Assembly: GCA_018242725.1 (NCBI GenBank)
Contig: JAFEBI010000022.1
Location: 1-64,000 of the forward strand
Source: Nitrospira sp.
GTDB taxonomy: Bacteria; Nitrospirota; Nitrospiria; Nitrospirales; Nitrospiraceae
Length of the DNA: 64,000 nucleotides
Direction of reading: 5' to 3'
In this document: one piece after another, positions 1 to 64,000 of the stretch
Layout of the letters: each line of letters starts with the position of its first letter
Numbering within the stretch: position 1 is the stretch's first letter
Position numbers and translations under genes: made by a program
The notes under the pieces: model-generated
The model's input: the letters and a program-made list of their open reading frames with translations, nothing else
Database searches by the model: none
Told to the model about the DNA's origin: nothing

Positions 1-193
1 TCTCGCCGAACGGCAGTTTCCTCTATGTGAGCAACCAAGGAGCCAATACGGTTTCGGGATATACATTCACACCCGGCGCCGGCGGCGTGGTACACCCCGC
101 CCCGAATGTCGGCAACTCCGTTCCCGCGGGGACGAATCCAAGCGCGGTGACGGTCTCGCCGAACGGCAGTTTCCTCTATGTGAGCAACCAAGG
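1..193 (+). repeat. 153-bp direct repeat unit inside the propeller gene
   Basis: Bases 1-40 recur unchanged at 154-193, giving a 153-bp (51-codon) period. Near-identity at DNA level indicates recent blade duplication or gene conversion. In the 422-residue neighbour the blades have diverged much more. Confidence 0.8.
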
Positions 194-269
194 GGCCAAC
201 ACGGTCTCGGGGTATACGATCACAGTTGGTACTGGCGGATTGGCTTCCATGACGGGGTCGCCATTTTAG
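1..269 (+). CDS. beta-propeller repeat protein, 3' end only
   Basis: The frame is open at the left edge (first full codon at base 3) and stops with TAG at 267-269, so only the last 88 residues or so are here. They form a repeat: SPNGSFLYVSNQGAN occurs twice, 51 residues apart. This is the strand pattern of YncE/lactonase-like seven-bladed beta-propellers. The next gene downstream has the same blade type (SPNGQFLYV), so the two look like neighbouring paralogs. Start, signal peptide and total length lie outside the window. The function is unknown; such proteins are usually exported. The stop codon directly abuts a dispersed repeat element. Confidence 0.75.
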   Translation, partial: SPNGSFLYVSNQGANTVSGYTFTPGAGGVVHPAPNVGNSVPAGTNPSAVTVSPNGSFLYVSNQGANTVSGYTITVGTGGLASMTGSPF

Positions 270-377
270 CCGGATGCAGAAAAAGACCCTCGGCATCGTT
301 CTCGGCCTCGAAAAATCCTCCATTGTATTCAAGCGAATATATTTCCGGTTTTTCATGACTTGCGGCCTTGTAGATCG
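270..377 (+). repeat. stop-codon-abutting dispersed element, copy A (truncated)
   Basis: The copy begins at the base after the TAG stop at 267-269 with CCGGATGC. It aligns without gaps over about 55 bases with the left ends of the copies at 24190, 52055 and 60610, including the shared GATGC and CGTTCT blocks. Further in, the TTGCGGCCTTG segment near 360-370 matches the distal half of the other copies. Similarity is then lost and the GCATCC right end is absent, so this copy is truncated or decayed. Confidence 0.65.
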
Positions 378-586
378 TCGTACCGCATTCGCTTCGCTAC
401 GAAGGTAATGTCGGACAGGCTCCTAGCGCCATCAAGGCGCTTCGGCTACTAGTCGTCCCTCAGATGTTTTACTTACCGCCCATCCTGTTTCAACATCCTC
501 TGATGCCGTGGTGGCCGCAGTGTTTTCCTTTGTGTGCTCCAACGCCATTGTTGTGAGGGCTTTCTGAGAATGGTATAAACAAAGAC
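378..586. other. intergenic gap with a small hairpin
   Basis: No gene is supported here. A perfect inverted repeat, AGCGCC-ATCAA-GGCGCT, lies at 425-441 without a following T-run, so it is a weak terminator candidate at best. The minus-strand frame at 432-641 overlaps the next gene's start and has no ribosome site. Confidence 0.4.
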
Positions 587-1855
587 ATGTTACGGAAAAG
601 AATGCTGAGCCTATCACGTTTGAAACGGATGCACGTCGCATGGCTTATTCCATGTCTGTTACTTGCGTCTAGTTGTGGCGATGGTGGAGGGGGAGGTGGG
701 CTCGGCGGGCTACTAGGAGCAATCGGGGGGACAGAAGGAGAGCAAACGGCGGGTTCGATCGTCTACGTCACCAATAGTGGGTCCAATAGCGTGTCCGGCT
801 ACACCGTGAACTCAGCGACCGGGGGGCTCACGGCTCTTGCCGGTTCCCCATTCCCTGATGTTCCGACTCCGTCGGCGATCGCCGTATCCTCGAACGGGTT
901 GTTCGCTTATATCGCCAACAGTCAAACGAACAAGGTGACAGCCTTTCGTGTTGGTACCAATGGAACGTTATTACCAGGGGAGTCGACCTCAGGAAACCCC
1001 AATCCGGTTACAGTGGGCACCACTCCGCGAGCCCTCGCGATCTCAAAGGATTCTCAATTCTTGTATGTTGCGAATAGTGGATCAGATGATGTGACTGTCT
1101 TCAAAATTGGCACGGCTGGGGTGCTGACGCTTGTTCCTCAAAAGGAGGGGCGGTCCAAGCCGGTCGGTGCCGGGGCGTCCTCACCGATTGCATTGGCGAT
1201 GACTCCGAACGGGCAGTTTCTGTATGTTGCCACCAGTACCTCCAGCATGGTCACGGTGTTTCAGGTTGATGCATCCGGTGTACTCACGCTCGTACCGCCG
1301 GCTGGGCCCGGTACCAATCCTATTTCATCAGCTGGGACAGGGCTTACGGCGCTTGGGCTCTCCCCGAACGGACAGTTTCTCTATGTGACCAACGGAACGT
1401 CCAACAACGTGACGATGTTTCGAGTTGAATCATCCGGACTGCTCACGCTCATTCCACCGACCGGTTCTAATCCAATTTCTACCGGCGGAACGACCCCGAA
1501 CGCTCTCGCCGTGGGAGCCGATGGGATCCATCTTTATGTTGCCAATGGAGGCGGAAGCGTATCGTTGTTTACGATAGGGAGCAGTGGTTTGCTGACTTTG
1601 GTGCCGGCCGTAGGGGCAAGCCAAAATCCGGTTCTCACGCCCACAGGATCCACTCCCGTGGCGCTCACGCTCTCTCCGGATGGACTGTTTTTATATGTGG
1701 TGAATCGTACTACCAGTGTATCGGGAGGCATCGTCTCGGCTTATACTGTCGTCTCTGGGACAGGCGCACTGGTTCCTGTCACACCGCTTCTCGGCAATCC
1801 CTTTCGCGTAGAGACCACGCCCTCCGCGATTGCCACGCTGGGACCAACATCCTGA
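587..1855 (+). CDS. beta-propeller repeat lipoprotein
   Basis: This 422-residue protein starts with a basic n-region and a hydrophobic stretch ending LLLASSC, a plausible though not ideal lipobox (Ala at -3), followed by a Gly-rich linker. From about residue 55 it consists of blades of about 50 residues carrying motifs such as SNGLFAYIAN, SQFLYVANS and SPNGQFLYV, typical of YncE/6-phosphogluconolactonase-like propellers. An in-frame ATG at 602 is an alternative start; neither has a strong ribosome site. The 3' neighbour runs in the opposite direction and ends 30 bases away. It probably acts as a cell-surface or periplasmic binding scaffold; the ligand is unknown. Lipid anchoring is inferred only from the motif. 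Confidence 0.85.
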   Translation: MLRKRMLSLSRLKRMHVAWLIPCLLLASSCGDGGGGGGLGGLLGAIGGTEGEQTAGSIVYVTNSGSNSVSGYTVNSATGGLTALAGSPFPDVPTPSAIAVSSNGLFAYIANSQTNKVTAFRVGTNGTLLPGESTSGNPNPVTVGTTPRALAISKDSQFLYVANSGSDDVTVFKIGTAGVLTLVPQKEGRSKPVGAGASSPIALAMTPNGQFLYVATSTSSMVTVFQVDASGVLTLVPPAGPGTNPISSAGTGLTALGLSPNGQFLYVTNGTSNNVTMFRVESSGLLTLIPPTGSNPISTGGTTPNALAVGADGIHLYVANGGGSVSLFTIGSSGLLTLVPAVGASQNPVLTPTGSTPVALTLSPDGLFLYVVNRTTSVSGGIVSAYTVVSGTGALVPVTPLLGNPFRVETTPSAIATLGPTS

Positions 1856-1884
1856 GCGACGCTGTGCGGCGGGAAGATCTTCAC

Positions 1885-4047
1885 TCAGTTCGCGAGCCGG
1901 GTTCGCGATCGATCCTTGGTTCGTGATGTCTCAGCTGAAAAACGTTCCTGTAGCAGGTACTGGAGCTGATGCACAGGCATTGGCTTGCTGAAGAGATAGC
2001 CTTGATAGGCATCGCAGCCTTGTAGGCGGAGATAGGCGAGTTGATCACGGGTTTCGACCCCCTCGGCGACGACGTGTAGCTTGAGCGCGCGCCCCATCCC
2101 CACAATCGCCCGCGTGATCGGGGAATCCTCCTTCCCAAGCTTGAGATCCTTGATAAAGGCCTGGTCGATCTTGAGCGTATCGATCGGGAACTGTTCAAGA
2201 TAGGCGAGGGACGAGTAGCCTGTTCCAAAATCGTCGATGGCGAGTCGAAAGCCGGATGCTTTGAGTTCTTGCAAGAGGGTCGTTGTTGAGGAGGCGTCCC
2301 TCATGAGCACGCTTTCGGTCAATTCCAATTCGATATCCCGCGGGTTGCCGCCCTCCGCGTAGACCAGCGACTTCACCTGGCTCGCGAGGTTGGGCTGTCG
2401 AAAATGGAGCCCGGATAGATTGATCGACACAGTCGTCGGACCCAATCCGTTCTTGTGCCAGATCCGCTGTTGTTGCGCGACGCTTTTAATGACCCATTCG
2501 CTCATTTTGATAATCAGTTCCTCCTCTTCCGCGACGGAGATGAACTCGGCAGGGGAGATCAACCCGCGGGTCGGATGTTGCCATCGGATCAACGCTTCAA
2601 ACCCAATCACTTTTTCGGAAAGAATCTCCACCTGCGGTTGGTAGTGGAGGATAAACTGGTTTTCGGATACGGCGGCGCGTAAGTCTTGTTCAAGACTAAC
2701 TCGAGTGGCGATCGAGACATTCATCGTATTGGAGTAAAACTGATAGCCATTGGAACCTTTCCGTGTGACCGATTGAGCGGCCGTGCCGGCGTTGCGTAGG
2801 ATCTGTTCTGCCTCGGTACCGTCCGAACCTGGTATCGCGATTCCGATATCGGCCGAGAGCGCCACGCTGGTCGATTCAATCTGAAACGGATTGCGCAGTG
2901 CGTCGAGACAATTTTGGGCGACCCGCGCGGAATCCTCAGGCGCGGCGAGATTAGTCAGGAACAGCGCAAACTGACCATCGCTGAGACGTGCCAGTATCGG
3001 TGGGGCGACACCGGGAGGGTGGGTAACCGTGATGTCCTCCGAGAGAGAGTGTTGCAGCCGTACGGCCGTCTCTCGGATGAGGTAATCTCTGCGTTGAGAG
3101 CCATGCAGGTCACAGATGCGGTGATCCCGATCCAAACTGATGACCAAGACAGCACTATGGCTGCCTGTGCCGGATGTCAGGACTTGACCGACGCGATGGA
3201 GAAAGAGGGTTCGGTTGGGAAGATGAGTCAAACTGTCGTAGTTCGCCATGAAGTAGATCCTCGCTTCAGCAGCCCGCGCGTCGGTGACATCCTGTACCGT
3301 TCCAATGAGCCAGCGAGCCTGCGTGCCGCTGTTCGTCATGACTTCCCCCAAAAGATGGACCACGCGGTTCACGCCGTCGCGAGGCATGAGCCGGTGGTCC
3401 ATGTCCACTCCTGTTCCGTCGGCGAGCGTTCTGTAAAGGGCTTGGGTCACCAACTCTCGGTCTTCATCGTGGACGCAGGCCAGATACGTGGAGTGTGAGA
3501 GGGCGATGGCGGCGGGCTGGATTCCAAGGATCCCGCATGCCGCTTCTGAGAGGTCCATCTGATCGCCAGCCGGATCCCATTCCCAACCACCAAGACGAGC
3601 GATCCGCTGTGCTTGGGCCAATTGAGACTCGCGAGTGCGAAGGGCGCTCATCGTGTGGCTGGCGCGCAACATGTATCGAACTCGCTGACTGAGCATGAGC
3701 CCATGGCAAGGTTTCACGATAAAGTCGGTGGCGCCCATTTCATAGGCCTGTGCGATCGAGTCGACATCGTCCAGGCCCGTCATGATGAGAATCGGCACGA
3801 ACGTCCCGTTCGGGAGTCGACGGATCTGTTCACACACGGCAAATCCATTCATGCCGGGCATTTGCAAGTCCAGGATGATGATATCGGGCATCGTGGACGA
3901 GACGAATTCGATGGCGGCTTCCCCGCTGCTGACATCCTCGACACGGAGATCGTCCTGTTCGAGGCTCATGCGTGAGAGCATGCGAAACGTGGCATCGTCA
4001 TCGACGATCAGCGCCAGCGGGGGAAGCGGTTGGGGCGAGGTGATCAC
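1885..4047 (-). CDS. REC-PAS-GGDEF(degenerate)-EAL cyclic-di-GMP phosphodiesterase
   Basis: A 720-residue response regulator. The receiver (about 10-125) has the acidic cluster D16-D18, phosphoacceptor D60, T90 and K112. A PAS-like segment (about 145-255) follows. The GGDEF domain (about 265-435) has SDGQF at 356-360 in place of GG[DE]EF, so it should not make c-di-GMP. The EAL domain (about 450-700) keeps EAL at 484-486, NLSG, ELTES, DDFGTG at 605-610, KID and AEGVET, so it should hydrolyse c-di-GMP to pGpG. Its ATG overlaps the stop of the hybrid kinase by four bases (ATGA), which suggests translational coupling and makes it the likely output of that kinase. Domain limits are approximate. 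Confidence 0.93.
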
Positions 4048-7000
4048 GTTGGTCTCCTCTCAAGCTCGGCCTGAAAGATCTGGCTGGCGTGGGCGAACGC
4101 CTCAGTCAGTGGGGCAATCAGTGGTTCAGCTTCCTTGAGCTGTCCCTGGCGACAGAGGTCTTCGAGCTGACGGCACAGTTTGGACAGTGAGACGGCCCCG
4201 AGCATCGCGCTTCTCGATCGGAGGCTGTGGGCTGCTTGGCTCACGACCTGCGCATTTTCGTCGGCCATACCCTGACAGAGCGTCGCCACCACGTCGTGGG
4301 AATCAGCCAAATACAGCGATAAGATTTTTGCCAGCACATCTGGTTTTCCCGGTCGTTGCAGGTTTGTGATCGACTTCCAGGCGTTCTGATCAACGATGAA
4401 TGCGGAGTCTGAATCTGGGGCGGGGGCCGACGCGCTGGACATGGAAGAAGGCCTGAGGTCGGATTGGCTTGAAGCCGGAGGCTGCTGGGGTTCGATCGTA
4501 GGACTGTGAGAAAGCCAAGTCGTCAAGATGGTCTGCAGTTGTTCCATTGAGAAGGGTTTTGAGATGTAATCGTTCATTCCCTTGGCCAGGCACTGTTCTC
4601 GATCACCCGACGTCGCATGGGCCGTGAGGGCAATGATCGGCATCGGAACTCGTGACTCATGCCGTTCCCATTCACGGATTCGCGTTGTGGCTTCAAATCC
4701 ATCCATTTCCGGCATTTGGCAATCCATCAAGATCACATCATAGCGAGATTGCTGTGCATGCTCGACCACCTCTCGGCCGTTCTGAGCAACGGTCACGGCA
4801 CATCCCATGCTTTGGAGCATGAGCAAGGCGATTTCTTGGTTCACCGAGTTATCTTCTCCAAGAAGGATATGAGCAGATAAGGTCGGTGCCACCGGCACCG
4901 GTTGCGCTTGCTGCGTGGTGATCGGCTCATCGGCGAGCGCGTGGCCCACGGCTTGGTGCAGCGCGTGGAACCGGATCGGTTTGGTCACATAGTGCATGTG
5001 AATCGATGGCGTGTCTTGCTCAACGTCTGCTCGTCTGATGAGCGAGACAAGTCGGATGATCTTGACGGATTGGAGTGTCGGGTCGGAGAGCAAGGTCTGG
5101 ATGATTTGCGTATCGGTCATATTGTCGAAGCGTTCGTCGATCACCGCGATGACCGGTCCATGTTCGGTTGCGAGCCCTGTCATGATGTGCTCGAGGAACT
5201 CAGCCTCGCCGTCAGCCATGTGGGGGGAGATTCCCCAAGAGGAAAAGTACCGTGCCAGAACATGGCGGGTTGAGGAGGCGTTGACAGCTGTGCATAGGCA
5301 AAGATCCCCAAATGCAGCATCGGTATCGGCGGACGTAGGCGCATCCGATTGAAGCGGGAACGGAAGAATGACCCAGAAGGTGCTGCCTTGACCGATCATG
5401 CTGCTGACACCGATGGTCCCCCCCATCAATGCGCTGAGCTGTTTGCAGATACTGAGACCAAGTCCCGTCCCGCCGTGAATGCGGGTCGAAGCTCCATCCA
5501 CCTGAGAAAAGGATTGAAAGAGTTTGGCTTGTCCTTCCGGACTGATACCGGAACCTGTATCGATGACAGCGAGTTTGATTCGGGCCGGCTCGTCCATATC
5601 TGATGCCGGAGACTCGAGGGTCACGCGTACGATAATCTCACCTTCCTGGGTAAATTTAATGGCATTTCCAAGCAAGTTCGTGATGATTTGACGGATACGG
5701 ATGGGGTCTCCGTTCACTGCGCTCGGGACGGAAGGAGAATAATCCACCAGAAGGTGGAGCCCTTTTCGCTGGGCCCATTCTGCCAACTGTTCAGCCGTGC
5801 GTTCGACGATTTCTCGCAAATCGATCGGTGCCGCGTGGATTTCCAGCTTTCCAGCCTCGATCTTTGAAAAATCAAGAATGTCGTTGATCAAGGTCAAGAG
5901 GGTATCTCCGGAGTTGTGGATGGTCTCGACGTAGTGGCGTTGGGTCTCTGAGAGCGGCGTGCGAGCCAGGATCTCGGTCATCCCGATGACGCCGTTCATT
6001 GGGGTTCGAATCTCGTGGCTCATGTTCGCCAGGAATTCGGCTTTTGCCTTTGTCGCATCTTCGGCCGCGAGCTTCGCAATGGCCAACGCTTCTTCGGACT
6101 CGCGGCGCCGTGCGGCCTCAAGAACCAATGTCATGAAGTTTGCCAAGGCTTGGGCGAACTGCTGTTCATCGGATGCCCAGTCTCGGGACGAGCCGATCTG
6201 TTCAATCGAGACGACACCCGCCAGCTTGTCTTGTGTGTGAAATGGAGCATCAAGCCTTGCGCCGGTCTGGCTTGACGAGAGGAGTACGGGAACCAGCTCC
6301 TGAAAGGTTGGATCGTGGAGCGCCTGTGCCGCTGCGATGAGCTGTCCCCGGTCAAGGGCCGATAGATAGTGTGGGTATTGCCCACGGAGCAGTTTCTGGC
6401 CGAACGTATGCTGTGTGGCAAGGCGATCGTACTGATCAAGGCAGTAGAGCGACCGGGTCTGTTCGTCATAAATCCAGACGCTGACTCGATCGACGAGAAG
6501 CGCCTGTGCCGCGATCGTGGTCAACTGCTTCGCCGTGACAGGGAGTGATCCCTCGAATACCGTGCGGTCTTGGACCAGGGCCAGCGTCGCGCTCTGTTGG
6601 TGGCGCAGCCGTTCCTCCTTCGTGGCCAATGATTGATTGGTCGCTTGAAGAAGGGTGGCCTGTTCTTCTGCCTGCTGCTTTGCATCCACCGCCCCGACCA
6701 ATTCCGACTGAGCCTGCATGCGTGCCTGAATCGCCAGGCTGTTCGCCAAGGCAATGGCCACCTGGTCGGCCAACCGACGAGCGTACGTCACATCGTGAGA
6801 AGGAGCGGATTTCCGTTGTCGATAGGCGAGCACCAATGCTCCACCGACACGCGCATTCACGATGATCGGAAATATGATGAATAGAGAGAGGCCTGGTCGC
6901 ATCATCACGGACAGATACGAGGGGAGCGCGGTCGTCGGCGCCACCATATGGTGAGAATGCGCCATCATGGCAGCCAGATGTTCCTCGGAGAGCTGACAGG

Positions 7001-8249
7001 GATAGGTCTTCATCTCGTCCGATTGGTTCTGGTGGTGCTGAATGTAGCGGACGGACAACTCAGTGGGGCCGATGTCTTCGAGGTTGACCAGAGTCATTCC
7101 CACTGCGTCACAGGCGATGCTCTCCGTGATGCGCGACTGCACGATCTTCACCATGGCGGCCGGCTCAGGGCTTGAGAGAATGGCCTGACTAATCGCCGAC
7201 AACGTCTCCAGCATGTGAAACTGTTGATTGAGTTTATCCGTCATGCTGTTGAACGAATCGGCTAACTCCTCGAATTCGTCGCCGCTCTGAACGGTCACAT
7301 GGGTCGAGAAGTCTCCGGTAGCCAGACGAGTGGTCCCCTCTTTCAGCAGTGTCACCGGTCGAAGGCTGCGTCGAATATGAGTAAAACTGAGCAGGACGAC
7401 GGCACTCAATGCGCACGCGATCACCAGGAAGAATGTGTGGCGGAATTGTTCGATCGGCGCCAAAGCCGAAACCCGCGTTTGGCTCAGAACAATAATCCAT
7501 GGTTCAGCCAGAAACGTGTGACGGAGCGGCATCGACCACGCCCCGGCGATATACTCCTGGGTGTCCGATTGCCAGATCATCCCGTTGCTCATAGGAGTGG
7601 TGATGTCATATCGACGAAAGTCTGGGAGCACAACTGGCTGACCGAAGGTCGAGTAGAGGATATGACGGTCTCCGTCCTCCACGACAAGGTCCGTATCGCC
7701 CGGTAACGTCTCCTTGACCTGTGTGCTCCATAACGCGGTGTCGTCAAGGTGCGCGGCGAGCAACCCGGCTTCCCAGCGCGCGGGATTGACGAGACGCGTC
7801 AGCGTGAGTTGCGGCAGCTGATCGGCAACGGGAGAGATCTCGAGCAGTGATTTACCCTCTCGGAGATGGGCGGTTTGAGCTTGCGTGAGCTCCCGTCGTT
7901 GAGGACCTGTCGCGGGATTCAGTCGTACGTCACGGAAGTGATGAGTCAACTCCTTCACTGAAGCGGTGACTGCAACCGCTTCGGTCACGGTACCGTCCTG
8001 TGGCAATTCGACGGCAATCCGACTCAGATCTGCGGTGAAAGTGAGGAGATGGTTATAGAGCGCCATTCCCTGGGACTTGCTTTCCTGCTTGAGTCTGGCT
8101 CCTGATTGGACAATCAGTTCTTGGGTGACCTGGCGGTAAGACATCCATCCAAGGATGGAGGTTGGGACCAGTGCACAGAATACGAACAACCCAAGAATGC
8201 GGCGTCCAATGCGACTGTGAAAGAGGGAATGAGACAGGGTTGTCTGCAT
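4044..8249 (-). CDS. membrane hybrid sensor histidine kinase (BarA-like layout)
   Basis: A 1401-residue protein. TM1 is about 17-37, a periplasmic sensor 40-268, TM2 271-290 and HAMP 291-345. Two GAF-like regions (about 350-505 and 555-715) precede HisKA with SHEIRTP (H745). The ATPase has the N-box near 858-866, DTGSGIS and GGTGLGL. A first receiver (about 980-1105) is degenerate: it lacks the acidic pair but keeps an aspartate near 1038. The second receiver is complete (E1132/D1133, D1176, T1209, K1231). A C-terminal HPt carries [13 protein letters not shown] with H1341. This gives a full His-Asp-His-Asp relay with the EAL protein encoded next as a probable partner. The signal is unknown. 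The pseudopilin gene upstream ends 12 bases before this start. Confidence 0.95.
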
Positions 8250-8261
8250 GAATCGAATGAG

Positions 8262-9065
8262 CTAGAAATTCTTAGCTAGGCCATAAAATCCGCCGTCACT
8301 TGCGCGAATCACGTCATCTTGGCTTTGGGGGGGAGTGAGGGCGACGACTGTCGCTCCATTCTTTCCGATGCTATAGATGTCGAAGTCCGAATTAATCGGA
8401 ACAAGAAACCGGTCTTTTCTGGCCCCTCCTATACCTCCACAGGGTGGTCCACCACTGGCACTGGCACTATTACCCCCAGCACTCCCACCGCTGCCTCCTC
8501 CCGAGCTACTCCCTCCACCGGCACTGCTCGCAGAATTTGCCCCTCCACCTCTATTACCTCCGGCAGCAGCAAGATGGACGTACCCCTGACGCTGTCCATG
8601 ATTGATGGTCAATGAGACGAGCCATTCACCGTCTGATGAGAACGAGTAGTCGGCGGGAATCATTCGTGTACTATTCTTTCGGCGTAATTTCAGTTTGGCC
8701 AGACTGGTGATGTCATCAATCGTCCCACAATTGATGCGGTAGTAGTGATAGGGAGTTCCCCAAGGATCCAGCAAGGTGCTACGACCGACGTCCGCGAGGC
8801 TATTCGGATAGGTTCCGACCGCCAAGGCAAATCCTTTGATGTCTTTGGTGAGCCCGTGCAGTTCCGATATGGCCCGTGCCACGCGTGCCTTCTCGATAAA
8901 TTCCATGTAATTCGGGACGGCCAGAGCGGCCAAGACGCCAACGATGGAGATCGCGAGCATGAGTTCAATGAGACTAAATCCCTCTGCGAATTGGAGACGA
9001 GATCGGTATAGTCGAGTTGTATGAAACGGGGGCATCCCTAGAATGGACTGACTCTCGTGCGTCAT
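8262..9065 (-). CDS. GspG-like type II secretion/type IV pseudopilin with Gly/Ser-rich insert
   Basis: This 267-residue protein has a prepilin signature, EGFSLIELMLAISIVG: cleavage is expected at G29-F30, with the usual glutamate at +5, then a hydrophobic helix. The N-terminal part (LDPWGTPYHYYRI, 100-111) and C-terminal part (ARKDRFLVPINSDFDIYSIG, 215-234) match GspG-type major pseudopilins. Between them sit about 100 extra residues, including a Gly/Ser/Ala-rich low-complexity tract (about 167-213) and Cys 113 and 209. M11 (base 9035) would give a shorter leader and cannot be excluded. No secretion ATPase, platform protein or prepilin peptidase lies nearby, so it either works with a system encoded elsewhere or serves in sensing beside the kinase. 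Confidence 0.85.
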   Translation of the reverse strand: MTHESQSILGMPPFHTTRLYRSRLQFAEGFSLIELMLAISIVGVLAALAVPNYMEFIEKARVARAISELHGLTKDIKGFALAVGTYPNSLADVGRSTLLDPWGTPYHYYRINCGTIDDITSLAKLKLRRKNSTRMIPADYSFSSDGEWLVSLTINHGQRQGYVHLAAAGGNRGGGANSASSAGGGSSSGGGSGGSAGGNSASASGGPPCGGIGGARKDRFLVPINSDFDIYSIGKNGATVVALTPPQSQDDVIRASDGGFYGLAKNF

Positions 9066-9074
9066 GATGATCGC

Positions 9075-9818
9075 CTAACCGCTATGAGTTTTGAACGTAT
9101 CCAGGGAGGACTTCAGTCCTGATAAATTCTGTTCCATCTGCTTTGCGAGGGTGGCCAAGGCAGGATCCTCTTTTGCCATGGCCAGTTCTCTGATCCGAGT
9201 AGCGTCGAGTGTCAATAGGATTTGCACGTGTTTGAGTGCCGTGATCTTTGAGTGCAGCTGCGCCGTCATGTGATTGACCAGGTCGACCTCCGGAGTCAAA
9301 TAGTCTCCTTGACGCACGGTGGTGCGAACGCACAGGTTGCCGTTGCCGATCTGAGGGAACACATGTTTGAGTCGAGAGAGAGGACCGGCCACCCGATGCA
9401 TCAGCCGCACGGCGTGTATGCAATGGATCAAGACGACAAGGCTTGCACCGAGCGCCCATGGCCAGAATCTGGAGTGGAGGTTGAGGAGATCGTTGGCGAC
9501 GACGGCTCGTTCTTGCCAGGACAGCGCGGGATTATCGAGCGCTTGCATGAGCGGTTTGAACACGGGAATGGCCAGCAAGATGAAGATGATCAGCGAATAG
9601 ATGATCACCTGACTCAGTATGCGGATTTGCAGCGGGTGCACGATGTTGATCACACGCCTTGTGTGAGGACGATCAATCTGAGATTCCAGATCGATCCGAT
9701 CCGGTGGGACGACGGTGAGCGTGGGAGTTTGGTGTGGAGATTCGCGTACAGGGTTTGGGTCCGCCAGTGGCTCCAGGTCCTGTTTCGATGTGTTGGTCAC
9801 GCGAAGTGGGTCCCCCAT
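9075..9818 (-). CDS. two-TM HAMP-type membrane protein, paralog 1
   Basis: A 247-residue protein. A soluble N-terminus of about 65 residues is followed by TM1 (about 67-88), a short external loop with LSWQERAVVANDLLNLHSRFWPW, TM2 (about 117-136) and a HAMP-like segment (RVAGPLSRLKHVF...GNGNLCVRTTVR). A helical tail of about 70 residues ends the chain. No kinase, MA or cyclase domain is present, so it looks like a signal-relay or adaptor subunit. It is a paralog of the next upstream protein, whose loop reads LSWEQHAQVASQFLELHSR. Its start lies two bases past the neighbour's stop, consistent with one transcript. The partner is inferred from context, possibly the hybrid kinase downstream. Confidence 0.8.
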   Translation of the reverse strand: MGDPLRVTNTSKQDLEPLADPNPVRESPHQTPTLTVVPPDRIDLESQIDRPHTRRVINIVHPLQIRILSQVIIYSLIIFILLAIPVFKPLMQALDNPALSWQERAVVANDLLNLHSRFWPWALGASLVVLIHCIHAVRLMHRVAGPLSRLKHVFPQIGNGNLCVRTTVRQGDYLTPEVDLVNHMTAQLHSKITALKHVQILLTLDATRIRELAMAKEDPALATLAKQMEQNLSGLKSSLDTFKTHSG

Positions 9819-9820
9819 GA

Positions 9821-10486
9821 CTAGGCGGCCTTCATGACCGTTGGTGAGTCATTCTGAGAGGATTCACTAAATTCGAAATGTTGTTGCTCGGGCGTGTTCT
9901 CGATCTTCGCCTCGAAAGTCGCCAGACAGCCTTTAAAGCGGCGAATCTCTTCGTTAAGTGCCTGCAGCGCGGACGTGATTTGCCCAGTCGCCTGTGCCGG
10001 CACGTGGACCGCCACCGTTTCATAGGCTTCGATGACAAGCGCTGAATGAAGATCAATGGTCTTGATCCGCTTCTCAAGGTTATCCAACATCGAGTTGAAT
10101 GCCTGTGCTTCTCGATGGAGATAGTCGTGTTTCCGCAGCCGTACCCGTTGATGCAGATCGCCGGTTCCGATCGACCGAAAAAGGGCGGAGAATCGGTAGA
10201 GCGGTCCGGCAATGCGGTGCATGAAATACAAAGAGTGGAGGAGCAGCGCAAGGAAGGTGATGATCAGCCAGGGCCAAATCCGCGAATGCAGCTCAAGAAA
10301 CTGAGATGCGACCTGCGCATGCTGTTCCCACGACAGAAATGGATCGTAGAGCGGTTCTACCATCGGCAGAAAGATCACGGCATACAGCATGATCAATAGA
10401 CACGCCACATAGATCAGTGTAGTCCCAATAAACCAGTATTGGACGGGATGTACGAACAACTGTCTCCGTTGAAAAACACCCATCAT
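9821..10486 (-). CDS. two-TM HAMP-type membrane protein, paralog 2
   Basis: A 221-residue paralog of the protein at 9075-9818, without its long N-terminal extension. TM1 is about 18-42. The external loop carries LSWEQHAQVASQFLELHSR followed by IWPW, TM2 is about 74-92, and HAMP-like RIAGPLYRFSALFRSIGTGD leads to a helical C-terminus (about 130-210). The shared LHSR(F/I)WPW motif at the membrane boundary is the best family marker. The start overlaps the upstream gene's stop by four bases (ATGA). Lack of an output domain points to a partner protein. Two different copies side by side suggest a heterodimer, which is inference. Confidence 0.8.
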   Translation of the reverse strand: MMGVFQRRQLFVHPVQYWFIGTTLIYVACLLIMLYAVIFLPMVEPLYDPFLSWEQHAQVASQFLELHSRIWPWLIITFLALLLHSLYFMHRIAGPLYRFSALFRSIGTGDLHQRVRLRKHDYLHREAQAFNSMLDNLEKRIKTIDLHSALVIEAYETVAVHVPAQATGQITSALQALNEEIRRFKGCLATFEAKIENTPEQQHFEFSESSQNDSPTVMKAA

Positions 10487-10917
10487 GATTCCACTGCTTT
10501 TCTCGTCCAGACGAGGTGTGCTTGGTTCTTGAAGGTGATCGTGTGGTCTTTGGTGTGATAATAAAACGATAACGTCTGTTCATCCCTTCGAGAATCGCCG
10601 TAGACGATCGTGTACAACGTGCGAGGTCCTTCGGTACTCACGTCGATGCGCCGCATGGCTTGGGCATCCAGATGTTCGAATCCAACACTGAACAACACAC
10701 CGGTTTTGGTAAATACCAGCATGCCGTTCTCGTATCCGTTCGCCGAGGTGATCCAGGCGCCGACCAACTCATTTGGACAAGAAGCCGGCGCGTCGCGTAC
10801 CACGACGCTGTAAATGAGGCCGACCAGCAGTAGTCCAGCAATAACCACCAAGACCGTGGTTGATTTTTGGGAAGGCTGCTCAGGAGGCGGAGCTGTGGCA
10901 GTCCCCATTCGTTTCAT
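10483..10917 (-). CDS. small single-TM envelope protein, first gene of the sensory cluster
   Basis: From the ATG at 10917 the protein has 144 residues: a short Pro-rich N-terminus, one TM helix (about 20-41) and an external domain of about 100 residues rich in beta-strand and aromatic positions (ELVGAWITSANGYENGMLVF). The fold resembles small lipocalin-like or META-like domains, but I do not recognise the family. The longer frame begins at a GTG at 11076, where the added residues look non-coding in character. The stop overlaps the next gene's start by four bases, so it is translationally coupled to the HAMP paralogs. Function unknown. Confidence 0.65.
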   Translation of the reverse strand: MKRMGTATAPPPEQPSQKSTTVLVVIAGLLLVGLIYSVVVRDAPASCPNELVGAWITSANGYENGMLVFTKTGVLFSVGFEHLDAQAMRRIDVSTEGPRTLYTIVYGDSRRDEQTLSFYYHTKDHTITFKNQAHLVWTRKAVES

Positions 10918-11087
10918 AGGTGCCCCGTATTGTTGGGAATACACTCCGCACGTCTCGTCATGGCATCGTATCTTGTTCGGCTGATTGGTCAATAACTTGA
11001 TCATTTCCTGCAACTTAGAGAATGCGATCACGCTTGCTGAGAGAGCAAAATAGGAATCGTTACTCGCAGCTCTCACGTAGAAGTCGT

Positions 11088-12041
11088 TCAGGAGAGCAAG
11101 GGCTGAGGAGTAGAAGCGGGGGTTCGCAATGAATGAGGTAAGTGATTCTGAAGCCAGGTCACTAATTCATGATTGACGCGATCCGGCACGTCCTCATGTA
11201 TAAAATGTCCGGAATGCGCCAGCGTAACGACTGTCAGGTCACTCACGATACGGTTTAATTCGTCCAAATTGTGAGGGCCAAGGGCATGATCCTGTAGCCC
11301 CCACAAAACCAAGGTGGGCGTCGTGATTGTGGGGTAGCCAAGCCTGCGCTGGCGCAGAGCCCCGCCGCCACGGAGCGCAGCGCGATAGTAGTTCAGCATG
11401 GCAGTGAGGGCGCCTGGCGCACAGGCCTGCCGTCGGTAGAGCTTCACGATTTCCTCGGGCATGTGTTCCCGATGAATCACCATACGCTCGAAGATTTTCC
11501 CGATGACGTATCCGTGCCTCATGGACAACACTGCTTCGGGAAGTCGAGGAATCTGAAACATTCCCATGTACCAGGAACGGCGCAATTGTCGCCAGTGCCG
11601 GAGTTCTCGCTCAAAGCAGGCCGGATGAGGGGCATTCAAGATGACAAGGGCTTTGACGCGGTCCGGATGCCGCAGGGCATAGTACCAGGCAATGATGCCG
11701 CCCCAGTCGTGTCCAACCAGAATGACCTCCGATGTTCCAGCAGCAGTCAGCAGCCCGCTGACGTCTTCCAGCAGCGACTCGATTGCGTAGGCCGTGAGAC
11801 CAACGGGACGTGTCGTTTCACCATAGCCCCGGAGATCAGGTGCCCAGACTTGATAGCCGGCTTCTGCCAGTGGCTGAAGCTGGTACCGCCATGAAAGCGC
11901 ACATTCAGGAAATCCATGCAGGCAGAGCACCAGTCGGTCTCCCGTTCCAGCCATGGCGACTCGAACGGACAACTGGTTGGCCGAGACCTGGCGATAGGAT
12001 ACGGCTGTTGGGAGGGCATGATGTGGGTCATATGTGCGCAT
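11088..12041 (-). CDS. alpha/beta hydrolase, epoxide hydrolase-like
   Basis: A 317-residue enzyme of the alpha/beta-hydrolase fold. It shows the oxyanion-hole HGFPE motif (about 43-47) and nucleophile elbow GHDWGG (Asp nucleophile, as in soluble epoxide hydrolases and haloalkane dehalogenases). A cap region, WGLQDHAL with the acid residue and SGHFIHED with the catalytic histidine follow. HGFP plus an Asp nucleophile favours epoxide hydrolase; the substrate cannot be told. No signal peptide is present, so it should be cytoplasmic. It ends about 170 bases before the start of the sensory cluster on the same strand, so co-transcription is possible but not shown. Confidence 0.85.
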   Translation of the reverse strand: MRTYDPHHALPTAVSYRQVSANQLSVRVAMAGTGDRLVLCLHGFPECALSWRYQLQPLAEAGYQVWAPDLRGYGETTRPVGLTAYAIESLLEDVSGLLTAAGTSEVILVGHDWGGIIAWYYALRHPDRVKALVILNAPHPACFERELRHWRQLRRSWYMGMFQIPRLPEAVLSMRHGYVIGKIFERMVIHREHMPEEIVKLYRRQACAPGALTAMLNYYRAALRGGGALRQRRLGYPTITTPTLVLWGLQDHALGPHNLDELNRIVSDLTVVTLAHSGHFIHEDVPDRVNHELVTWLQNHLPHSLRTPASTPQPLLS

Positions 12042-12086
12042 GTGCGAAAACTTGAAAAATACTGGTCAGATCCTGAGGTACCCGCT

Positions 12087-12470
12087 ATGCTCCCCCGTAT
12101 GGAACGACCAAATTGGGTATTTGGGCAAACTCAGGGTAAATGGTTTGCATATCCCGAAGGTCATCCGCAGCGAGAAGTTCAAGCGGCTTCCTTTGAGGAG
12201 TTGCAGGCGAAGGTTGATCAACTGAGCCAAGAACCCACGAAAAGTCCGCGCGAGCTTCCCCGTATTGAGCGATCCGTGACCGAACAACCCCGCATAGATA
12301 CACCGCGGTACGTAATCTCGCTGGATCAAGACAAGTGGTGGGGTCATCTGCAGGGATATCCTGATCAGTCGGCACAAGGGGATTCGTTTGATGAAGTGGA
12401 GTTCAAACTCAGTCTCCTCTGGCGTGAACTCGTCAACAGAAAGTCTCCTCCCATCCGGAAAGCGGCGTAA
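12087..12470 (+). CDS. small protein with two HicB-like half-domains
   Basis: A 127-residue protein. The start at 12087 is chosen because GAGG lies eight bases before it; a longer frame from 11916 would overlap the divergent hydrolase gene. It holds two copies of one motif: WVFGQTQGKWFAYPEGHP...ASFEELQAKVDQL (about 6-45) and YVISLDQDKWWGHLQGYP...DSFDEVEFKLSLL (about 72-115). The pattern of a strand, then a W-x-A/G-H-x-x-G-x-P turn, then G/A-S-F-(E/D)-E resembles HicB antitoxins. No HicA toxin or DNA-binding tail is visible. It could be a solitary HicB-fold protein. The family assignment is tentative. Confidence 0.65.
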   Translation: MLPRMERPNWVFGQTQGKWFAYPEGHPQREVQAASFEELQAKVDQLSQEPTKSPRELPRIERSVTEQPRIDTPRYVISLDQDKWWGHLQGYPDQSAQGDSFDEVEFKLSLLWRELVNRKSPPIRKAA

Positions 12471-12514
12471 CCCCTACTTCGTTCCGTAGGTCATCTACCT
12501 GGCCTATCTGCTAT

Positions 12515-13495
12515 TTATTCACATGAAGATGTCCGGCGCTGGTTCCGACGACTTGAATCGTCCACACTCCAGCATCCGGAGAAGGTTTCGCCAGGAGCCA
12601 AGCGCTTGAGCCCCCACTCCGGATGGTTGAATGCATCGCTCGCACAGGTCATCGGTTCGATCGCAAGCGCAATGCGTGGGGCGTCCGCGATGGCATCTCC
12701 AGTATAGACAACCACCGCAGAAAAGGCTGAGTCCATGGTGATGGTGATCGTTCGATTGCTTGGAAGGTGTCGAAGAGAGGCCGTGGCGCTTCCTTCGGCA
12801 TCACGCTCCAAATTCACATAGCAATGGTTGAAGCGTTGCTGTGCAATCGGGCGAAACCGGCGATAGTCCCATGGCGTATCCTGTACGGGATGGATGCTCC
12901 CAGTCGGGACGAGTCGTTCATTGAACTCCAAATAACCAGTCCCTGGAATCTCAACCTCAGCGTCATCAATTATGTCGATTCCCACGGTGAAATAGGGGTG
13001 AAACCCGATCCCCACCGGTGCGGCGCGATCACCGGAGTTTTCGACGCTGAAGGCACAGGACAGCCCGTTGGTATTCAGCTCATAGGTCACCGTGATGTTC
13101 AAGGAGAAGGGGTAGCCGCGTTTGGAGTACGTTTCAGCATCGAGCGTCACCATCATGGTCACTCGATTTGAGTCATGGACTTGGATATTCCAGGGAATAC
13201 TTCGGACGAATCCATGAATGGCATTCGGACCTTCCTTATCGTTGCATTCCAGTTGGAATGTCTGCCCGTCGAAGGTATACCGTCCATTGCCGATACGGCC
13301 AGGAAAGGGGATCAGCACGTCGCCTTGTCCCCCTCGCTTTCCGTTACCACCTGCATACCCCCAGGCAATATCGATCTCCTGTCCATCCGTATCAATAAAA
13401 AGGTATCGACGCAACGATGCGCCCCAAGGGGATACCACGGCTCGCTGATTCTGAAATGAAAGCGTAAGTTCAGTGTCTGGTGTGACGGGTGTCAT
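12515..13495 (-). CDS. aldose 1-epimerase (galactose mutarotase family)
   Basis: A 326-residue enzyme from the ATG at 13495, which has GGAG upstream; the longer frame would need TTG. It shows the family landmarks: NRIGNGRYTFDGQTF-type start with GRIGNGRY, then GPNAIHGFVRSIPW with the catalytic His, GIGFHPYF with the second His, and a C-terminal acidic residue region (LAIEPMTCASDAFNHPEWG). These enzymes interconvert alpha and beta anomers of aldoses such as galactose and glucose. It lacks a signal peptide, so it should act in the cytoplasm. Downstream genes give no pathway context. Confidence 0.88.
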   Translation of the reverse strand: MTPVTPDTELTLSFQNQRAVVSPWGASLRRYLFIDTDGQEIDIAWGYAGGNGKRGGQGDVLIPFPGRIGNGRYTFDGQTFQLECNDKEGPNAIHGFVRSIPWNIQVHDSNRVTMMVTLDAETYSKRGYPFSLNITVTYELNTNGLSCAFSVENSGDRAAPVGIGFHPYFTVGIDIIDDAEVEIPGTGYLEFNERLVPTGSIHPVQDTPWDYRRFRPIAQQRFNHCYVNLERDAEGSATASLRHLPSNRTITITMDSAFSAVVVYTGDAIADAPRIALAIEPMTCASDAFNHPEWGLKRLAPGETFSGCWSVDDSSRRNQRRTSSCE

Positions 13496-13535
13496 CGTCG
13501 GGGTTCTCCGCAGGAATACGATTTTGCGCGGCGGG

Positions 13536-13850
13536 CTATCGCACAACGTCGTATCGACAGATCTGAGGTTCCGAAACCAAAAGACTGCTCAACTGTTGCA
13601 GCGTGGCCAACAGGTGGGGCGTCACAAAATGCGCCTGTTCCGCTGCAGCGCTTGCCCATCGTTCTACAAACACGAATTCAGTCGCATCGGCATGGTTCTG
13701 CAAGAGCTCGTAGCTGAGACATCCGGGTTCTCGGCGAGTCGCATCAACTAATGCGGTCAGGATCTCTCGTACCTGTGCCACGTGGTCGAGTTTGGCGTGA
13801 GCATGGGCGATCACACGAAGAGAGCGATCGACAGTCATGGGATTTTCCAT
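13536..13850 (-). CDS. ABM/YgiN-type monooxygenase
   Basis: A 104-residue dimeric ferredoxin-like alpha/beta-barrel protein of the antibiotic biosynthesis monooxygenase family. Visible marks are LRVIAHAHAK (first strand), REPGCLSYEL, ATEFVFVERW and the AEQAHFVTPHL helix. Members include quinol monooxygenase YgiN and many stress-related proteins without a known substrate. The gene sits between the rhodanese and epimerase genes on the same strand, with short gaps on both sides. A role in quinone or reactive-compound detoxification is possible but is not shown by the sequence. Confidence 0.85.
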   Translation of the reverse strand: MENPMTVDRSLRVIAHAHAKLDHVAQVREILTALVDATRREPGCLSYELLQNHADATEFVFVERWASAAAEQAHFVTPHLLATLQQLSSLLVSEPQICRYDVVR

Positions 13851-13875
13851 CGGTGAGATCCGAGCGCCTCAACGA

Positions 13876-14328
13876 CTACTTTACAAAAGGATTACCTGAT
13901 GTTTTCCATTCGTCAAGGTTCATAATCACCGCAGAGGTCTGCGTGAATCCAAGTTCACCAAGGGTTTGAGCGGCAAGGGTCGCACGCCTCCCGCTTTGAC
14001 ACTGGAGCACAATCGGGTGTTCCATGTCGGCTTTCTCCAGGTGGTTCCAGATTTTGGTTTCGATCATGCCGCGAGGAATATTGATCGCTCCAGGGACGTG
14101 CCCGGCTGCATATTCTTGTGGCTCGCGGACATCAAGGATCAAGGCTCCTCCAGGGTTATCGACAATTTTTCGATACTCCTCCATGCCGATGGTTTTGACA
14201 GGCTTCTGGGCCGTTTCAATTTTCTGCTTACTTGCCGACGGGAGGGCCTGAGCGAGAGCAGATATGGGCAGGGAGGCGCCGACGAGGGCAGAGACAAAAC
14301 AGAGGGCCAATCTATTCATGGTTTTCAT
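13876..14328 (-). CDS. exported rhodanese-domain sulfurtransferase
   Basis: A 150-residue protein from the ATG at 14328, preceded by AAAGGAG eight bases away. A signal peptide (MKTMNRLALCFVSALVG, likely cut after ALA near residue 27) is followed by a single rhodanese domain: LILDVREPQEYAAGHVPGA, INIPRG and active-site loop CQSGRR with the persulfide-carrying cysteine. It should work in the periplasm, moving sulfur or handling thiols or cyanide. Single-domain exported rhodaneses are common in Gram-negative bacteria and rarely have a defined acceptor. It ends 26 bases before the monooxygenase start, so the two may share a transcript. Confidence 0.9.
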   Translation of the reverse strand: MKTMNRLALCFVSALVGASLPISALAQALPSASKQKIETAQKPVKTIGMEEYRKIVDNPGGALILDVREPQEYAAGHVPGAINIPRGMIETKIWNHLEKADMEHPIVLQCQSGRRATLAAQTLGELGFTQTSAVIMNLDEWKTSGNPFVK

Positions 14329-14617
14329 GAAAGAATCTCCTTTATTGTGTCGTACTTGGTGTGTGAAGGGCACAGGAAAATCAGTGTACCTTGACTCGCG
14401 TTGTTCCTCAAGGGCTACCCTTGCCTACCACGAGTGAGCCGAGCATTCTCAGGGGCGGGATTGAAATGCAGGCGTCGGGATCGTTGTCGAGTGCTCAGGT
14501 CAGCGTTGCGTCGGGGGGCGCTCTCTGAGTAGATTTCAAATCGCCGATACATTTACGCGTAAAAATCACATCGCATATGGAGCTTACCGTATACAGTGAA
14601 AGTGTTTGATGAGGCTT

Positions 14618-15175
14618 CTATTCTTCGAGTTCATCACAACTCGCGCTGAGCCATTTGCCTTTCATCTCCATACGACTCTTGCCGACTCCTGGCTGATCCC
14701 TCTCGCCTGATCCTACGAGACTTTCTGTGGTTTTGGCTTCGATCATCCAATGGGTTGTTGAGGAACGTGGTGCGGGGCATACCTGATCGAGCACCATTTT
14801 GGACGAGGATTTTGAGATCACCTTGATCGTGCACTTTACTTCCTCGTCATCGTCTGCATCTTCCATCTCTTTGATGATACGGTCGTATGAGATATCTTCC
14901 TTTGTAAGGCACGATCGGTCGGTTACCGTCATGGGTTTACCTTCTCGCGCTTTTAGCATCTGTTCCATCTTGGCACGTTGTGCCGGAGTCATCTTGCCCG
15001 ACATCTCCGGTGAGAGCTTTGAGCTCGAGCTAGTTATCGTGGTGATCATTTCCCATACGCCGGATTTGACATTGAACGATTCGGCATGTGCAGGGGTGAG
15101 AAGAACGTAATCGAGGCCGCCCGTGATTCCAAGGAGCGTGATCATGTGGGTAAGTATCCAGCGATGTGTGTTCAT
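14618..15175 (-). CDS. DUF3617-type periplasmic protein
   Basis: A 185-residue protein with an N-terminal signal peptide (cleavage likely near TPAHA-ES, about residue 31). A domain beginning FNVKSGVWEMITTIT follows. It continues with a Met/Lys-rich helical segment and conserved cysteines in DRSCLTKED, VKCTIKV and QVCPAP, as in the DUF3617 family. Members are secreted, cysteine-containing proteins of unknown role. A ten-residue acidic run (EDADDDEE) lies in the middle. Upstream and downstream gaps of about 190 and 290 bases suggest it is transcribed alone. Confidence 0.8.
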   Translation of the reverse strand: MNTHRWILTHMITLLGITGGLDYVLLTPAHAESFNVKSGVWEMITTITSSSSKLSPEMSGKMTPAQRAKMEQMLKAREGKPMTVTDRSCLTKEDISYDRIIKEMEDADDDEEVKCTIKVISKSSSKMVLDQVCPAPRSSTTHWMIEAKTTESLVGSGERDQPGVGKSRMEMKGKWLSASCDELEE

Positions 15176-15362
15176 GAAGCGCCCTCCGGAAGAGCCAGGA
15201 TGTCGTGAGGTGATCGGCGTTGGATGGTGTCAACATTCTACTGATGTACGTTGACTCAGTCCATAGCAGGAAGCCTGAGTGGGATGGCCTAACCATTCCC
15301 GCTCCTGTCTGACCTGCTATTTTTCACATGTTCCACTGCATAAAGAATCGCGATACTCACGT

Positions 15363-16250
15363 CTATGGATCGCGCATCGCCTTCGAACCAACCGACGAGG
15401 TGACTTTTTTCCACTGATAGGTCCCGCCGTGTTCGCGCGGAGGAATGTTTTTTTGAGAACCGACTCTGCTGTACCACCAGATGCCTTTAGCCTGAGTGCC
15501 GTCCTCTGAGAGGAAGACTTCAAATCCACCCTCTCGATCATTACCTGGTTGTTGCCAGGTGCCTTGCCACAGGCGGTTCATCACCTTGCTGGTCGTGAAT
15601 CGACCGCCATGCTGTGTATATGGCCCATTTCCATTTCGATCGAACGTCGCTTTGTATCGTTTGTCATCTTCAACCTCAAGAATCTCCCACTCTCCACTCA
15701 GATCGGTGTCCGGTGAGGCATGAATGCTTTCACCGGCAGATGGCGAAGACTCGGTTGACGATGAGGAGAGTGGGGCACTCAATTGAGCGGATCGAAAAGA
15801 TTCATGCCACGATAACAGTTGCCACCGGCCATCGCGTCGTTCCAGCACGCCGGTTTCTCTCATCGGGAGCACTGTTTTTTTGAGTCCAGTGCCGTCTGTC
15901 ACATACCGAATATAGTCGAGTTCCATCGCGTACCAGGCGAAATCCCCCTTCGTCCACACTCGCAGCTCTTTAATAGGAATATCCAGTTTTTGGGCATTAA
16001 GAAATTCTTCCTTCATGCCCTGTTCAAGCTCAGGCCATCCGACATATTTCCGACCGGCGACACCATAGCTGATGATATCGGCGTCATGGGCCATCATGCG
16101 AGAGAGCGTCGGCAAGTCCTTCTCGGCATTGGCTCGGACGAGCCGCCGGATGGCCGACTCTGGATCAGAAGGTTCTGATGCTGTCGCGGTTGTGACGATG
16201 GGCATGAATATTAATAAACCTAACCACGAGAGACATCTGAGAAGGCTCAT
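15363..16250 (-). CDS. exported SnoaL/NTF2-like protein with C-terminal beta domain
   Basis: A 295-residue protein. The signal peptide (about 1-24, cut near ATASE) is followed by an NTF2/SnoaL-like cone domain (about 28-150): AIRRLVRANAEKDLPTLSRM, DADIISYG, VGWPELEQGM, FAWYAMELDYIRYV and GRWQLLSWHES. A Ser-rich linker (about 155-178) leads to a second domain of about 110 residues with GEWEILEVEDDKRYKATF and WQGTWQQPG, which resembles lipid/ligand-binding beta-barrels. SnoaL-like domains serve as ketosteroid isomerase-type enzymes or ligand binders; no active site can be assigned. It should be periplasmic. No gene partner is evident. Confidence 0.75.
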   Translation of the reverse strand: MSLLRCLSWLGLLIFMPIVTTATASEPSDPESAIRRLVRANAEKDLPTLSRMMAHDADIISYGVAGRKYVGWPELEQGMKEEFLNAQKLDIPIKELRVWTKGDFAWYAMELDYIRYVTDGTGLKKTVLPMRETGVLERRDGRWQLLSWHESFRSAQLSAPLSSSSTESSPSAGESIHASPDTDLSGEWEILEVEDDKRYKATFDRNGNGPYTQHGGRFTTSKVMNRLWQGTWQQPGNDREGGFEVFLSEDGTQAKGIWWYSRVGSQKNIPPREHGGTYQWKKVTSSVGSKAMRDP

Positions 16251-16507
16251 CGATCACTCCTGTCTATCAGACGCACACATCACCGGTTTGGGGCTCGACC
16301 ATGACAATCTGGAGAGACACACGGCTCAGTAGTCTCACTCGTATCGCACAAGAAGGGGCATAGCTGTCAAGCCTTCAGGCCGAAGTTTTGGTGAGCATCG
16401 CGAGGGCCGATAGGTGAATCGATGAATAGATTTTGGAGCGGAAAGATGACCGTCGATTGCGTCAGCTCAATGAGGTGGAGATGGTCCGAGCCGGGCAGGG
16501 ACTCACA
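16251..16507. other. intergenic gap without a recognised feature
   Basis: About 260 bases separate the SnoaL-like gene from the next minus-strand gene. Only short frames without ribosome sites are present. I see no hairpin with a T-run and no copy of the dispersed element. Confidence 0.4.
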
Positions 16508-17032
16508 TCAGCGTTCCCATCGATAACCGACAAGTAACGGCATAGCAGTCAGCCCTGCAAGTACTCCAAATGGTAGCATCCCGACCACGGCATGTTGAAG
16601 GGCCATGTATTCATCAATTGAGAGGCCATGAAGAGGGAGGATCACGGCTGATTCCGTGAGAATCATCAGGATGAAGGCTACGAAACCGATGCCGAGTCGT
16701 ATGCGCGGCAAGGGTGGCAACTTGAATCGGTCAATCGTCCATTGTGCACCGATAATCATGGCGAGAAGGGTATTGGGGACTTCCAGCAATCGAGCGACCA
16801 GCTCGCTGATATGGAGGGCAACCACTTCAAGCCGAACGACCTCAAGCACGAATCCTACCCCGAGTGCGATGAGAAAATAGACACCACCGGCTCGTACCAC
16901 AAGGGAGGCACGAACTTTTTGCTGAACATCGGCCAGTGTAGCGGGGACGGTCGACAGAGGATGCGCAGGCTCGTTAATCTGGTCGGTCGAGCGCGTCTCA
17001 TCACTCTCACGTATCTTATGAGGTTTGGCCAT
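16508..17032 (-). CDS. four-TM membrane protein of unknown function
   Basis: From the ATG at 17032 this is a 174-residue protein; an ATG at 17074 would add 14 residues and neither start has a clear ribosome site. A polar N-terminus of about 45 residues is followed by hydrophobic segments near 50-70, 78-98, 112-130 and 148-168. The pattern of GGVYFLIALGVGFVLEVVR, LLAMIIGAQWTIDRF, IGFVAFILMILTESAV and GMLPFGVLAGLTAMPLL resembles small integral membrane proteins of unknown function. No catalytic motif is visible. It is divergent from the Sm-like gene across a gap that holds a perfect palindrome. Confidence 0.7.
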   Translation of the reverse strand: MAKPHKIRESDETRSTDQINEPAHPLSTVPATLADVQQKVRASLVVRAGGVYFLIALGVGFVLEVVRLEVVALHISELVARLLEVPNTLLAMIIGAQWTIDRFKLPPLPRIRLGIGFVAFILMILTESAVILPLHGLSIDEYMALQHAVVGMLPFGVLAGLTAMPLLVGYRWER

Positions 17033-17341
17033 GATCGAGAGAGCAGTGTAGCGAAGAATTAGAGGGACATCCATTGTTCTTCAAATTTGTGCGAGGGGGT
17101 GGAGTTGAGCGCGCTCACGGCGCATCTGATTGTCGGATGGCAAGCGTGAAATGAGCATGAATACAGGTATTCATGATCTTAGGTGCCGTTTGTTCCATCG
17201 AATGGTATTGGTCGGTCTATTCCGGTCCATGCCTCGTGAGGGAGCGAACACGGTAGGAGATGACTTCCTTACATACTCGCGGTAAGCTCCGGCCTCGTGA
17301 TGACCTGTACGATCATGAAAATATCCATCAAGGGGGACAGT
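17033..17341. other. divergent intergenic region
   Basis: About 310 bases lie between the four-TM gene (minus) and the Sm-like gene (plus). It contains a perfect inverted repeat, listed separately, and a strong ribosome site (AAGGGGGA) just before 17342. No further gene is supported. Confidence 0.5.
17156..17175. promoter_or_regulatory. perfect 9-bp inverted repeat, possible operator
   Basis: CATGAATAC and GTATTCATG are separated by two bases (AG), giving a 20-bp near-perfect dyad in the gap between divergent genes. The short spacer and the position fit a dimeric repressor site better than a terminator, since no T-run follows. The regulator is not identifiable. Confidence 0.4.
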
Positions 17342-17662
17342 ATGCAGGAAAAAATAAGCAGGACAATCTGTGCGTGTGCGCTACTCGTTGGGCTTGGCTT
17401 TGCTGGACCAGCGCCAGCTGTCTCGGTCGACGAAGCGATCGTGGACATCGATAGCTCGAATGTCATGAAGTCCTTGCTTGAGCAGCACGTTGGAAAACGT
17501 GTGAAGGTCAAATTGTGTTCTGGGCAAGACGTAGAAGGCAAGGTCGCCAAGGTTGGCTCTCATGCCGTGCAGTTGACGGAGTTGGTCGGGATGGAGTTGT
17601 TCGATGCGACGATCAAGTTGAATGATGTGGCGGCAGTGATCGCAAAAGTTCGTGGGAAGTGA
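17342..17662 (+). CDS. exported Sm-like (LSm-fold) small protein
   Basis: A 106-residue protein; the ATG at 17342 is chosen for the AAGGGGGA site just upstream. A signal peptide (about 1-26, cleavage near APA-VS) precedes a short helix (AIVDIDSSNVMKSLLEQH) and a beta-rich domain: GKRVKVKLCSGQDVEGKV, GSHAVQLTELVG, ELFDATIKLNDVAAVIAKV. The strand order and the pattern VxLxSGxxxxGxV...VxLxEL...A.I.L.DVAAV are those of Sm/LSm domains, normally RNA-binding cytoplasmic proteins such as Hfq. Export makes RNA binding unlikely, so the fold may serve another purpose. The gene is monocistronic and faces the HD-GYP gene. Confidence 0.75.
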   Translation: MQEKISRTICACALLVGLGFAGPAPAVSVDEAIVDIDSSNVMKSLLEQHVGKRVKVKLCSGQDVEGKVAKVGSHAVQLTELVGMELFDATIKLNDVAAVIAKVRGK

Positions 17663-17735
17663 GTAGCTGCAATTGGATGCTGCGCGAAGGATCGGGAACG
17701 GTGAGGGATCTGATGATGGTCTGTAGATATTATTG

Positions 17736-19073
17736 CTAGGCTGCCAGATCCTCTTCCAATGTTTTCAAAGAGGAACTGATGAAGAATCCTGTCCACTTTG
17801 TCAGATTGAGATAGTCGGAGGTTTCCTGCGAGAGCTCACTTCTCGGGATGCTTCGTGCGATGGAGAGGGTATGGTCCTTGCTGAGATCGGCAATGTGAGG
17901 ATTTGCTTGGTTGATGGTAGGGTCGTAAAGCACAATGAGGGGACGCATACGGGAGTGCAGGTTGATGCTGACGACCAGTCCAACCGAATGATCGTTGAGG
18001 GCCACGACCGTTCCCGGCGGATACACGCTTAGTGTTTGAATAAGTCCAACGACGACCTCTTTTGAGAATTTTGTCTTGGCGTTAGTGTACAGCTTGGACA
18101 AAGTTTCTGTGGGGGTCATGGTCGTGAGAGGATCCGGTGTATTCACCAGGCTTTCATATTCGTCTACCACCGCATGAATCCTGGAGAGAAGCGACAGTTG
18201 ATCGCCCCGTATCCGGGCAGGATAGCCGGATCCATCGACCCGTTCATGGTGGTTTCGAATGATGCTGAGTACATCATCTGGAAGTCCTGGAAATTGGGCC
18301 AGCATGTTGAGCCCAAAATCCACGTGTTGTTGAAACGCTTTTTGATCTTCGATACTCATACTGGCCCAGTTCTGGTGTCGGAGATCAGGGGGGAGGGCCT
18401 GCTCACCGATGTCGTGCAGGAATCCGGCAATTCCGAGTGCGTGCATGGCGTCATGGCCAAGGTCAAATTGACGTCCGACGAGCATGGAGAGTACGGCAAC
18501 GTTCATTGCATGCAGAACACTGAGATCGTCGAGCTCCTGGGCACCCAACAAACTTCCCATGGCGCTCGAGGCGTTGTCACTGACCAGTATTTCTGTCAGC
18601 CCATGGATCATCTGTTTTGCCGCAACCAGACCGGATTCAGATCCGTTCTTGATATCGTTGAGCGCTTGTGAGCTTTCAGCGACGGTCTGCCGATACAGCA
18701 TATTGGCTTGCTGAAGGCTCTCTTTATATTGGACGATTGTTGGAGGAGGAGCAGGAGTATCGCAGCGCACTGTGTCCGGTCCTGTCGTATCAGGGAGGGT
18801 GGGCGCTGCGGTTGTTCTTCCATCGCCACCATTTGGGGAGTTTTGTGAGGCGCCTTGAGAATCGGATAGTGCGGGATGAACGAGGACAGTGTCCAGTCCA
18901 AGGTCACGAATGATGGTCAATTCCTTATCGGATATAATGGTGAAAGTCTTGCTCGCAAACGGATGTCTGAACCACGAACAATTCAGGTCTACATACATGC
19001 CGATTTTGAGGTCGTCGGGTCTCGTCGGGATTGGTCCGTTGGGTTGTGTTTCAGAAGCTTGCGGGTGTGCCAT
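17736..19073 (-). CDS. HD-GYP domain cyclic-di-GMP phosphodiesterase
   Basis: A 445-residue protein. The N-terminal DUF3391-like part (about 20-70: DDLKIGMYVDLNCSWFRHPF) and a low-complexity linker (about 70-112) precede an HD-GYP domain (about 180-340). That domain carries LHDIG (H220, D221), NHHERVDGSGYP (275-285) and RIHAVVDEYESL. The metal-binding residues and GYP are intact, so hydrolysis of c-di-GMP to pGpG or GMP is expected. A C-terminal extension of about 80 residues follows (VYPPGTVVALNDHSVGLVV), as in HD-GYP proteins of this layout. No membrane segment is present, so it is cytoplasmic. It is transcribed alone, convergent with the Sm-like gene. Confidence 0.92.
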   Translation of the reverse strand: MAHPQASETQPNGPIPTRPDDLKIGMYVDLNCSWFRHPFASKTFTIISDKELTIIRDLGLDTVLVHPALSDSQGASQNSPNGGDGRTTAAPTLPDTTGPDTVRCDTPAPPPTIVQYKESLQQANMLYRQTVAESSQALNDIKNGSESGLVAAKQMIHGLTEILVSDNASSAMGSLLGAQELDDLSVLHAMNVAVLSMLVGRQFDLGHDAMHALGIAGFLHDIGEQALPPDLRHQNWASMSIEDQKAFQQHVDFGLNMLAQFPGLPDDVLSIIRNHHERVDGSGYPARIRGDQLSLLSRIHAVVDEYESLVNTPDPLTTMTPTETLSKLYTNAKTKFSKEVVVGLIQTLSVYPPGTVVALNDHSVGLVVSINLHSRMRPLIVLYDPTINQANPHIADLSKDHTLSIARSIPRSELSQETSDYLNLTKWTGFFISSSLKTLEEDLAA

Positions 19074-19367
19074 AGTGTTTGTGGCCAGTCTGGCGTTGTG
19101 ATGTGCAATCCAGGTAACAGTCCGTATTCATTCGGTCATTTTGAAGAATAACTTAAGTCCCACACTCGTGCCACCAATCGCCAGCACATTCTTCTCTGGA
19201 TGGAGAGACTTGCGATGCTATTCCGTGAACACCATAATCTTAGCGAAGAGTGAAAGGGGTTTTCTCGGCATGTGCTTGCCCTCTCGGAATGCCTGAGACA
19301 TACTGAGTCTGAAGTGCAAAGTGGTCTGAGAGCGAAGAGAGGTTCGTATTAGGGACGGGGAGGATAC
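19074..19367. other. divergent intergenic region
   Basis: About 290 bases lie between the HD-GYP gene (minus) and the pyrophosphatase gene (plus). Apart from the GGGGAGG ribosome site before 19368 I see no defined element. Promoters for both genes are expected here but no convincing -35/-10 pair stands out. Confidence 0.4.
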
Positions 19368-20096
19368 ATGAAAGGGCAGAGGGTGAAGACCAGCGGGAAG
19401 ACGACAGAGAGAAGTAATGAAGCGCATGGCGGCAGCGACCCGTTTCAGCGGTTGCTCGGGCTGATGTTCAAGGCGCATCCGTGGCATGGCGTGTCGATCG
19501 GTCAGGAAGCACCGGATGTCGTCATGGCCTATATCGAAATTGTTCCCACGGATACGGTCAAGTATGAAGTCGATAAACGCAGCGGGTTCCTCAAGGTTGA
19601 TCGGCCGCAGCGGTTCTCGAATTGCTGTCCGGTCTACTACGGCCTGATTCCGCAGACCTATTCCGGAGAACAGGTGGCCGGGATCTTTGCCAAGCGAGCC
19701 CGTCGAAAAGGTATGGTCGGGGACGGTGACCCGCTGGACATCTGTGTCTTATCCGAAAAAAGCATTCCGCATAGCGATATTCTCTTAACGGCGCTCCCGA
19801 TCGGTGGGTTGAGTATGGCCGACGGCGGGGAAGCCGACGACAAGATTATCGCCGTCATGCGGGACGACGCGGTGTACGGGGGCTTCACGGACATTTCCCA
19901 ATGCCCGTCGGCACTCATGGATCGTTTGCAACATTATTTTTTGACCTACAAGAGCGCGCCGGGGACGACTCAACATAAAGTGGAAATTACCAGCGTCTAT
20001 GGCCGGGAGGAAGCGCTGAAAGTGATTCGTGCGAGCCATGCCGACTATCGGGCTCAATATCCGGAACTCAGCTCCCTGTGGCCGAAGCAGTTATAA
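19368..20096 (+). CDS. ppa: inorganic pyrophosphatase (family I)
   Basis: A 242-residue protein with GGGGAGG just before the ATG. It carries the family I signature GDGDPLDICVLSE (metal-binding aspartates), EIVPTDTVKYEVDKRSG near the N-terminus, and DDKIIAVMRDD. The first 55 residues or so precede the usual start of bacterial enzymes, so it is longer than the common form of about 175 residues. It hydrolyses pyrophosphate to orthophosphate in the cytoplasm and drives biosynthetic reactions forward. It is followed by a gap of 160 bases and small unknown genes, which suggests separate transcription. Confidence 0.93.
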   Translation: MKGQRVKTSGKTTERSNEAHGGSDPFQRLLGLMFKAHPWHGVSIGQEAPDVVMAYIEIVPTDTVKYEVDKRSGFLKVDRPQRFSNCCPVYYGLIPQTYSGEQVAGIFAKRARRKGMVGDGDPLDICVLSEKSIPHSDILLTALPIGGLSMADGGEADDKIIAVMRDDAVYGGFTDISQCPSALMDRLQHYFLTYKSAPGTTQHKVEITSVYGREEALKVIRASHADYRAQYPELSSLWPKQL

Positions 20097-20258
20097 GTGA
20101 TCTCTTCAGTCCAGCAAGCTGATCGCATCCTCGTATACGCGATCAGCGAACGTGAAAGAGGTGCGGTCACGGCTTGCTGCTGCGTGATGAACTCTGCTGC
20201 CGGTTCTTTCGATTTGCTTCTGCCCATCGCATGATGGTGATAGGCTGTCTATCAGCTT

Positions 20259-20567
20259 ATGCCATCCTCCTCCCTTCACTCGCCAATCGCCGAGACCGCG
20301 CAACAGTCGTTGTTCGATCATCCTCTCTCTGAAGCGGCTGTGGCGGCCTTGTGGCGAGGGCAAGTCATTGATGCGGTCACGCTGGTTCGCAAAGAACAGC
20401 ATATCGATCTCAAGGAAGCGAAAGCGTCTGTTGAGGCCTATCTTTGCAGCCAGCCGGACTTGCGGCGTCGAATCGAGCAAGATCTGGCAGATGCGCGAGC
20501 GGGCCTGCTTCGATGGGCGCTATTTTCCCTGATAGGAGGCGCGGGCCTGCTGTATTTCCTCACATAG
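20259..20567 (+). CDS. small tail-anchored protein with an L7/L12-like segment
   Basis: A 102-residue protein. The middle (VIDAVTLVRKEQHIDLKEAKASVEAYL) resembles the ribosomal L7/L12 C-terminal fold, in which a helix with LKEAK is characteristic. Small proteins with that segment plus a C-terminal TM helix are common, and here one lies at about 83-101 (LLRWALFSLIGGAGLLYFLT). No ribosome role is implied. The next small membrane gene starts 12 bases later, so the two probably form a pair. Function unknown. Confidence 0.7.
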   Translation: MPSSSLHSPIAETAQQSLFDHPLSEAAVAALWRGQVIDAVTLVRKEQHIDLKEAKASVEAYLCSQPDLRRRIEQDLADARAGLLRWALFSLIGGAGLLYFLT

Positions 20568-20579
20568 CGGAGGATCCGT

Positions 20580-20780
20580 ATGGATACAGCCTACATTCTG
20601 CTGGCACTCGTGGGAGCAGCGGCCTCGTTTATGACCTTTTGCCTGATGCGATTCCCTCATATTCGGCGAGCGCGATTTCAGCCGTCCGGTGCGTTTTCGT
20701 TTCTGGCTTCGTTCTCCACCGCCTTCGTCATCTTCTTCGTCTCGGTATTAGCCGTCTACGCTCAAGCGGTTCGGCACTGA
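20580..20780 (+). CDS. small two-TM membrane protein
   Basis: A 66-residue protein with GGAGG about ten bases before its ATG. It has two hydrophobic segments (about 4-22, TAYILLALVGAAASFMTF, and about 42-60, FSFLASFSTAFVIFFVSV) joined by a basic loop (MRFPHIRRARF). I do not recognise the family. It follows the 102-residue gene by 12 bases on the same strand and probably shares its mRNA. Confidence 0.65.
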   Translation: MDTAYILLALVGAAASFMTFCLMRFPHIRRARFQPSGAFSFLASFSTAFVIFFVSVLAVYAQAVRH

Positions 20781-20982
20781 CCGCAAAGTTGGAACAGGAT
20801 AGGATGTCCGGTCCCCATGGATCCGACATCATTCTGACTGTCCAACACCTGCCGATCCTCAGCAGTTCCGAAGAAGCTATGGAATTCTGACCTCCCAAAC
20901 CGGTATGCTTCGTCACGTCACGTACCGGTGTTGTACGAGGTGATTGCTGACGGAGGTCGGCGCCGCGTGAGTATCACGTGTT

Positions 20983-21573
20983 ATGGGAACGGTTGTCGTG
21001 GAGTCTGTCTTGATGGAGCCTGCTGACGGTGAAGGGAACGGATCGATCACCCGTATTCTGTCGGACGATCACCGGCGCCTCGAGCGATTGTTGGCATCGG
21101 CGGTTGCTGACGACGGCCACGTGGAACGGGACTCCTATGATCGCTTTCGAGCCGGATTGCTGCGTCACATCGGGATCGAGGAGAAAATCCTTCTCCCGGC
21201 GGCTCAGCGATTGCGTGGGGGAGAGCCGCTTCCCATCGCGGCAAAGCTTCGGCTCGATCATGGAGCGATTGCAGCCTTACTGATGCCGACTCCCACGTCC
21301 GGTGTTCTGGCGACGCTGCGGGCTATTCTTGAAAACCATAATCTACTCGAGGAAGGCCTTGATGGCCTCTACCACACCTGTGACACCGTCCTACGGGAAG
21401 AGATGGACCAACTGTTGGTTCAACTTCGGGCTGCTCCGAACGTGACAGTGATTCCTTGTTCTGATACTCCGGCCGTCCTGGGTGCCGTTCGTCGGGCGGT
21501 GGAGCGAGCGGGATTCCGACTGTCCGGCGATTCCCCCACAGATGATCAGCCTCCTCTTTTGAACACACTATGA
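20983..21573 (+). CDS. hemerythrin-like (HHE) domain protein
   Basis: A 196-residue protein. The hemerythrin HHE pattern is visible as DDHRRLERLL (about 28-37), GLLRHIGIEEKILLPAAQRL (about 58-78), KLRLDHGAIAALL and ENHNLLEEGLDGLY. His and Glu residues at these sites bind a di-iron centre. These proteins sense or bind oxygen, NO or iron. M11 is an alternative start. RF3 begins 16 bases downstream on the same strand, so the two may be co-transcribed; the C-terminal 50 residues have no assigned domain. Confidence 0.82.
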   Translation: MGTVVVESVLMEPADGEGNGSITRILSDDHRRLERLLASAVADDGHVERDSYDRFRAGLLRHIGIEEKILLPAAQRLRGGEPLPIAAKLRLDHGAIAALLMPTPTSGVLATLRAILENHNLLEEGLDGLYHTCDTVLREEMDQLLVQLRAAPNVTVIPCSDTPAVLGAVRRAVERAGFRLSGDSPTDDQPPLLNTL

Positions 21574-21588
21574 TAGACTCCCGGGTCA

Positions 21589-23196
21589 ATGATGATGACT
21601 GACACGACGATGTTCAGTGAATTGGCGGCAGCAACTCGGCAACGGCGGACCTTTGCTATTATCAGCCATCCGGATGCCGGAAAGACGACGCTGACCGAAA
21701 AACTCTTGCTCTATTCCGGCTTGATCCGCACGGCCGGCATGGTGCGCGGGCGCAAGGGCGGAAAGACGACGGCCTCAGATTGGATGGGGATGGAGCAGGA
21801 ACGCGGCATTTCGATCACCGCGTCGGCGATGCAGTTTCCGTACAAGGGCGCGGTCATTAATTTGCTCGACACGCCCGGCCACCAGGACTTTTCCGAAGAT
21901 ACCTATCGCACCCTGACCGCTGCGGATAGCGCCATCATGGTGATCGACGCGGCTAAAGGGGTGGAAACACAAACCCGCAAGCTCTTTGCCGTGTGCCGCA
22001 TGCGGCGAATTCCGGTCCTGACGTTGATCAACAAAATGGACCTACCGGGGCGTCCGCCCCTGGATCTCATGACGGAGGTGGAGCAGGCGTTGAACATTCA
22101 CGCGAGCGCCGTCAATTGGCCGATTGGGTCGGGCAGCGATTTTGTGGGTATTGTGACCAGGGCTGATAACCGTGTGCGGTTGTTCAGCAAGACCATGCAT
22201 GGTGGAGCAACCAAGGTGGAGACCAATACGTTACCACTTGCGGAGCTGGGCTCACACAGCCGAGTTTCCGAAGAGATGCTGGCGCAGGTTCAGCATGATC
22301 TGGAGCTCTTGGAGATCGCCGGGAACCCATTCACCCGAGAACAATTTCTGCAGGGTGACGTGACCCCGGTGTTTTTCGCCTCGGCGCTCACGAACTTTGG
22401 GATTGAGAGTTTCCTTGATGCCTTCGTGGAACTGGCTCCGAGCCCGAGCGCACGGCTTGCTGACCGGGAGGAGGGGACCGAATGTTCCATTCACCCGATT
22501 GAGGTGCCCTTCAGTGCCTATGTGTTCAAGCTGCAAGCGAATATGAATCCCAAGCATCGTGACAGTACCGCGTTCCTGCGTATCTGTTCTGGCCGATTTG
22601 AGCGAGATATGGTCGTGAAACATCACCGTCTAGGCAAGGACATTCGCTTGGCACGCCCCCATAGCCTGGTGGCACAGGAGCGGAGTACGGTCGAAGAGGC
22701 CTACCCTGGCGATATCATCGGCATCATCAATCCCGGTGTCTTTGCGATCGGCGATACGGTTTCCGCAACCGGTGGCTTCAATTTTAAACCGCTGCCGCAG
22801 TTCCAACCTGAGATCTTCGCGCGCCTGCGACCGACGGATGTCGGGAAACGAAAAGCCTTCGACAAGGGGGTCTCGCAGATGGCGCAGGAAGGGACGGTCC
22901 AGATCATGCGCAGTCTCCATGATCAGGAGATCTTGATTGCCGCGGTGGGCCGGCTGCAGTTCGATGTGCTGCAATATCGGCTTCGCCACGAGTATCGCGT
23001 CGAAACCATTCTCGATGCGTTGCCCTTTAGCTGTAGCGCGTGGCTCGAGGGAGATCCTTCCACCTTCAAATCGCCGTCGGCGTCGATGATGGTGAAAGAT
23101 CAGCGCGATCGCGTCGTCGTCCTCTTTGGTGATCAACTGATGAAGACCATCGCCCGCGATCGAAATCCCGATCATGTCTTGCAGGAAATGGGGTAG
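21589..23196 (+). CDS. prfC: peptide chain release factor 3
   Basis: A 535-residue translational GTPase, close to the usual length. It has P-loop SHPDAGKTTLTEKLL (about 26-40), switch I with ERGISITASAMQF, DTPGHQDFSEDTYRTL (G3) and NKMD (G4). The long C-terminal part contains VPFSAYVFKLQANMNPKHRD and VGRLQFDVLQYRL, both typical of RF3. It binds the ribosome after peptide release and ejects RF1 or RF2. Two ATGs next to each other at 21589 and 21592 leave the exact start ambiguous. It follows the hemerythrin gene closely. Confidence 0.95.
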   Translation: MMMTDTTMFSELAAATRQRRTFAIISHPDAGKTTLTEKLLLYSGLIRTAGMVRGRKGGKTTASDWMGMEQERGISITASAMQFPYKGAVINLLDTPGHQDFSEDTYRTLTAADSAIMVIDAAKGVETQTRKLFAVCRMRRIPVLTLINKMDLPGRPPLDLMTEVEQALNIHASAVNWPIGSGSDFVGIVTRADNRVRLFSKTMHGGATKVETNTLPLAELGSHSRVSEEMLAQVQHDLELLEIAGNPFTREQFLQGDVTPVFFASALTNFGIESFLDAFVELAPSPSARLADREEGTECSIHPIEVPFSAYVFKLQANMNPKHRDSTAFLRICSGRFERDMVVKHHRLGKDIRLARPHSLVAQERSTVEEAYPGDIIGIINPGVFAIGDTVSATGGFNFKPLPQFQPEIFARLRPTDVGKRKAFDKGVSQMAQEGTVQIMRSLHDQEILIAAVGRLQFDVLQYRLRHEYRVETILDALPFSCSAWLEGDPSTFKSPSASMMVKDQRDRVVVLFGDQLMKTIARDRNPDHVLQEMG

Positions 23197-23259
23197 AGAG
23201 AGTCGCAGGTGATTCTCCCGTCCGTGGGTGACTCAGGAGCGCTCGACCAGCTCCACCTC

Positions 23260-23856
23260 TTATTTGCCGATCGATGATTTCATCAAACTGTCGGCCTGCG
23301 GTGGAAGGAAACCGAGGTAGCCTCGGTGCCGCTCGGCCAGCTCCAACACGGTGAACGGCTGGCCATCAACCATCTCGGGAGAAGAAAAAATCTGTCGGAG
23401 ATGGCCGCCACGCTCTCCGACGATGTTGCCGGCAAATACCACGCCTTTTTGTTTCAACCGGGCGACCGCTTGTTCGATATCTTCTACCCGGATGGCGACG
23501 TGGTGGAAGACTTTGTCTCCGAACATGTTCACCCATCCAGGGATGATGCTGGTTTTGCCTCGCTCGTCTGGGTAGGCCTGATCGACGAAAAGACCAGGGT
23601 ACCCACTTTTCCGATAGACCTTCGCGTACCAGTCGTCATACTGCAAGGTTTCATCGTAGGCGTAACCTAATGTCACAAACGGTTCAGCGCCTCGATCGAT
23701 ATCGTGTGTCCTGATGGTGACATGGTCAATGACCGGCATAAACCCGACGCCGGTTTCGTCCAGCATAGTTTTCAGGACGCCGGCCGCCTGGTTATGCTCC
23801 ACATAGTCGGCCACCATTTGTTCCAAGAGATTGTCTAGAGCCTGGGCATCATCCAT
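23260..23856 (-). CDS. VOC-family (glyoxalase-fold) protein
   Basis: A 198-residue protein. The ATG at 23856 is preferred because CGAGGTG lies before it; the frame extends to 23946 without support. It has a helical N-terminus of about 35 residues and then a vicinal oxygen chelate fold: PVIDHVTIRTHDIDRGAEPF, FHHVAIRVEDIEQAVARL and PFTVLELAERHRGYLGF. His and Glu in these strands are typical metal ligands. The second half resembles the iron-binding part of hydroxyphenylpyruvate dioxygenase-like proteins, but the substrate is unknown. It runs opposite to RF3 and ends 63 bases from it. Confidence 0.78.
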   Translation of the reverse strand: MDDAQALDNLLEQMVADYVEHNQAAGVLKTMLDETGVGFMPVIDHVTIRTHDIDRGAEPFVTLGYAYDETLQYDDWYAKVYRKSGYPGLFVDQAYPDERGKTSIIPGWVNMFGDKVFHHVAIRVEDIEQAVARLKQKGVVFAGNIVGERGGHLRQIFSSPEMVDGQPFTVLELAERHRGYLGFLPPQADSLMKSSIGK

Positions 23857-23952
23857 AAAAATCGCACCTCGTTTGGCAAATTGCGGAAAAGCTCGCTTGT
23901 GGGCAACCCTGTAGTTGGAACATTCCGTGCAACACTCATGTCTCACTCACGT

Positions 23953-24190
23953 GAGGATGCTCAAAAGCCCCCGGTTCTCACCCGCCCATCCCTGCACGCC
24001 ACGACGCACATTTCACCGAGCAAGGTCCATTGAGCGAGGAGGTGAGGAGGTACCTACCAAGCTTTACGTGAGCCGCTCGCTTCGATCACACGCGAGCGGA
24101 TAGGTTTTTTGCCTCCAGTGACTCTCTTCATACGTTGAACCTCTGAGCGGTGCAAGAACGCCGCCGGATGATTTTTCCAGCATCCTCCTA
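23953..24190 (-). repeat. stop-codon-abutting dispersed element, copy B (with internal insertion)
   Basis: Read from the ALDH side (minus strand), the element starts at the TAG stop (24190-24188) as TAGGAGGATGC. It aligns base for base over about 55 positions with copy D (CGGCG then CGTTCT), and ends near 23953 with GAGCATCCTC, an imperfect inverted partner of the start. Its middle holds about 110 extra bases including a strong hairpin, so it is longer than copies C (126 bp) and D (127 bp). Confidence 0.75.
24073..24110 (+). terminator. rho-independent terminator-like hairpin on the plus strand
   Basis: A perfect 8-bp stem, CCGCTCGC (24073-24080) with GCGAGCGG (24092-24099), has an 11-base loop. 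A run of six T at 24105-24110 follows on the plus strand. No annotated plus-strand gene lies directly upstream; RF3 ends at 23196. It sits in the inserted part of repeat copy B. Confidence 0.55.
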
Positions 24191-25717
24191 GGAACCGAAC
24201 TTAATGCCCTGGGCCAGCGGCAATTCCGTTCCCCAATTGACCGTATTGGTTTGGCGGCGCATATAGGCCTTCCAGGAATCTGATCCGGCCTCGCGGCCTC
24301 CGCCGGTTTCTTTTTCTCCACCGAACGCGCCGCCGATCTCGGCTCCCGACGTTCCGATATTGACGTTGGCTATCCCGCAGTCGCTCCCCGCGGCGGAAAG
24401 AAATCGCTCGCTCCGACGCACATCGTTGGAGAACAGGGCCGATGACAGTCCCTGCCGGACATCGTTCTGCATTGCGATGGCCTCGTCGATCGTCGTGAAG
24501 GTCATGACGTAGAGAATTGGGGCGAAGGTTTCGCGCTGCACGACCGGCCAATGGTTCTGCGCCCGCACGATCGTCGGTTCGACAAAGTAACCAGGACGAG
24601 TCAGCACACGCCCTCCATAGAGTACCTCTCCACCCTCTTTTTTAATTTCGTCGAGTGCAGCCCGATACCCCTCCACAGCTACCTGGTCGATCAGCGGTCC
24701 CATGAGAACTTCTTTATCCAATGGATTGCCGATCTGGACTTGTGCGTACGCCTTCATCAGTCTGCCGACCAATTCCGCATAGTGTGATTCATGCACGAGC
24801 AGACGCCTTGTCGTCGTACAACGTTGCCCGGCAGTCCCGACCGCGCCAAAGACAATCGCGCGGGTCGCCATGTTGAGATCGGCGGTCTCATCGACAATGA
24901 TGGCATTGTTGCCGCTCAGCTCAAGCAGGGTTCGGCCTAGCCGCTGTCCGACTGCTGCGGCCACTCGGCGACCGACCGGTACCGATCCGGTGAATGAAAT
25001 GAGCGGCACCCGTTCATCTTGCACCATCTGATCAGCCAACGCCGGCTGATCCGTGATGAATAACGAAAAGATACCGGCATAGCCCTGTTGTTGCATCACA
25101 CGATTGCAAATCTGTTGGACGGCCACGGCGCAGAGGGGCGCCTTCGGTGACGGCTTCCAGATCACGGTATCACCGGCGATCGCCGCAATGAATGCATTCC
25201 AAGCCCAAACCGCTACGGGAAAATTGAACGCCGTGATCACGCCGACGGGACCGAGCGGATGCCACTGTTCGCTCATCCGATGAGCTGGACGTTCGGACGG
25301 CATCGTCGCTCCGTAGAGCATGCGTGACTGGCCGACGACAAAGTCTGCCATATCGATCATCTCTTGGACTTCTCCGTCACCCTCGGCTTTGATCTTTCCG
25401 ACTTCCAGGGAGACTAATGTTCCCAACTGATCTTTCTTCTCCCGGATGGCTTGGCCGATCAGCCGAACCACCTCACCGCGCTTGGGAGCCGGGACCATGC
25501 GCCAGGCTTGAAACACCTCAACCGATTCTTTCACAATGCGTTGATAATCATCCAATGAACAGGGATAGACACCGGCGATCTGCTCGCCCGTCGTCGGGTT
25601 GATCGAGGGGAGTAGGGTTCCATCATTGCGACCGGACCACCAGCCGCTGCCGGTACTTCCGCCTGAGTTGACGGCCTGGATGCCAAGATCTCTCAACGCG
25701 GAATGACTCGTGCTCAT
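24188..25717 (-). CDS. ALDH7-type aldehyde dehydrogenase, probable alpha-aminoadipic semialdehyde dehydrogenase
   Basis: A 509-residue NAD-dependent aldehyde dehydrogenase. Landmarks are GPVGVITAFNFPVAVWAWN, WKPSPKAPL (cofactor lysine), ISFTGSVPVGRR, the catalytic glutamate in LELSGNNAIIV and the catalytic cysteine in GTAGQRCTTTRRL, which is characteristic of the ALDH7 (antiquitin/AmaB) family. These enzymes oxidise alpha-aminoadipic semialdehyde to alpha-aminoadipate in lysine breakdown. It overlaps the upstream saccharopine dehydrogenase-like gene by four bases (25714-25717), so both are translated together and belong to one pathway. The TAG stop abuts a dispersed repeat. Confidence in the family is high; that in the substrate comes from context. 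Confidence 0.9.
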   Translation of the reverse strand: MSTSHSALRDLGIQAVNSGGSTGSGWWSGRNDGTLLPSINPTTGEQIAGVYPCSLDDYQRIVKESVEVFQAWRMVPAPKRGEVVRLIGQAIREKKDQLGTLVSLEVGKIKAEGDGEVQEMIDMADFVVGQSRMLYGATMPSERPAHRMSEQWHPLGPVGVITAFNFPVAVWAWNAFIAAIAGDTVIWKPSPKAPLCAVAVQQICNRVMQQQGYAGIFSLFITDQPALADQMVQDERVPLISFTGSVPVGRRVAAAVGQRLGRTLLELSGNNAIIVDETADLNMATRAIVFGAVGTAGQRCTTTRRLLVHESHYAELVGRLMKAYAQVQIGNPLDKEVLMGPLIDQVAVEGYRAALDEIKKEGGEVLYGGRVLTRPGYFVEPTIVRAQNHWPVVQRETFAPILYVMTFTTIDEAIAMQNDVRQGLSSALFSNDVRRSERFLSAAGSDCGIANVNIGTSGAEIGGAFGGEKETGGGREAGSDSWKAYMRRQTNTVNWGTELPLAQGIKFGS

Positions 25718-26802
25718 CGAAAGCAGCCTCCCAATTCATTGTCCAAAAAGCTTCTCAATAAGACGGATTCCTGAGTGATGAATCCATGGTACCGCTCGGG
25801 GTGGCTCAACACAAGGTCCATGACACAGCAGATACTGGACGCGGTCGTCACTTGGATGGCCGACCAGAGCTTGCCCTTGATGCATTGCGGATATACTTTC
25901 TTCACGTAGTTTTCCTCGAAAAATCCGTCCTTGTTCGTGCCGGTGACCGACGCATAGATCAAGACGACATCTTGGAGGGTCTGAGGCACGGCGCGTTCAA
26001 GCACACGCTTCAAGGTATCCCGGTCTTCATTGAGTTTGAGATCTTTCATGAGCAGATGGATCTTGTCGCAGTGGCCGGGGTAGCGGAGCGTCTTATAATT
26101 CATCGTACGGACTTTCCCGGCATAGCTATCGGCCAACGTGCCGAGTCCGCCTGATGTATTGAACGCTTCGTAGAGCAAGCCGTCCAGTTCGATCGTCTCG
26201 TAGCCCTCGAGCGGCTGAAGCGGAACTTTTTTCCCTTCCTCAATCCCGTAACACACATTGCCGTATTCGTTGATCAGTCCGTCCGTCGACCAGGTGAGCG
26301 AATACTTGAGCGCATTGCTGGGATGGACCGGCAGCGCACCGACTCGCATTTTGACGGTATCCAACGTGTCAAAGTGCGTCATAAGCTCATGCGCCACGAT
26401 ACTGATGAACCCTGGAGCCAGACCACATTGCGGCATAAAGGCATGGGTGGCTCCTGCGCTCAAGACTTTGATCTGGCTGGTGACCTCGACGTCTTCCGTG
26501 AGGTCGAAATAATGTACATGGTGAGCCAATGCCAGACCGGCGACCGTGGGGTTACAAAAATACGGAAGACTCGAGAGGACGGCGTCAAACCGGTGGACGG
26601 AGAGGTAGGTGCTGACGGCATCCGGATGTCGTACATCCAGCAGACACGGCGTCACTCGCTCCAACGTGAGACTGTTGACGAGATGGGTCGGCTCCTCCAA
26701 AGTCATGTCGCCGAGATGGACTTCGTACCGTCCGGACTGATTCAGGAGGCACGCGATGAGGGAACCGATTTTTCCGGCCCCGAGCACGAGCACACGATTC
26801 AT
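25714..26802 (-). CDS. saccharopine dehydrogenase-like enzyme (Lys9 type)
   Basis: A 362-residue Rossmann-fold protein. It begins with a dinucleotide-binding motif (VLVLGAGKIGSLIA) and contains CGLAPGFISIVAHEL, GLINEYGNVCYG and NYKTLRYPGHCDKI, which are hallmarks of the saccharopine dehydrogenase family. In the saccharopine route it would oxidise saccharopine to glutamate and alpha-aminoadipic semialdehyde, the substrate of the ALDH encoded next with a four-base overlap. No lysine-ketoglutarate reductase is visible in this window. Family assignment is firm; the reaction is inferred from the gene pair. Confidence 0.85.
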   Translation of the reverse strand: MNRVLVLGAGKIGSLIACLLNQSGRYEVHLGDMTLEEPTHLVNSLTLERVTPCLLDVRHPDAVSTYLSVHRFDAVLSSLPYFCNPTVAGLALAHHVHYFDLTEDVEVTSQIKVLSAGATHAFMPQCGLAPGFISIVAHELMTHFDTLDTVKMRVGALPVHPSNALKYSLTWSTDGLINEYGNVCYGIEEGKKVPLQPLEGYETIELDGLLYEAFNTSGGLGTLADSYAGKVRTMNYKTLRYPGHCDKIHLLMKDLKLNEDRDTLKRVLERAVPQTLQDVVLIYASVTGTNKDGFFEENYVKKVYPQCIKGKLWSAIQVTTASSICCVMDLVLSHPERYHGFITQESVLLRSFLDNELGGCFR

Positions 26803-26870
26803 GATGGTGCATTATACTCCACCGTCATGTTCTGGCCACGTGGTTTGAAAATTAACGCAACGACCCGTCG

Positions 26871-27191
26871 TCAACTCGATTCATGAGAATCGATGACATA
26901 TTGCGGAGGACCGGTTGGCTCTGTTGTAACCTGACTATATCGGCAGGGGGGGATATCCGCTTGGAGCCTTCGCAGGAGTGTTGTCATCTTCATCGTACCG
27001 GGTATCTCGCAAATCCAGACGTGCATGCCGGATTCCAGTTCATCGAAGTGGCGTTGCACGCGAAAGCTCGGCTGTTCCATGAAGTAGGCGGAGAGAAACC
27101 CGTTGACGGCCGTCACCACCCAAGGATGGTCTTTAATGTAGCGGTAGCTGAGTCGGAGTTCTACAACGGAGACGTCTTCTCCAGGTTCCAT
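26871..27191 (-). CDS. hypothetical protein
   Basis: A 106-residue frame located 68 bases upstream of the lysine-pathway pair on the same strand. It has features of a real protein (YIKDHPWVVTAVNGFLSAYF, DELESGMHVWICEIPGTMKM, a Pro-rich tail) but no family I recognise. No good ribosome site precedes the ATG at 27191. It could be the first gene of that operon or a non-coding frame. Confidence 0.5.
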   Translation of the reverse strand: MEPGEDVSVVELRLSYRYIKDHPWVVTAVNGFLSAYFMEQPSFRVQRHFDELESGMHVWICEIPGTMKMTTLLRRLQADIPPCRYSQVTTEPTGPPQYVIDSHESS

Positions 27192-27443
27192 GGATGCACT
27201 CTAGCAAGTCCGAGGTGAAGACTGCCACCAGATAAAACTGAAAATGTTGTGTGAACGGCGTTACCCGTCATGGACGAAGCGCCGTCAACTCGCTTGATAT
27301 CGATTCCTCGATAGCCATGTTCTCACCAATCACATGCTAGGGTCCAATAGTGGGTAAGAAGTGGATCGTTTATAACGTGGTCCATTGTGTTCCATCATCC
27401 GACCTGGACGGACCACCGAGGGCCGGACCAAGCGTGCGCTGCC

Positions 27444-27602
27444 TTAAGTCTCAGGATCGCGGACAAGGGTCTTGGATTGGGAGACGGAGAGGATCGTGGT
27501 GGTCACCAGTTTCCAGGCCAATGCCAGATCACGATCCCCGGTCACGAGCCACTCGGCCTGTACCGCGAGTGCACAGGCGAGGAACTTCGTATCGGCAGGG
27601 AG
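27444..27602 (-). pseudogene. PIN-domain toxin (VapC-like) C-terminal remnant
   Basis: Translating the minus strand from 27593 to the TAA at 27444-27446 gives DTKFLACALAVQAEWLVTGD, continuing RDLALAWKLVTTTILSV. This is the C-terminal half of a PIN nuclease, including the D-x-K-F-L-x-C-A-L and TGDRDL motifs that carry metal-binding aspartates. A stop codon lies three codons before this segment and no start or N-terminal acidic residues are readable in frame. It is therefore a decayed toxin gene; no antitoxin was found next to it. Confidence 0.65.
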
Positions 27603-27773
27603 TCAATGTTGGTCGATGATGTCCGGCGCATTTTTGCCGACCTGTTGGCGGCTTCAGCCACGTGGCGTACAGTAGACCGGTGAGGTCTCTGTGCGCTGTG
27701 GCACCGGACCGGTGCGGCTGTTGATGGTGATGCACGGTTCAAGATTTGACCCCATATCCATGATTACTCCACG

Positions 27774-28127
27774 CTGGAGGCACATCAACCGCTTGGACGG
27801 GCGACAGGGGCGACCCATGTCGCGGCGATGTGCTCGCCGGATGGTGGCATTCTCCTGGCTCGCGAAGATGTCGGTCGGCATCACGCGCTCGATAAGCTGA
27901 TCGGAGCATTGGCGATGACACGCATCGACCCGTTTTCCGGCTTCTTTTTACTTTCCGCCCGATGCAGCTATGAGTTGGTTGAGAAGACCGTGCAGGCCGG
28001 TTGTCCGATGCTGGTGACGGTCTCCGCGCCGACCACGTGGGCGATCGAGGCAGGATTGACGCTCGTTACATTGGCACGACCGGATTCAGCGATGATTCTG
28101 TGCGATTCCCTGGGGAACATTGCTTGA
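27774..28127 (+). pseudogene. truncated duplicate of fdhD (3' part)
   Basis: From LEAHQPLGRATGATHVAAMC to the final NIA stop, 115 residues align with the intact FdhD at 32040-32846, with about 12 substitutions and one four-residue deletion. The upstream bases (about 27735-27773) still resemble the intact gene but contain a stop at 27747-27749 and small gaps. The N-terminal half, including the CGLCG motif, is missing. An ATG at 27828 opens a 99-residue frame that is unlikely to make a working protein. It lies in the same orientation 4.7 kb before the intact copy, with the methyltransferase and fdhF-like genes between. Confidence 0.85.
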
Positions 28128-28207
28128 CGCATCTCGCCCGTCATCGATCAAATCAAACAAGACCATGAATTACTGGATGAGCTAGGGGCGTTAGGAAATT
28201 AATGCCC

Positions 28208-29206
28208 TCATGATCGCACAAGCCTGTCATCCACCTGTGCGACCAACAGCTCACTTGTCGGAACATCGGCACGCACGGCTCGAAACATGCCAAAGCGACA
28301 CAACCCGGTCCCAAATGCCAGGCGCATGAAGAGGATTGTGGGCACTTCTCGTAAGGACTTCATCAATCCGCTCACGCCAAATCGAACAAGCCCTGCGGGA
28401 CGGACAATTCCTTGCCGGATCGAGTCGAGCCATGAGGGGAGAGTTTCGGTAGTCCAATCTGCCGTGATGACTTTACCCGCCACCAGTCCCGTGGCTTCCA
28501 GTAATTCTGCAAACCCTTCGATGCTGGAAAATGCCGGATGAGACCATTGATCGAGTAGTTGTCGCATCACCGGCTTTTCCCAACCATTGAGCGGCACCTG
28601 GCGATCGTCTCGCTGATTCCAATCGGCCACCACCAGAATTCCACCAGGCTTCAACACGCGCAAAAGCTCTCGGGCAAATTGTGCCTTATCGGGCATATGC
28701 GGTCCGGCCTCGATCGACCAGACCACATCAAAACTGGCATCGGGGAACGACAAGGCCAACGCATCATCGACTTGAAAGTGGGCGTTCACCTCCGGAGGGG
28801 TCAGTTCCTGAGCCCGTCTGACTTGCTGAGGGCTGATAGTAATTCCGGTGACGGCAAAGCCATACTCTCGCGCCAGCATGCGACTGCTGCCGCCGATGCC
28901 GCAGCCCACGTCCAACATCGTCGCGCCGGAAGGAAGCGTGTTTAAACCACCCCAACGCACCATTTCATGCACAAAGTCCGACTTGGCCGTGAGAAAATCT
29001 TTATTGCGGGGTGGAGAGCCGTAATGTCCCAGATGAATATGTTCGCCCCAGTAGAATTCGAGAATGCCGTCATTCGTCCAGTCATCATAGGAATTGGCGA
29101 CAGAATCGGCGGACTCATAGGTGCGGGGAAAAAGCACGTACAGCGCTACTCCGATCAGCAGTGCGATCAGGGGAAGAACGATCGCCCATATCAATATGTT
29201 CATCAT
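28208..29206 (-). CDS. membrane-anchored SAM-dependent methyltransferase (tocopherol/quinol methyltransferase-like)
   Basis: A 332-residue protein. An N-terminal TM helix (about 4-26) precedes a class I methyltransferase domain: YGSPPRNKDF, SAM-binding motif I MLDVGCGIGGSSRML (about 96-110), then VTGITISPQQV, ALALSFPDASFDVVWSIEAG (acidic residue) and LRVLKPGGILVVADW. The EFYWGEHIHLGHYG entry motif is typical of gamma-tocopherol and MPBQ/MSBQ methyltransferases, which act on plastoquinol or tocopherol precursors. Here a quinone or other lipid substrate is plausible because of the membrane anchor. It stands alone between gene remnants. Confidence 0.8.
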   Translation of the reverse strand: MMNILIWAIVLPLIALLIGVALYVLFPRTYESADSVANSYDDWTNDGILEFYWGEHIHLGHYGSPPRNKDFLTAKSDFVHEMVRWGGLNTLPSGATMLDVGCGIGGSSRMLAREYGFAVTGITISPQQVRRAQELTPPEVNAHFQVDDALALSFPDASFDVVWSIEAGPHMPDKAQFARELLRVLKPGGILVVADWNQRDDRQVPLNGWEKPVMRQLLDQWSHPAFSSIEGFAELLEATGLVAGKVITADWTTETLPSWLDSIRQGIVRPAGLVRFGVSGLMKSLREVPTILFMRLAFGTGLCRFGMFRAVRADVPTSELLVAQVDDRLVRS

Positions 29207-29298
29207 CGCGAATGTCGGAGTGAACGTGGTTTCATTACCATGCTATGGACAATACACAGAAAAGTGACCAAGTAACCTAGGAAATGTCCATGCCTTCT

Positions 29299-29610
29299 CT
29301 ATGGCTGTGCTAACAGAGGAGAAAAGTGGAGTAGATTAGCCTCGGAATGCTGCGAGGTCAAGGCGAAGAATATCGGAATCTTCGGGCGAATCCCGTATTT
29401 TGAGAAAGGACAGTATCTTCTCCCACGCAGTTCTTCCAGCGAGCGCGCTCGTGGTGCGAACACATCGATTCTCGCCCAGACCTTGGCTGTCGTTCGGCCC
29501 TGCAAATGATCATGCGGCCGATCATGGTTGTACCAGCCGCAGATGTCCCGTAGGGTGCCGGTGAACTCACGTTCATCCGCAGCCGACTCCATCGCCAACG
29601 CCCGCTTCAT
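29299..29610 (-). mobile_element. integrase-core transposase C-terminal fragment
   Basis: A 103-residue frame containing LRDICGWYNHDRPHDHLQGR followed by TTAKVWARIDVFAPR. This is the C-terminal end of DDE-type integrase-core transposases (the Y-N-H-x-R-P-H...L.GRTP.E.W motif). The catalytic DDE part is absent. The start ATG overlaps the stop of the fdhF-like gene by four bases, which is probably a chance result of insertion and decay. The last 45 residues match nothing I know. It marks an old insertion sequence in a recombined region. Confidence 0.6.
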
Positions 29611-31901
29611 TGTGCTGCGACTCCCGAGTCTTCGCGCCCAGCGACGACACGAACCGGAATAGACTTCGCCGCTGGTGTTCCACTGATCGCATCACGATGC
29701 TCCAGCGGCAACAGGGGATTCAACTCAGGATAATATCCTGCGACGGCCCCGCGTGGCATCGGATAGTCGATGATCGTCAGTCCAGACACACGCCGTGTCA
29801 CGCCATCTTCGCTGATCGTTTCCAGCGCCACCCGCATTCCATCGGTCAATCCGCGTTCTGCCCGGTCCTCGGCGTTGATGAAGAGCACCATTCGGTTGTT
29901 GTGCACACCACGATATCGGTCATTCAAGCTGTAGATCGTGGTGTTGAACTGATCGTGCGATCGTACCGTTGCCAATCGTAACATCGATGGATCAGCAACC
30001 TTCACATTCACCGCGAGGCCTGGGAGTAAGAGAAAATTCGCCTTGCCGTTTTGCGTCGGCCAGATGCGTCTCCTCGGCGGCACATCGAGGTGAAAGCCTT
30101 TCGGATCCTTGATCCGTTCGGAGAAGTCCGAGTAAATGTCCGGATAGACCTCGGCGATCTTGTCGCGAATCAGTTCATAGTCCTGACTATAGCGGTTCCA
30201 GGGAATCCGACTGTCCGGCAGGGTGGCCGTCGCCATTCGGCAGACGATCTCCACTTCCGAACGCAGGTCCTGGCTTGCAGGCTCCAGCACGCCGCGCGAA
30301 GCCGTCACCTTGGATACGGAATCTTCGATCGTCACGAATTGTTCACCAGTTGAGGTTCGAATGATCTCGGACCGCGAGATCACCGGCAAGATCAATGCGT
30401 CGCGCCCATGGACAAGATGGCCGCGATTGAGTTTGGTCGAGATGCCGACCGTCAAGGCCAACTTCCCCATCGCCGCATAGGAACGTTCCGTATCGGGCAC
30501 GGCACGGACGAAGTTGCCGCCCATACCGATGAAGACCTTGGCCTCGCCTCGCACCATCGCCTCAACGGCGGCCACCGTATGGTGACCCGGCGTGCGAGGC
30601 GGCTCGAAGCCGAATACGTCCCGAACTCGATCCAGGTAGGCTTGTGCCGGCTGCTCATCGATGCCGACGGTACGGTCGCCTTGGACGTTGGAGTGGCCGC
30701 GGATGGGCGCAATACCTGCGCCGGGCTTTCCAAAATTTCCGCGCAGTAACAGGAGGTTCACCACTTGTTGTAGTAGCCTTGAACCTTCCTGATGCTGAGT
30801 GAGGCCCATCCCATAACAGATCATCGTAGCGTGTGAACGGATATAGATCTCGGCGATCCGGCGAATCTGCGCTTCACTGACTCCGGACATTTCGACAATC
30901 TCCGGCCAATCGTGGGTCAGCACCTCTTCTCGAATCGATGCAAATCCGGTCGTATGCATCCGGATGAACGCACGGTCGAGTACCGGTTCGCCCGCCGCGT
31001 CACGCTCGAACAAGATCTTCATGATGCCCTTGAACAAGGCGAGATCGCCGCCGATGCGGATATGGACGAATTCACTCGCGATCTCGGTCGATCCAAAGGT
31101 TGCCATCTGAATGACATCTTGCGGCGCGGTAAACCGGATCAGCGCTCGCTCCGGCATGGGATTGACAGCCACGATCGGCACGCCGCGCTTGCGTGCCTCG
31201 ACCAGATTGGTCATCATCCGAGGCGAGTTGGTACCCGTGTTTTGACCAACCACGAAGATCGCCTCCGCATGGTCGAAATCGTCCATGATCACGGTGCCTT
31301 TGCCGACACCAATCGCGGGGGGCAGCCCGCGACTCGTCGGTTCATGGCACATATTCGAGCAATCGGGGAAATTGTTGGTGCCGAAGGCTCGGACGAAGAT
31401 CGCATAGAGAAAGGCCGCTTCGTTGGGTGTGCGACCCGACGTATAAAATTCCGCTTGGTGCGGACTGTCGAGCGCTCTTAAATGACCGCCGATCAGCTCG
31501 AATGCCTCCTCCCACGTACAGGGCACATAGTGATCCGTCGATGCGTCGTAGCGCATCGGCTCGGTCAGACGCCCTTGCATTTCCAACCAGTAATCCGACT
31601 GCGTCATCAGCTCGGTCACGGTATGGCGCTGAAAAAACTCGCGCGTGAGTCGGCGCGAGGTCGCCTCAAAGGCCAAAGCCTTGGCCCCGTTTTCGCAAAA
31701 CTCCAACGTCTTTCGGCACTCCGGATCGGGGAATGCGCAACTGGGACATTTAAAACCGCCGGGCTGATTCATCGAGAGCAACGCGCGCGACCCGGTGGTG
31801 AGCACGCTCTGTTCCAAGAGCACCTTGGCCGTGGCCGCTGCCGCGCCCCATCCACCGGCGGGATGGGTATAGGGTTTAAAGCGAGGGGTGTCGTCCGCCA
31901 T
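29607..31901 (-). CDS. molybdopterin oxidoreductase of the FdhF/YdeP family
   Basis: A 764-residue protein. The N-terminal iron-sulfur motif is CPSCAFPDPECRK with a further CENG. The molybdopterin-binding regions follow: EFYTSGRTPNEAAFLYAIF, FPDCSNMCHEPTSRGLP, VGQNTGTNSPRMM and LLLLRGNFGKPGAGIAPIRG, with a C-terminal domain beginning LATVRSHDQFNTTIY. This layout fits the YdeP group of formate dehydrogenase-like proteins, whose substrate is uncertain. It is divergent from fdhD, the sulfurtransferase that activates formate dehydrogenases, which supports formate-related function. Its stop overlaps the transposase fragment. Cofactor assembly genes are not visible nearby. Confidence 0.9.
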   Translation of the reverse strand: MADDTPRFKPYTHPAGGWGAAAATAKVLLEQSVLTTGSRALLSMNQPGGFKCPSCAFPDPECRKTLEFCENGAKALAFEATSRRLTREFFQRHTVTELMTQSDYWLEMQGRLTEPMRYDASTDHYVPCTWEEAFELIGGHLRALDSPHQAEFYTSGRTPNEAAFLYAIFVRAFGTNNFPDCSNMCHEPTSRGLPPAIGVGKGTVIMDDFDHAEAIFVVGQNTGTNSPRMMTNLVEARKRGVPIVAVNPMPERALIRFTAPQDVIQMATFGSTEIASEFVHIRIGGDLALFKGIMKILFERDAAGEPVLDRAFIRMHTTGFASIREEVLTHDWPEIVEMSGVSEAQIRRIAEIYIRSHATMICYGMGLTQHQEGSRLLQQVVNLLLLRGNFGKPGAGIAPIRGHSNVQGDRTVGIDEQPAQAYLDRVRDVFGFEPPRTPGHHTVAAVEAMVRGEAKVFIGMGGNFVRAVPDTERSYAAMGKLALTVGISTKLNRGHLVHGRDALILPVISRSEIIRTSTGEQFVTIEDSVSKVTASRGVLEPASQDLRSEVEIVCRMATATLPDSRIPWNRYSQDYELIRDKIAEVYPDIYSDFSERIKDPKGFHLDVPPRRRIWPTQNGKANFLLLPGLAVNVKVADPSMLRLATVRSHDQFNTTIYSLNDRYRGVHNNRMVLFINAEDRAERGLTDGMRVALETISEDGVTRRVSGLTIIDYPMPRGAVAGYYPELNPLLPLEHRDAISGTPAAKSIPVRVVAGREDSGVAAQ

Positions 31902-31972
31902 GTCGTGGTCTTCTTTATCCTACTGGAAGAGAGACCCTACTGTTACATACCCTCACGGTTGAAGTCACCTCA

Positions 31973-31982
31973 CCCCCCCCCC
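31973..31982. repeat. homopolymeric C tract (C10)
   Basis: Ten consecutive C lie in the gap between the divergent fdhF-like and fdhD genes, six bases before a TTGACA element. Such runs can change length by slippage. Confidence 0.75.
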
Positions 31983-31987
31983 TCACC

Positions 31988-32016
31988 TTGACAAGCACAA
32001 GGGCGGTCACTACGCT
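31988..32016 (+). promoter_or_regulatory. candidate fdhD promoter
   Basis: TTGACA at 31988-31993 and TACGCT at 32011-32016 are separated by 17 bases. The -35 is perfect and the -10 weak, and they sit about 24 bases before the fdhD start. It lies beside the C10 tract. Confidence 0.45.
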
Positions 32017-32039
32017 CGACATCAACGGAGCCCATCACG

Positions 32040-32846
32040 ATGTCCATGCTCTCATCCCGCCGTTACGCAATCAGGCAAATCCGTTTTACCGACATACGCG
32101 ATGGTGACACGCACCGCGATGTTCCAATTGAAGTTCCGATTGCAATCGAAGTGTGCGGTATTAAATATGCCGTCATGATGGCGACTCCATCGGATCTTCG
32201 TGATTATGCCGTGGGCTTTGTCCTGAGTGAAGGGCTTGTGCGGCAAGCGGCACAGATCCGTGACATCACGGTGCTTCCCGCCAACGGCGGCAGGATCGTT
32301 CGGATCTCCTTGCCGCCGGAGCAGGCTTCACAGGTCTGTGCTCGAGCCCGCACACGCATGTCCGAAAGCAGCTGTGGCCTGTGCGGAATGGAGAGCATCG
32401 AGCAAATTCTTCGTCCCTTGCCTCCGATCACAGCCAGGATTCAAACTGATCACAGGGCTATCACGCGGGCACTCTCCATGCTGGAGGCACATCAACCGCT
32501 TGGACGGGCGACAGGGGCGACCCATGTCGCGGCGATGTGCTCGTCGGATGGTTGCATTCTCCAGGCTCGCGAAGATGTCGGGCGGCATAACGCGCTCGAT
32601 AAGCTGATCGGAGCATTGGCGATGACACGCATCGACCCGTCTTCCGGCTTCTTTTTACTTTCCGCCCGATGCAGCTATGAGTTGGTTGAGAAGACCGTGC
32701 AGGCCGGTTGCCCGATGTTGGTGACGGTCTCCGCGCCGACTACGTTGGCGATCGACCGTGCACTCGAGGCTAACTTGACCTTAGTCGCCTTGGCACGACC
32801 GGACTCGGCGATGATCTTATGCGATCCTCAACAAAATATCGCTTGA
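32040..32846 (+). CDS. fdhD: formate dehydrogenase accessory sulfurtransferase FdhD
   Basis: A 268-residue protein, of normal length. It carries SSCGLCG (the CxxC redox motif that accepts sulfur), FVLSEGLVRQAAQI, REDVGRHNALDKLIGA, SARCSYELVEKTVQAG and SAPTTLAI. FdhD takes sulfur from the cysteine desulfurase IscS to the molybdenum cofactor and is needed for formate dehydrogenase activity. It is divergent from the fdhF-like gene and has a truncated copy 4.7 kb upstream. GGAG lies before the ATG at 32040; an ATG at 32046 is an alternative. Confidence 0.95.
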   Translation: MSMLSSRRYAIRQIRFTDIRDGDTHRDVPIEVPIAIEVCGIKYAVMMATPSDLRDYAVGFVLSEGLVRQAAQIRDITVLPANGGRIVRISLPPEQASQVCARARTRMSESSCGLCGMESIEQILRPLPPITARIQTDHRAITRALSMLEAHQPLGRATGATHVAAMCSSDGCILQAREDVGRHNALDKLIGALAMTRIDPSSGFFLLSARCSYELVEKTVQAGCPMLVTVSAPTTLAIDRALEANLTLVALARPDSAMILCDPQQNIA

Positions 32847-32886
32847 TGCATCTTGTCTTCCATTCCTCACACGATACCTCACCATC

Positions 32887-33174
32887 ATGGTCTTCTCCAC
32901 GGCTCCGGAACGACACTCATCAAACGTCGTCCGGTTTCACGGAATCACCACGCCTCCGCTCGGTGCCGCGTTGGTGAAAGCAGGCCGGCATGCCGAGGTT
33001 GAGAAGGTGTATCGCAAAAACCTCCGGCTTTTTCCTGGGAACGGGTAGGCGCTATTCTGCCTTGCACGGGTCCTCCGAGCGCAGAGCGAGAAGGATGAAG
33101 CAACAGTAACAGAGCCACGTTTTCACAAGGCTTGGTCTGACACAGATGTGAGGCTGACGGCATCGAGGCTCTGA
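32887..33174 (+). pseudogene. TPR-protein C-terminal remnant with in-frame stop
   Basis: The frame from 32887 reads PPLGAALVKAGRHAEVEKVY and RKNLRLFPGNG, then an amber codon at 33046-33048. It continues in the same frame as ALFCLARVLRAQSEKDEA, RFHKAWSDTDVRLTASRL and a TGA at 33172-33174. This is a tetratricopeptide pair (helices with Y and N-x-W-A-L patterns) in which a tryptophan codon TGG has become TAG. The N-terminal part of the gene is missing. I read it as a decayed gene. Confidence 0.6.
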
Positions 33175-33260
33175 GGTTCTAAGGGAAGGAACGCATGGGA
33201 AAAGATCGGGAAGCGTCGCATCGAATCGACGTAGGTTTTCTGACCCATTGGGCCATCTGG

Positions 33261-33596
33261 TCAGTTTGTGGAGTTACGTTTGAGTAGGTCGGCAAGATGG
33301 GCAAAAGGCGTAAAGGTCGAAGGTTGTTCTTGCTCACGTCTCCGTGGTGTGTCACCCGGCGTGTCGGCTATCAGATGGCGCTGGTGTTCATTGTCATGAC
33401 AATAGAGACAGAGCAACTCCCAGTTGCTGCCATCTGGGGGATTGTTGTCATGGTTGTGGTCTTTGTGATGGACGGTGAGCTGGTTCAGCTTTTTACCGTC
33501 AAATTCTCGTCCGCAGTGCGCACAAATCCATGGAAAAAGTTTGAGGGCAATGGTTCGATACGTCTGTTCGTGATGCGGTGGGGTGCTTCGTGCCAT
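33261..33596 (-). CDS. HNH endonuclease, YajD-like
   Basis: A 111-residue protein. The ATG at 33596 has AGAGAGG upstream; the frame extends to 33629. It shows the zinc-binding CAHCGREFDGKKLNQLTVHH and the second pair with HNHDNNPPDGSNWELLCLYC, an HNH nuclease core as in the YajD family. The tail of about 35 residues is Pro/Glu-rich. HNH nucleases of this kind are found alone in many genomes. No restriction or phage gene is beside it, but it stands next to several gene remnants. The target is unknown. Confidence 0.85.
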   Translation of the reverse strand: MARSTPPHHEQTYRTIALKLFPWICAHCGREFDGKKLNQLTVHHKDHNHDNNPPDGSNWELLCLYCHDNEHQRHLIADTPGDTPRRREQEQPSTFTPFAHLADLLKRNSTN

Positions 33597-33716
33597 AAGA
33601 GCCTCTCTGAGATGAACGACTCGGCACAATGATATTATACACCAAGTCTAATCCAGGATGTTGAGACCATCAGCCTGAACTGTGTATGGTACCACCATTT
33701 CACAGGAGATGCTGCG

Positions 33717-34556
33717 ATGCCATTGACCACTTATAATCACGTTGCGATTCCCACATTTATGTACGGCACGGCCTGGAAGAAAGAAGCCACGACGGGGTTG
33801 GTGGTGCAAGCGGTGGAAGCCGGATTCACCGCGATCGATACGGCGAACCAGCTAGTCCACTACGATGAAGCACGGGTAGGGGAGGCGCTATTGCAACTTG
33901 CGCAGCAAGGCATCACCCGCGATAAACTGTTTCTGCAAACGAAGTTCACCCCGGTCAACGGCCAAGACCATCGCCTGCCCTACGATGCGCGCGCGAGCAT
34001 TACGACACAGGTAGAGCAGTCGTTTGCCGGTTCTCTCGATCATCTCCATACGGACTATCTCGACTCGTATGTTCTACATGGGCCCTACTCACGGCGAGGT
34101 TTAGGAGCTGAAGATTGGGAGGTTTGGGCGGCAATCGAATCCCTCTACGACGCGGGTAAGGCCAAGATGATCGGAGTCAGCAATGTCTCGGCGGAGCAGT
34201 TGACCTTGCTCTGTGCGAAAGCCACGCATAAGCCGATGGTCGTGCAAAATCGCTGCTATGCCGCCTTTGGGTGGGATAAAGACATACGAGAGATTTGTCT
34301 CGCGAACCGGATAATCTATCAGGGGTTTTCTCTCCTCACTGCCAATCGCGCCGTCTTTGCCGAATCTGCCATCCGGACGATGGCGGAGAAGTATCGGACC
34401 GGTCTGGCTCAGATCGTGTTTCGCTTTTCGCAGCAAGTCGGTATGTTGCCGCTCACCGGGACGACGAATCCTCAACACATGCACGAAGATCTGCAGTCCG
34501 ATCGATTTACGTTACTCCCTGAGGAAATCAGGCAGCTTGAGACTATCGGTGTCTAG
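33717..34556 (+). CDS. aldo/keto reductase
   Basis: A 279-residue (alpha/beta)8-barrel oxidoreductase using NADPH. The catalytic tetrad is readable as Asp in FTAIDTANQ, Tyr in VHYDEARVG, Lys in LQTKFTP and His in YVLHGPY. Barrel motifs KMIGVSNVSAEQL and GLAQIVFRFSQQVGMLPLTG follow. AGGAG lies nine bases before the ATG. The natural carbonyl substrate cannot be told. The stop overlaps the candidate starts of the next gene, so the two may be coupled. Confidence 0.88.
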   Translation: MPLTTYNHVAIPTFMYGTAWKKEATTGLVVQAVEAGFTAIDTANQLVHYDEARVGEALLQLAQQGITRDKLFLQTKFTPVNGQDHRLPYDARASITTQVEQSFAGSLDHLHTDYLDSYVLHGPYSRRGLGAEDWEVWAAIESLYDAGKAKMIGVSNVSAEQLTLLCAKATHKPMVVQNRCYAAFGWDKDIREICLANRIIYQGFSLLTANRAVFAESAIRTMAEKYRTGLAQIVFRFSQQVGMLPLTGTTNPQHMHEDLQSDRFTLLPEEIRQLETIGV

Positions 34557-34560
34557 TTCA

Positions 34561-35004
34561 GTGGGAAAGATTCTGGTCAAACGCATCTATGAACCGGCGG
34601 CCAAGTCAGATGGGTTTCGTGTTTTGGTTGATCGAGTCTGGCCTCGCGGGATTGCCAAAGCTGATGCGAAGCTTGATCTCTGGCTCCGTGACATCAGCCC
34701 GTCAACGGCTTTGCGAACATGGTTCAATCACGATCCTGCTCGGTGGGCGGAATTCCAGCGCCGTTACCATGCTGAGCTGAAGCAGAAGTCGACGCTCCTT
34801 GCAACGCTCACAGAGCAGGCCAAGGCCCGTCCGGTCACACTACTTTATTCCGCCAAGGACGAACAGCACAATCAGGCCGTCGCGCTCCGAAGCTTCTTGC
34901 TGAAACCATGGGCGAAGATCAGACCTGCGGTGCTGCCGAAAAATCAATCTCATGGAAAACCAATAGAAAAGAGAAGAAAGCGCAGCGATAATGACAACGA
35001 CTAG
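34561..35004 (+). CDS. DUF488 family protein (YeaO-like)
   Basis: A 147-residue protein starting at GTG (34561), or at GTG 34549 within the aldo/keto reductase stop region; no upstream ATG is plausible. Conserved patterns are VKRIYEPAAKSDGFRVLVDR, VWPRGIAKADAKLDLWLRD, WFNHDPARWAEFQRRY and VTLLYSAKDEQHNQAV, as in the DUF488/YeaO group. The family has unknown function, although some members are linked to stress or metal responses. A basic C-terminal tail (KPIEKRRKRSDNDND) is unusual. It probably shares an mRNA with the aldo/keto reductase. Confidence 0.8.
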   Translation: MGKILVKRIYEPAAKSDGFRVLVDRVWPRGIAKADAKLDLWLRDISPSTALRTWFNHDPARWAEFQRRYHAELKQKSTLLATLTEQAKARPVTLLYSAKDEQHNQAVALRSFLLKPWAKIRPAVLPKNQSHGKPIEKRRKRSDNDND

Positions 35005-35045
35005 TGTGTGGTGAATCTCTACTCTTGTCTTGTCGGTGAGGATAA

Positions 35046-35198
35046 ATGGACGACACGATTTTGATGATCTTATTCCTAGTTGGTGGGATAGTCTGTTGGG
35101 TCATGGGGCATCACCAATACCGTCGATGGAAAGCCGGTAAATTAGCCGACAAGATGTTGGCAGATGTGATCAAAGGCAAAGACGCTTTTCGACGATAA
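35046..35198 (+). CDS. small one-TM membrane protein
   Basis: A 50-residue frame (ATG at 35046, TAA at 35196-35198) with GAGG just upstream. It has one hydrophobic helix (ILMILFLVGGIVCWVMG, about 5-21) followed by a basic, helical tail (HHQYRRWKAGKLADKML). Such short proteins are often missed. No known family. It follows the DUF488 gene by 41 bases, on the same strand. Confidence 0.55.
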   Translation: MDDTILMILFLVGGIVCWVMGHHQYRRWKAGKLADKMLADVIKGKDAFRR

Positions 35199-35411
35199 TG
35201 CCCGCTGCTCTCTGTTTTTACATACCAACCCGCTGCTGTACGGAAGTCTGTCAGCCTCCCATTGTTCCCCCTGTCGTTCCTCATCCTGGAGCAGTACACT
35301 TACGAACCGTCATGCGTGGGATGGGCTAGAATAATGAACTGATCTCTTGTCAATATAGGTAAGTCGCTGTGCCTGTGAGAATCTTTTGTTTATGAGAATC
35401 TGAGTGAAGCA

Positions 35412-36644
35412 ATGGGATCGGTCGTCATCATCGGTGGTGGTCCTGCCGGACTCATGGCGGCGGAAACGGTCGTAGCGGCCGGTGTTGATGTGGCGGTTTA
35501 TGACGCCATGCCGTCGGTGGGGCGAAAGTTTCTACTGGCAGGCAAGGGTGGGTTGAATCTCACGCATTCGGAGCCAATGGAATCATTCCTTTCTCGCTAT
35601 GGTACGCGCCGAACATTCATCGAACCGGCGATTACTTCATTTCCTCCGATGGCTCTGCGGGCGTGGGCTTATGAACTTGGTGTGGAGACATTTGTCGGTA
35701 CGTCAGGACGGATTTTCCCAGCCGATCTGAAAGCTGCCCCGCTGTTGCGTGTATGGCTGCGTCGATTGAGACAGAATGGTGTACGGTTTCATGTGCGACA
35801 TCGATGGCGTGGCTGGGATGAGAAGGGGAGGCTTCGTTTTCTTACAGCCGAGGGCATAGCTCTCGTGCAGGCTGATGCGGTGGTGTTGGCTTTGGGCGGA
35901 GGTAGCTGGCCCCAATTGGGTTCTGATGCCGGGTGGGTGAAAATCTTGTCGGAACGGCATGTGCCCATCGCACCACTGAAACCGGCCAATTGTGGGTTCG
36001 ATGTCCGGTGGAGCGAGCACTTTCGTGCGAGGTTCGCTGGATATCCCGTCAAGACCGTCGCGCTGGTGGTGAACACTGTGGATGGTTCGACGATCCGTCA
36101 CATGGGAGAGTTCGTCATCACAGCGAATGGTGTGGAAGGCGGGATCATTTATATGGTTTCAGCTGCCGTGCGCGATGTTATCACTGCCGAGGGCATGGCG
36201 ACTATTAGACTCGATCTCGCTCCTGATCGAACCGTGAAGCAGCTCGCGCACGATCTTTCTCGACCCCGTGGGAAACGGACGGTTGCAACGCATCTCAAGC
36301 GGTGTGCTGGAATTGCGGGCGTGAAGGCTGGTCTGTTGCGCGAGGCCGTGCAGAATGATGTGTTGGTTGATCCTGCTCGCTTGGCGGCTTCGATCAAAGC
36401 CCTTCCGCTGACGCTGACGGCACCTCGTCCGATCGAGGAAGCCATCAGTACGGCCGGTGGTCTCTCATTCGAGGCTCTTGATGCCAACCTGATGGTCCGT
36501 TCTCTCCCGGGAGTGTTCTGTGCGGGGGAAATGCTGGATTGGGAGGCACCCACAGGAGGCTATCTGCTTACAGCTTGTCTCGCAACGGGACGCCTTGCGG
36601 GAGACAAGGCTGCACAATGGAGTAAGACTCATGTGATGAGATAA
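35412..36644 (+). CDS. HI0933-like FAD-dependent oxidoreductase
   Basis: A 410-residue flavoprotein. It has an N-terminal FAD-binding motif (VVIIGGGPAGLMAAETVV), GRKFLLAGKGGLNLTHSEP (signature of the HI0933/YhiN group), SGRIFPADLKAAPLL, ALGGGSWPQLGSD and C-terminal GVFCAGEMLDWEAPTGGYLL, which closes the FAD site. These proteins bind FAD and perhaps NAD(P); the reaction is unknown. It lies alone, 213 bases after the previous gene. Length and motifs are complete. Confidence 0.88.
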   Translation: MGSVVIIGGGPAGLMAAETVVAAGVDVAVYDAMPSVGRKFLLAGKGGLNLTHSEPMESFLSRYGTRRTFIEPAITSFPPMALRAWAYELGVETFVGTSGRIFPADLKAAPLLRVWLRRLRQNGVRFHVRHRWRGWDEKGRLRFLTAEGIALVQADAVVLALGGGSWPQLGSDAGWVKILSERHVPIAPLKPANCGFDVRWSEHFRARFAGYPVKTVALVVNTVDGSTIRHMGEFVITANGVEGGIIYMVSAAVRDVITAEGMATIRLDLAPDRTVKQLAHDLSRPRGKRTVATHLKRCAGIAGVKAGLLREAVQNDVLVDPARLAASIKALPLTLTAPRPIEEAISTAGGLSFEALDANLMVRSLPGVFCAGEMLDWEAPTGGYLLTACLATGRLAGDKAAQWSKTHVMR

Positions 36645-36685
36645 CCGTACGGATAACGGGATCCATAAAGCGCAGGGGCCTGCGT

Positions 36686-37399
36686 TTAGCTGAGGAGCCA
36701 ATTCCAGAATGTGGTGAGCCAGCTGAAGATCATGCCGATCCACGAGTTGTCCGTTTCAGGAGGGTCCGCATTCATTGAGGGTGCGGGTATCGATGGTAAG
36801 GAGGCCGACGGACTCGGTGTAGCAGCCTGTGGTTCCTCGAGCTGAGCCACAACGGGTTCTAGTGTCGGTGATTCTGATGGCGTGGGCAATTCCGCTGTCA
36901 TGGCTGGAGTGATGCTCGACTCCTCCTCATCCGTGACCGCTCCTAGGGACGCCTGGGCTTTTTCCCTCTCTTGCTTATACTGCGCGGCTGCACTCTGCAA
37001 GGATGCACTCTCATAACGAAGGTCCGCGATTTTGCGCGCGAGGCTCCAACTCTGATTCATCAACGCCGCGACTTGTCCCTTGAGCGATGTCAGTACCGTC
37101 TCCGCTCGTTGCCTCATGATCGGCAACTGCTCTTCTTCACGCTGAACGGCTGCGCGTAGTTCGGTCGTGATCGTGTCCTCATGCCGATTGGCGGCCTGCA
37201 GGCCGGCGATTTGCTGATCGAGCTCCTTCACCTCGTCTCGGACTGATTCCAGAGCTCGCGTATGTTCTTGTATGTCGGCCTTAAGTCGTTCGTAAGCGTT
37301 CCGACTGACACAGCCAACCTCCGTGAAAAGCGCTCCCACGAGCAGGCAGGCCGTGATCCCTTGAAAGACACCTGAGACTGTGGTGGTAGGGTGTGTCAT
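36686..37399 (-). CDS. coiled-coil envelope protein, possible lipoprotein
   Basis: From the ATG at 37399 (with GAGGCGAGG before it) the protein has 237 residues; the frame upstream to 37648 is unlikely to be translated. The N-terminus is a hydrophobic signal-like stretch (GITACLLVGALFTEVGCVSR) whose cysteine could be lipidated, although Glu at -3 is atypical. It is followed by a coiled coil (about 40-150: LKADIQEHTRALESVRDEVKEL) and a Pro/Ser-rich region. A C-terminal amphipathic tail (SWIGMIFSWLTTFWNWLLS) is rich in Trp. It is probably an envelope protein; the function is unknown. It is divergent from the ferritin-like gene. Confidence 0.7.
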   Translation of the reverse strand: MTHPTTTVSGVFQGITACLLVGALFTEVGCVSRNAYERLKADIQEHTRALESVRDEVKELDQQIAGLQAANRHEDTITTELRAAVQREEEQLPIMRQRAETVLTSLKGQVAALMNQSWSLARKIADLRYESASLQSAAAQYKQEREKAQASLGAVTDEEESSITPAMTAELPTPSESPTLEPVVAQLEEPQAATPSPSASLPSIPAPSMNADPPETDNSWIGMIFSWLTTFWNWLLS

Positions 37400-37611
37400 A
37401 GGCCTCGCCTCATGGGTTCGTGTGACCGGAAGCACTCGTGCCTGGATGCGCTGTTGGTTCGATGAGGAGTTGGTGTAGTGTCTCAAAAATTTTAGAATCT
37501 CGCAAGATGAAAGAGATGTGCACAAATTGGGTGTGTGAGTCAACCCCCTCGGCGATTCGTTGAATGGCTGTTTGGACAATGTGGGTCCGCTTTGCGTACC
37601 ATGTGGTCGGT

Positions 37612-38220
37612 ATGATATCGGAGTTGCCCATATCCATTCGGCTCTCACCGGAGTGTGAGGCCGCCTTGCTCGAACGGTTTCTCAAGGCGGAGGCTATGGC
37701 GCTGTGGACGGTTCGATCAGCGCAACTGCAAGATGTGCCTTCGAACGTCTATACCTTTCTCAGAAAACATGAGGAAGATGAGCAGAAGCATCTGGCCCAG
37801 TTTGAGTCGTTGATCGGTCGTCAGCCTCGTGAACGCGATCGCCTCCCCGCTGTACCACGACAATGGCCGGTGTTGGCGGTGCAGATTTACGGGTATGAGT
37901 CGTTGGGGTTGGAATTTGCTCGCCTCTTGTTGACGCTGCGACCGGATCTCGCCTCGATTCTTGAAGACGAGCTCGTTCATGTCGGCTTCTTCGAACGAGA
38001 GGTTCGACGCCTTCTCTGTGGAAGCTCCGATGTCGCTGAACAGGCACGCGCGTCGGCACGGGCTTGGTGGCGGAGACTGCCGAGAACCGTCGAGCGCTAT
38101 GTGAAAGCTCCGGTGCTCGATCCGTTTCGACAGAGTTTATCCACGCACATTCTTGAGACGATTGAGCGGAGATTTGTCACGACGGGATTACTGAACAATA
38201 AGGAAGCGCTGAAGGGGTGA
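37612..38220 (+). CDS. ferritin-like domain protein
   Basis: A 202-residue four-helix protein from the ATG at 37612; a longer start at 37564 is possible. Helix motifs are LLERFLKAEAMALW, FLRKHEEDEQKHLAQFE (E-E-x-x-H type), VQIYGYESLGLEFARLL and LEDELVHVGFFEREV. The spacing of Glu and ExxH pairs matches a di-iron ferritin-like bundle (COG1633 or rubrerythrin type). An iron-binding oxidase or storage role is possible. It overlaps the unlikely upstream extension of the coiled-coil gene on the other strand, and the accA gene ends next to it (convergent). Confidence 0.72.
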   Translation: MISELPISIRLSPECEAALLERFLKAEAMALWTVRSAQLQDVPSNVYTFLRKHEEDEQKHLAQFESLIGRQPRERDRLPAVPRQWPVLAVQIYGYESLGLEFARLLLTLRPDLASILEDELVHVGFFEREVRRLLCGSSDVAEQARASARAWWRRLPRTVERYVKAPVLDPFRQSLSTHILETIERRFVTTGLLNNKEALKG

Positions 38221-39192
38221 TTACGCCTGCTCGACGAGAAGGCCGGTCACGGCTCCCATCTTCCGATATTTGAGCTCTCGTTGTGGGACAAGCTGTTCGG
38301 CCGGAAGGTCAAGCAACTCAAACAATTGGTTGGTGAGTGTCTTTCCAACGAGATCGTACATGGCACTTGGTTCGCGGTGGGCGCCACCCAATGGTTCAGG
38401 CACGATGGTGTCGATCACACCCAACTCCAGCAGATCCTGGGCGGTCATTTTCAGCGCTGAGGCGGCCGTCTGAACTTTTTCCGGACTGTCCCACAGAATG
38501 GCGGCACAACCTTCCGGGGAGATCACGGAATAGACCGAATGCTCCAGCATCAGGACACGGTCCGCAACGCCGAGCGCCAAGGCTCCTCCGCTTCCACCTT
38601 CACCGATGACGACCGAGATGATTGGGACGGTCAACCGAGACATGACGAATAAATTTCGCGCAATGGCTTCAGCTTGTCCACGCTCCTCGGCGCCGATGCC
38701 AGGGTAGGCTCCCGGCGTGTCGATAAAGGTCAGAATCGGACGGTTGAATTTTTCCGCCAACTTCATGAGTCGGAGGGCTTTCCGGTACCCTTCAGGATTG
38801 GGCATGCCGAAATTTCGTTGCATGCGTTCCTTGAGGGTCTTGCCTTTCTGATGGCCGATCATCATAACCGGACGATCATTAAACCTGGCAAACCCGCCGA
38901 CGATAGCCCGGTCATCTCCATAGGCCCGGTCGCCATGAAGCTCAAGGAAATCTCGAGTCAGTTCGCGAATGTAGTCGAGTGTGCTGGGTCGTTGCGGGTG
39001 GCGAGCGAGCTGCGTTCGCTGCCAGGGACTCAGGTTTTTATACAGCTCGTGTTCGGCCTGCGCCAGTTTAGCCCGAAGTTTTCGAAGATCGTTTTGGGAG
39101 CTGGATTTTCCGCTGGTTGCCGCAGCGGAGAGCTTCTCGATTTTTTCTTCAATCTCGCGGAGGGGCTTTTCAAAGTCGAGGTAGTCTCGCAT
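38221..39192 (-). CDS. accA: acetyl-CoA carboxylase carboxyltransferase subunit alpha
   Basis: A 323-residue protein from the ATG at 39192. AccA marks are YLDFEKPLREIEEKIEKL at the start, LARHPQRPSTLDYIRELTRD, VMMIGHQKGKTLKERMQRN, TFIDTPGAYPGIGAEERGQ, VIGEGGSGGALALGVADRVL and SVISPEGCAAILW. With AccD it transfers carboxyl from biotin to acetyl-CoA, forming malonyl-CoA for fatty acid synthesis. It follows dnaE by 66 bases on the same strand, an arrangement seen in many bacteria. Its end is convergent with the ferritin-like gene. Confidence 0.95.
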   Translation of the reverse strand: MRDYLDFEKPLREIEEKIEKLSAAATSGKSSSQNDLRKLRAKLAQAEHELYKNLSPWQRTQLARHPQRPSTLDYIRELTRDFLELHGDRAYGDDRAIVGGFARFNDRPVMMIGHQKGKTLKERMQRNFGMPNPEGYRKALRLMKLAEKFNRPILTFIDTPGAYPGIGAEERGQAEAIARNLFVMSRLTVPIISVVIGEGGSGGALALGVADRVLMLEHSVYSVISPEGCAAILWDSPEKVQTAASALKMTAQDLLELGVIDTIVPEPLGGAHREPSAMYDLVGKTLTNQLFELLDLPAEQLVPQRELKYRKMGAVTGLLVEQA

Positions 39193-39258
39193 GGACGTCG
39201 ATCGATTCCTTGTAGCGATTGTGGACCGGTCGTGATTGATCCCCAATAATACTGGTTC

Positions 39259-42200
39259 CTACGATAGCAAAGAAAGGGCCCCTTTGCCTAGTACTTCCTC
39301 GACATCCGACACAAAATGGTCGCTGGGGCAGATCGTCACGTTCGGGAGGGGATTGGTCTCGGCTTCCAGACTTGCCTCTGTCCGGAACAGCATCGAGACA
39401 GTGGTGCTGCCGGGATGTCGGCGGAAGACATCAGCCAAGCGAGGTAATTGCTCTCGCACGTCCGGATGATCCGTGAGCCGAATGCGGATCCGTTTGATGG
39501 ATTGAGCTTGAACCTCAGCTAACGGTTCAATTTTGCTGCCACGAATCTTCGTTCCTTTATCGCCGCGATCGATCGTCCCGGTAATGCGCACGATCTGTTC
39601 AGGCATCATCATCTCACCAGCCGTCTTAAACAAGTCCGGGAACACAATGATTTCCGTCGTACCTTGCAGATCTTCGATCGTCAGATAGGCCATACGATCG
39701 CCCTTCTTCGTCAGCATGGATTTGACGGTGGCAATGACCCCGCAGATCTTGACCTCACTCCCATCAACGCAATCTTTCAATCCCGTCGTTGTCGTGGTCG
39801 ACAAAGCACTCAGCACCGTTTCATACCGTGTCAACGGGTGGGCGGAAATATAGAAGCCGGTGAGTTCGCGTTCGTATTTCAATCGTTGGGCTTGATCCCA
39901 TTCTGCGATTGACGGCAAGGGGGGGATCGGTAAAGGCCCAGACATTCCGTGCCCACTCATCTCCTCGCCGAAGATACTGATCTGACCGCAGTCACGCTCG
40001 CGCTGAGCCGCGGCGCCTTCTTCCACCGCTTGATCCAGCACGGCGATGAGCTGTGATCGTCTGGCCCCGGTGGAATCGAAGGCACCGGCCTTGATCAGAC
40101 CTTCCAACATCCGCTTGTTGACCTTGTGAAGATCGACTCGTCGGCAGAAGTCAAAGAAGGAGGTGAAGGAACCCGTCTGGGTCCGCACATCCAGGACCGA
40201 CTCCACGGCGCCTTCACCGACATTCTTAATGGCGGCCAACCCGAATCGGATGACGTCCTCGGCAACGGCGAAGTGCTTTTGGCTGGCGTTCACATCGGGG
40301 CCTAACACTTTGATTCCCAAATCGCGGCATTCGGTAAAATAGCCGACCAGCTTGTCTTGATTGCCCATATCGGTCGTCATGAGGGCCGCCATGAACTCGG
40401 TCGGATAGTGCGCCTTGAGGTATCCCGTTTGGTAACAGACAACCGCATAGGCCGCAGCATGTGATTTATTGAACCCGTACCCGGCGAACTTTTGAATCAA
40501 CTCGTACAACTTCTCGGCTTTTTTTTCGGGAATCTTGTTCTCTTTCGCGCCGTCGATGAATTTGACGCGCAGTTTTTCCATTTCCTCGGGCTTCTTCTTC
40601 CCCATCGCACGACGAAGAATATCGGCTTGTCCCAATGAAAAGCCAGCGACCTTGTTGGCAATCGCCATCACTTGTTCCTGGTAGACAATCACCCCGTAGG
40701 TATCCTTGAGGATTGGTTCCAATTGAGGAACCTCGTAGGTAATGGTGACCTTCCCCTGTTTCCGCTTGATGAAATCCGGGATGAGATCCATGGGCCCTGG
40801 TCGATAGAGCGCAATAATGGCGATGATATCTTCAAATCGGTCGGGCTTGAGTCCCGTGAGCAGATCACGCATCCCGGAGCTTTCCAACTGAAACAAGCCG
40901 GTGGTTTTCCCCGAGCTTAACAGCGCAAACGTGGCGGGGTCGTCAAACGAAACTTGATCAATGACGAGTGGGGGACTGCCGGGATGCGTCTCGTTGATCA
41001 AGGTCTCGGCACGTCGAATCATCGTGAGGGTTTTGAGGCCGAGGAAATCAAATTTCACGAGCCCGATTTTCTCGATGTCTCCCATCGAGTACTGGGTTAC
41101 AACTTCATCGTTGGCTCCCTTGTAGAGGGGTACGTGGTCGGTGAGGGGGCCCTCGGAAATCACGATGCCGGCCGCATGCGTTGAGGCATGGCGCGCGAGG
41201 CCTTCAAGGGACTGCGCGTTGACCATCAGTTCTTTGACCTTGGGATCACTGTCGACCAGCTCGCGTAAGCGAGGTTCGGTCTCCAGGGCTTGCTGGAGGG
41301 AAATGTTCAACTGGTTGGGAATGAGCTTGGCGACCTTGTCCGCGTCCGCGTAGGACATCTCCAGCACCCGTCCGACATCGCGGATGGCCGCTTTCGCCCC
41401 GAGCGTCCCGAAGGTAATGATTTGGGCGACATGGTCCGTACCATATTTCTCCACCACATAGTTGATGACTTCTCCACGGCGATCCATGCAGAAATCCATA
41501 TCGATATCGGGTAGGGAGACACGTTCAGGGTTCAAAAATCGCTCGAATAAGAGGGCGTATACCAGTGGGTCAAGATCGGTAATCCGAAGCGCATAGGCGA
41601 CCAGACTTCCGGCCGCCGAACCTCGCCCCGGTCCTACCGGAATGCCGCGTGATCGAGCAAAACGAATGATATCCCAGACGATAAGGAAGTATCCGGCAAA
41701 CCCCATCGAACAGATGACCATGAGTTCTTCACGAAGGCGTTGGTCATAGACAACCGAGGCCGTGCGACTGGGGCGCTCCGTGAGTCGTGCTTGGAGGCCC
41801 GTCAGCGCGAGATGCTCGAGATAGGATTCACGGTCCTTGAATCCATCAGGGATACGGTATTGCGGGAGGTAGGTCTTGTTGAGCGGAAGGTCGAGTGCGC
41901 AATGATCCGCAATGCGGCAGGTATTCATCACTGCGCCTGGAAATTCCGCGAACGCCGGAGCAATCTCTTCAGTAGATTTGACGTACAGCTGGTCCGTGTC
42001 GAACTTCATCCGGTGTGGATCGCTGACGGTTTTTCCGGTTTGCAGACAGAGCATGAGCTCATGGGGACGCGCATCTTCCTTGTTCAGATAGTGGCAATCG
42101 TTGGTCCCGGCCATCGGGATCCCGAGTTTTTTGTGGATGTCCACGAGGCCGGCATTCGCGATACGTTGATGATCGAGTCCGTTCGCCTGCACTTCAAGAT

Positions 42201-42723
42201 AGAAATGGTCCTTCCCGAAAATCTCCTGAAATTCTCCCGCCACCGCCATGGCGCCATCCATATCTTTTTGGCCGATGAGATAGGGGATTTCACCGCTCAA
42301 GCAACCTGACAGCGCAATGATGCCGTCATGATGGAGCTTCAATAATTCCTTGTCGATACGCGGCTTATAGTAGAACCCTTCAAGATATCCTTTGCTCACC
42401 AACTTGATGAGATTCTCGTAGCCTGTGAGATTTCTTGCGAGCAGAATGAGATGATAATAATCGTTATGTGCAAGCCCGCTATCCTTCTTCGCATGTCGGC
42501 TGCCTAACGCCATATAGGCTTCACAGCCGATAATGGGCTTGACCCCCGCCTCTTTTGCCTTGCGGTAAAATTCGACGGCGCCGAACATGTTGCCATGGTC
42601 GGTCATGGCGACAGCAGGTTGGTTGAATGATTTAATTTGGCGCACCAATGGATCGATCTGATTGGCGCCGTCGAGCAGGCTGAATTGTGTGTGAAGATGA
42701 AGATGAACGAAAGAAGATGCCAC
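39259..42723 (-). CDS. dnaE: DNA polymerase III subunit alpha
   Basis: A 1154-residue replicative polymerase, starting at GTG (42723) with GAGG upstream. The N-terminal PHP domain begins FVHLHLHTQFSLLDGANQI. The polymerase core carries GRGSAAGSLVAYALRITDLD and PDIDMDFCMDRRGEV (catalytic aspartates), then QYSMGDIEKIGLVKFDFLG. A helix-hairpin-helix and OB-fold region lies towards the C-terminus (GVIATVKSMLTKKGDRMAYL). It is the catalytic subunit for chromosomal replication. Length is normal for DnaE1. AccA is encoded just downstream. Confidence 0.96.
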   Translation of the reverse strand: MASSFVHLHLHTQFSLLDGANQIDPLVRQIKSFNQPAVAMTDHGNMFGAVEFYRKAKEAGVKPIIGCEAYMALGSRHAKKDSGLAHNDYYHLILLARNLTGYENLIKLVSKGYLEGFYYKPRIDKELLKLHHDGIIALSGCLSGEIPYLIGQKDMDGAMAVAGEFQEIFGKDHFYLEVQANGLDHQRIANAGLVDIHKKLGIPMAGTNDCHYLNKEDARPHELMLCLQTGKTVSDPHRMKFDTDQLYVKSTEEIAPAFAEFPGAVMNTCRIADHCALDLPLNKTYLPQYRIPDGFKDRESYLEHLALTGLQARLTERPSRTASVVYDQRLREELMVICSMGFAGYFLIVWDIIRFARSRGIPVGPGRGSAAGSLVAYALRITDLDPLVYALLFERFLNPERVSLPDIDMDFCMDRRGEVINYVVEKYGTDHVAQIITFGTLGAKAAIRDVGRVLEMSYADADKVAKLIPNQLNISLQQALETEPRLRELVDSDPKVKELMVNAQSLEGLARHASTHAAGIVISEGPLTDHVPLYKGANDEVVTQYSMGDIEKIGLVKFDFLGLKTLTMIRRAETLINETHPGSPPLVIDQVSFDDPATFALLSSGKTTGLFQLESSGMRDLLTGLKPDRFEDIIAIIALYRPGPMDLIPDFIKRKQGKVTITYEVPQLEPILKDTYGVIVYQEQVMAIANKVAGFSLGQADILRRAMGKKKPEEMEKLRVKFIDGAKENKIPEKKAEKLYELIQKFAGYGFNKSHAAAYAVVCYQTGYLKAHYPTEFMAALMTTDMGNQDKLVGYFTECRDLGIKVLGPDVNASQKHFAVAEDVIRFGLAAIKNVGEGAVESVLDVRTQTGSFTSFFDFCRRVDLHKVNKRMLEGLIKAGAFDSTGARRSQLIAVLDQAVEEGAAAQRERDCGQISIFGEEMSGHGMSGPLPIPPLPSIAEWDQAQRLKYERELTGFYISAHPLTRYETVLSALSTTTTTGLKDCVDGSEVKICGVIATVKSMLTKKGDRMAYLTIEDLQGTTEIIVFPDLFKTAGEMMMPEQIVRITGTIDRGDKGTKIRGSKIEPLAEVQAQSIKRIRIRLTDHPDVREQLPRLADVFRRHPGSTTVSMLFRTEASLEAETNPLPNVTICPSDHFVSDVEEVLGKGALSLLS

Positions 42724-42838
42724 GAACAGTCAACCTCGTTGTGCGATTGTAGTCAGGGTGAAGGGAGGAGTCAACGGCAGAGCGTGATGGAACGATCGTT
42801 CACCTGTTGCAGGCAGGTATTGAGGATGGCGACCTTAG

Positions 42839-44773
42839 CTAGAGTCGTTCCTTGTACTTGTCGTAATGCTGCTTCTTGGCTCCCGCGATCCAATTTTCCC
42901 GTTTAATCCGCTCAGGATCGGTCGCGAGTTTCTTGGCGATTTTCTCTACATCTTCCGGTTTCCATCTGGCGATTTGGATAAATGTCCGGGTGCCGAGCTT
43001 TTGCAGAGTCTCAGCAAAGACTGGGCCGATACCCTGGATCTTCTTGAGATCATCGCCTGGCTTGGGCTTGCTGCCTTTGGGAGCACTACCAGGAGGGGGA
43101 GTCTCAGCCCCATTTTGGCGTGGCTGCGGAGCGAGTGTCGTTATCGGAGCAGATGGCATGGCGCGCAGGGTCGCACGCAGTTCTTTGAGGCGTTTTTGCA
43201 GACGTTCGATCTGCTCGTCTTTTTCCGGAATGCCCTGCACCGCTGTCCGGAGGGTCTGGCGTTCCGTGTAGAGCTCCTGTAGCTCGCGCTGGAGGGTAGC
43301 AAGTTGTTCGTCTCGCTCCTGTGCCCGTTGCTCATCAAGGTGATGTTGGGCCTGCAGATCTTCGTGAATCCGGTTCTGTTCGAGGAGCTTCGCGGTCTCG
43401 CGTTCAAGGGTCTGGACGGTTTGTGCGTGGGTACGTTCCCACTCCTTGATTGCCGTTTCCTTCTCACGCAGGAGGTGGGTCACCGGTACCAGCTCCTCAA
43501 TTCGCCGGTCACGGTCGACGAGGGACCGCTCAAGTTGCTGGATGGTGGTGCGATGAGCGGCTTCGCGATCGCTCAACTCGACTTCGAGTTGATGGATGCG
43601 GTCTTGTGCTGCTTCCAGTTTGTTGACTTGGGCACGCAGCCGATCTCGATCGGCTAATCCTTCGTTCAGTTGTGTAATGTGGTCGCGGAGGACACGGATC
43701 TCTTCTTTGAGGACTTCCCGAGCTTGTTCGGCCGCCTGACTGGCCTGCTGGGCTTCTCGCAGTTCATCCGTTTGGGCAGCGGCATTCGCATCAACTTCTC
43801 CAATCCGCTGATCACGGTCGGCGAGGGAACGTTCAAGTTGCTGGATGGTGGTGCGATGAGCGGCTTCGCGATCGCTCAACTCGACTTCGAGTTGATGGAT
43901 GCGGTCTTGTGCTGCCTCGAGTTTGTTGACTTGGCTGCGGAGCCGATCTCGATCGGCTAATCCTTCGTTCAGTTGTGTAATGTGGTCGCGGAGGACACGG
44001 ATCTCTTCTTTGAGGACTTCCCGAGCTTGTTCGGCCGCCTGACTGGCCTGCTGGGCTTCTCGCAGTTCATCCGTTTGGGCAGCGGCATTCGCATCAACTT
44101 CTCCAATCCGCTGATCACGGTCGGCGAGGGAACGTTCAAGTTGCTGGATGGTGGTGCGATGAGCAGCTTCGCGATCGCTCAACTCGACTTCGAGTTGATG
44201 GACGCGGTCTTGTGCCGTCTCCAGCTGCTTGATTTGGTTGCGGAGCCGCTCGCGATCGGCCAAGCCCTCGTTAAGTTGAGCGATATGCTCGCGCAGGACC
44301 CCCACTTCCCGCTCCATGACCTCCCGAGCCTGTTCTGCGTTTCGACAGGTCTGTTGAGCCGTTCGGAGCTCTTGAGTCTGTGCGGCAAGAATCGACTCAA
44401 TTTCGCTCACGCGTCGGCGAGCCGCCGCTCCTTCTCCTTCCGAGGTCGTCAGTTGTTTTGATCGGATCGTGAGTTCTGCTTCAAGGGCTTTGAGCCGCTC
44501 ATTGCGGGCGATCAGCTCACGTTGAGCGGAGGAATGGAGTGTTTCCGACGACATGACCTTTTGTTCAAGAATCTGTACGGCCGACGTTTTGACCTTCAAA
44601 TCGTGCGCCATCGCATCCAAGGCCTGCTCTTTGGTTCGTAAGAGACCTACGGCCTCATGAGAGGGCTGCTCCGGTGAGCGCGTGGGAATTCGCCGCAACC
44701 ACCGGCCGACTCCGAACCCTATTCCGGCTGCAATGAAGAGACATCCGATCATTTGGCTAATCAGCGTCAGCAT
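42839..44773 (-). CDS. membrane-anchored long coiled-coil protein with C-terminal helix-hairpin-helix domain
   Basis: A 644-residue protein. A TM helix (about 4-24: LISQMIGCLFIAAGIGFGVG) is followed by a shared paralog segment (AHDLKVKTSAVQILEQKVMS). Three 101-residue repeats begin near 160, 261 and 362, each with LREHIAQLNEGLADR-type starts and HQLEVELSDREAAHRTTIQQ. A variable Pro-rich linker (about 545-575) leads to a helix-hairpin-helix domain (KKIQGIGPVFAETLQKLGTR, about 577-596) and a basic end KKQHYDKYKERL. The last part resembles COG3743-type H3TH domains that may bind DNA. It lies directly after the OmpA-type gene (gap of three bases) and has a soluble paralog upstream. Confidence 0.85.
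   Translation of the reverse strand: MLTLISQMIGCLFIAAGIGFGVGRWLRRIPTRSPEQPSHEAVGLLRTKEQALDAMAHDLKVKTSAVQILEQKVMSSETLHSSAQRELIARNERLKALEAELTIRSKQLTTSEGEGAAARRRVSEIESILAAQTQELRTAQQTCRNAEQAREVMEREVGVLREHIAQLNEGLADRERLRNQIKQLETAQDRVHQLEVELSDREAAHRTTIQQLERSLADRDQRIGEVDANAAAQTDELREAQQASQAAEQAREVLKEEIRVLRDHITQLNEGLADRDRLRSQVNKLEAAQDRIHQLEVELSDREAAHRTTIQQLERSLADRDQRIGEVDANAAAQTDELREAQQASQAAEQAREVLKEEIRVLRDHITQLNEGLADRDRLRAQVNKLEAAQDRIHQLEVELSDREAAHRTTIQQLERSLVDRDRRIEELVPVTHLLREKETAIKEWERTHAQTVQTLERETAKLLEQNRIHEDLQAQHHLDEQRAQERDEQLATLQRELQELYTERQTLRTAVQGIPEKDEQIERLQKRLKELRATLRAMPSAPITTLAPQPRQNGAETPPPGSAPKGSKPKPGDDLKKIQGIGPVFAETLQKLGTRTFIQIARWKPEDVEKIAKKLATDPERIKRENWIAGAKKQHYDKYKERL
43490..44296 (-). 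repeat. 303-bp tandem repeats in the 644-residue coiled-coil gene
   Basis: The units beginning at 44296, 43993 and 43690 each span 101 codons, the last being partial. The second and third are almost identical at DNA level: long stretches of 43661-43900 recur unchanged 303 bases further on. This implies recent duplication or gene conversion and makes unequal recombination likely. Confidence 0.85.
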
Positions 44774-44776
44774 AGA

Positions 44777-45709
44777 TCATGTGGTCCTTATCATGAGCAA
44801 CTCGATCCGTTGATTCTGTGGGAGGCCCGGTTGATATTTTCTATTTGAAAGCGGACGCGTCGATCCATAGCCGATGGTGGTAAACGGGTTGGTGAGCCCA
44901 TGGTCGGTCAGGTATTGCTTGACCGCATCGGCGCGTTGCCGGCTCAACCGTAAGTTGTGCTCGGCCGCACCACCGATATCGGTATGACTTGCGATCTCAA
45001 TAGGCGCAGCCGGAGCTTTTCGAAGCAGGACGACAATGTGATCCAGGACCGCCTGACCTTTGGCCGTGAGTGCGGCGCTGTCTGGCTCGAATTCGATCGA
45101 GGATTTTGTAAGGACCTGATTCAGTGACAACTGGAGGGCCGTCAGTGAAACGGACGCGGGAGATACGGCCGTCGCTCGTGCAACCATCACGCGGTCTTCA
45201 AGTTTTAACCCCGCTCGAATTGCCGGCGCCATCACCTGGAGAACATCGGCCTTTTCTCGAGGACTTGTGACCTGACCGGTCACAACCAGTGAATGTCCGT
45301 CAATAATGATGGAGCCACGTTCGACCATCCAGCCTAAGATCGGTAGGAGCTGTGGAATGGTGTCCACCCATGCCGCCGCACCGACTTGCGCGTCGACAGT
45401 GAACTGGTCAGTTACATGGATTCCCTTTTTGGCATACAGGGCATGCGCCTGCTCAAGAATCGAGGTCTTGCTCCGCTGGGTGGGGAGTGAGCCTCGAAAT
45501 ATCAGGGTATTTTTTTCGAAGCTGACATAAAGCGAAGCTGGTGCGACAGCTGTGGCCCGTGATTGTGAAGGGAGATGTCGGGGAATGCACACCACGGCAA
45601 GCAGCATCAGCGCAGCGAACCCGCCGGCAAGAATTCTTGCACGCCTCATGAACTCGTCCCGTTCACCATGGGGCTGGTCGCTGTCGTATGGGTCCTGACG
45701 GTACCACAT
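44777..45709 (-). CDS. OmpA-family protein with BON-like domains
   Basis: A 310-residue protein, or 290 residues if it starts at ATG 45649. A hydrophobic segment (about 27-44, LAGGFAALMLLAVVCIP) anchors it or acts as a signal. Two BON-like segments follow (LYVSFEKNTLIFRGSLPTQR and SIIIDGHSLVVTGQVTSPRE). A C-terminal OmpA peptidoglycan-binding domain has IEFEPDSAALTAKGQAVLDH, IEIASHTDIGGAAEHNLRLS, RQRADAVKQYL and GYGSTRPLSNRK. It should face the periplasm and hold the cell wall. It is encoded between two coiled-coil paralogs, with only three bases to the next gene, so the three probably act together. Confidence 0.88.
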   Translation of the reverse strand: MWYRQDPYDSDQPHGERDEFMRRARILAGGFAALMLLAVVCIPRHLPSQSRATAVAPASLYVSFEKNTLIFRGSLPTQRSKTSILEQAHALYAKKGIHVTDQFTVDAQVGAAAWVDTIPQLLPILGWMVERGSIIIDGHSLVVTGQVTSPREKADVLQVMAPAIRAGLKLEDRVMVARATAVSPASVSLTALQLSLNQVLTKSSIEFEPDSAALTAKGQAVLDHIVVLLRKAPAAPIEIASHTDIGGAAEHNLRLSRQRADAVKQYLTDHGLTNPFTTIGYGSTRPLSNRKYQPGLPQNQRIELLMIRTT

Positions 45710-45962
45710 GTCACGACTATGTACTAGGTGAGAGGTGTTCAGTCAAGCAGGTCAACGACAAGGGGACAGATGCTGCGTGTGGTCCAGGTTCCAATCGATC
45801 TCCGGGGGAGAGATAAAACATCTACGTGCAATATCAAGTCGAATCCGAGCCCAACCGGCAGTCATGACAGAAAGTTCGGTAGACGAATCATATGGTTTCT
45901 GACCAGATAGGGAACTCGCCGTATCGAGGTCACGACCGATCAATGTTCATCGTCAGCGAGGG
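45710..45962. other. intergenic gap inside the coiled-coil locus
   Basis: About 250 bases separate the OmpA-type gene from the upstream coiled-coil gene on the same strand. Only short frames without ribosome sites are present. A separate promoter for the OmpA-type gene could lie here but none is convincing. Confidence 0.4.
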
Positions 45963-48900
45963 TTAGAGCCGTTCCTTGTACTTTTCGTAGTGCTGCTTCT
46001 TTGCTCCCGCGACCCAATTTTCACGTTTAATCCGCTCTGGGTCAGTCTCGAGCTTCTTGGCGATTTTCGCAATGTCTTCTGGCTTCCATCGCGCGATTTG
46101 GATAAACGTGCGGGTGCCCAGCTTCTGAAGCTGGTTGGCAAGGACCGGTCCGATCCCGTCGATCTTTTTCAGATCATCTGCCTGGATGGGCTTATCGCCT
46201 TTAGGCTGCTGTCCGACGGATGAATGTTGCCCGGCCCCGTTCTGGCGTGGAGCGGTGACGGGCTTGCTGACTTTGGGCGATATGGGATTTGGCCCAGCGT
46301 CCTTCTGGCGAAGCGGCTGCAGTGGAGCAGCGGCTGATGAGGGCGTTGCCTTCAGTGCCGCGCGCAGTTCTTTGAGCCGTTTTTGTAGACGATCGATTTG
46401 CTCATCTTTTTCAGGAATACTCTGCGCTTCCTTGCGGAGAGCTTGCCGTTCCATTTGCAGATCCTTCAGCTCTCGCTGGAGGTCGCCAATCCGGGCGTCA
46501 CGTTCGTGCAGCTGTTGTTCGTCAAGTTGATGTTGCGCCTGGAGCTGATCCTGGGTTGCACAGGATTCTTGGAGCTTTGCGGTCTCGCCTTCGAGGTCTT
46601 GCACCGTCCGTGCGTGGGTGCGTTCCCATTCTTTGATCGTGGCCTCCTTTTCATGCAGGAGGTGAGCGACCGGCACCAGCTCGTCGATGCGACGGTCGCG
46701 CTCAGCCAAGACACGTTCAAGTTGTTGGATGGTGCCACGGTGGGCGGCTTCCCGATCACTCAGTTCGACTTCAAGCTGATGCACCCGGTCTTGGGTCTCC
46801 TCCAACTTTTTTACCCTGGCACGGAGCCGTTCTCGGTGGGCGAGGCCCTCATTGAGTTGGGCAATCTGTTCACGGAGGACACGAATTTCCTCCTTCATGA
46901 CTTCCCGAGCCTGCTCGGCCGTTCGACCGGCCTCCAACGCATCCTGAACTTCGTCCGCCTGCACGGCTGCCAGCGAATCAAACTCACTGATCCGACGGTC
47001 TCGCTCTGCAAGAGCCTGTTCGAGTTGCTGGAGCGTGCCGCGATGGGCGGCTTCTCGGTCGCTCAGTTCCACTTCCAGCTGATGCACCCGGTCTTGTGCT
47101 GACTCCAATTTCTCCATGCGGACTCGGACTTGATCCCGGTCCGCCAGCTCCTCATTCAATCGCGCGATCTGTCCACGGAGGACGCGGATTTCCTCCTTGA
47201 AGACTTCGCGGGTCTGCTCGGCGGTCTGACAGGCCTGCTGCGCACCACGGAGTTCATCCGTCTGAGCAGTGGCGCTTGCGTGAAACTCCCCAAGCCGCTG
47301 ATCACGTTCGGCCAGCGTCCGTTCAAGCTGTTGGATCATGCCGCGATGGGCGGCCTCCCGATCACTCAGTTCAACTTCCAGTTGGTGCACGCGGTCTTGG
47401 GTCGCCTCGAGCTTCTTGACTTGGGCTCGCAGCCGGTCTCTGTGGGCAAGTTCTTCGTTCTGTTGGGCAATATGCTCACGCAGGACGCGGATTTCTTCCT
47501 TCTGGACATCGCGGGCCTGCTCAGCCGTTCGACAGGCTTCCAAGGCATCTTGAACCTCGTTCGCCTGTGCGGCCGCAAACGCATCGAATTCCCCGATGCG
47601 ACGGTCTCGTTCCGCCAGAGATTGTTCCAGCTGCTGGATGGTGCCGCGATGAGCGGCCTCCCGATCACTCAGTTCAACTTCCAGTTGGTGCACACGGTCT
47701 TGGGTCGCCTCGAGCTTCTTGACTTGGGCGCGCAATCGGTCTTGGTGAGCGAGGCTTTCGTTCAGTTGGGCAATCTGTTCACGCAGGACGCGGATTTCCT
47801 CCTTCAGGACTTCGCGGGTCTGCTCGGCGGTCTGAGAGACCTGTTGGGCGGTGTGAAGTTCACCCAGCTGGATGGCGGCAAGCGCATCGAATTCCCCGAT
47901 GCGACGGTCTCGCTCCGCCAGGGATTGCTCCAGCTGCTGGATGGTGCCGCGATGAGCGGCCTCCCGATCACTCAGTTCAACTTCCAGTTGGTGCACACGG
48001 TCTTGGGTCGCCTCGAGCTTCTTGACTTGGGCGCGCAATCGGTCTTGGTGAGCGAGGCTTTCGTTCAGTTGGGCAATCTGTTCACGCAGGACGCGGATTT
48101 CCTCCTTCAGGACTTCGCGAGTGTGCTCGGTGGTTCGACAGGCTTCCAGGGCATCTCGAACTTCGTCCGCCTGCGCGGCGGCAAGCGCATCGAATTCTCC
48201 GATGCGACGATCTCGTTCCGCCAGAGATTGCTCCAGCTGTTGGATGGCGCCGCGGTGGGCGGCCTCCCGATCACTCAGTTCGACTTCCAGCTGGTGGACA
48301 CGACCTCGCATCGACTCCAACTCTTTGACTTGAGCGCGAAGGCGTTCTCGAGCAGGGAGGCCTTCGTTGAGTTGAGTGATCTGCTCACGGAGGATGCGGA
48401 TTTCCTCCTTCAGGACTTCGCGGGCCTGCTCAGCCGTCTGACAGGCCTGCTGCGCCGCGCGGAGTTCATCCGCTTGGGCAGCGGCGCTGCCGTCAAACCC
48501 ATCGATTCGCTGATCTCGTTCCGTGAGAAGCTGTTCAAGTTGCTGAATCCTACGGCGATGAGCGGCTTCCCGATCACTCAGTTCAACTTCCAGCAGATGG
48601 ACACGATCTTGTGCCGATTCCAGCTTCTCCATGCGGACTCTGACTTGATCACGGTCCGCCAGTCCCGCATTGAGCTGAGCAACATGTTCCCGCAGCACAC
48701 GAATCTCTTCCTTCAGGACCTCGCGAGCTTGCTGAGCTCCCCGAAGCTCTTCTGTCTGAGCCGCAATGGTTGACTTCAGCTCACCTACCTGTTGTTGTGC
48801 TGCGACTCCATCGGTCTCTATCTCCGTCACTCGCTTCGATCGGAGGGCCAATTCTGCTTCGAGCGCCTTGATCTGCTCGCCGCGAGAGACGAGCTCTCGT

Positions 48901-49097
48901 TGGGCTGAGTTGAACTGCGTTTCCGATGACATGATTTTCTGCTCGAGAATCTGCATCGCCGCAGTCTTTACTTTCAAATCGTGGGACGTCGTTTCCAGTG
49001 TCCGTTCCTTGGTTCGTAGCAGATTGACAAGCTCTTGGTATTGTTGCTCCAAGGAGCCTTTTGGAGGAGGTTGTAGCCATCTACCCAGTGTGCTCAT
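45963..49097 (-). CDS. soluble 1044-residue coiled-coil repeat protein with C-terminal helix-hairpin-helix domain
   Basis: The largest coiled-coil gene here. It lacks the TM helix of its paralog (start MSTLGRWLQPPPKGSLEQQY) but shares the next segment (SHDLKVKTAAMQILEQKIMS). Seven 101-residue units begin near 135, 236, 337, 438, 539, 640 and 741, marked by LRE(Q/H)IAQLNE, HQLEVELSDREAAHRG and KEEIRV. A Gln/Glu-rich segment and a Pro-rich linker (about 900-970) lead to the domain KKIDGIGPVLANQLQKLGTR, ending KKQHYEKYKERL. The rod could span tens of nanometres, and the end domain resembles DNA-binding H3TH domains. It opens the locus on this strand; AAGGA lies before the ATG. Confidence 0.85.
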   Translation of the reverse strand: MSTLGRWLQPPPKGSLEQQYQELVNLLRTKERTLETTSHDLKVKTAAMQILEQKIMSSETQFNSAQRELVSRGEQIKALEAELALRSKRVTEIETDGVAAQQQVGELKSTIAAQTEELRGAQQAREVLKEEIRVLREHVAQLNAGLADRDQVRVRMEKLESAQDRVHLLEVELSDREAAHRRRIQQLEQLLTERDQRIDGFDGSAAAQADELRAAQQACQTAEQAREVLKEEIRILREQITQLNEGLPARERLRAQVKELESMRGRVHQLEVELSDREAAHRGAIQQLEQSLAERDRRIGEFDALAAAQADEVRDALEACRTTEHTREVLKEEIRVLREQIAQLNESLAHQDRLRAQVKKLEATQDRVHQLEVELSDREAAHRGTIQQLEQSLAERDRRIGEFDALAAIQLGELHTAQQVSQTAEQTREVLKEEIRVLREQIAQLNESLAHQDRLRAQVKKLEATQDRVHQLEVELSDREAAHRGTIQQLEQSLAERDRRIGEFDAFAAAQANEVQDALEACRTAEQARDVQKEEIRVLREHIAQQNEELAHRDRLRAQVKKLEATQDRVHQLEVELSDREAAHRGMIQQLERTLAERDQRLGEFHASATAQTDELRGAQQACQTAEQTREVFKEEIRVLRGQIARLNEELADRDQVRVRMEKLESAQDRVHQLEVELSDREAAHRGTLQQLEQALAERDRRISEFDSLAAVQADEVQDALEAGRTAEQAREVMKEEIRVLREQIAQLNEGLAHRERLRARVKKLEETQDRVHQLEVELSDREAAHRGTIQQLERVLAERDRRIDELVPVAHLLHEKEATIKEWERTHARTVQDLEGETAKLQESCATQDQLQAQHQLDEQQLHERDARIGDLQRELKDLQMERQALRKEAQSIPEKDEQIDRLQKRLKELRAALKATPSSAAAPLQPLRQKDAGPNPISPKVSKPVTAPRQNGAGQHSSVGQQPKGDKPIQADDLKKIDGIGPVLANQLQKLGTRTFIQIARWKPEDIAKIAKKLETDPERIKRENWVAGAKKQHYEKYKERL
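46683..48695 (-). repeat. seven 303-bp repeats in the 1044-residue coiled-coil gene
   Basis: The seven units of 101 codons are in register with no net insertions. Units three and four share most of their sequence, for example REQIAQLNESLAHQDRLRAQ in both, while others have diverged. The repeat gives the opposite strand a long open frame that does not represent a gene. Confidence 0.85.
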
Positions 49098-49592
49098 AGT
49101 TAATCAGTCCTTACTGCCGCACTGTAGTGATGCGGTTGAAGATATGTTTTGGGGTTGCTGAGCGAGAGATCGAACCGAACCATCCCTGAATCGGCTTGTC
49201 GGCATAAGGTGCCGCATGTCTCTGGTGAAGAAGAATGAGGTTGTGGGATGGCCCGGACACCGGAGGCGTTATCAACGCCATGCCGCCGGTGAGAATCTCC
49301 GAGTGCTTCATGAGGTCATGCCCACTGTGGATGATGATGCCTGGAGTTCGACATCAGACCGTACCATAATCGATCAGGCATGTACTAGGATGAAATTTGA
49401 CCAATTTAATGGCTGTCGATGAATAGGGTAATAGGGAGGGGGCTTGCTCATGTTCGGCCTGGGTGATACCAGAAGAGCGCATGGCTCGTCATGCCCATGC
49501 TTGTTACGAGGAGGGACCGTCCTGAAGTAAGAGCTAGGCGAGTCGTTCCGGAATGAATAAATGAATAGTGGTGTTTGTGAAGCAAAGTAAGA
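49098..49592. other. intergenic gap of about 500 bases
   Basis: The region between the coiled-coil gene and the terminator of the next minus-strand gene has no supported gene. A 68-residue plus frame at 49216-49422 lacks a ribosome site and family resemblance. Promoter elements for the coiled-coil gene are expected near 49100-49200 but none is clear. Confidence 0.4.
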
Positions 49593-49619
49593 CGGGCCCA
49601 CCTGCTTACTGTGAGCCCG
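49593..49619 (-). terminator. hairpin downstream of the RsbRD-N-like gene
   Basis: CGGGCCCAC (49593-49601) and GTGAGCCCG (49611-49619) form a 9-bp stem with one mismatch and a nine-base loop. They lie 38 bases after the stop of the gene at 49657-50142. On the minus strand a moderately T-rich stretch follows. It is a likely but not ideal terminator. Confidence 0.5.
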
Positions 49620-49656
49620 CCGGTAAGGCGTTCATGCAATGTCCTCTGGCACGGGC

Positions 49657-50142
49657 CTATGCGTGTGCTGCCCGATGATCGTCCCTGCGGCGACGGAGTT
49701 TCTCTCCGACGCGAGTGCGCTCGCGCTCATATCCCATGGCGGCGTAGTATAATGCCCGATCGAAGAATTGACTGAGGATGTGCATGAGCTCAAGCTCGCC
49801 CTGCAATTCCATGGGGCCGTCTGAAAAGCCTTCGCGCTGAACAAAGGTTACCATGTGTTCTCTGGTCGCGGTGATGGCCCACAGGAAATGGCTGAATGCC
49901 ACGCCTTGCCCTGCACGCCGCACGCCCAAGTCCGTGTAGCGCATTTCAATCTCAAGCTCGGTCATGTCCATCAACCAGTTACTCAGGTTTTGGTAGATTT
50001 CACGGGTGCGGGCCCGAAGCTCGTCGGGTGGGACTTTTCGTAAATCGCTACAGCGTGGAGAATTCCATACTTTTTCGCTTAGCTCTCCAGCGAGCTTGTC
50101 AGCGTTCTTCTCGATCAACCGCACCAATCGGCCAGCCAGCAT
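49657..50142 (-). CDS. RsbRD N-terminal-like (globin-type sensor) protein
   Basis: A 161-residue helical protein with AAGGAGG before its ATG. The sequence LAGRLVRLIEKNADKLAGEL, YQNLSNWLMDMTELEIEMRY, GVAFSHFLWAITATREHMVT and ELMHILSQFFDRALYYAAMG matches the RsbRD N-terminal domain family. That domain is normally the sensory end of stressosome proteins, followed by a STAS domain. Here there is no STAS domain, so it stands alone. It could be a regulator that acts through a partner or a ligand-binding protein. No neighbours of the stressosome pathway are visible. Confidence 0.75.
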   Translation of the reverse strand: MLAGRLVRLIEKNADKLAGELSEKVWNSPRCSDLRKVPPDELRARTREIYQNLSNWLMDMTELEIEMRYTDLGVRRAGQGVAFSHFLWAITATREHMVTFVQREGFSDGPMELQGELELMHILSQFFDRALYYAAMGYERERTRVGEKLRRRRDDHRAAHA

Positions 50143-50405
50143 AGCGTACCTCCTTCTTTAGGTAGTGGAATACAAGCAAACTGTGTATGCAATGCCGTAT
50201 TCATCGGCAGACATTACTTGAATGATTACATCCGCGTCAATGAGCAGGTTTATTGGGCAAGCCGTTGCCCGTCACACCGTGATCCCGCAAAGCTTTCCGT
50301 GTGCGGAGAGCGCGCAATTCACTGTTCACTGTCTCCGTGTTACCGTCTCCAAATTGACGGATGGGAGCGATTTCTTTGTACATGCGAAGAGGAGCCTCTG
50401 TCGCC
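50143..50405. other. intergenic region upstream of the purH promoter
   Basis: The gap between the RsbRD-N-like gene and purH is about 360 bases. Its left part holds only short frames (for example 50218-50409) without a ribosome site or known family. Confidence 0.4.
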
Positions 50406-50434
50406 TTGAACTTACCCTACCCATTTGCTATCCT
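50406..50434 (+). promoter_or_regulatory. candidate sigma-70 type promoter of purH
   Basis: TTGAAC (50406-50411) and TATCCT (50429-50434) have the standard 17-base spacing and lie 67 bases before the purH ATG. They resemble the -35 and -10 hexamers. An AAGGAGA ribosome site follows at about 50480. Confidence 0.55.
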
Positions 50435-50500
50435 TCTGGACCTTTCAGAGCCGACGGATCTCGTCCATCTTGCAGAGAATATCTTTAAGGAGAACTCATT

Positions 50501-52054
50501 ATGGCCGGCATTAAGCGGGCGTTGATCAGCGTTTCAGATAAGACCGGAGTCGTCGAGATGGCCAAGGGGCTGGAAGCGCTCGGGGCGCAAATTTTATCGA
50601 CCGGAGGAACGTCGAAGGCGCTGCGCGATGCTGGAGTGAACGTCACCGATGTGGCTGCCTATACCGGCTCTCCGGAGATTCTTGATGGTCGGGTGAAAAC
50701 ATTACATCCCAAGATCCATGGAGGCCTACTGGGCCGGCGTTCTCTCCCGGCGCATGTTGAACAGATGAGTCAATATGGGATCGGTCCGATCGATGTCGTG
50801 ATCGTGAATCTCTACCCCTTTGAAGCCACTATTGCTAAGCCTGACTGCCGGTTCGAGGACGCCATTGAAAATATCGACATCGGCGGCCCCTCCATGTTGC
50901 GATCAGCCGCCAAGAATCATGACGATGTGCTCGTGGTGGTCGACCCAGCTGATTATTCTCGCGTACTGGATGCGCTGAGGACCGATACCGCGACACCTGC
51001 TCTTCGGCGTGAACTGGCGATGAAAGTCTTTCAACATACCGCGCGCTACGATGGGTTGATCGCCGGCTACTTGGAAAAGCAGACAAAAGGCGGAGAGGTG
51101 AAGTTCCCCAAGGTGTTGTCGCTTCAATTTGAGCTGAGCGAAACGCTCCGCTATGGCGAAAACCCACATCAGCAGGGTGCGTTTTATCGGGAACTCAACA
51201 GCCATGAGCCATCCGTATCGCGAGGGAAGATTCTGCATGGGAAGGCGATGTCGTACAACAACTTCCTGGATGCCAACTCAGCTCTTGAACTGGTGAAGGA
51301 ATATCACGACACTGCCGTCGCAATCATTAAGCATAACAATCCATGCGGTGTGGCACTGGGAGCCACACCGGTGGAGGCCTATGTGAAAGCCCGCGAGACC
51401 GATCCGGTCTCGGCCTTTGGAGGCGTGCTGGCCTTTAACCGCGTCGTGGATCTGGCTGCTGCCAAGGAAATTACCTCCACATTTGTTGAGGTCGTCATCG
51501 CTCCGGGGTTCGCCGACGATGCGCTCGCTGAATTGAAACGCAAGAAGGATCTGCGGTTATTGGATATCGGTCCCCTCACAAAGGTGAAACAGGAAGGCTT
51601 CGACCTCAAGAAGCTCGTCGGTGGGCTCATCGTGCAGGATCGCGATCTTGGAGTCTTGACGGATCTCCGCGCGCTGACGGTGCCGACGCTCCGCAAGCCG
51701 ACGGACGAGGAGTACGCCGCCTGCGCATTCGCCTGGACCGTGTGCAAACACGTGAAGTCGAATGCCATTATCTACGCGAAGCCAGGCCAGACCGTGGGGA
51801 TTGGAGCTGGGCAGATGAGCCGTGTCGATTCCGTGAAATTGGCCGCGATGAAAGCGCAAATGCCGGTGAAGGGATGTGTGATGGCCTCGGACGCATTCTT
51901 TCCTTTCCGCGATGGTCTCGATGCGGCCGCTGAAGTGGGGATTACCGCCGTCATTCAACCTGGTGGATCGATTCGAGACGCGGAAGTCGTCAAGGCTGCG
52001 GATGAACATGGGATGGCGATGATTCTCACGGGCATGCGTCACTTCCGCCACTGA
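50501..52054 (+). CDS. purH: bifunctional AICAR formyltransferase/IMP cyclohydrolase
   Basis: A 517-residue enzyme of normal length, with AAGGAGA eight bases before the ATG. The N-terminal MGS-like cyclohydrolase domain has SVSDKTGVVEMAKGLEALGA, LSTGGTSKALRDAGV and GRVKTLHPKIHGGLLGRR. The C-terminal transformylase has RYGENPHQQGAFY, VAIIKHNNPCGVALG, and a final IQPGGSIRDAEVVKAADEHG. It performs the last two steps of IMP synthesis. It is followed by purD after a gap that holds a dispersed repeat. Its TGA is immediately followed by that repeat. Confidence 0.97.
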   Translation: MAGIKRALISVSDKTGVVEMAKGLEALGAQILSTGGTSKALRDAGVNVTDVAAYTGSPEILDGRVKTLHPKIHGGLLGRRSLPAHVEQMSQYGIGPIDVVIVNLYPFEATIAKPDCRFEDAIENIDIGGPSMLRSAAKNHDDVLVVVDPADYSRVLDALRTDTATPALRRELAMKVFQHTARYDGLIAGYLEKQTKGGEVKFPKVLSLQFELSETLRYGENPHQQGAFYRELNSHEPSVSRGKILHGKAMSYNNFLDANSALELVKEYHDTAVAIIKHNNPCGVALGATPVEAYVKARETDPVSAFGGVLAFNRVVDLAAAKEITSTFVEVVIAPGFADDALAELKRKKDLRLLDIGPLTKVKQEGFDLKKLVGGLIVQDRDLGVLTDLRALTVPTLRKPTDEEYAACAFAWTVCKHVKSNAIIYAKPGQTVGIGAGQMSRVDSVKLAAMKAQMPVKGCVMASDAFFPFRDGLDAAAEVGITAVIQPGGSIRDAEVVKAADEHGMAMILTGMRHFRH

Positions 52055-52180
52055 TCGGATGCTCAGATAGGCCTCCAACTTCGTTCTCGGCCTGAAAGAA
52101 TCCTCAACGTAGCCTAAAGGTTACACCTCCGGCTTTTTCTCGCCTGCCGCCTCGTTGGATGGCCTATTGAAGCATCCTCA
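52055..52180 (+). repeat. stop-codon-abutting dispersed element, copy C
   Basis: It begins directly after the purH TGA (52052-52054) as TCGGATGC, aligns without gaps with copies A, B and D over about 55 bases, and ends with GAAGCATCCTCA. The distal half (ACACCTCCGGCTTTTTCTCG, GCCTCGTTGG) matches copy D in register. It fills most of the purH-purD gap, ending 33 bases before the purD start. Confidence 0.8.
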
Positions 52181-52213
52181 TGATGTGGCGATAACGTTAG
52201 GAGACATCGACCT

Positions 52214-53488
52214 GTGAAAATCCTTGTCGTCGGAAGCGGAGGACGCGAGCATGCGATGGTATGGAAACTCGCGCAGAGTCCACGGAAGCCGATCTTGTAT
52301 TGCGCTCCTGGTAATGCAGGCATGGCATCACTCGCGACCTGTATACCGATCAAGGCGGATGATATTTCTGGGCTCAAAGAATTTGCCGTTCGAGAACAAA
52401 TTGATGTGACTGTGGTTGGGCCGGAAGCCCCGCTTGCCTTGGGAATTGCGGATGAGTTCCGCAAAACCAGGCTCAGGGTATTTGGTCCGACGAAACAAGC
52501 CGCTCGAGTGGAAGCCAGCAAGATCTTTTCAAAAGATGTGATGGCACAGGCCAAGATTCGCACCCCGCAGGCCAAGAGTTTCGAAAAGGCTGCGGATGCG
52601 TTGGCCTATCTTGAGCAGCACGACGTACCGGTCGTCATCAAGGCGGATGGGTTGGCGCAAGGGAAAGGCGTCATTATTGCCACGACTCGTGAGCAGGCGA
52701 AGCAAGCGATTCGTGATTGCATGGAGACGGAGGTCTTTGGGCAGGCCGGGAAGCAGGTCTTGATTGAACAGTTTCTGGACGGTGAGGAACTGACGATCAT
52801 GGCGTTTACTGACGGCAAGACCATTGTACCGATGCCGCCGGCACAAGATCATAAGCGGGTGGGGAATGGAGACACCGGACTGAATACAGGCGGGATGGGT
52901 GCCTACTGTCCAGCTCCGCTTGGGACACCTTCACTTAGAGATCAAGTGTTCCATGAAGTATTACAGCCGATGGTCGATGCCATGGCCCGTATTGGTTCGC
53001 CGTTTCAAGGCGTGCTCTATGCCGGCCTCATGATTGTGAAGGGGATTCCCTATGTTCTGGAGTTCAATGCTCGGATGGGAGACCCCGAAACGCAGGTCGT
53101 GCTGCCGTTGCTGAAGACGGATCTACTCGATGTCATCGAAGCAGTGATCGACCATCGGCTCGAACAATTACCAGTCGAATGGTCTCAAGAGGCTGCGGTA
53201 TGCGTGGTGATGACCTCCGGAGGCTATCCCGGTGCGTATCAGCAGGGAAAGGTGATTGCCGGTCTCCCAACGACTGCTGCCGTTTCATCAGCGTCCGTTG
53301 TTTTTCATGCCGGCACGACACAACGGGACAAGGACGTGGTTACAGCCGGGGGCCGTGTGCTCGGTGTGCTCGGTCTGGGCTCAACACTTTCCGACGCGCA
53401 GCGCGAAGCCTATCGAGTCGTGAACACAATTTCTTTTGAAGGATGCCACTTCCGAACCGATATCGCCCACCGCGCACTGAGAATGTAG
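52214..53488 (+). CDS. purD: phosphoribosylamine--glycine ligase
   Basis: A 424-residue ATP-grasp enzyme, starting at GTG (52214) with AGGAG nine bases upstream. Marks are ILVVGSGGREHAMVWKLAQS, VVGPEAPLALGIADEF, VIKADGLAQGKGVIIA, AQDHKRVGNGDTGLNTGGMG, LYAGLMIVKGIPYVLEFNAR and MGDPETQVVLPLL. It catalyses the second step of purine synthesis, joining glycine to phosphoribosylamine. It is encoded just after purH and probably shares its promoter. The start context is clear. Confidence 0.96.
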   Translation: MKILVVGSGGREHAMVWKLAQSPRKPILYCAPGNAGMASLATCIPIKADDISGLKEFAVREQIDVTVVGPEAPLALGIADEFRKTRLRVFGPTKQAARVEASKIFSKDVMAQAKIRTPQAKSFEKAADALAYLEQHDVPVVIKADGLAQGKGVIIATTREQAKQAIRDCMETEVFGQAGKQVLIEQFLDGEELTIMAFTDGKTIVPMPPAQDHKRVGNGDTGLNTGGMGAYCPAPLGTPSLRDQVFHEVLQPMVDAMARIGSPFQGVLYAGLMIVKGIPYVLEFNARMGDPETQVVLPLLKTDLLDVIEAVIDHRLEQLPVEWSQEAAVCVVMTSGGYPGAYQQGKVIAGLPTTAAVSSASVVFHAGTTQRDKDVVTAGGRVLGVLGLGSTLSDAQREAYRVVNTISFEGCHFRTDIAHRALRM

Positions 53489-53757
53489 TGTGGATTCGCC
53501 GACCAGGTCTCTGCCGTCGTTTCTCTCATGATCCCATCCCATCCAGTTCGAAATTTCACGTGCCAGGCGATCTCAATATACCCAAGAGAGGTCCGCTTGG
53601 TTTCTCTTAGGTCCAAATAGCCAGAGGCTAATCACTTTCGGTGGCCACGTTCCCCATCTGTTAGAATACCACCTCCTCATCATCGCTGGAGCATGAGCCC
53701 ACACCGTGGCCACAGCGATGTGATCAACACACACAGCTGAGAAACGGGGAGAACGGT

Positions 53758-54183
53758 ATGATCTTTCACCTGTCACGTGTTGTTCGCTCATTCATCTGTG
53801 TGGGAGGGGTCGTGAGCCTGATGGGCTGTGACTACTGGCCGCCGGCACTACAAGATGAGATTGAACAGTTACGTGCCGAAATTCAAACGCTGACGATGGA
53901 GAAAGTGCAACTGCAGGCTCAAGTGGTTGACTTGACCAGAGTGAAGCAGGAACTTCAGGGACAGATGGATGATCTGAGTCGAACAAATCGCGAGAAAAGC
54001 ATCATCATTAGTGGATTACAGAGCCAGTTAGAAACATTGCGTATCAAAGCGGTCAAGGCCATGAGTCCTAAATCATCGACTCACAAAGGTTCTTCCAAAT
54101 CATCTGGGACCTCCACGTCCAAGGGTGCACCGAAGTCGTCGGGAAGCAAACATCCATCTCCACGATCCATCGGAGTGCGATAG
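53758..54183 (+). CDS. small coiled-coil lipoprotein
   Basis: A 141-residue protein. The N-terminus has a signal peptide ending in a good lipobox (VVSLMGC, cysteine near residue 24). A coiled coil follows (about 30-95: DEIEQLRAEIQTLTMEKVQL). The tail is a Ser/Lys-rich low-complexity stretch (KSSTHKGSSKSSGTSTSKG). It is probably an outer-membrane lipoprotein of structural type, like Lpp-like spacers, but it has no known family. The convergent FmdB-type gene ends 14 bases away. Confidence 0.72.
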   Translation: MIFHLSRVVRSFICVGGVVSLMGCDYWPPALQDEIEQLRAEIQTLTMEKVQLQAQVVDLTRVKQELQGQMDDLSRTNREKSIIISGLQSQLETLRIKAVKAMSPKSSTHKGSSKSSGTSTSKGAPKSSGSKHPSPRSIGVR

Positions 54184-54197
54184 CTCGATGACGACGG

Positions 54198-54539
54198 TCA
54201 TGAAGAGGACGTGGTCGTTGAGGAACCAGTAGAGCCCGACGCCGGCGCCGGTGAGGAGGCCGGCGCGGATGTGGTGGCTGCAGCGGGTGCGGCCGATTCT
54301 TTCTTGTCTGGGGATTTTGTCGCGGTCGTTTCACTGCCTCCGCTTGATGGTGGTTTGAGCTTATCCGAATAGTCGGTCACATACCACCCGCTTCCCTTAA
54401 ACATGATTCCTGGTGACGAGATGAGGCGGCGGACCGCGTTCCCGCAGCGTTCACATGCGGAGAGCGGGTCATCCTTTATGCTCTGTTTCACCTCAAAACG
54501 ATGCGAACAACTGTCACATTGGTATTCATATGTGGGCAT
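54198..54539 (-). CDS. FmdB-type zinc ribbon protein
   Basis: A 113-residue protein from the ATG at 54539, which has GGAAGGA upstream; the frame extends to 54581. It begins MPTYEYQCDSCSHRFEVKQS and contains the second zinc pair CERCGNAVRRLIS, then FKGSGWYVTDYSDK, as in the FmdB/CxxC_CxxC_SSSS family of putative regulators. The C-terminal half is a Ser/Ala/Pro/Thr-rich low-complexity tail of about 50 residues. FmdB was described as a regulator of formamidase genes; in most genomes the role is unknown. The aspartate aminotransferase gene ends 62 bases upstream of it. Confidence 0.85.
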   Translation of the reverse strand: MPTYEYQCDSCSHRFEVKQSIKDDPLSACERCGNAVRRLISSPGIMFKGSGWYVTDYSDKLKPPSSGGSETTATKSPDKKESAAPAAATTSAPASSPAPASGSTGSSTTTSSS

Positions 54540-54600
54540 TGGTACGTCCTTCCTCCATCCGTCTTCTATTTGCGATGCCATGGGACAAGCTGTTTATCTC

Positions 54601-55794
54601 TTACATCAGTTTGGCAAAGGCCTGTCCAAGTCGTTCGAGTCCTCTGGTAATGTTGGTCATGCTGGTGGCATATGACAATCGGAGATGATCGTGACTGCCG
54701 AATGGCTCGCCAGGGACTACCGCAATGTGCGCATCGTTCAAAAGATAGTTGGCCAACTCGTTCGGTGTCTTGAGCATACCTGAAGGCCCTCGTTTCCCCA
54801 AGACTCCTTTAATATTGGGGAAGGCATAGAAGGCGCCACGTGGCATTGAACAGGTCACGCCTGGAATGTTGTTGAGTCCCTCGACGATCGTCTTTCGCCG
54901 ACGAGAAAATTCTTCGACCATTTTAAGCGTGAATGGTTCTCCAAGACGTAATGCGGCGACGGCTGCCTTCTGCGCGATCGAACAAGGGTTTGAGGTACTC
55001 TGGCTTTGAATATTGGCCATGGCCGTGATGAGCTCTTTCGGTCCTGCCGCAAAGCCGATACGCCATCCGGTCATGGCATAGGCTTTTGAGACTCCGTTGA
55101 TGACTACTGTACGCGCAGCGATCTCAGGCCCCAACGATGCGATGCTCACGTGACTGGCTCCATCGTAGAGAACCTTCTCATAGATCTCATCGGAAATCAC
55201 GATGAGGTCATGGCGAATCGCCACGGCCGCGATCTGTTCCAAGATGCTGCGATCATAGGTGGCTCCAGTCGGGTTGCACGGGCTGTTGACAAGAATGGCT
55301 TTTGTTTTCGGCGTAATGAGCCGATCAAGTTCAGCAGGACGAACGGCATACCCTTCGTCCTCTCTGGTCGGCATGAGGACCGGGGTCGCATCGTTCAAGA
55401 GGGCTTGATCTGAGTAGGAGACCCAGTAGGGAGTGGGAATGATAATCTCATCTCCTGCTTCAAGTAACGCTTCCGCCAGATTATACAGCGAATGTTTGGC
55501 GCCGCAGGACACTAGGATCTGAGACTTGTCATACCGGACGCCAAGTTCAGCCAGTAACTTCTCGGCGATGGCGCCGCGCAACTCGTCAATGCCTGAGGAG
55601 GGAGTATATTTGGTAAACCCCGCGCGAATAGCAGCCTCTGCTGCGGCCTTGACCGGCTCCGGTGTATCGAAATCCGGTTCGCCGGTTGAAAAGTCAACGA
55701 TGTCTAATCCCTGAGCCGCCATGGCCTTGGCTGTCGCCGCCATGGCGAGTGTGGGGGATGGAGCGATACGGCTGACACGAGCGGCAAGTTTCAT
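54601..55794 (-). CDS. aspartate aminotransferase (class I/II)
   Basis: A 397-residue PLP enzyme. It has STGEPDFDTPEPVKAAAEAA, YTPSSGIDELRGAIAEKL, VNSPCNPTGATYDRSILEQI, the PLP lysine in NGVSKAYAMTGWRIGFAAGP and LRLSYATSMTNITRGLERL. The layout fits the AspC-like Ib group that acts on aspartate and sometimes prephenate. It transfers amino groups between aspartate and 2-oxoglutarate. The start overlaps the coaD stop by four bases, so the two genes are coupled. AGGAG lies within the coaD end, ahead of the start. Confidence 0.92.
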   Translation of the reverse strand: MKLAARVSRIAPSPTLAMAATAKAMAAQGLDIVDFSTGEPDFDTPEPVKAAAEAAIRAGFTKYTPSSGIDELRGAIAEKLLAELGVRYDKSQILVSCGAKHSLYNLAEALLEAGDEIIIPTPYWVSYSDQALLNDATPVLMPTREDEGYAVRPAELDRLITPKTKAILVNSPCNPTGATYDRSILEQIAAVAIRHDLIVISDEIYEKVLYDGASHVSIASLGPEIAARTVVINGVSKAYAMTGWRIGFAAGPKELITAMANIQSQSTSNPCSIAQKAAVAALRLGEPFTLKMVEEFSRRRKTIVEGLNNIPGVTCSMPRGAFYAFPNIKGVLGKRGPSGMLKTPNELANYLLNDAHIAVVPGEPFGSHDHLRLSYATSMTNITRGLERLGQAFAKLM

Positions 55795-56279
55795 GATTTG
55801 AGACTCCTGATACGATCATTCAGACGGCGCGCGACTTCAGGGTGAAGAAACTCAGTCAGTGGACCTCCATGCCGTGCCACCTCTTTGATAATGGTCGACG
55901 AAAGGTAGGAGTACTCTTCGCTTGGCATTAAGAACACGGTCTCCACGGTTTTAGCTAATTTTCGATTGATCAGCGCCATCTGGAATTCATGTTCAAAGTC
56001 TGAAATCGCCCGTAAGCCTCGAATAATGGCGTTGGCACCCGACCGCTCAACGTAGTCAACCAACAAGCCTTCAAATTGCGTGACGTCGATCTGATGGAGG
56101 TCCTTCATGACGAGTTTGACCATCTCGACGCGTTCCGTGACATTGAACAACGGATGCTTGGAGGGATTTGGCGCTACGGCCACCACCACTCGATCAAACA
56201 TCCGGAGGCTGCGGGTGATGATATCAGTGTGCCCGTGGGTGATGGGGTCAAATGTGCCGGGGTAAATGCCAGTTTTCAT
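55791..56279 (-). CDS. coaD: phosphopantetheine adenylyltransferase
   Basis: A 162-residue nucleotidyltransferase of standard length. It carries GIYPGTFDPITHGHTDIITR (the HxGH ATP-binding motif), GANAIIRGLRAISDFEHEFQ and LMPSEEYSYLSSTIIKEVA. It transfers adenylate to 4'-phosphopantetheine in coenzyme A synthesis. The gene is followed with a four-base overlap by the aminotransferase and preceded by rsmD, 12 bases away, on the same strand. The rsmD-coaD order is a common bacterial arrangement, which supports both calls. Confidence 0.96.
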   Translation of the reverse strand: MKTGIYPGTFDPITHGHTDIITRSLRMFDRVVVAVAPNPSKHPLFNVTERVEMVKLVMKDLHQIDVTQFEGLLVDYVERSGANAIIRGLRAISDFEHEFQMALINRKLAKTVETVFLMPSEEYSYLSSTIIKEVARHGGPLTEFLHPEVARRLNDRIRSLKS

Positions 56280-56291
56280 TTTTCGTACATG

Positions 56292-56843
56292 TCAGGAAGA
56301 GTAGAGCGACAGGGTGGTGTCCCCGTAGCGATATTGCCGGCGCAAGCTGGTAGGGCCGAGCGCAACGGGAGCTGTGGTCTTTCCCCCATGTTCGACGACG
56401 AGCCAGGCATCCTCGGCAAAGAGCGCCTCGGTTATTGATTCGCTCAATAACGAGGACAGTCCCGCCGTTTCTGCATAGGGAGGATCGGCAAAGACCACAT
56501 CGTAGGGACCATTCCAATGGTCCGGGCGTCGAAGGAACTGTTCAACAGCGTGAGCCCGTATCATCAGTTCAGAGCCAATCTGACAGAGGTGTTTATTCCG
56601 CTGGAGCAGATTCACGGCGTCCCTGTCCGACTCAACGGCGGTGACATGGTCCGCGCCACGGCTGAGAGCCTCGATTCCGACCGCGCCGGTTCCTGCATAG
56701 AGGTCTAAGAAACGACTGTGTGGCAACCGATTCCCAAGAATAGAAAACAAGGCTTCTCGAACTCGATCAGAGGTTGGACGAAGGCTCTGTGTTTGTGGCC
56801 CATAAAGACGCCTCCCACGGTAGGTCCCTGCAATCACACGCAT
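56292..56843 (-). CDS. rsmD: 16S rRNA (guanine(966)-N(2))-methyltransferase
   Basis: A 183-residue enzyme from the ATG at 56843; the frame reaches 56885, but MRVIAGTYRGRRLYGPQTQS is the usual start. It contains RPTSDRVREALFSIL, FLDLYAGTGAVGIEALSRGA (SAM-binding motif I) and VVFADPPYAETA (catalytic DPPY motif). It modifies guanine 966 in 16S rRNA on the small ribosomal subunit. It is the first gene of the rsmD-coaD-aminotransferase run. Length and motifs are complete. Confidence 0.94.
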   Translation of the reverse strand: MRVIAGTYRGRRLYGPQTQSLRPTSDRVREALFSILGNRLPHSRFLDLYAGTGAVGIEALSRGADHVTAVESDRDAVNLLQRNKHLCQIGSELMIRAHAVEQFLRRPDHWNGPYDVVFADPPYAETAGLSSLLSESITEALFAEDAWLVVEHGGKTTAPVALGPTSLRRQYRYGDTTLSLYSS

Positions 56844-57128
56844 TCCACACAGCACCACGCCATACGATGAGCAGAACTCTAACATAGCGTTTTTACAGGG
56901 GTCAAGAAACGAAGGCTGGGAGGTCGCCGTGTTACCGACGAATCTGAAGAATTTGAGCGATTGGTCGTGAGATCTGAGGGGGAGATGTCTTTATCGCTTT
57001 GACCGTCTTTTATGGGAAGACTATAATGATTCCGTCCGTACGCGATGTACACGAACTCCTGTGATCAGCTCAGACTGTCACGGAGGGCCTGCGGGCTCGT
57101 GGAATTCGAGCCCGAATGGTCGATGGTG

Positions 57129-57302
57129 TTAGCGCGTACCGACGGTCTGGGACTCGCGAGTAGCCAAACTCTTCCGGCGATTATTGGAAATGGTGCGGTC
57201 GATAATGGCGCCGCAGTTGATGCATTTCCATGCATAAAACACAAGAAAGAAGTCCGAGAACCGCTCCAGCATCATCATTCCCTTGCATTTCGGACATTCC
57301 AT
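57129..57302 (-). CDS. 57-residue zinc ribbon protein
   Basis: The minus-strand frame from the ATG at 57302 to the TAA at 57129-57131 has GGGAGGG just before it. The protein begins MECPKCKGMMMLERFSDFFL and continues VFYAWKCINCGAIIDRTISN. Two CxxC pairs (CPKC at 3-6, CINC at 27-30) form a zinc ribbon, with a basic tail RRKSLATRESQT. No domain beyond this is visible. I recall similar short proteins in Nitrospira. It is divergent from radC and may be a small regulator or a binding protein. Confidence 0.7.
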   Translation of the reverse strand: MECPKCKGMMMLERFSDFFLVFYAWKCINCGAIIDRTISNNRRKSLATRESQTVGTR

Positions 57303-57489
57303 TGAACCCTCCCAGGGTGGTTACGTTCACAGCTGACGGCGAATTTAAGCAAGAGCTGCACCAAATTGTCATTCCTTGTGTTTTCAATGATTTACAGTTT
57401 ACGTAATTGACTGGAATCAGGTTTTTTCAGGAAATTGACGGTACAAAAGAGTCCGACTCGTCAATTTTTTGTCCATCGCGAGGGATGTC

Positions 57490-58194
57490 ATGACGGAAAA
57501 AGAGCGCGGAAAGGGCATTGCACACTGGCCCCAAGCCGAGCGACCTCGTGAGCGTCTCCTTGCCAAGGGGCCGGACGCCCTGTCCGATGCCAATCTATTG
57601 GCTATCTTGTTAAGAACCGGCCGTCGCGATGCCTCGGCGGTCCGGGTTGCACTTGAACTGCTTGAGCGGATGGGTGGATTGGGAGGCCTTGCTGCTTGCG
57701 GGACGGACGAGCTCTGCGCGATCCCTGGAATCGGCCCAGCCAAGGCTGCTCAGCTCAAGGCTGCCCTGGCACTGGGCAGACGATCCCTTGCTGCGCCACT
57801 CTCAACTGGAACGCGTATTTCGTCGAGTGCCGACCTCTATAAGCACTTTCACCCGTTATTGCGCGAGGTGAAGCACGAACTGTTTAAGGTGGTCCTGCTT
57901 GATGCCAAGAATGTCGTGATCAGAGAGGTAACCGTATCTGAAGGCAGCCTGACGCTCAGCATTGTGCATCCGCGGGAGGTTTTCGCCCTGGCCGTCCGTG
58001 AATCGGCGGCGGCTGTGCTTCTTCTTCATAATCACCCCAGTGGAGATCCCACACCAAGCGGTGAGGATCGGCAACTGACGAGCCGACTTGTCGAGGCCGG
58101 ACGGTTGTTGGGGATCCGTGTGGTGGACCATATCATTCTTGGAGATGGTCGCTACGTGAGTTTTGCGGATGAGGGGTGGCTGCCAGGGCAGTAG
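57490..58194 (+). CDS. radC: RadC family protein
   Basis: A 234-residue protein; the ATG at 57490 has GAGG before it, and the frame starts earlier at 57469. It has an N-terminal helix-hairpin-helix region (GTDELCAIPGIGPAKAAQLK) and a C-terminal JAB/MPN domain with the metal motif LHNHPSGDPTPSGED and DHIILGDGRYVSFADEG. RadC was long linked with DNA repair, yet a direct role is unproven; its JAB domain resembles metalloproteases or nucleases. It stands alone on the plus strand before the EF-G-like gene. Confidence 0.92.
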   Translation: MTEKERGKGIAHWPQAERPRERLLAKGPDALSDANLLAILLRTGRRDASAVRVALELLERMGGLGGLAACGTDELCAIPGIGPAKAAQLKAALALGRRSLAAPLSTGTRISSSADLYKHFHPLLREVKHELFKVVLLDAKNVVIREVTVSEGSLTLSIVHPREVFALAVRESAAAVLLLHNHPSGDPTPSGEDRQLTSRLVEAGRLLGIRVVDHIILGDGRYVSFADEGWLPGQ

Positions 58195-58297
58195 ATGAGA
58201 GATGACATTTTGGGAATGTTCATCAACCTGAGCATGAGAACAGAAAGGTGAGAATACGAATGGCGTAAGACACCATCGCGCATAAGGAGGGCCGATC

Positions 58298-60409
58298 ATG
58301 CAAACAGCCTGTGCAGAGTCCGTCAGGAATGTGGCGATCGTATCCAGTGCCGGTGCAGGGAAGACCTCTCTCAGCGAAGCCTTGTTATACATGGGGGGAG
58401 CTCTCCCCATACTTGGCTCGGTCATGCAGGGAACAACCGTTTCGGATTTTGAGCCTGAAGAACTCCGTCATCGTACGTCGACCAGTACCAGCCTGCTCCA
58501 GTTTTCGTGGAATCACACCCAGCTCACTCTGATCGATACTCCCGGTGCATTGGCGTTACTCGGTGAGCCGATGGCCGCGCTCCATGCCGTCGATGCGGTC
58601 GTGCTCGTGATGACCGCGCAGATCGGCGTGCGCACCGAACTGGCTCGCTTGTGGACAAAGATCAAAGCCTTGGAACTTCCCTGCATGTTGTTCGTGAACG
58701 GCCTTGATAAGGATGGTGTCGCCTATGAGGATGTGCTTGAACTGTGTCGTAAACAACTCGACTGTACACCGATTCCCATGACGATGCCCGTCCGTTCCGG
58801 TGGGACACTCGATGGTGTCATTGATGTGCGGCTCAAACAGTTCGTGCGATCCGGACCGAGCTCCGTGAAAGCCGACTTTCTCCCGATTTCAGCACAGCTG
58901 GAAGAGAGCCTCAGTCAAGCACGAACCAAGCTCTTGGAAGTCGTGGCAGAGAGCGGAGAGGCACTCCTGGAGACCTATCTTGCGGAGGGTGATCTGAGCG
59001 ATGACGCACTGCTTGAAGGACTGCGCCGGAGTATTGTGACCAGGCAATTGCTTCCTGTCTATGCCGGATCGGCCACGCAGAACGTAGGAGTCTGGTCCCT
59101 GCTTGATGCCATGGTGAGGCTCTTTCCGTCGCCGTCCGAGCGTGGCGCGACGCATCCCTGGAACGGCATCCAGCCGGAGACTACTGACAGGTGTGAGCGG
59201 AAGGGAATGGTTGAAGAACCTTTTTCCGCCTATGTCTTTAAGACGATCATCGACCCATTTGTCGGTCGATTGTCCTACTGTCGTGTGGTGTCAGGCAGCG
59301 TCCATGCTGATTCGACGGTGCTCAATGCCTCAAAGCACATACGGGAGAAACTTGGCCATTTCTATCGAGTCTTAGGGAAACGACATGTGGCGATCGATTC
59401 CGTCAAAGGTGGAGACATTGTGGCCATCGCAAAACTCAAGGACACTCACACCGGTGAGACGTTGTCGCACGAGGGGAATCCAATTTGCTATCCAGGACTT
59501 GGCCTGCCGAAACCAATTCTGTCGCACGCGATCGAGGCCAAATCGAAAGCGGATATCGATAAGGTCAGTCTCGGACTGCACAAACTCATCGAAGAAGATC
59601 CGACGCTGGAATTCTCCAGAAACGATGAGACCAAAGAGATGGTATTTAGCGGGATGGGGCAATTCCATATCGATCTTGCACTGGAAAAGCTCCATCGAAA
59701 ATTCGGAGTTGATGTCATTCTCCATACTCCAAAAATTCCTTATCGAGAAACCATCAAGACACAATCTCAGGCGCAGGGGAAGTACAAGAAACAGACGGGA
59801 GGGCACGGGCAGTACGGCGACTGTTGGCTTGAGGTGGCACCGTTGCCCAGGGGACAGGGCTATGCCTTCGAGAATCGAGTCGTAGGAGGGGCCATTCCTC
59901 GAAATTTCATTCCGGCGGTGGAAAAAGGCGTGCATGAGGCGATGCATGAAGGTCCGCTGGGCGGTTGCCCGGTGGTCGATGTGCACGTCGCCGTCTATGA
60001 TGGGACCTATCATGTGGTCGACTCTTCAGAGATATCATTCAAAATCGCAGGCTCGATGGCATTCAGAAAAGCGATGGAGAGCGCCCATCCGGTACTGTTG
60101 GAACCGGTCATGACGATCGAGATCGACACACCGACCGAGACGGTTGGGGCCGTGATAGGGGATTTAAACGCCCGTCGAGGACGCATCCTCTCCGTGAATG
60201 CCCACGATCAGGTGGAGCAGATTACGGCGCTGGTGCCGTTGGCGGAAATACTTCGGTATGCCACCGCGTTGAATGCCATGACCGCCGGTCGAGGAAGTTA
60301 TGCCATGGAGTTTGCGCAGTACGACGAAGTGCCACGAGATCTTGTGGACAAGATTCTGGAGAAGCGGAAAGCTGACAGACAGGCCGTTGCGTCACACGCG
60401 GAGCACTAG
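58298..60409 (+). CDS. elongation factor G-like GTPase (EF-G paralog)
   Basis: A 703-residue translational GTPase. The P-loop SSAGAGKTSLSEAL (16-29) and G3 LIDTPG are intact, but G4 reads NGLDKD instead of NKMD. Switch I is unlike EF-G (RTSTSTSLLQF). EF-G domain signatures follow: VEEPFSAYVFKTIIDPFVGR, FSGMGQFHIDLALEKL, GHGQYGDCWLEVAPL and LEPVMTIEIDTPTETVGAVI. It belongs to the EF-G-like group without a known role, rather than being the main translocase. The TAG stop at 60407-60409 is followed 77 bases later by a dispersed repeat. Confidence 0.9.
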   Translation: MQTACAESVRNVAIVSSAGAGKTSLSEALLYMGGALPILGSVMQGTTVSDFEPEELRHRTSTSTSLLQFSWNHTQLTLIDTPGALALLGEPMAALHAVDAVVLVMTAQIGVRTELARLWTKIKALELPCMLFVNGLDKDGVAYEDVLELCRKQLDCTPIPMTMPVRSGGTLDGVIDVRLKQFVRSGPSSVKADFLPISAQLEESLSQARTKLLEVVAESGEALLETYLAEGDLSDDALLEGLRRSIVTRQLLPVYAGSATQNVGVWSLLDAMVRLFPSPSERGATHPWNGIQPETTDRCERKGMVEEPFSAYVFKTIIDPFVGRLSYCRVVSGSVHADSTVLNASKHIREKLGHFYRVLGKRHVAIDSVKGGDIVAIAKLKDTHTGETLSHEGNPICYPGLGLPKPILSHAIEAKSKADIDKVSLGLHKLIEEDPTLEFSRNDETKEMVFSGMGQFHIDLALEKLHRKFGVDVILHTPKIPYRETIKTQSQAQGKYKKQTGGHGQYGDCWLEVAPLPRGQGYAFENRVVGGAIPRNFIPAVEKGVHEAMHEGPLGGCPVVDVHVAVYDGTYHVVDSSEISFKIAGSMAFRKAMESAHPVLLEPVMTIEIDTPTETVGAVIGDLNARRGRILSVNAHDQVEQITALVPLAEILRYATALNAMTAGRGSYAMEFAQYDEVPRDLVDKILEKRKADRQAVASHAEH

Positions 60410-60486
60410 CCGGTTGCGAAACGATTTGATTATTGGCAATAGTTGTAGCTGGAATGTTCCGCTTTGCACTTACGCCATAATCCCCT

Positions 60487-60613
60487 GAGGATGCTCAAAA
60501 AGGCTGTCCCGCAAGGCCTCAGCGAACGAAGAGGGAAAGCGTACGCTTGGGTTCGCGTTGGGCCTGTGAGCGATGCGAGAACGTCGCCGGCGAACTTTAC
60601 CGGCATCTTCTTA
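60487..60613 (-). repeat. stop-codon-abutting dispersed element, copy D
   Basis: Read on the minus strand from the HtrA TAA (60613-60611), it continues GAAGATGCCGG and ends at 60487 with TTGAGCATCCTC. It aligns in register with copies A, B and C (shared GATGC and CGTTCT) and with the distal half of copy C. The ends GATGC and GCATC are inverted. The opposite side lies 77 bases from the EF-G-like stop. Confidence 0.8.
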
Positions 60614-62002
60614 GTCGGATGTTTTCAAGACGACATAAAATGCGCGGGTTTCACGCAGTACGCGTAGCAAGATCGTGTCGCCACGCCGTGACCGGGAGAT
60701 CGCTGCAGCATAGTCGGCAAGAGAAGAGGTCTCCACACGGTTGACTTCTTTGATCAAGTCCCCCTCGCGGAGTCCTTCCGCGTGAGCCAAGCTGTTGGAC
60801 TCGACCCGCATAATCACAACACCTTTTGTTTCACGAAGCCTGAATTTTTCAGCGAGGTTTGGTGTTAATTCCTGAACCTCAATTCCTAGTTTCACTTCGG
60901 CTCGCGCGTGAGGGGCTGTGGGGATGGCTGCCACGTCGCGGCGTTCCGTGAGGAGAATAGTGAGCGTCACGTGCTTGAGATCTCGGATCACGTCGATCTT
61001 GGCCTGTGCCCCTGGAGTCAGTGTTCCGATCAACCGAGAGAGCTTGTTCGGTGAGTCGACGATTGCTCCGTCGATCCGGACAATGACATCCCCCGGTCGT
61101 ATTCCGGCGACGGCGGCAGGATCATTCTCAAACACTTCGTTCACCAAGACCCCTTCACCCTCGGTGACGCCAAATTTTTTGGCGAGTTCGGCCGTCAGGG
61201 GTTGAATGCCGACCCCAAGCCATCCGCGTATGACCTTTCCTTTTGCCAGCAGTTGCTCAATGACGTGTTTGGCCATGTTCGAGGGAATGGCAAACCCAAT
61301 ACCCTGGGCAAAATTGATGATCGCCGTATTGATTCCGATCACTTCACCTCGAAGGTTAAACAGCGGGCCTCCGGAGTTTCCTGGATTGATCGATGCGTCG
61401 GTCTGAATGAAGTTTTCGTACCGTGAGAGATTCATGTTTTCACGGCCGATGCCGCTGACGACACCGAGTGTCACAGTACGGTCCAAGCCAAAGGGGTTTC
61501 CGACCGCCAGTACCCATTGACCGACTTTGACCGTGGAAGAATCGCCGAACTGCGCGCTGGGAAGCGGTCGATCGGTGGTCACTTTGAGCAGCGCCAAATC
61601 CGTATCCGGGTCCTTGCCGATGACCTGAGCAATGAGCTTGGTCTTGTCCGAGAAACGAACTTCAATCTCCGTGGCATCGCCGATAACATGATTGTTGGTT
61701 ACGATGTGTCCGTCACGATCTACGATGAGCCCGGAACCAGAGCCCGAGGCATTTGGCGTCCTGTCTCCTGATGTGTCGCGGAGCCTTCCTGCGGTGGTGA
61801 TGGGAAAGAGGTTCACGACGGATGGTTTGGTCTGTTCGGCGAGCTCCGTAATCACGGTTTGAATTTCTTCGAGCATGCGAAGGCCGGTCGATTCAGGCGA
61901 AACGGCTTCAACCGCAGACACGAACGAGAGTGATACAAAAAAGGAGAGGAATAGGAGCACGTGCGAAAGAACTCGGACTGTACGGGACTTCATCAGTACC
62001 AT
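60611..62002 (-). CDS. HtrA/DegP-type serine protease with two PDZ domains
   Basis: A 463-residue periplasmic protease. The signal peptide (about 5-32, KSRTVRVLSHVLLFLSFFVS) precedes a trypsin-like domain with the triad His105 (VTNNHVI), Asp135 (DTDLALL) and Ser210 (NPGNSGGPLF). Two PDZ domains follow (about 265-350: RGWLGVGIQPLTAELAKKFG; about 370-455: KLGIEVQELTPNLAEKFRLR). It degrades or refolds damaged envelope proteins. ATGs at 62002 and 61993 both fit. It is separate from its neighbours, and its TAA joins repeat copy D. Confidence 0.95.
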   Translation of the reverse strand: MVLMKSRTVRVLSHVLLFLSFFVSLSFVSAVEAVSPESTGLRMLEEIQTVITELAEQTKPSVVNLFPITTAGRLRDTSGDRTPNASGSGSGLIVDRDGHIVTNNHVIGDATEIEVRFSDKTKLIAQVIGKDPDTDLALLKVTTDRPLPSAQFGDSSTVKVGQWVLAVGNPFGLDRTVTLGVVSGIGRENMNLSRYENFIQTDASINPGNSGGPLFNLRGEVIGINTAIINFAQGIGFAIPSNMAKHVIEQLLAKGKVIRGWLGVGIQPLTAELAKKFGVTEGEGVLVNEVFENDPAAVAGIRPGDVIVRIDGAIVDSPNKLSRLIGTLTPGAQAKIDVIRDLKHVTLTILLTERRDVAAIPTAPHARAEVKLGIEVQELTPNLAEKFRLRETKGVVIMRVESNSLAHAEGLREGDLIKEVNRVETSSLADYAAAISRSRRGDTILLRVLRETRAFYVVLKTSD

Positions 62003-62023
62003 GAAGAAGGATTGTAACTGATC

Positions 62024-62692
62024 TTATGTCAGTGTGCCTACTATCTGCGGCGAACGTGTCAGCGCCAGCGTGAGTGGTCGCTGACCGGTCAACCAGTGCG
62101 TGAGTTGATCGAGTTCAGCTTGAGGACCGATTGTGATCACGATGTCGCCAGGACGGAGAATGAGGTCATGGCTGGGACCCAAGAGGAAGGGCCCTCGCAG
62201 TACTGTGGCGATAGAGGATGCGAGCGGTGTGGGAACGGCGCTCAATGGTTGTCCGGCCGCAGCAGCGTCGCGCATCACCGTGAGACGTTCGATCCCAGCT
62301 GACCGGACGGTCAGGTCGTGATGCAGCAAGAGCAAGTCTTGATGTATCGCTTCAAGTTTGAGTTCGCGAATTTGTGCATCGACTTGCAGTAAGGAACGTT
62401 TCAGTTCATGCACGCGAGCACGGGCATCGGTTAAGGCCTCATCGACCGCGTACACAATCGAATCCGGTTGAAGTCTGGAGTGGAGCCGATCGGATACCTG
62501 CACGGCAATAAGTCTCCCAACTCGATCGGTCACATCGTCGATGCGTTGGAGCAAGGAGGAAGCTTGCCAATGTAGTCGGATAATCTCAACTTTACGGTTG
62601 ACGACTTCGGAGATTGACAAGATGCCTTCGTAAAAAGCATGTCCGGTGATTGAAAGTTCCTTATGGACTCGGTCAAACAAGTCAAATGCCAT
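62024..62692 (-). CDS. RCK_C domain protein with helical N-terminus
   Basis: A 222-residue protein, located 21 bases upstream of the HtrA gene on the same strand. The N-terminal 130 residues are helical (LFDRVHKELSITGHAFYEGI, DALTDARARVHELKRSLLQV). The C-terminal part (about 145-205: IATVLRGPFLLGPSHDLILR and PGDIVITIGPQAELDQL) has the RCK_C/TrkA-C fold, which binds small ligands in potassium channels and transporters. No ion channel lies nearby, so it could regulate one in trans. The ligand is unknown. Confidence 0.7.
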   Translation of the reverse strand: MAFDLFDRVHKELSITGHAFYEGILSISEVVNRKVEIIRLHWQASSLLQRIDDVTDRVGRLIAVQVSDRLHSRLQPDSIVYAVDEALTDARARVHELKRSLLQVDAQIRELKLEAIHQDLLLLHHDLTVRSAGIERLTVMRDAAAAGQPLSAVPTPLASSIATVLRGPFLLGPSHDLILRPGDIVITIGPQAELDQLTHWLTGQRPLTLALTRSPQIVGTLT

Positions 62693-63260
62693 GTTCTGAT
62701 AACGTATATTATGTCAACTTGAAGATTATTCCGCCTAATCGGTAACGCCTACCGGCTTCCTGCTCGACTATACAAGAAAGCGATTCATCAGATGCTGATC
62801 GGACTATAGCACATTCATCCCTCAGGAGCAGCACATGATCGGATCATCTGTTCCATCCGCCGTAGCAACTGGCTGTAATAATACGAACCCCCATGGTTAT
62901 GGCCGCTTGAGAATAAAGTTTGAGTGTCTGTTGAAGTTATGAAGTGCGAGTAATCCAAGCCTCCCTGCCCTGCCAGACCTGGTCATCCTATACGGCTATC
63001 CGATCTTTAAGCCCGCAACACGCAAGCTGACCGACACGGCATCTCAAGCTGTCGTCTGATAAAAGGTGAACCCTGCGGAGTGAATTTATTGGCGACTCTG
63101 TGGCCAGGTATGGACGACACGGACACCGCTTGTGTGTACCAGGGCTTTACGAAAAAGCTTTATACCAGATGTGCTCGGCCTCAGCGCCATTGGGTCATGG
63201 CTCACACGCAAGCTATTATATTGCACTTGGAGTTAGAATTTGAGTAGATAAACGATATCA
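62693..63260. other. intergenic gap of 568 bases
   Basis: This stretch between the RCK_C gene (minus) and the response regulator (plus) has no gene I can support strongly. A 35-codon frame at 62835-62942 follows AGGAG by four bases but matches nothing. Promoters of both flanking genes should lie here. Confidence 0.45.
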
Positions 63261-63938
63261 ATGTCGCTCTTGAACCCCACTGTGCTGATTGCCGATGACC
63301 ATCCGCTTGTAGCGGAAGGACTGAAACAACTACTCGAATCAGACTTTGAGATTTTGGGGACACTCAGTAATGGGGACGAGCTTATTCAACAGGCGCAATT
63401 GTTACGCCCAGATATTATTCTACTTGACGCGGTCATCCCACCGCAGAACGGATTCAGCACGGCTCGGCGGCTCAAGGAATGTGTGCCAAACTCGCGCATC
63501 ATTTTTGTCACAATGCTGGATGAGCCTACACACGTAAGTGAAGCATTTAGGACTGGAGCCAAAGGGTACGTGCTCAAACATTCGCTCTCATCGGACCTCG
63601 TCCATGCCATACGAGCTGTACTTCAGAACGAACAGTACCTCTCACCGGGAATCACGGGCGAGGTCCGCGAGTCGGTGGAATATCCTTGGACAAAACCCGG
63701 GGGGTTCACTGGTCACCTGACTGAACGGCAAAAACAGGTCTTGCAGTTACTTTCTCGCGGAGACTCCACAAAGGTGATCGCGCAAACCTTACATATCTCT
63801 CAAAAGACCGTTTTGTTCCATAAAACAAGCATTTTTAAAAAACTTGGAGTCCGATCACCTAGCGACCTCACCAAGTTTGCCCTGACCCAAGGACTGACCT
63901 CGCTGAGCACCACCAAGCAAACACCGGACTCACCTTAG
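63261..63938 (+). CDS. NarL/LuxR-type response regulator
   Basis: A 225-residue two-domain regulator. The receiver has D12/D13 (VLIADDHPLVAEG), phosphoacceptor D56 (IILLDAVIPPQNG), the threonine in FVTMLDE and lysine in GYVLKHS. The C-terminal LuxR-type HTH (about 152-212) carries LTERQKQVLQLLSRGDSTKV and IAQTLHISQKTVLFHKTSIF. It binds DNA when phosphorylated. No partner kinase is in the window. The targets are unknown, and it lies about 60 bases from the right edge. Confidence 0.93.
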   Translation: MSLLNPTVLIADDHPLVAEGLKQLLESDFEILGTLSNGDELIQQAQLLRPDIILLDAVIPPQNGFSTARRLKECVPNSRIIFVTMLDEPTHVSEAFRTGAKGYVLKHSLSSDLVHAIRAVLQNEQYLSPGITGEVRESVEYPWTKPGGFTGHLTERQKQVLQLLSRGDSTKVIAQTLHISQKTVLFHKTSIFKKLGVRSPSDLTKFALTQGLTSLSTTKQTPDSP

Positions 63939-64000
63939 CGAAGTTGTGAAGGCCAGCTGTCACCGTATTAGGCCGAAGTAGGTGCGTGCCGAGAAGAAGT

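Follow-up and report, generated by a model that had tools for sequence, protein, structure and literature searches.

A conserved pairing of an ArfA-like OmpA protein with membrane-anchored coiled-coil rods in Nitrospira suggests a wall-tethered inner-membrane scaffold

The window analysed here, a stretch of 64,000 nucleotides from a Nitrospira sp. contig (JAFEBI010000022.1, assembly GCA_018242725.1), contains three co-directional genes on the minus strand (42839-49097), read in the order CC1, OMP, CC2 (Table 1). As originally predicted, the three open reading frames encode one soluble and one membrane-anchored rod on either side of OMP: a hydrophobic N-terminal helix is present in CC2 and absent from CC1. 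A ribosome-site-like AAGGA within the 3′ end of OMP precedes the CC2 start. Elsewhere in the window, downstream of purD, positions 53758-54183 encode a small protein, putatively a lipoprotein, that contains a short coiled coil.

Table 1 Features of the CC1-OMP-CC2 locus (positions in the window).
Feature	Position	Strand	Basis or remark
CC1, soluble coiled-coil protein, 1044 aa	45963..49097	-	ORF; H3TH-type domain at C-terminus, no membrane helix
CC1 coiled-coil repeat, 303 bp (101 aa), 6.4 copies	46685..48611	-	repeat analysis
CC1 H3TH-type end domain, 71 aa	45966..46178	-	sequence homology
OMP, 310 aa, ArfA/OmpATb-like	44777..45709	-	membrane helix, two BON-like units, OmpA domain
OMP membrane helix, aa 15-40	45590..45667	-	hydrophobic segment
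OMP BON-like units, aa 59-105 and aa 113-176	45182..45535	-	secondary structure; Foldseek match 2kgs/2ksm (ArfA B domain)
OMP OmpA domain, aa 189-306	44792..45145	-	Asp244 and Arg259 at diaminopimelate-binding positions
OMP stop to CC2 start, 3-bp gap	44774..44776	-	sequence read directly
CC2, membrane-anchored coiled-coil protein, 644 aa	42839..44773	-	ORF; H3TH-type domain at C-terminus
CC2 membrane helix, about aa 4-22	44708..44764	-	hydrophobic N-terminal segment
CC2 coiled-coil repeat, 303 bp (101 aa), 2.6 copies	43498..44299	-	repeat analysis
CC2 H3TH-type end domain, 71 aa	42842..43054	-	sequence homology

The middle protein was expected to combine BON content with an OmpA domain of the peptidoglycan-binding type, and it does. 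Its OmpA domain passes the Pfam OmpA model (65.4 bits, cut-off 27.2), and two BON-like units lie upstream. Nearly every orthologue retains the wall-site Asp and Arg: a motif search finds the Asp in 22 of 24 loci, and in the alignment of OMP orthologues Arg259 is invariant and Asp244 is replaced by Glu or Gly in single sequences. Over the BON and OmpA parts, that is, the entire periplasmic portion, OMP matches Rv0899 (ArfA/OmpATb) with an E-value of 5e-23 by sequence and 4e-13 by fold. Against the ArfA model NF051434, however, it scores 38.9 bits and does not reach the curated cut-off of 81 bits. Since it falls under this cut-off and its operon partners differ, we class OMP as ArfA-like rather than as ArfA.

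The mycobacterial arf operon has a role in pH or ammonia handling, and nitrification is the Nitrospira way of life. Together with the OMP architecture and its best solved match, ArfA/OmpATb, this raises the idea that the locus encodes an envelope system like ArfABC that handles pH or ammonia, with OMP doing the work and the rods being accessory. Besides the shortfall against NF051434, the operon partner of OMP is a coiled-coil H3TH protein and some genomes have a rod without OMP, which makes this idea very improbable. Inspection of the gene content of the loci revealed no ArfB or ArfC neighbour of OMP; the flanking genes are the membrane-anchored coiled-coil H3TH partner, purH, dnaE and accA.

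The two rods prove to be repeat-built coiled coils, as predicted, with an exact unit of 101 aa (303 bp) and a hydrophobic periodicity far stronger than in shuffled sequence. This period is 3.485 residues, giving 29 turns per repeat. Spectral power at the coiled-coil period reaches 7.6 in CC1 and 5.8 in CC2, and thus exceeds all 300 shuffles (maximum about 2.0), so that the coiled coil is not a product of chance. Pfam matches of the rods (Apo-CIII, GAS, Metalloenzyme) and SMC-like NCBIfam matches were discarded as effects of coiled-coil composition. Rod length varies between species, often in steps of 101 aa (CC2 of 442, 542-543, 643-644 or 745 aa). Assuming a fully extended coiled coil with 0.15 nm per residue, the CC2 rod would measure roughly 70 nm and each repeat about 15 nm. 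A test for concerted evolution showed little of it: units are 77% identical within one gene, barely above the 74% found against orthologue units in other species, so homogenisation is weak. Single recent duplicates do occur (98% identity in CC2). In five loci (L065, L069, L070, L072, L082) the rod genes are broken within the repeats by frameshifts or N runs, reflecting either decay or assembly collapse.

At their N-termini, the CC1 orthologues share the start MSTLxxWLQ without a membrane helix. The CC2 orthologues begin with a membrane helix. In the CC2 of the window this helix is followed by RWLRR, which by the positive-inside rule suggests a cytoplasmic C-terminus.

At the other end, CC1 and CC2 carry the same H3TH-like domain, as had been predicted (71 aa, 87% identical), and this domain has H3TH-type relatives among known proteins. 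Its assignment to the H3TH type (COG3743) follows from sequence homology to the C-terminal domains of NuoE (9wqv_a, E 3e-12), of the RC-LH1 protein-O (8yy9_O, E 1e-11) and of the phasin PhaH; PhaH and some ribosomal proteins (L21/S2) are matched at their C-termini through NCBIfam. The structure model of the end domain is all-helical with a mean pLDDT of 65, and a fold search with this low-confidence model returned no match. The conserved residues of the domain are Trp, Leu and Ile, together with a QIAxW core. In a phylum-wide sample, the domain was found in 53 of 295 genomes, all from one family.

The original prediction took these ends to bind DNA and the rods to link wall, membrane and DNA. 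A wall-to-nucleoid tether would use the helix-hairpin-helix and basic tail of the H3TH-type ends to connect the chromosome with the inner membrane and peptidoglycan. In its favour, the Nitrospira CC1 and CC2 domains have a GIG hairpin and a net charge of +6, weak profile similarity links the domain to the DNA polymerase IV HhH (E 0.005) and Pfam HHH_5 (E 0.001), and the rods have the length needed to reach the nucleoid. The basic tail is indeed present in the window (net +4 over the last 25 residues), but not every relative retains it. Moreover, the net charge of the domain ranges from -5 to +7 over the family: it is -3 to -5 in a sister genus (g12) and 0 to +3 in a triple-H3TH protein described below. 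In another genus the hairpin is GID instead of GIG. Hence, the conserved GxG hairpin and basic surface that would mark a DNA-binding HhH domain are not found over the family. In addition, the strongest relatives are the C-termini of NuoE, protein-O, PhaH and L21/S2, so that the domain is seen attached to complex I, to a photosynthetic reaction centre and to a phasin. Because charge is not conserved, DNA binding is disfavoured as a general role and unlikely as the conserved one, though the proteins of the window may still bind it; the rod tips probably do not hold DNA as such. With DNA binding by the end domain not supported, the wall-membrane-DNA link stands unproven, and we consider the nucleoid tether unlikely.

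The same relatives invite another reading: the end domain would serve as an adaptor to the ribosome or to a membrane energy complex, and the module would give such a complex its spatial order at the wall. In alphaproteobacteria the domain is appended to the complex I subunit NuoE, to the reaction-centre protein-O and to ribosomal proteins; here, however, the module has no linked gene for a respiratory-complex or ribosomal partner, and the domain has no known function in NuoE, protein-O or ribosomal proteins either. We give this reading a low probability. In the reaction centre of Dinoroseobacter shibae, protein-O consists of membrane helices, a flexible linker and an H3TH-type domain that is not visible in the structure map, and the authors called the role of such C-terminal domains “obscure” (PMC12079452). 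Our literature search on H3TH/COG3743 returned incidental mentions only.

Orthologues of OMP occur in 17 of the 34 other genomes of the genus (59 relatives sampled), and a public genome collection yields 24 records, each from a Nitrospira or Nitrospirota genome. Among 24 Nitrospira loci, 22 have the membrane-anchored coiled-coil H3TH gene after OMP with a spacing of -4 to +14 bp. The two exceptions are L075, whose contig stops 81 bp past OMP, and L082, where the OMP frame continues into the rod gene. Conserved gene order, on which the original prediction was staked, is observed: CC1-OMP-CC2 occurs wherever the contig allows, apart from the exceptions named here, and in Nitrospira loci it sits between the purH/regulator side and dnaE-accA. 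The envelope module is conserved and restricted to one family. Within the genus it is nevertheless dispensable, since the end domain is unmatched in at least 14 genomes with completeness of at least 93%. At least two genomes retain CC1 alone with an OMP relic at this locus, so CC1 can persist there without OMP. These are L110:9038-11206 and, on a single-contig genome, L112:6684-10073, where a soluble CC1 (722 and 1129 aa, respectively) and the relic stand directly before dnaE. A separate oddity is L077:8936-13120, a single open reading frame in which a CC2 start is in frame with a DnaE missing its N-terminus; as DnaE is normally essential, this fusion is probably a misassembly.

OMP and the membrane-anchored rod stand alone in ten inspected loci from the family's other genera, as well as in Nitrospira CG24E, at the purH/dnaE site where the contig shows it and with a spacing of -4 to +35 bp. 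In many Nitrospira, OMP remnants lie directly upstream of CC1, comprising the N-terminal membrane region, the C-terminal OmpA tail, or both; a search for such a relic upstream of CC1 in the window found none. In addition, the CC1 start resembles the stretch after the CC2 helix. The ancestral unit thus appears to be a two-gene operon of OMP and membrane-anchored rod, and the simplest history would be a tandem duplication of this unit, after which the first OMP collapsed and the first rod lost its membrane helix. The trio had been read as a three-part design, and this does not survive: the OmpA protein between two rods is a product of duplication and hence no evidence of such a design. More generally, tandem duplication of a two-gene operon can yield a misleading three-gene layout. 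The end-domain tree intermixes CC1 and CC2 (5 label changes, at least 3 of them forced) and therefore does not fix the age of the duplication or any later exchange between the two. In a sister genus, L103:6638-10691 holds an independent second tandem OMP-rod copy, whose second rod frame is short (126 aa).

A second pairing of the same kind exists in this genome. On contig C29, a gene for a 184-aa membrane-anchored OmpA protein is followed by one for a 664-aa protein with three end-domain copies (L014:11262-13816), in which VEVPVE-rich repeats replace the 101-aa coiled coil. This pair also occurs in other Nitrospira, usually with overlapping genes. Two paralogous pairings make a functional link between a wall-binding protein and an H3TH-type membrane protein likely. 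At L106:7587-8771, the second pair has lost its OmpA domain: the first helix is joined directly to the triple-H3TH protein, so that a single 394-aa protein holds both membrane segments, which fits an in-out then out-in topology. Near the C29 pair, L014:5419-10751 encodes a TIR-like protein and then a 1457-aa repeat protein (TPR-like by eye).

OMP (dN/dS 0.11-0.20) and the end domain (dN/dS about 0.12) both have low values, which shows that they are maintained. These values bear on whether these are decaying, repeat-driven paralogues without current function, as the OMP relics, gene losses, frameshifts and variable repeat number might suggest. With clear purifying selection on OMP and on the end domains, and with the pair retained across several genera, decay is extremely improbable.

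The best-supported reading, towards which we incline slightly, is that a duplicated two-gene module builds a scaffold in the inner membrane that is tethered to the wall and carries cytoplasmic rods of variable length, each with an adaptor domain as its cap. OMP would be anchored in the inner membrane, its BON and OmpA domains reaching into the periplasm, where it would hold peptidoglycan. CC2 would contact OMP and span the same membrane in the opposite topology, so that its coiled-coil rod projects into the cytoplasm, the number of 101-aa repeats setting the rod length and the H3TH-type cap serving as adaptor to some partner in the cytoplasm. CC1, a CC2 copy minus the membrane helix, would probably co-assemble with CC2 or extend the rod. 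The conserved OMP/rod pair, the second pair with its fused form at L106, the ArfA match, the kept Asp and Arg, purifying selection, and the coiled-coil period and repeat steps of the rods support this scaffold; the loci L110 and L112 without OMP, the dispensability of the module, the Asp244 variants and the frameshifted rods weaken it. A bolder version is a trans-envelope tether of tunable length, in which peptidoglycan-held membrane complexes use repeat-built rods of defined length to fix how far from the wall the nucleoid, or some other large body in the cytoplasm, is kept, and in which soluble CC1 lengthens or cross-links the rods. This version seems to us quite unlikely.

Literature searches found no description of OMP combined with an H3TH-capped rod; the domains are known and their combination is apparently undescribed. 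If the scaffold reading is right, a dominant group of nitrifying bacteria owns a wall-to-cytoplasm scaffold, and the conserved OMP/rod pair offers a concrete partner set for learning the role of a widespread, unexplained end domain.

Several known systems share parts of this arrangement. Crescentin and FilP, bacterial coiled-coil cytoskeletal proteins, have long rods in common with CC1 and CC2, a likeness of shape for which we claim no homology; to our knowledge, they lack an H3TH end and an OmpA partner. The alphaproteobacterial NuoE, protein-O, PhaH and L21/S2 fusions share the COG3743-type domain of 60-70 residues, but have neither long coiled coil nor OmpA partner, and their domains are less basic than the Nitrospira CC copies. 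MotB and TssL, found as matches to the OmpA region, combine an inner-membrane helix with a periplasmic OmpA domain like OMP and anchor an assembly to the wall. Unlike OMP, they have no BON units, and the OMP locus contains a rod protein rather than motor or secretion genes. ArfA/OmpATb (Rv0899; PDB 2l26, 2kgs, 2kgw) comes closest in architecture: OMP matches its order of membrane helix, BON-type B domain and OmpA C domain, and the wall-site Asp and Arg occupy corresponding positions with a 15-residue spacing in both. On the other hand, the two proteins are just 25% identical over the fold alignment, and where ArfA shares its operon with ArfB and ArfC, OMP is instead partnered by a membrane-anchored coiled-coil H3TH protein.
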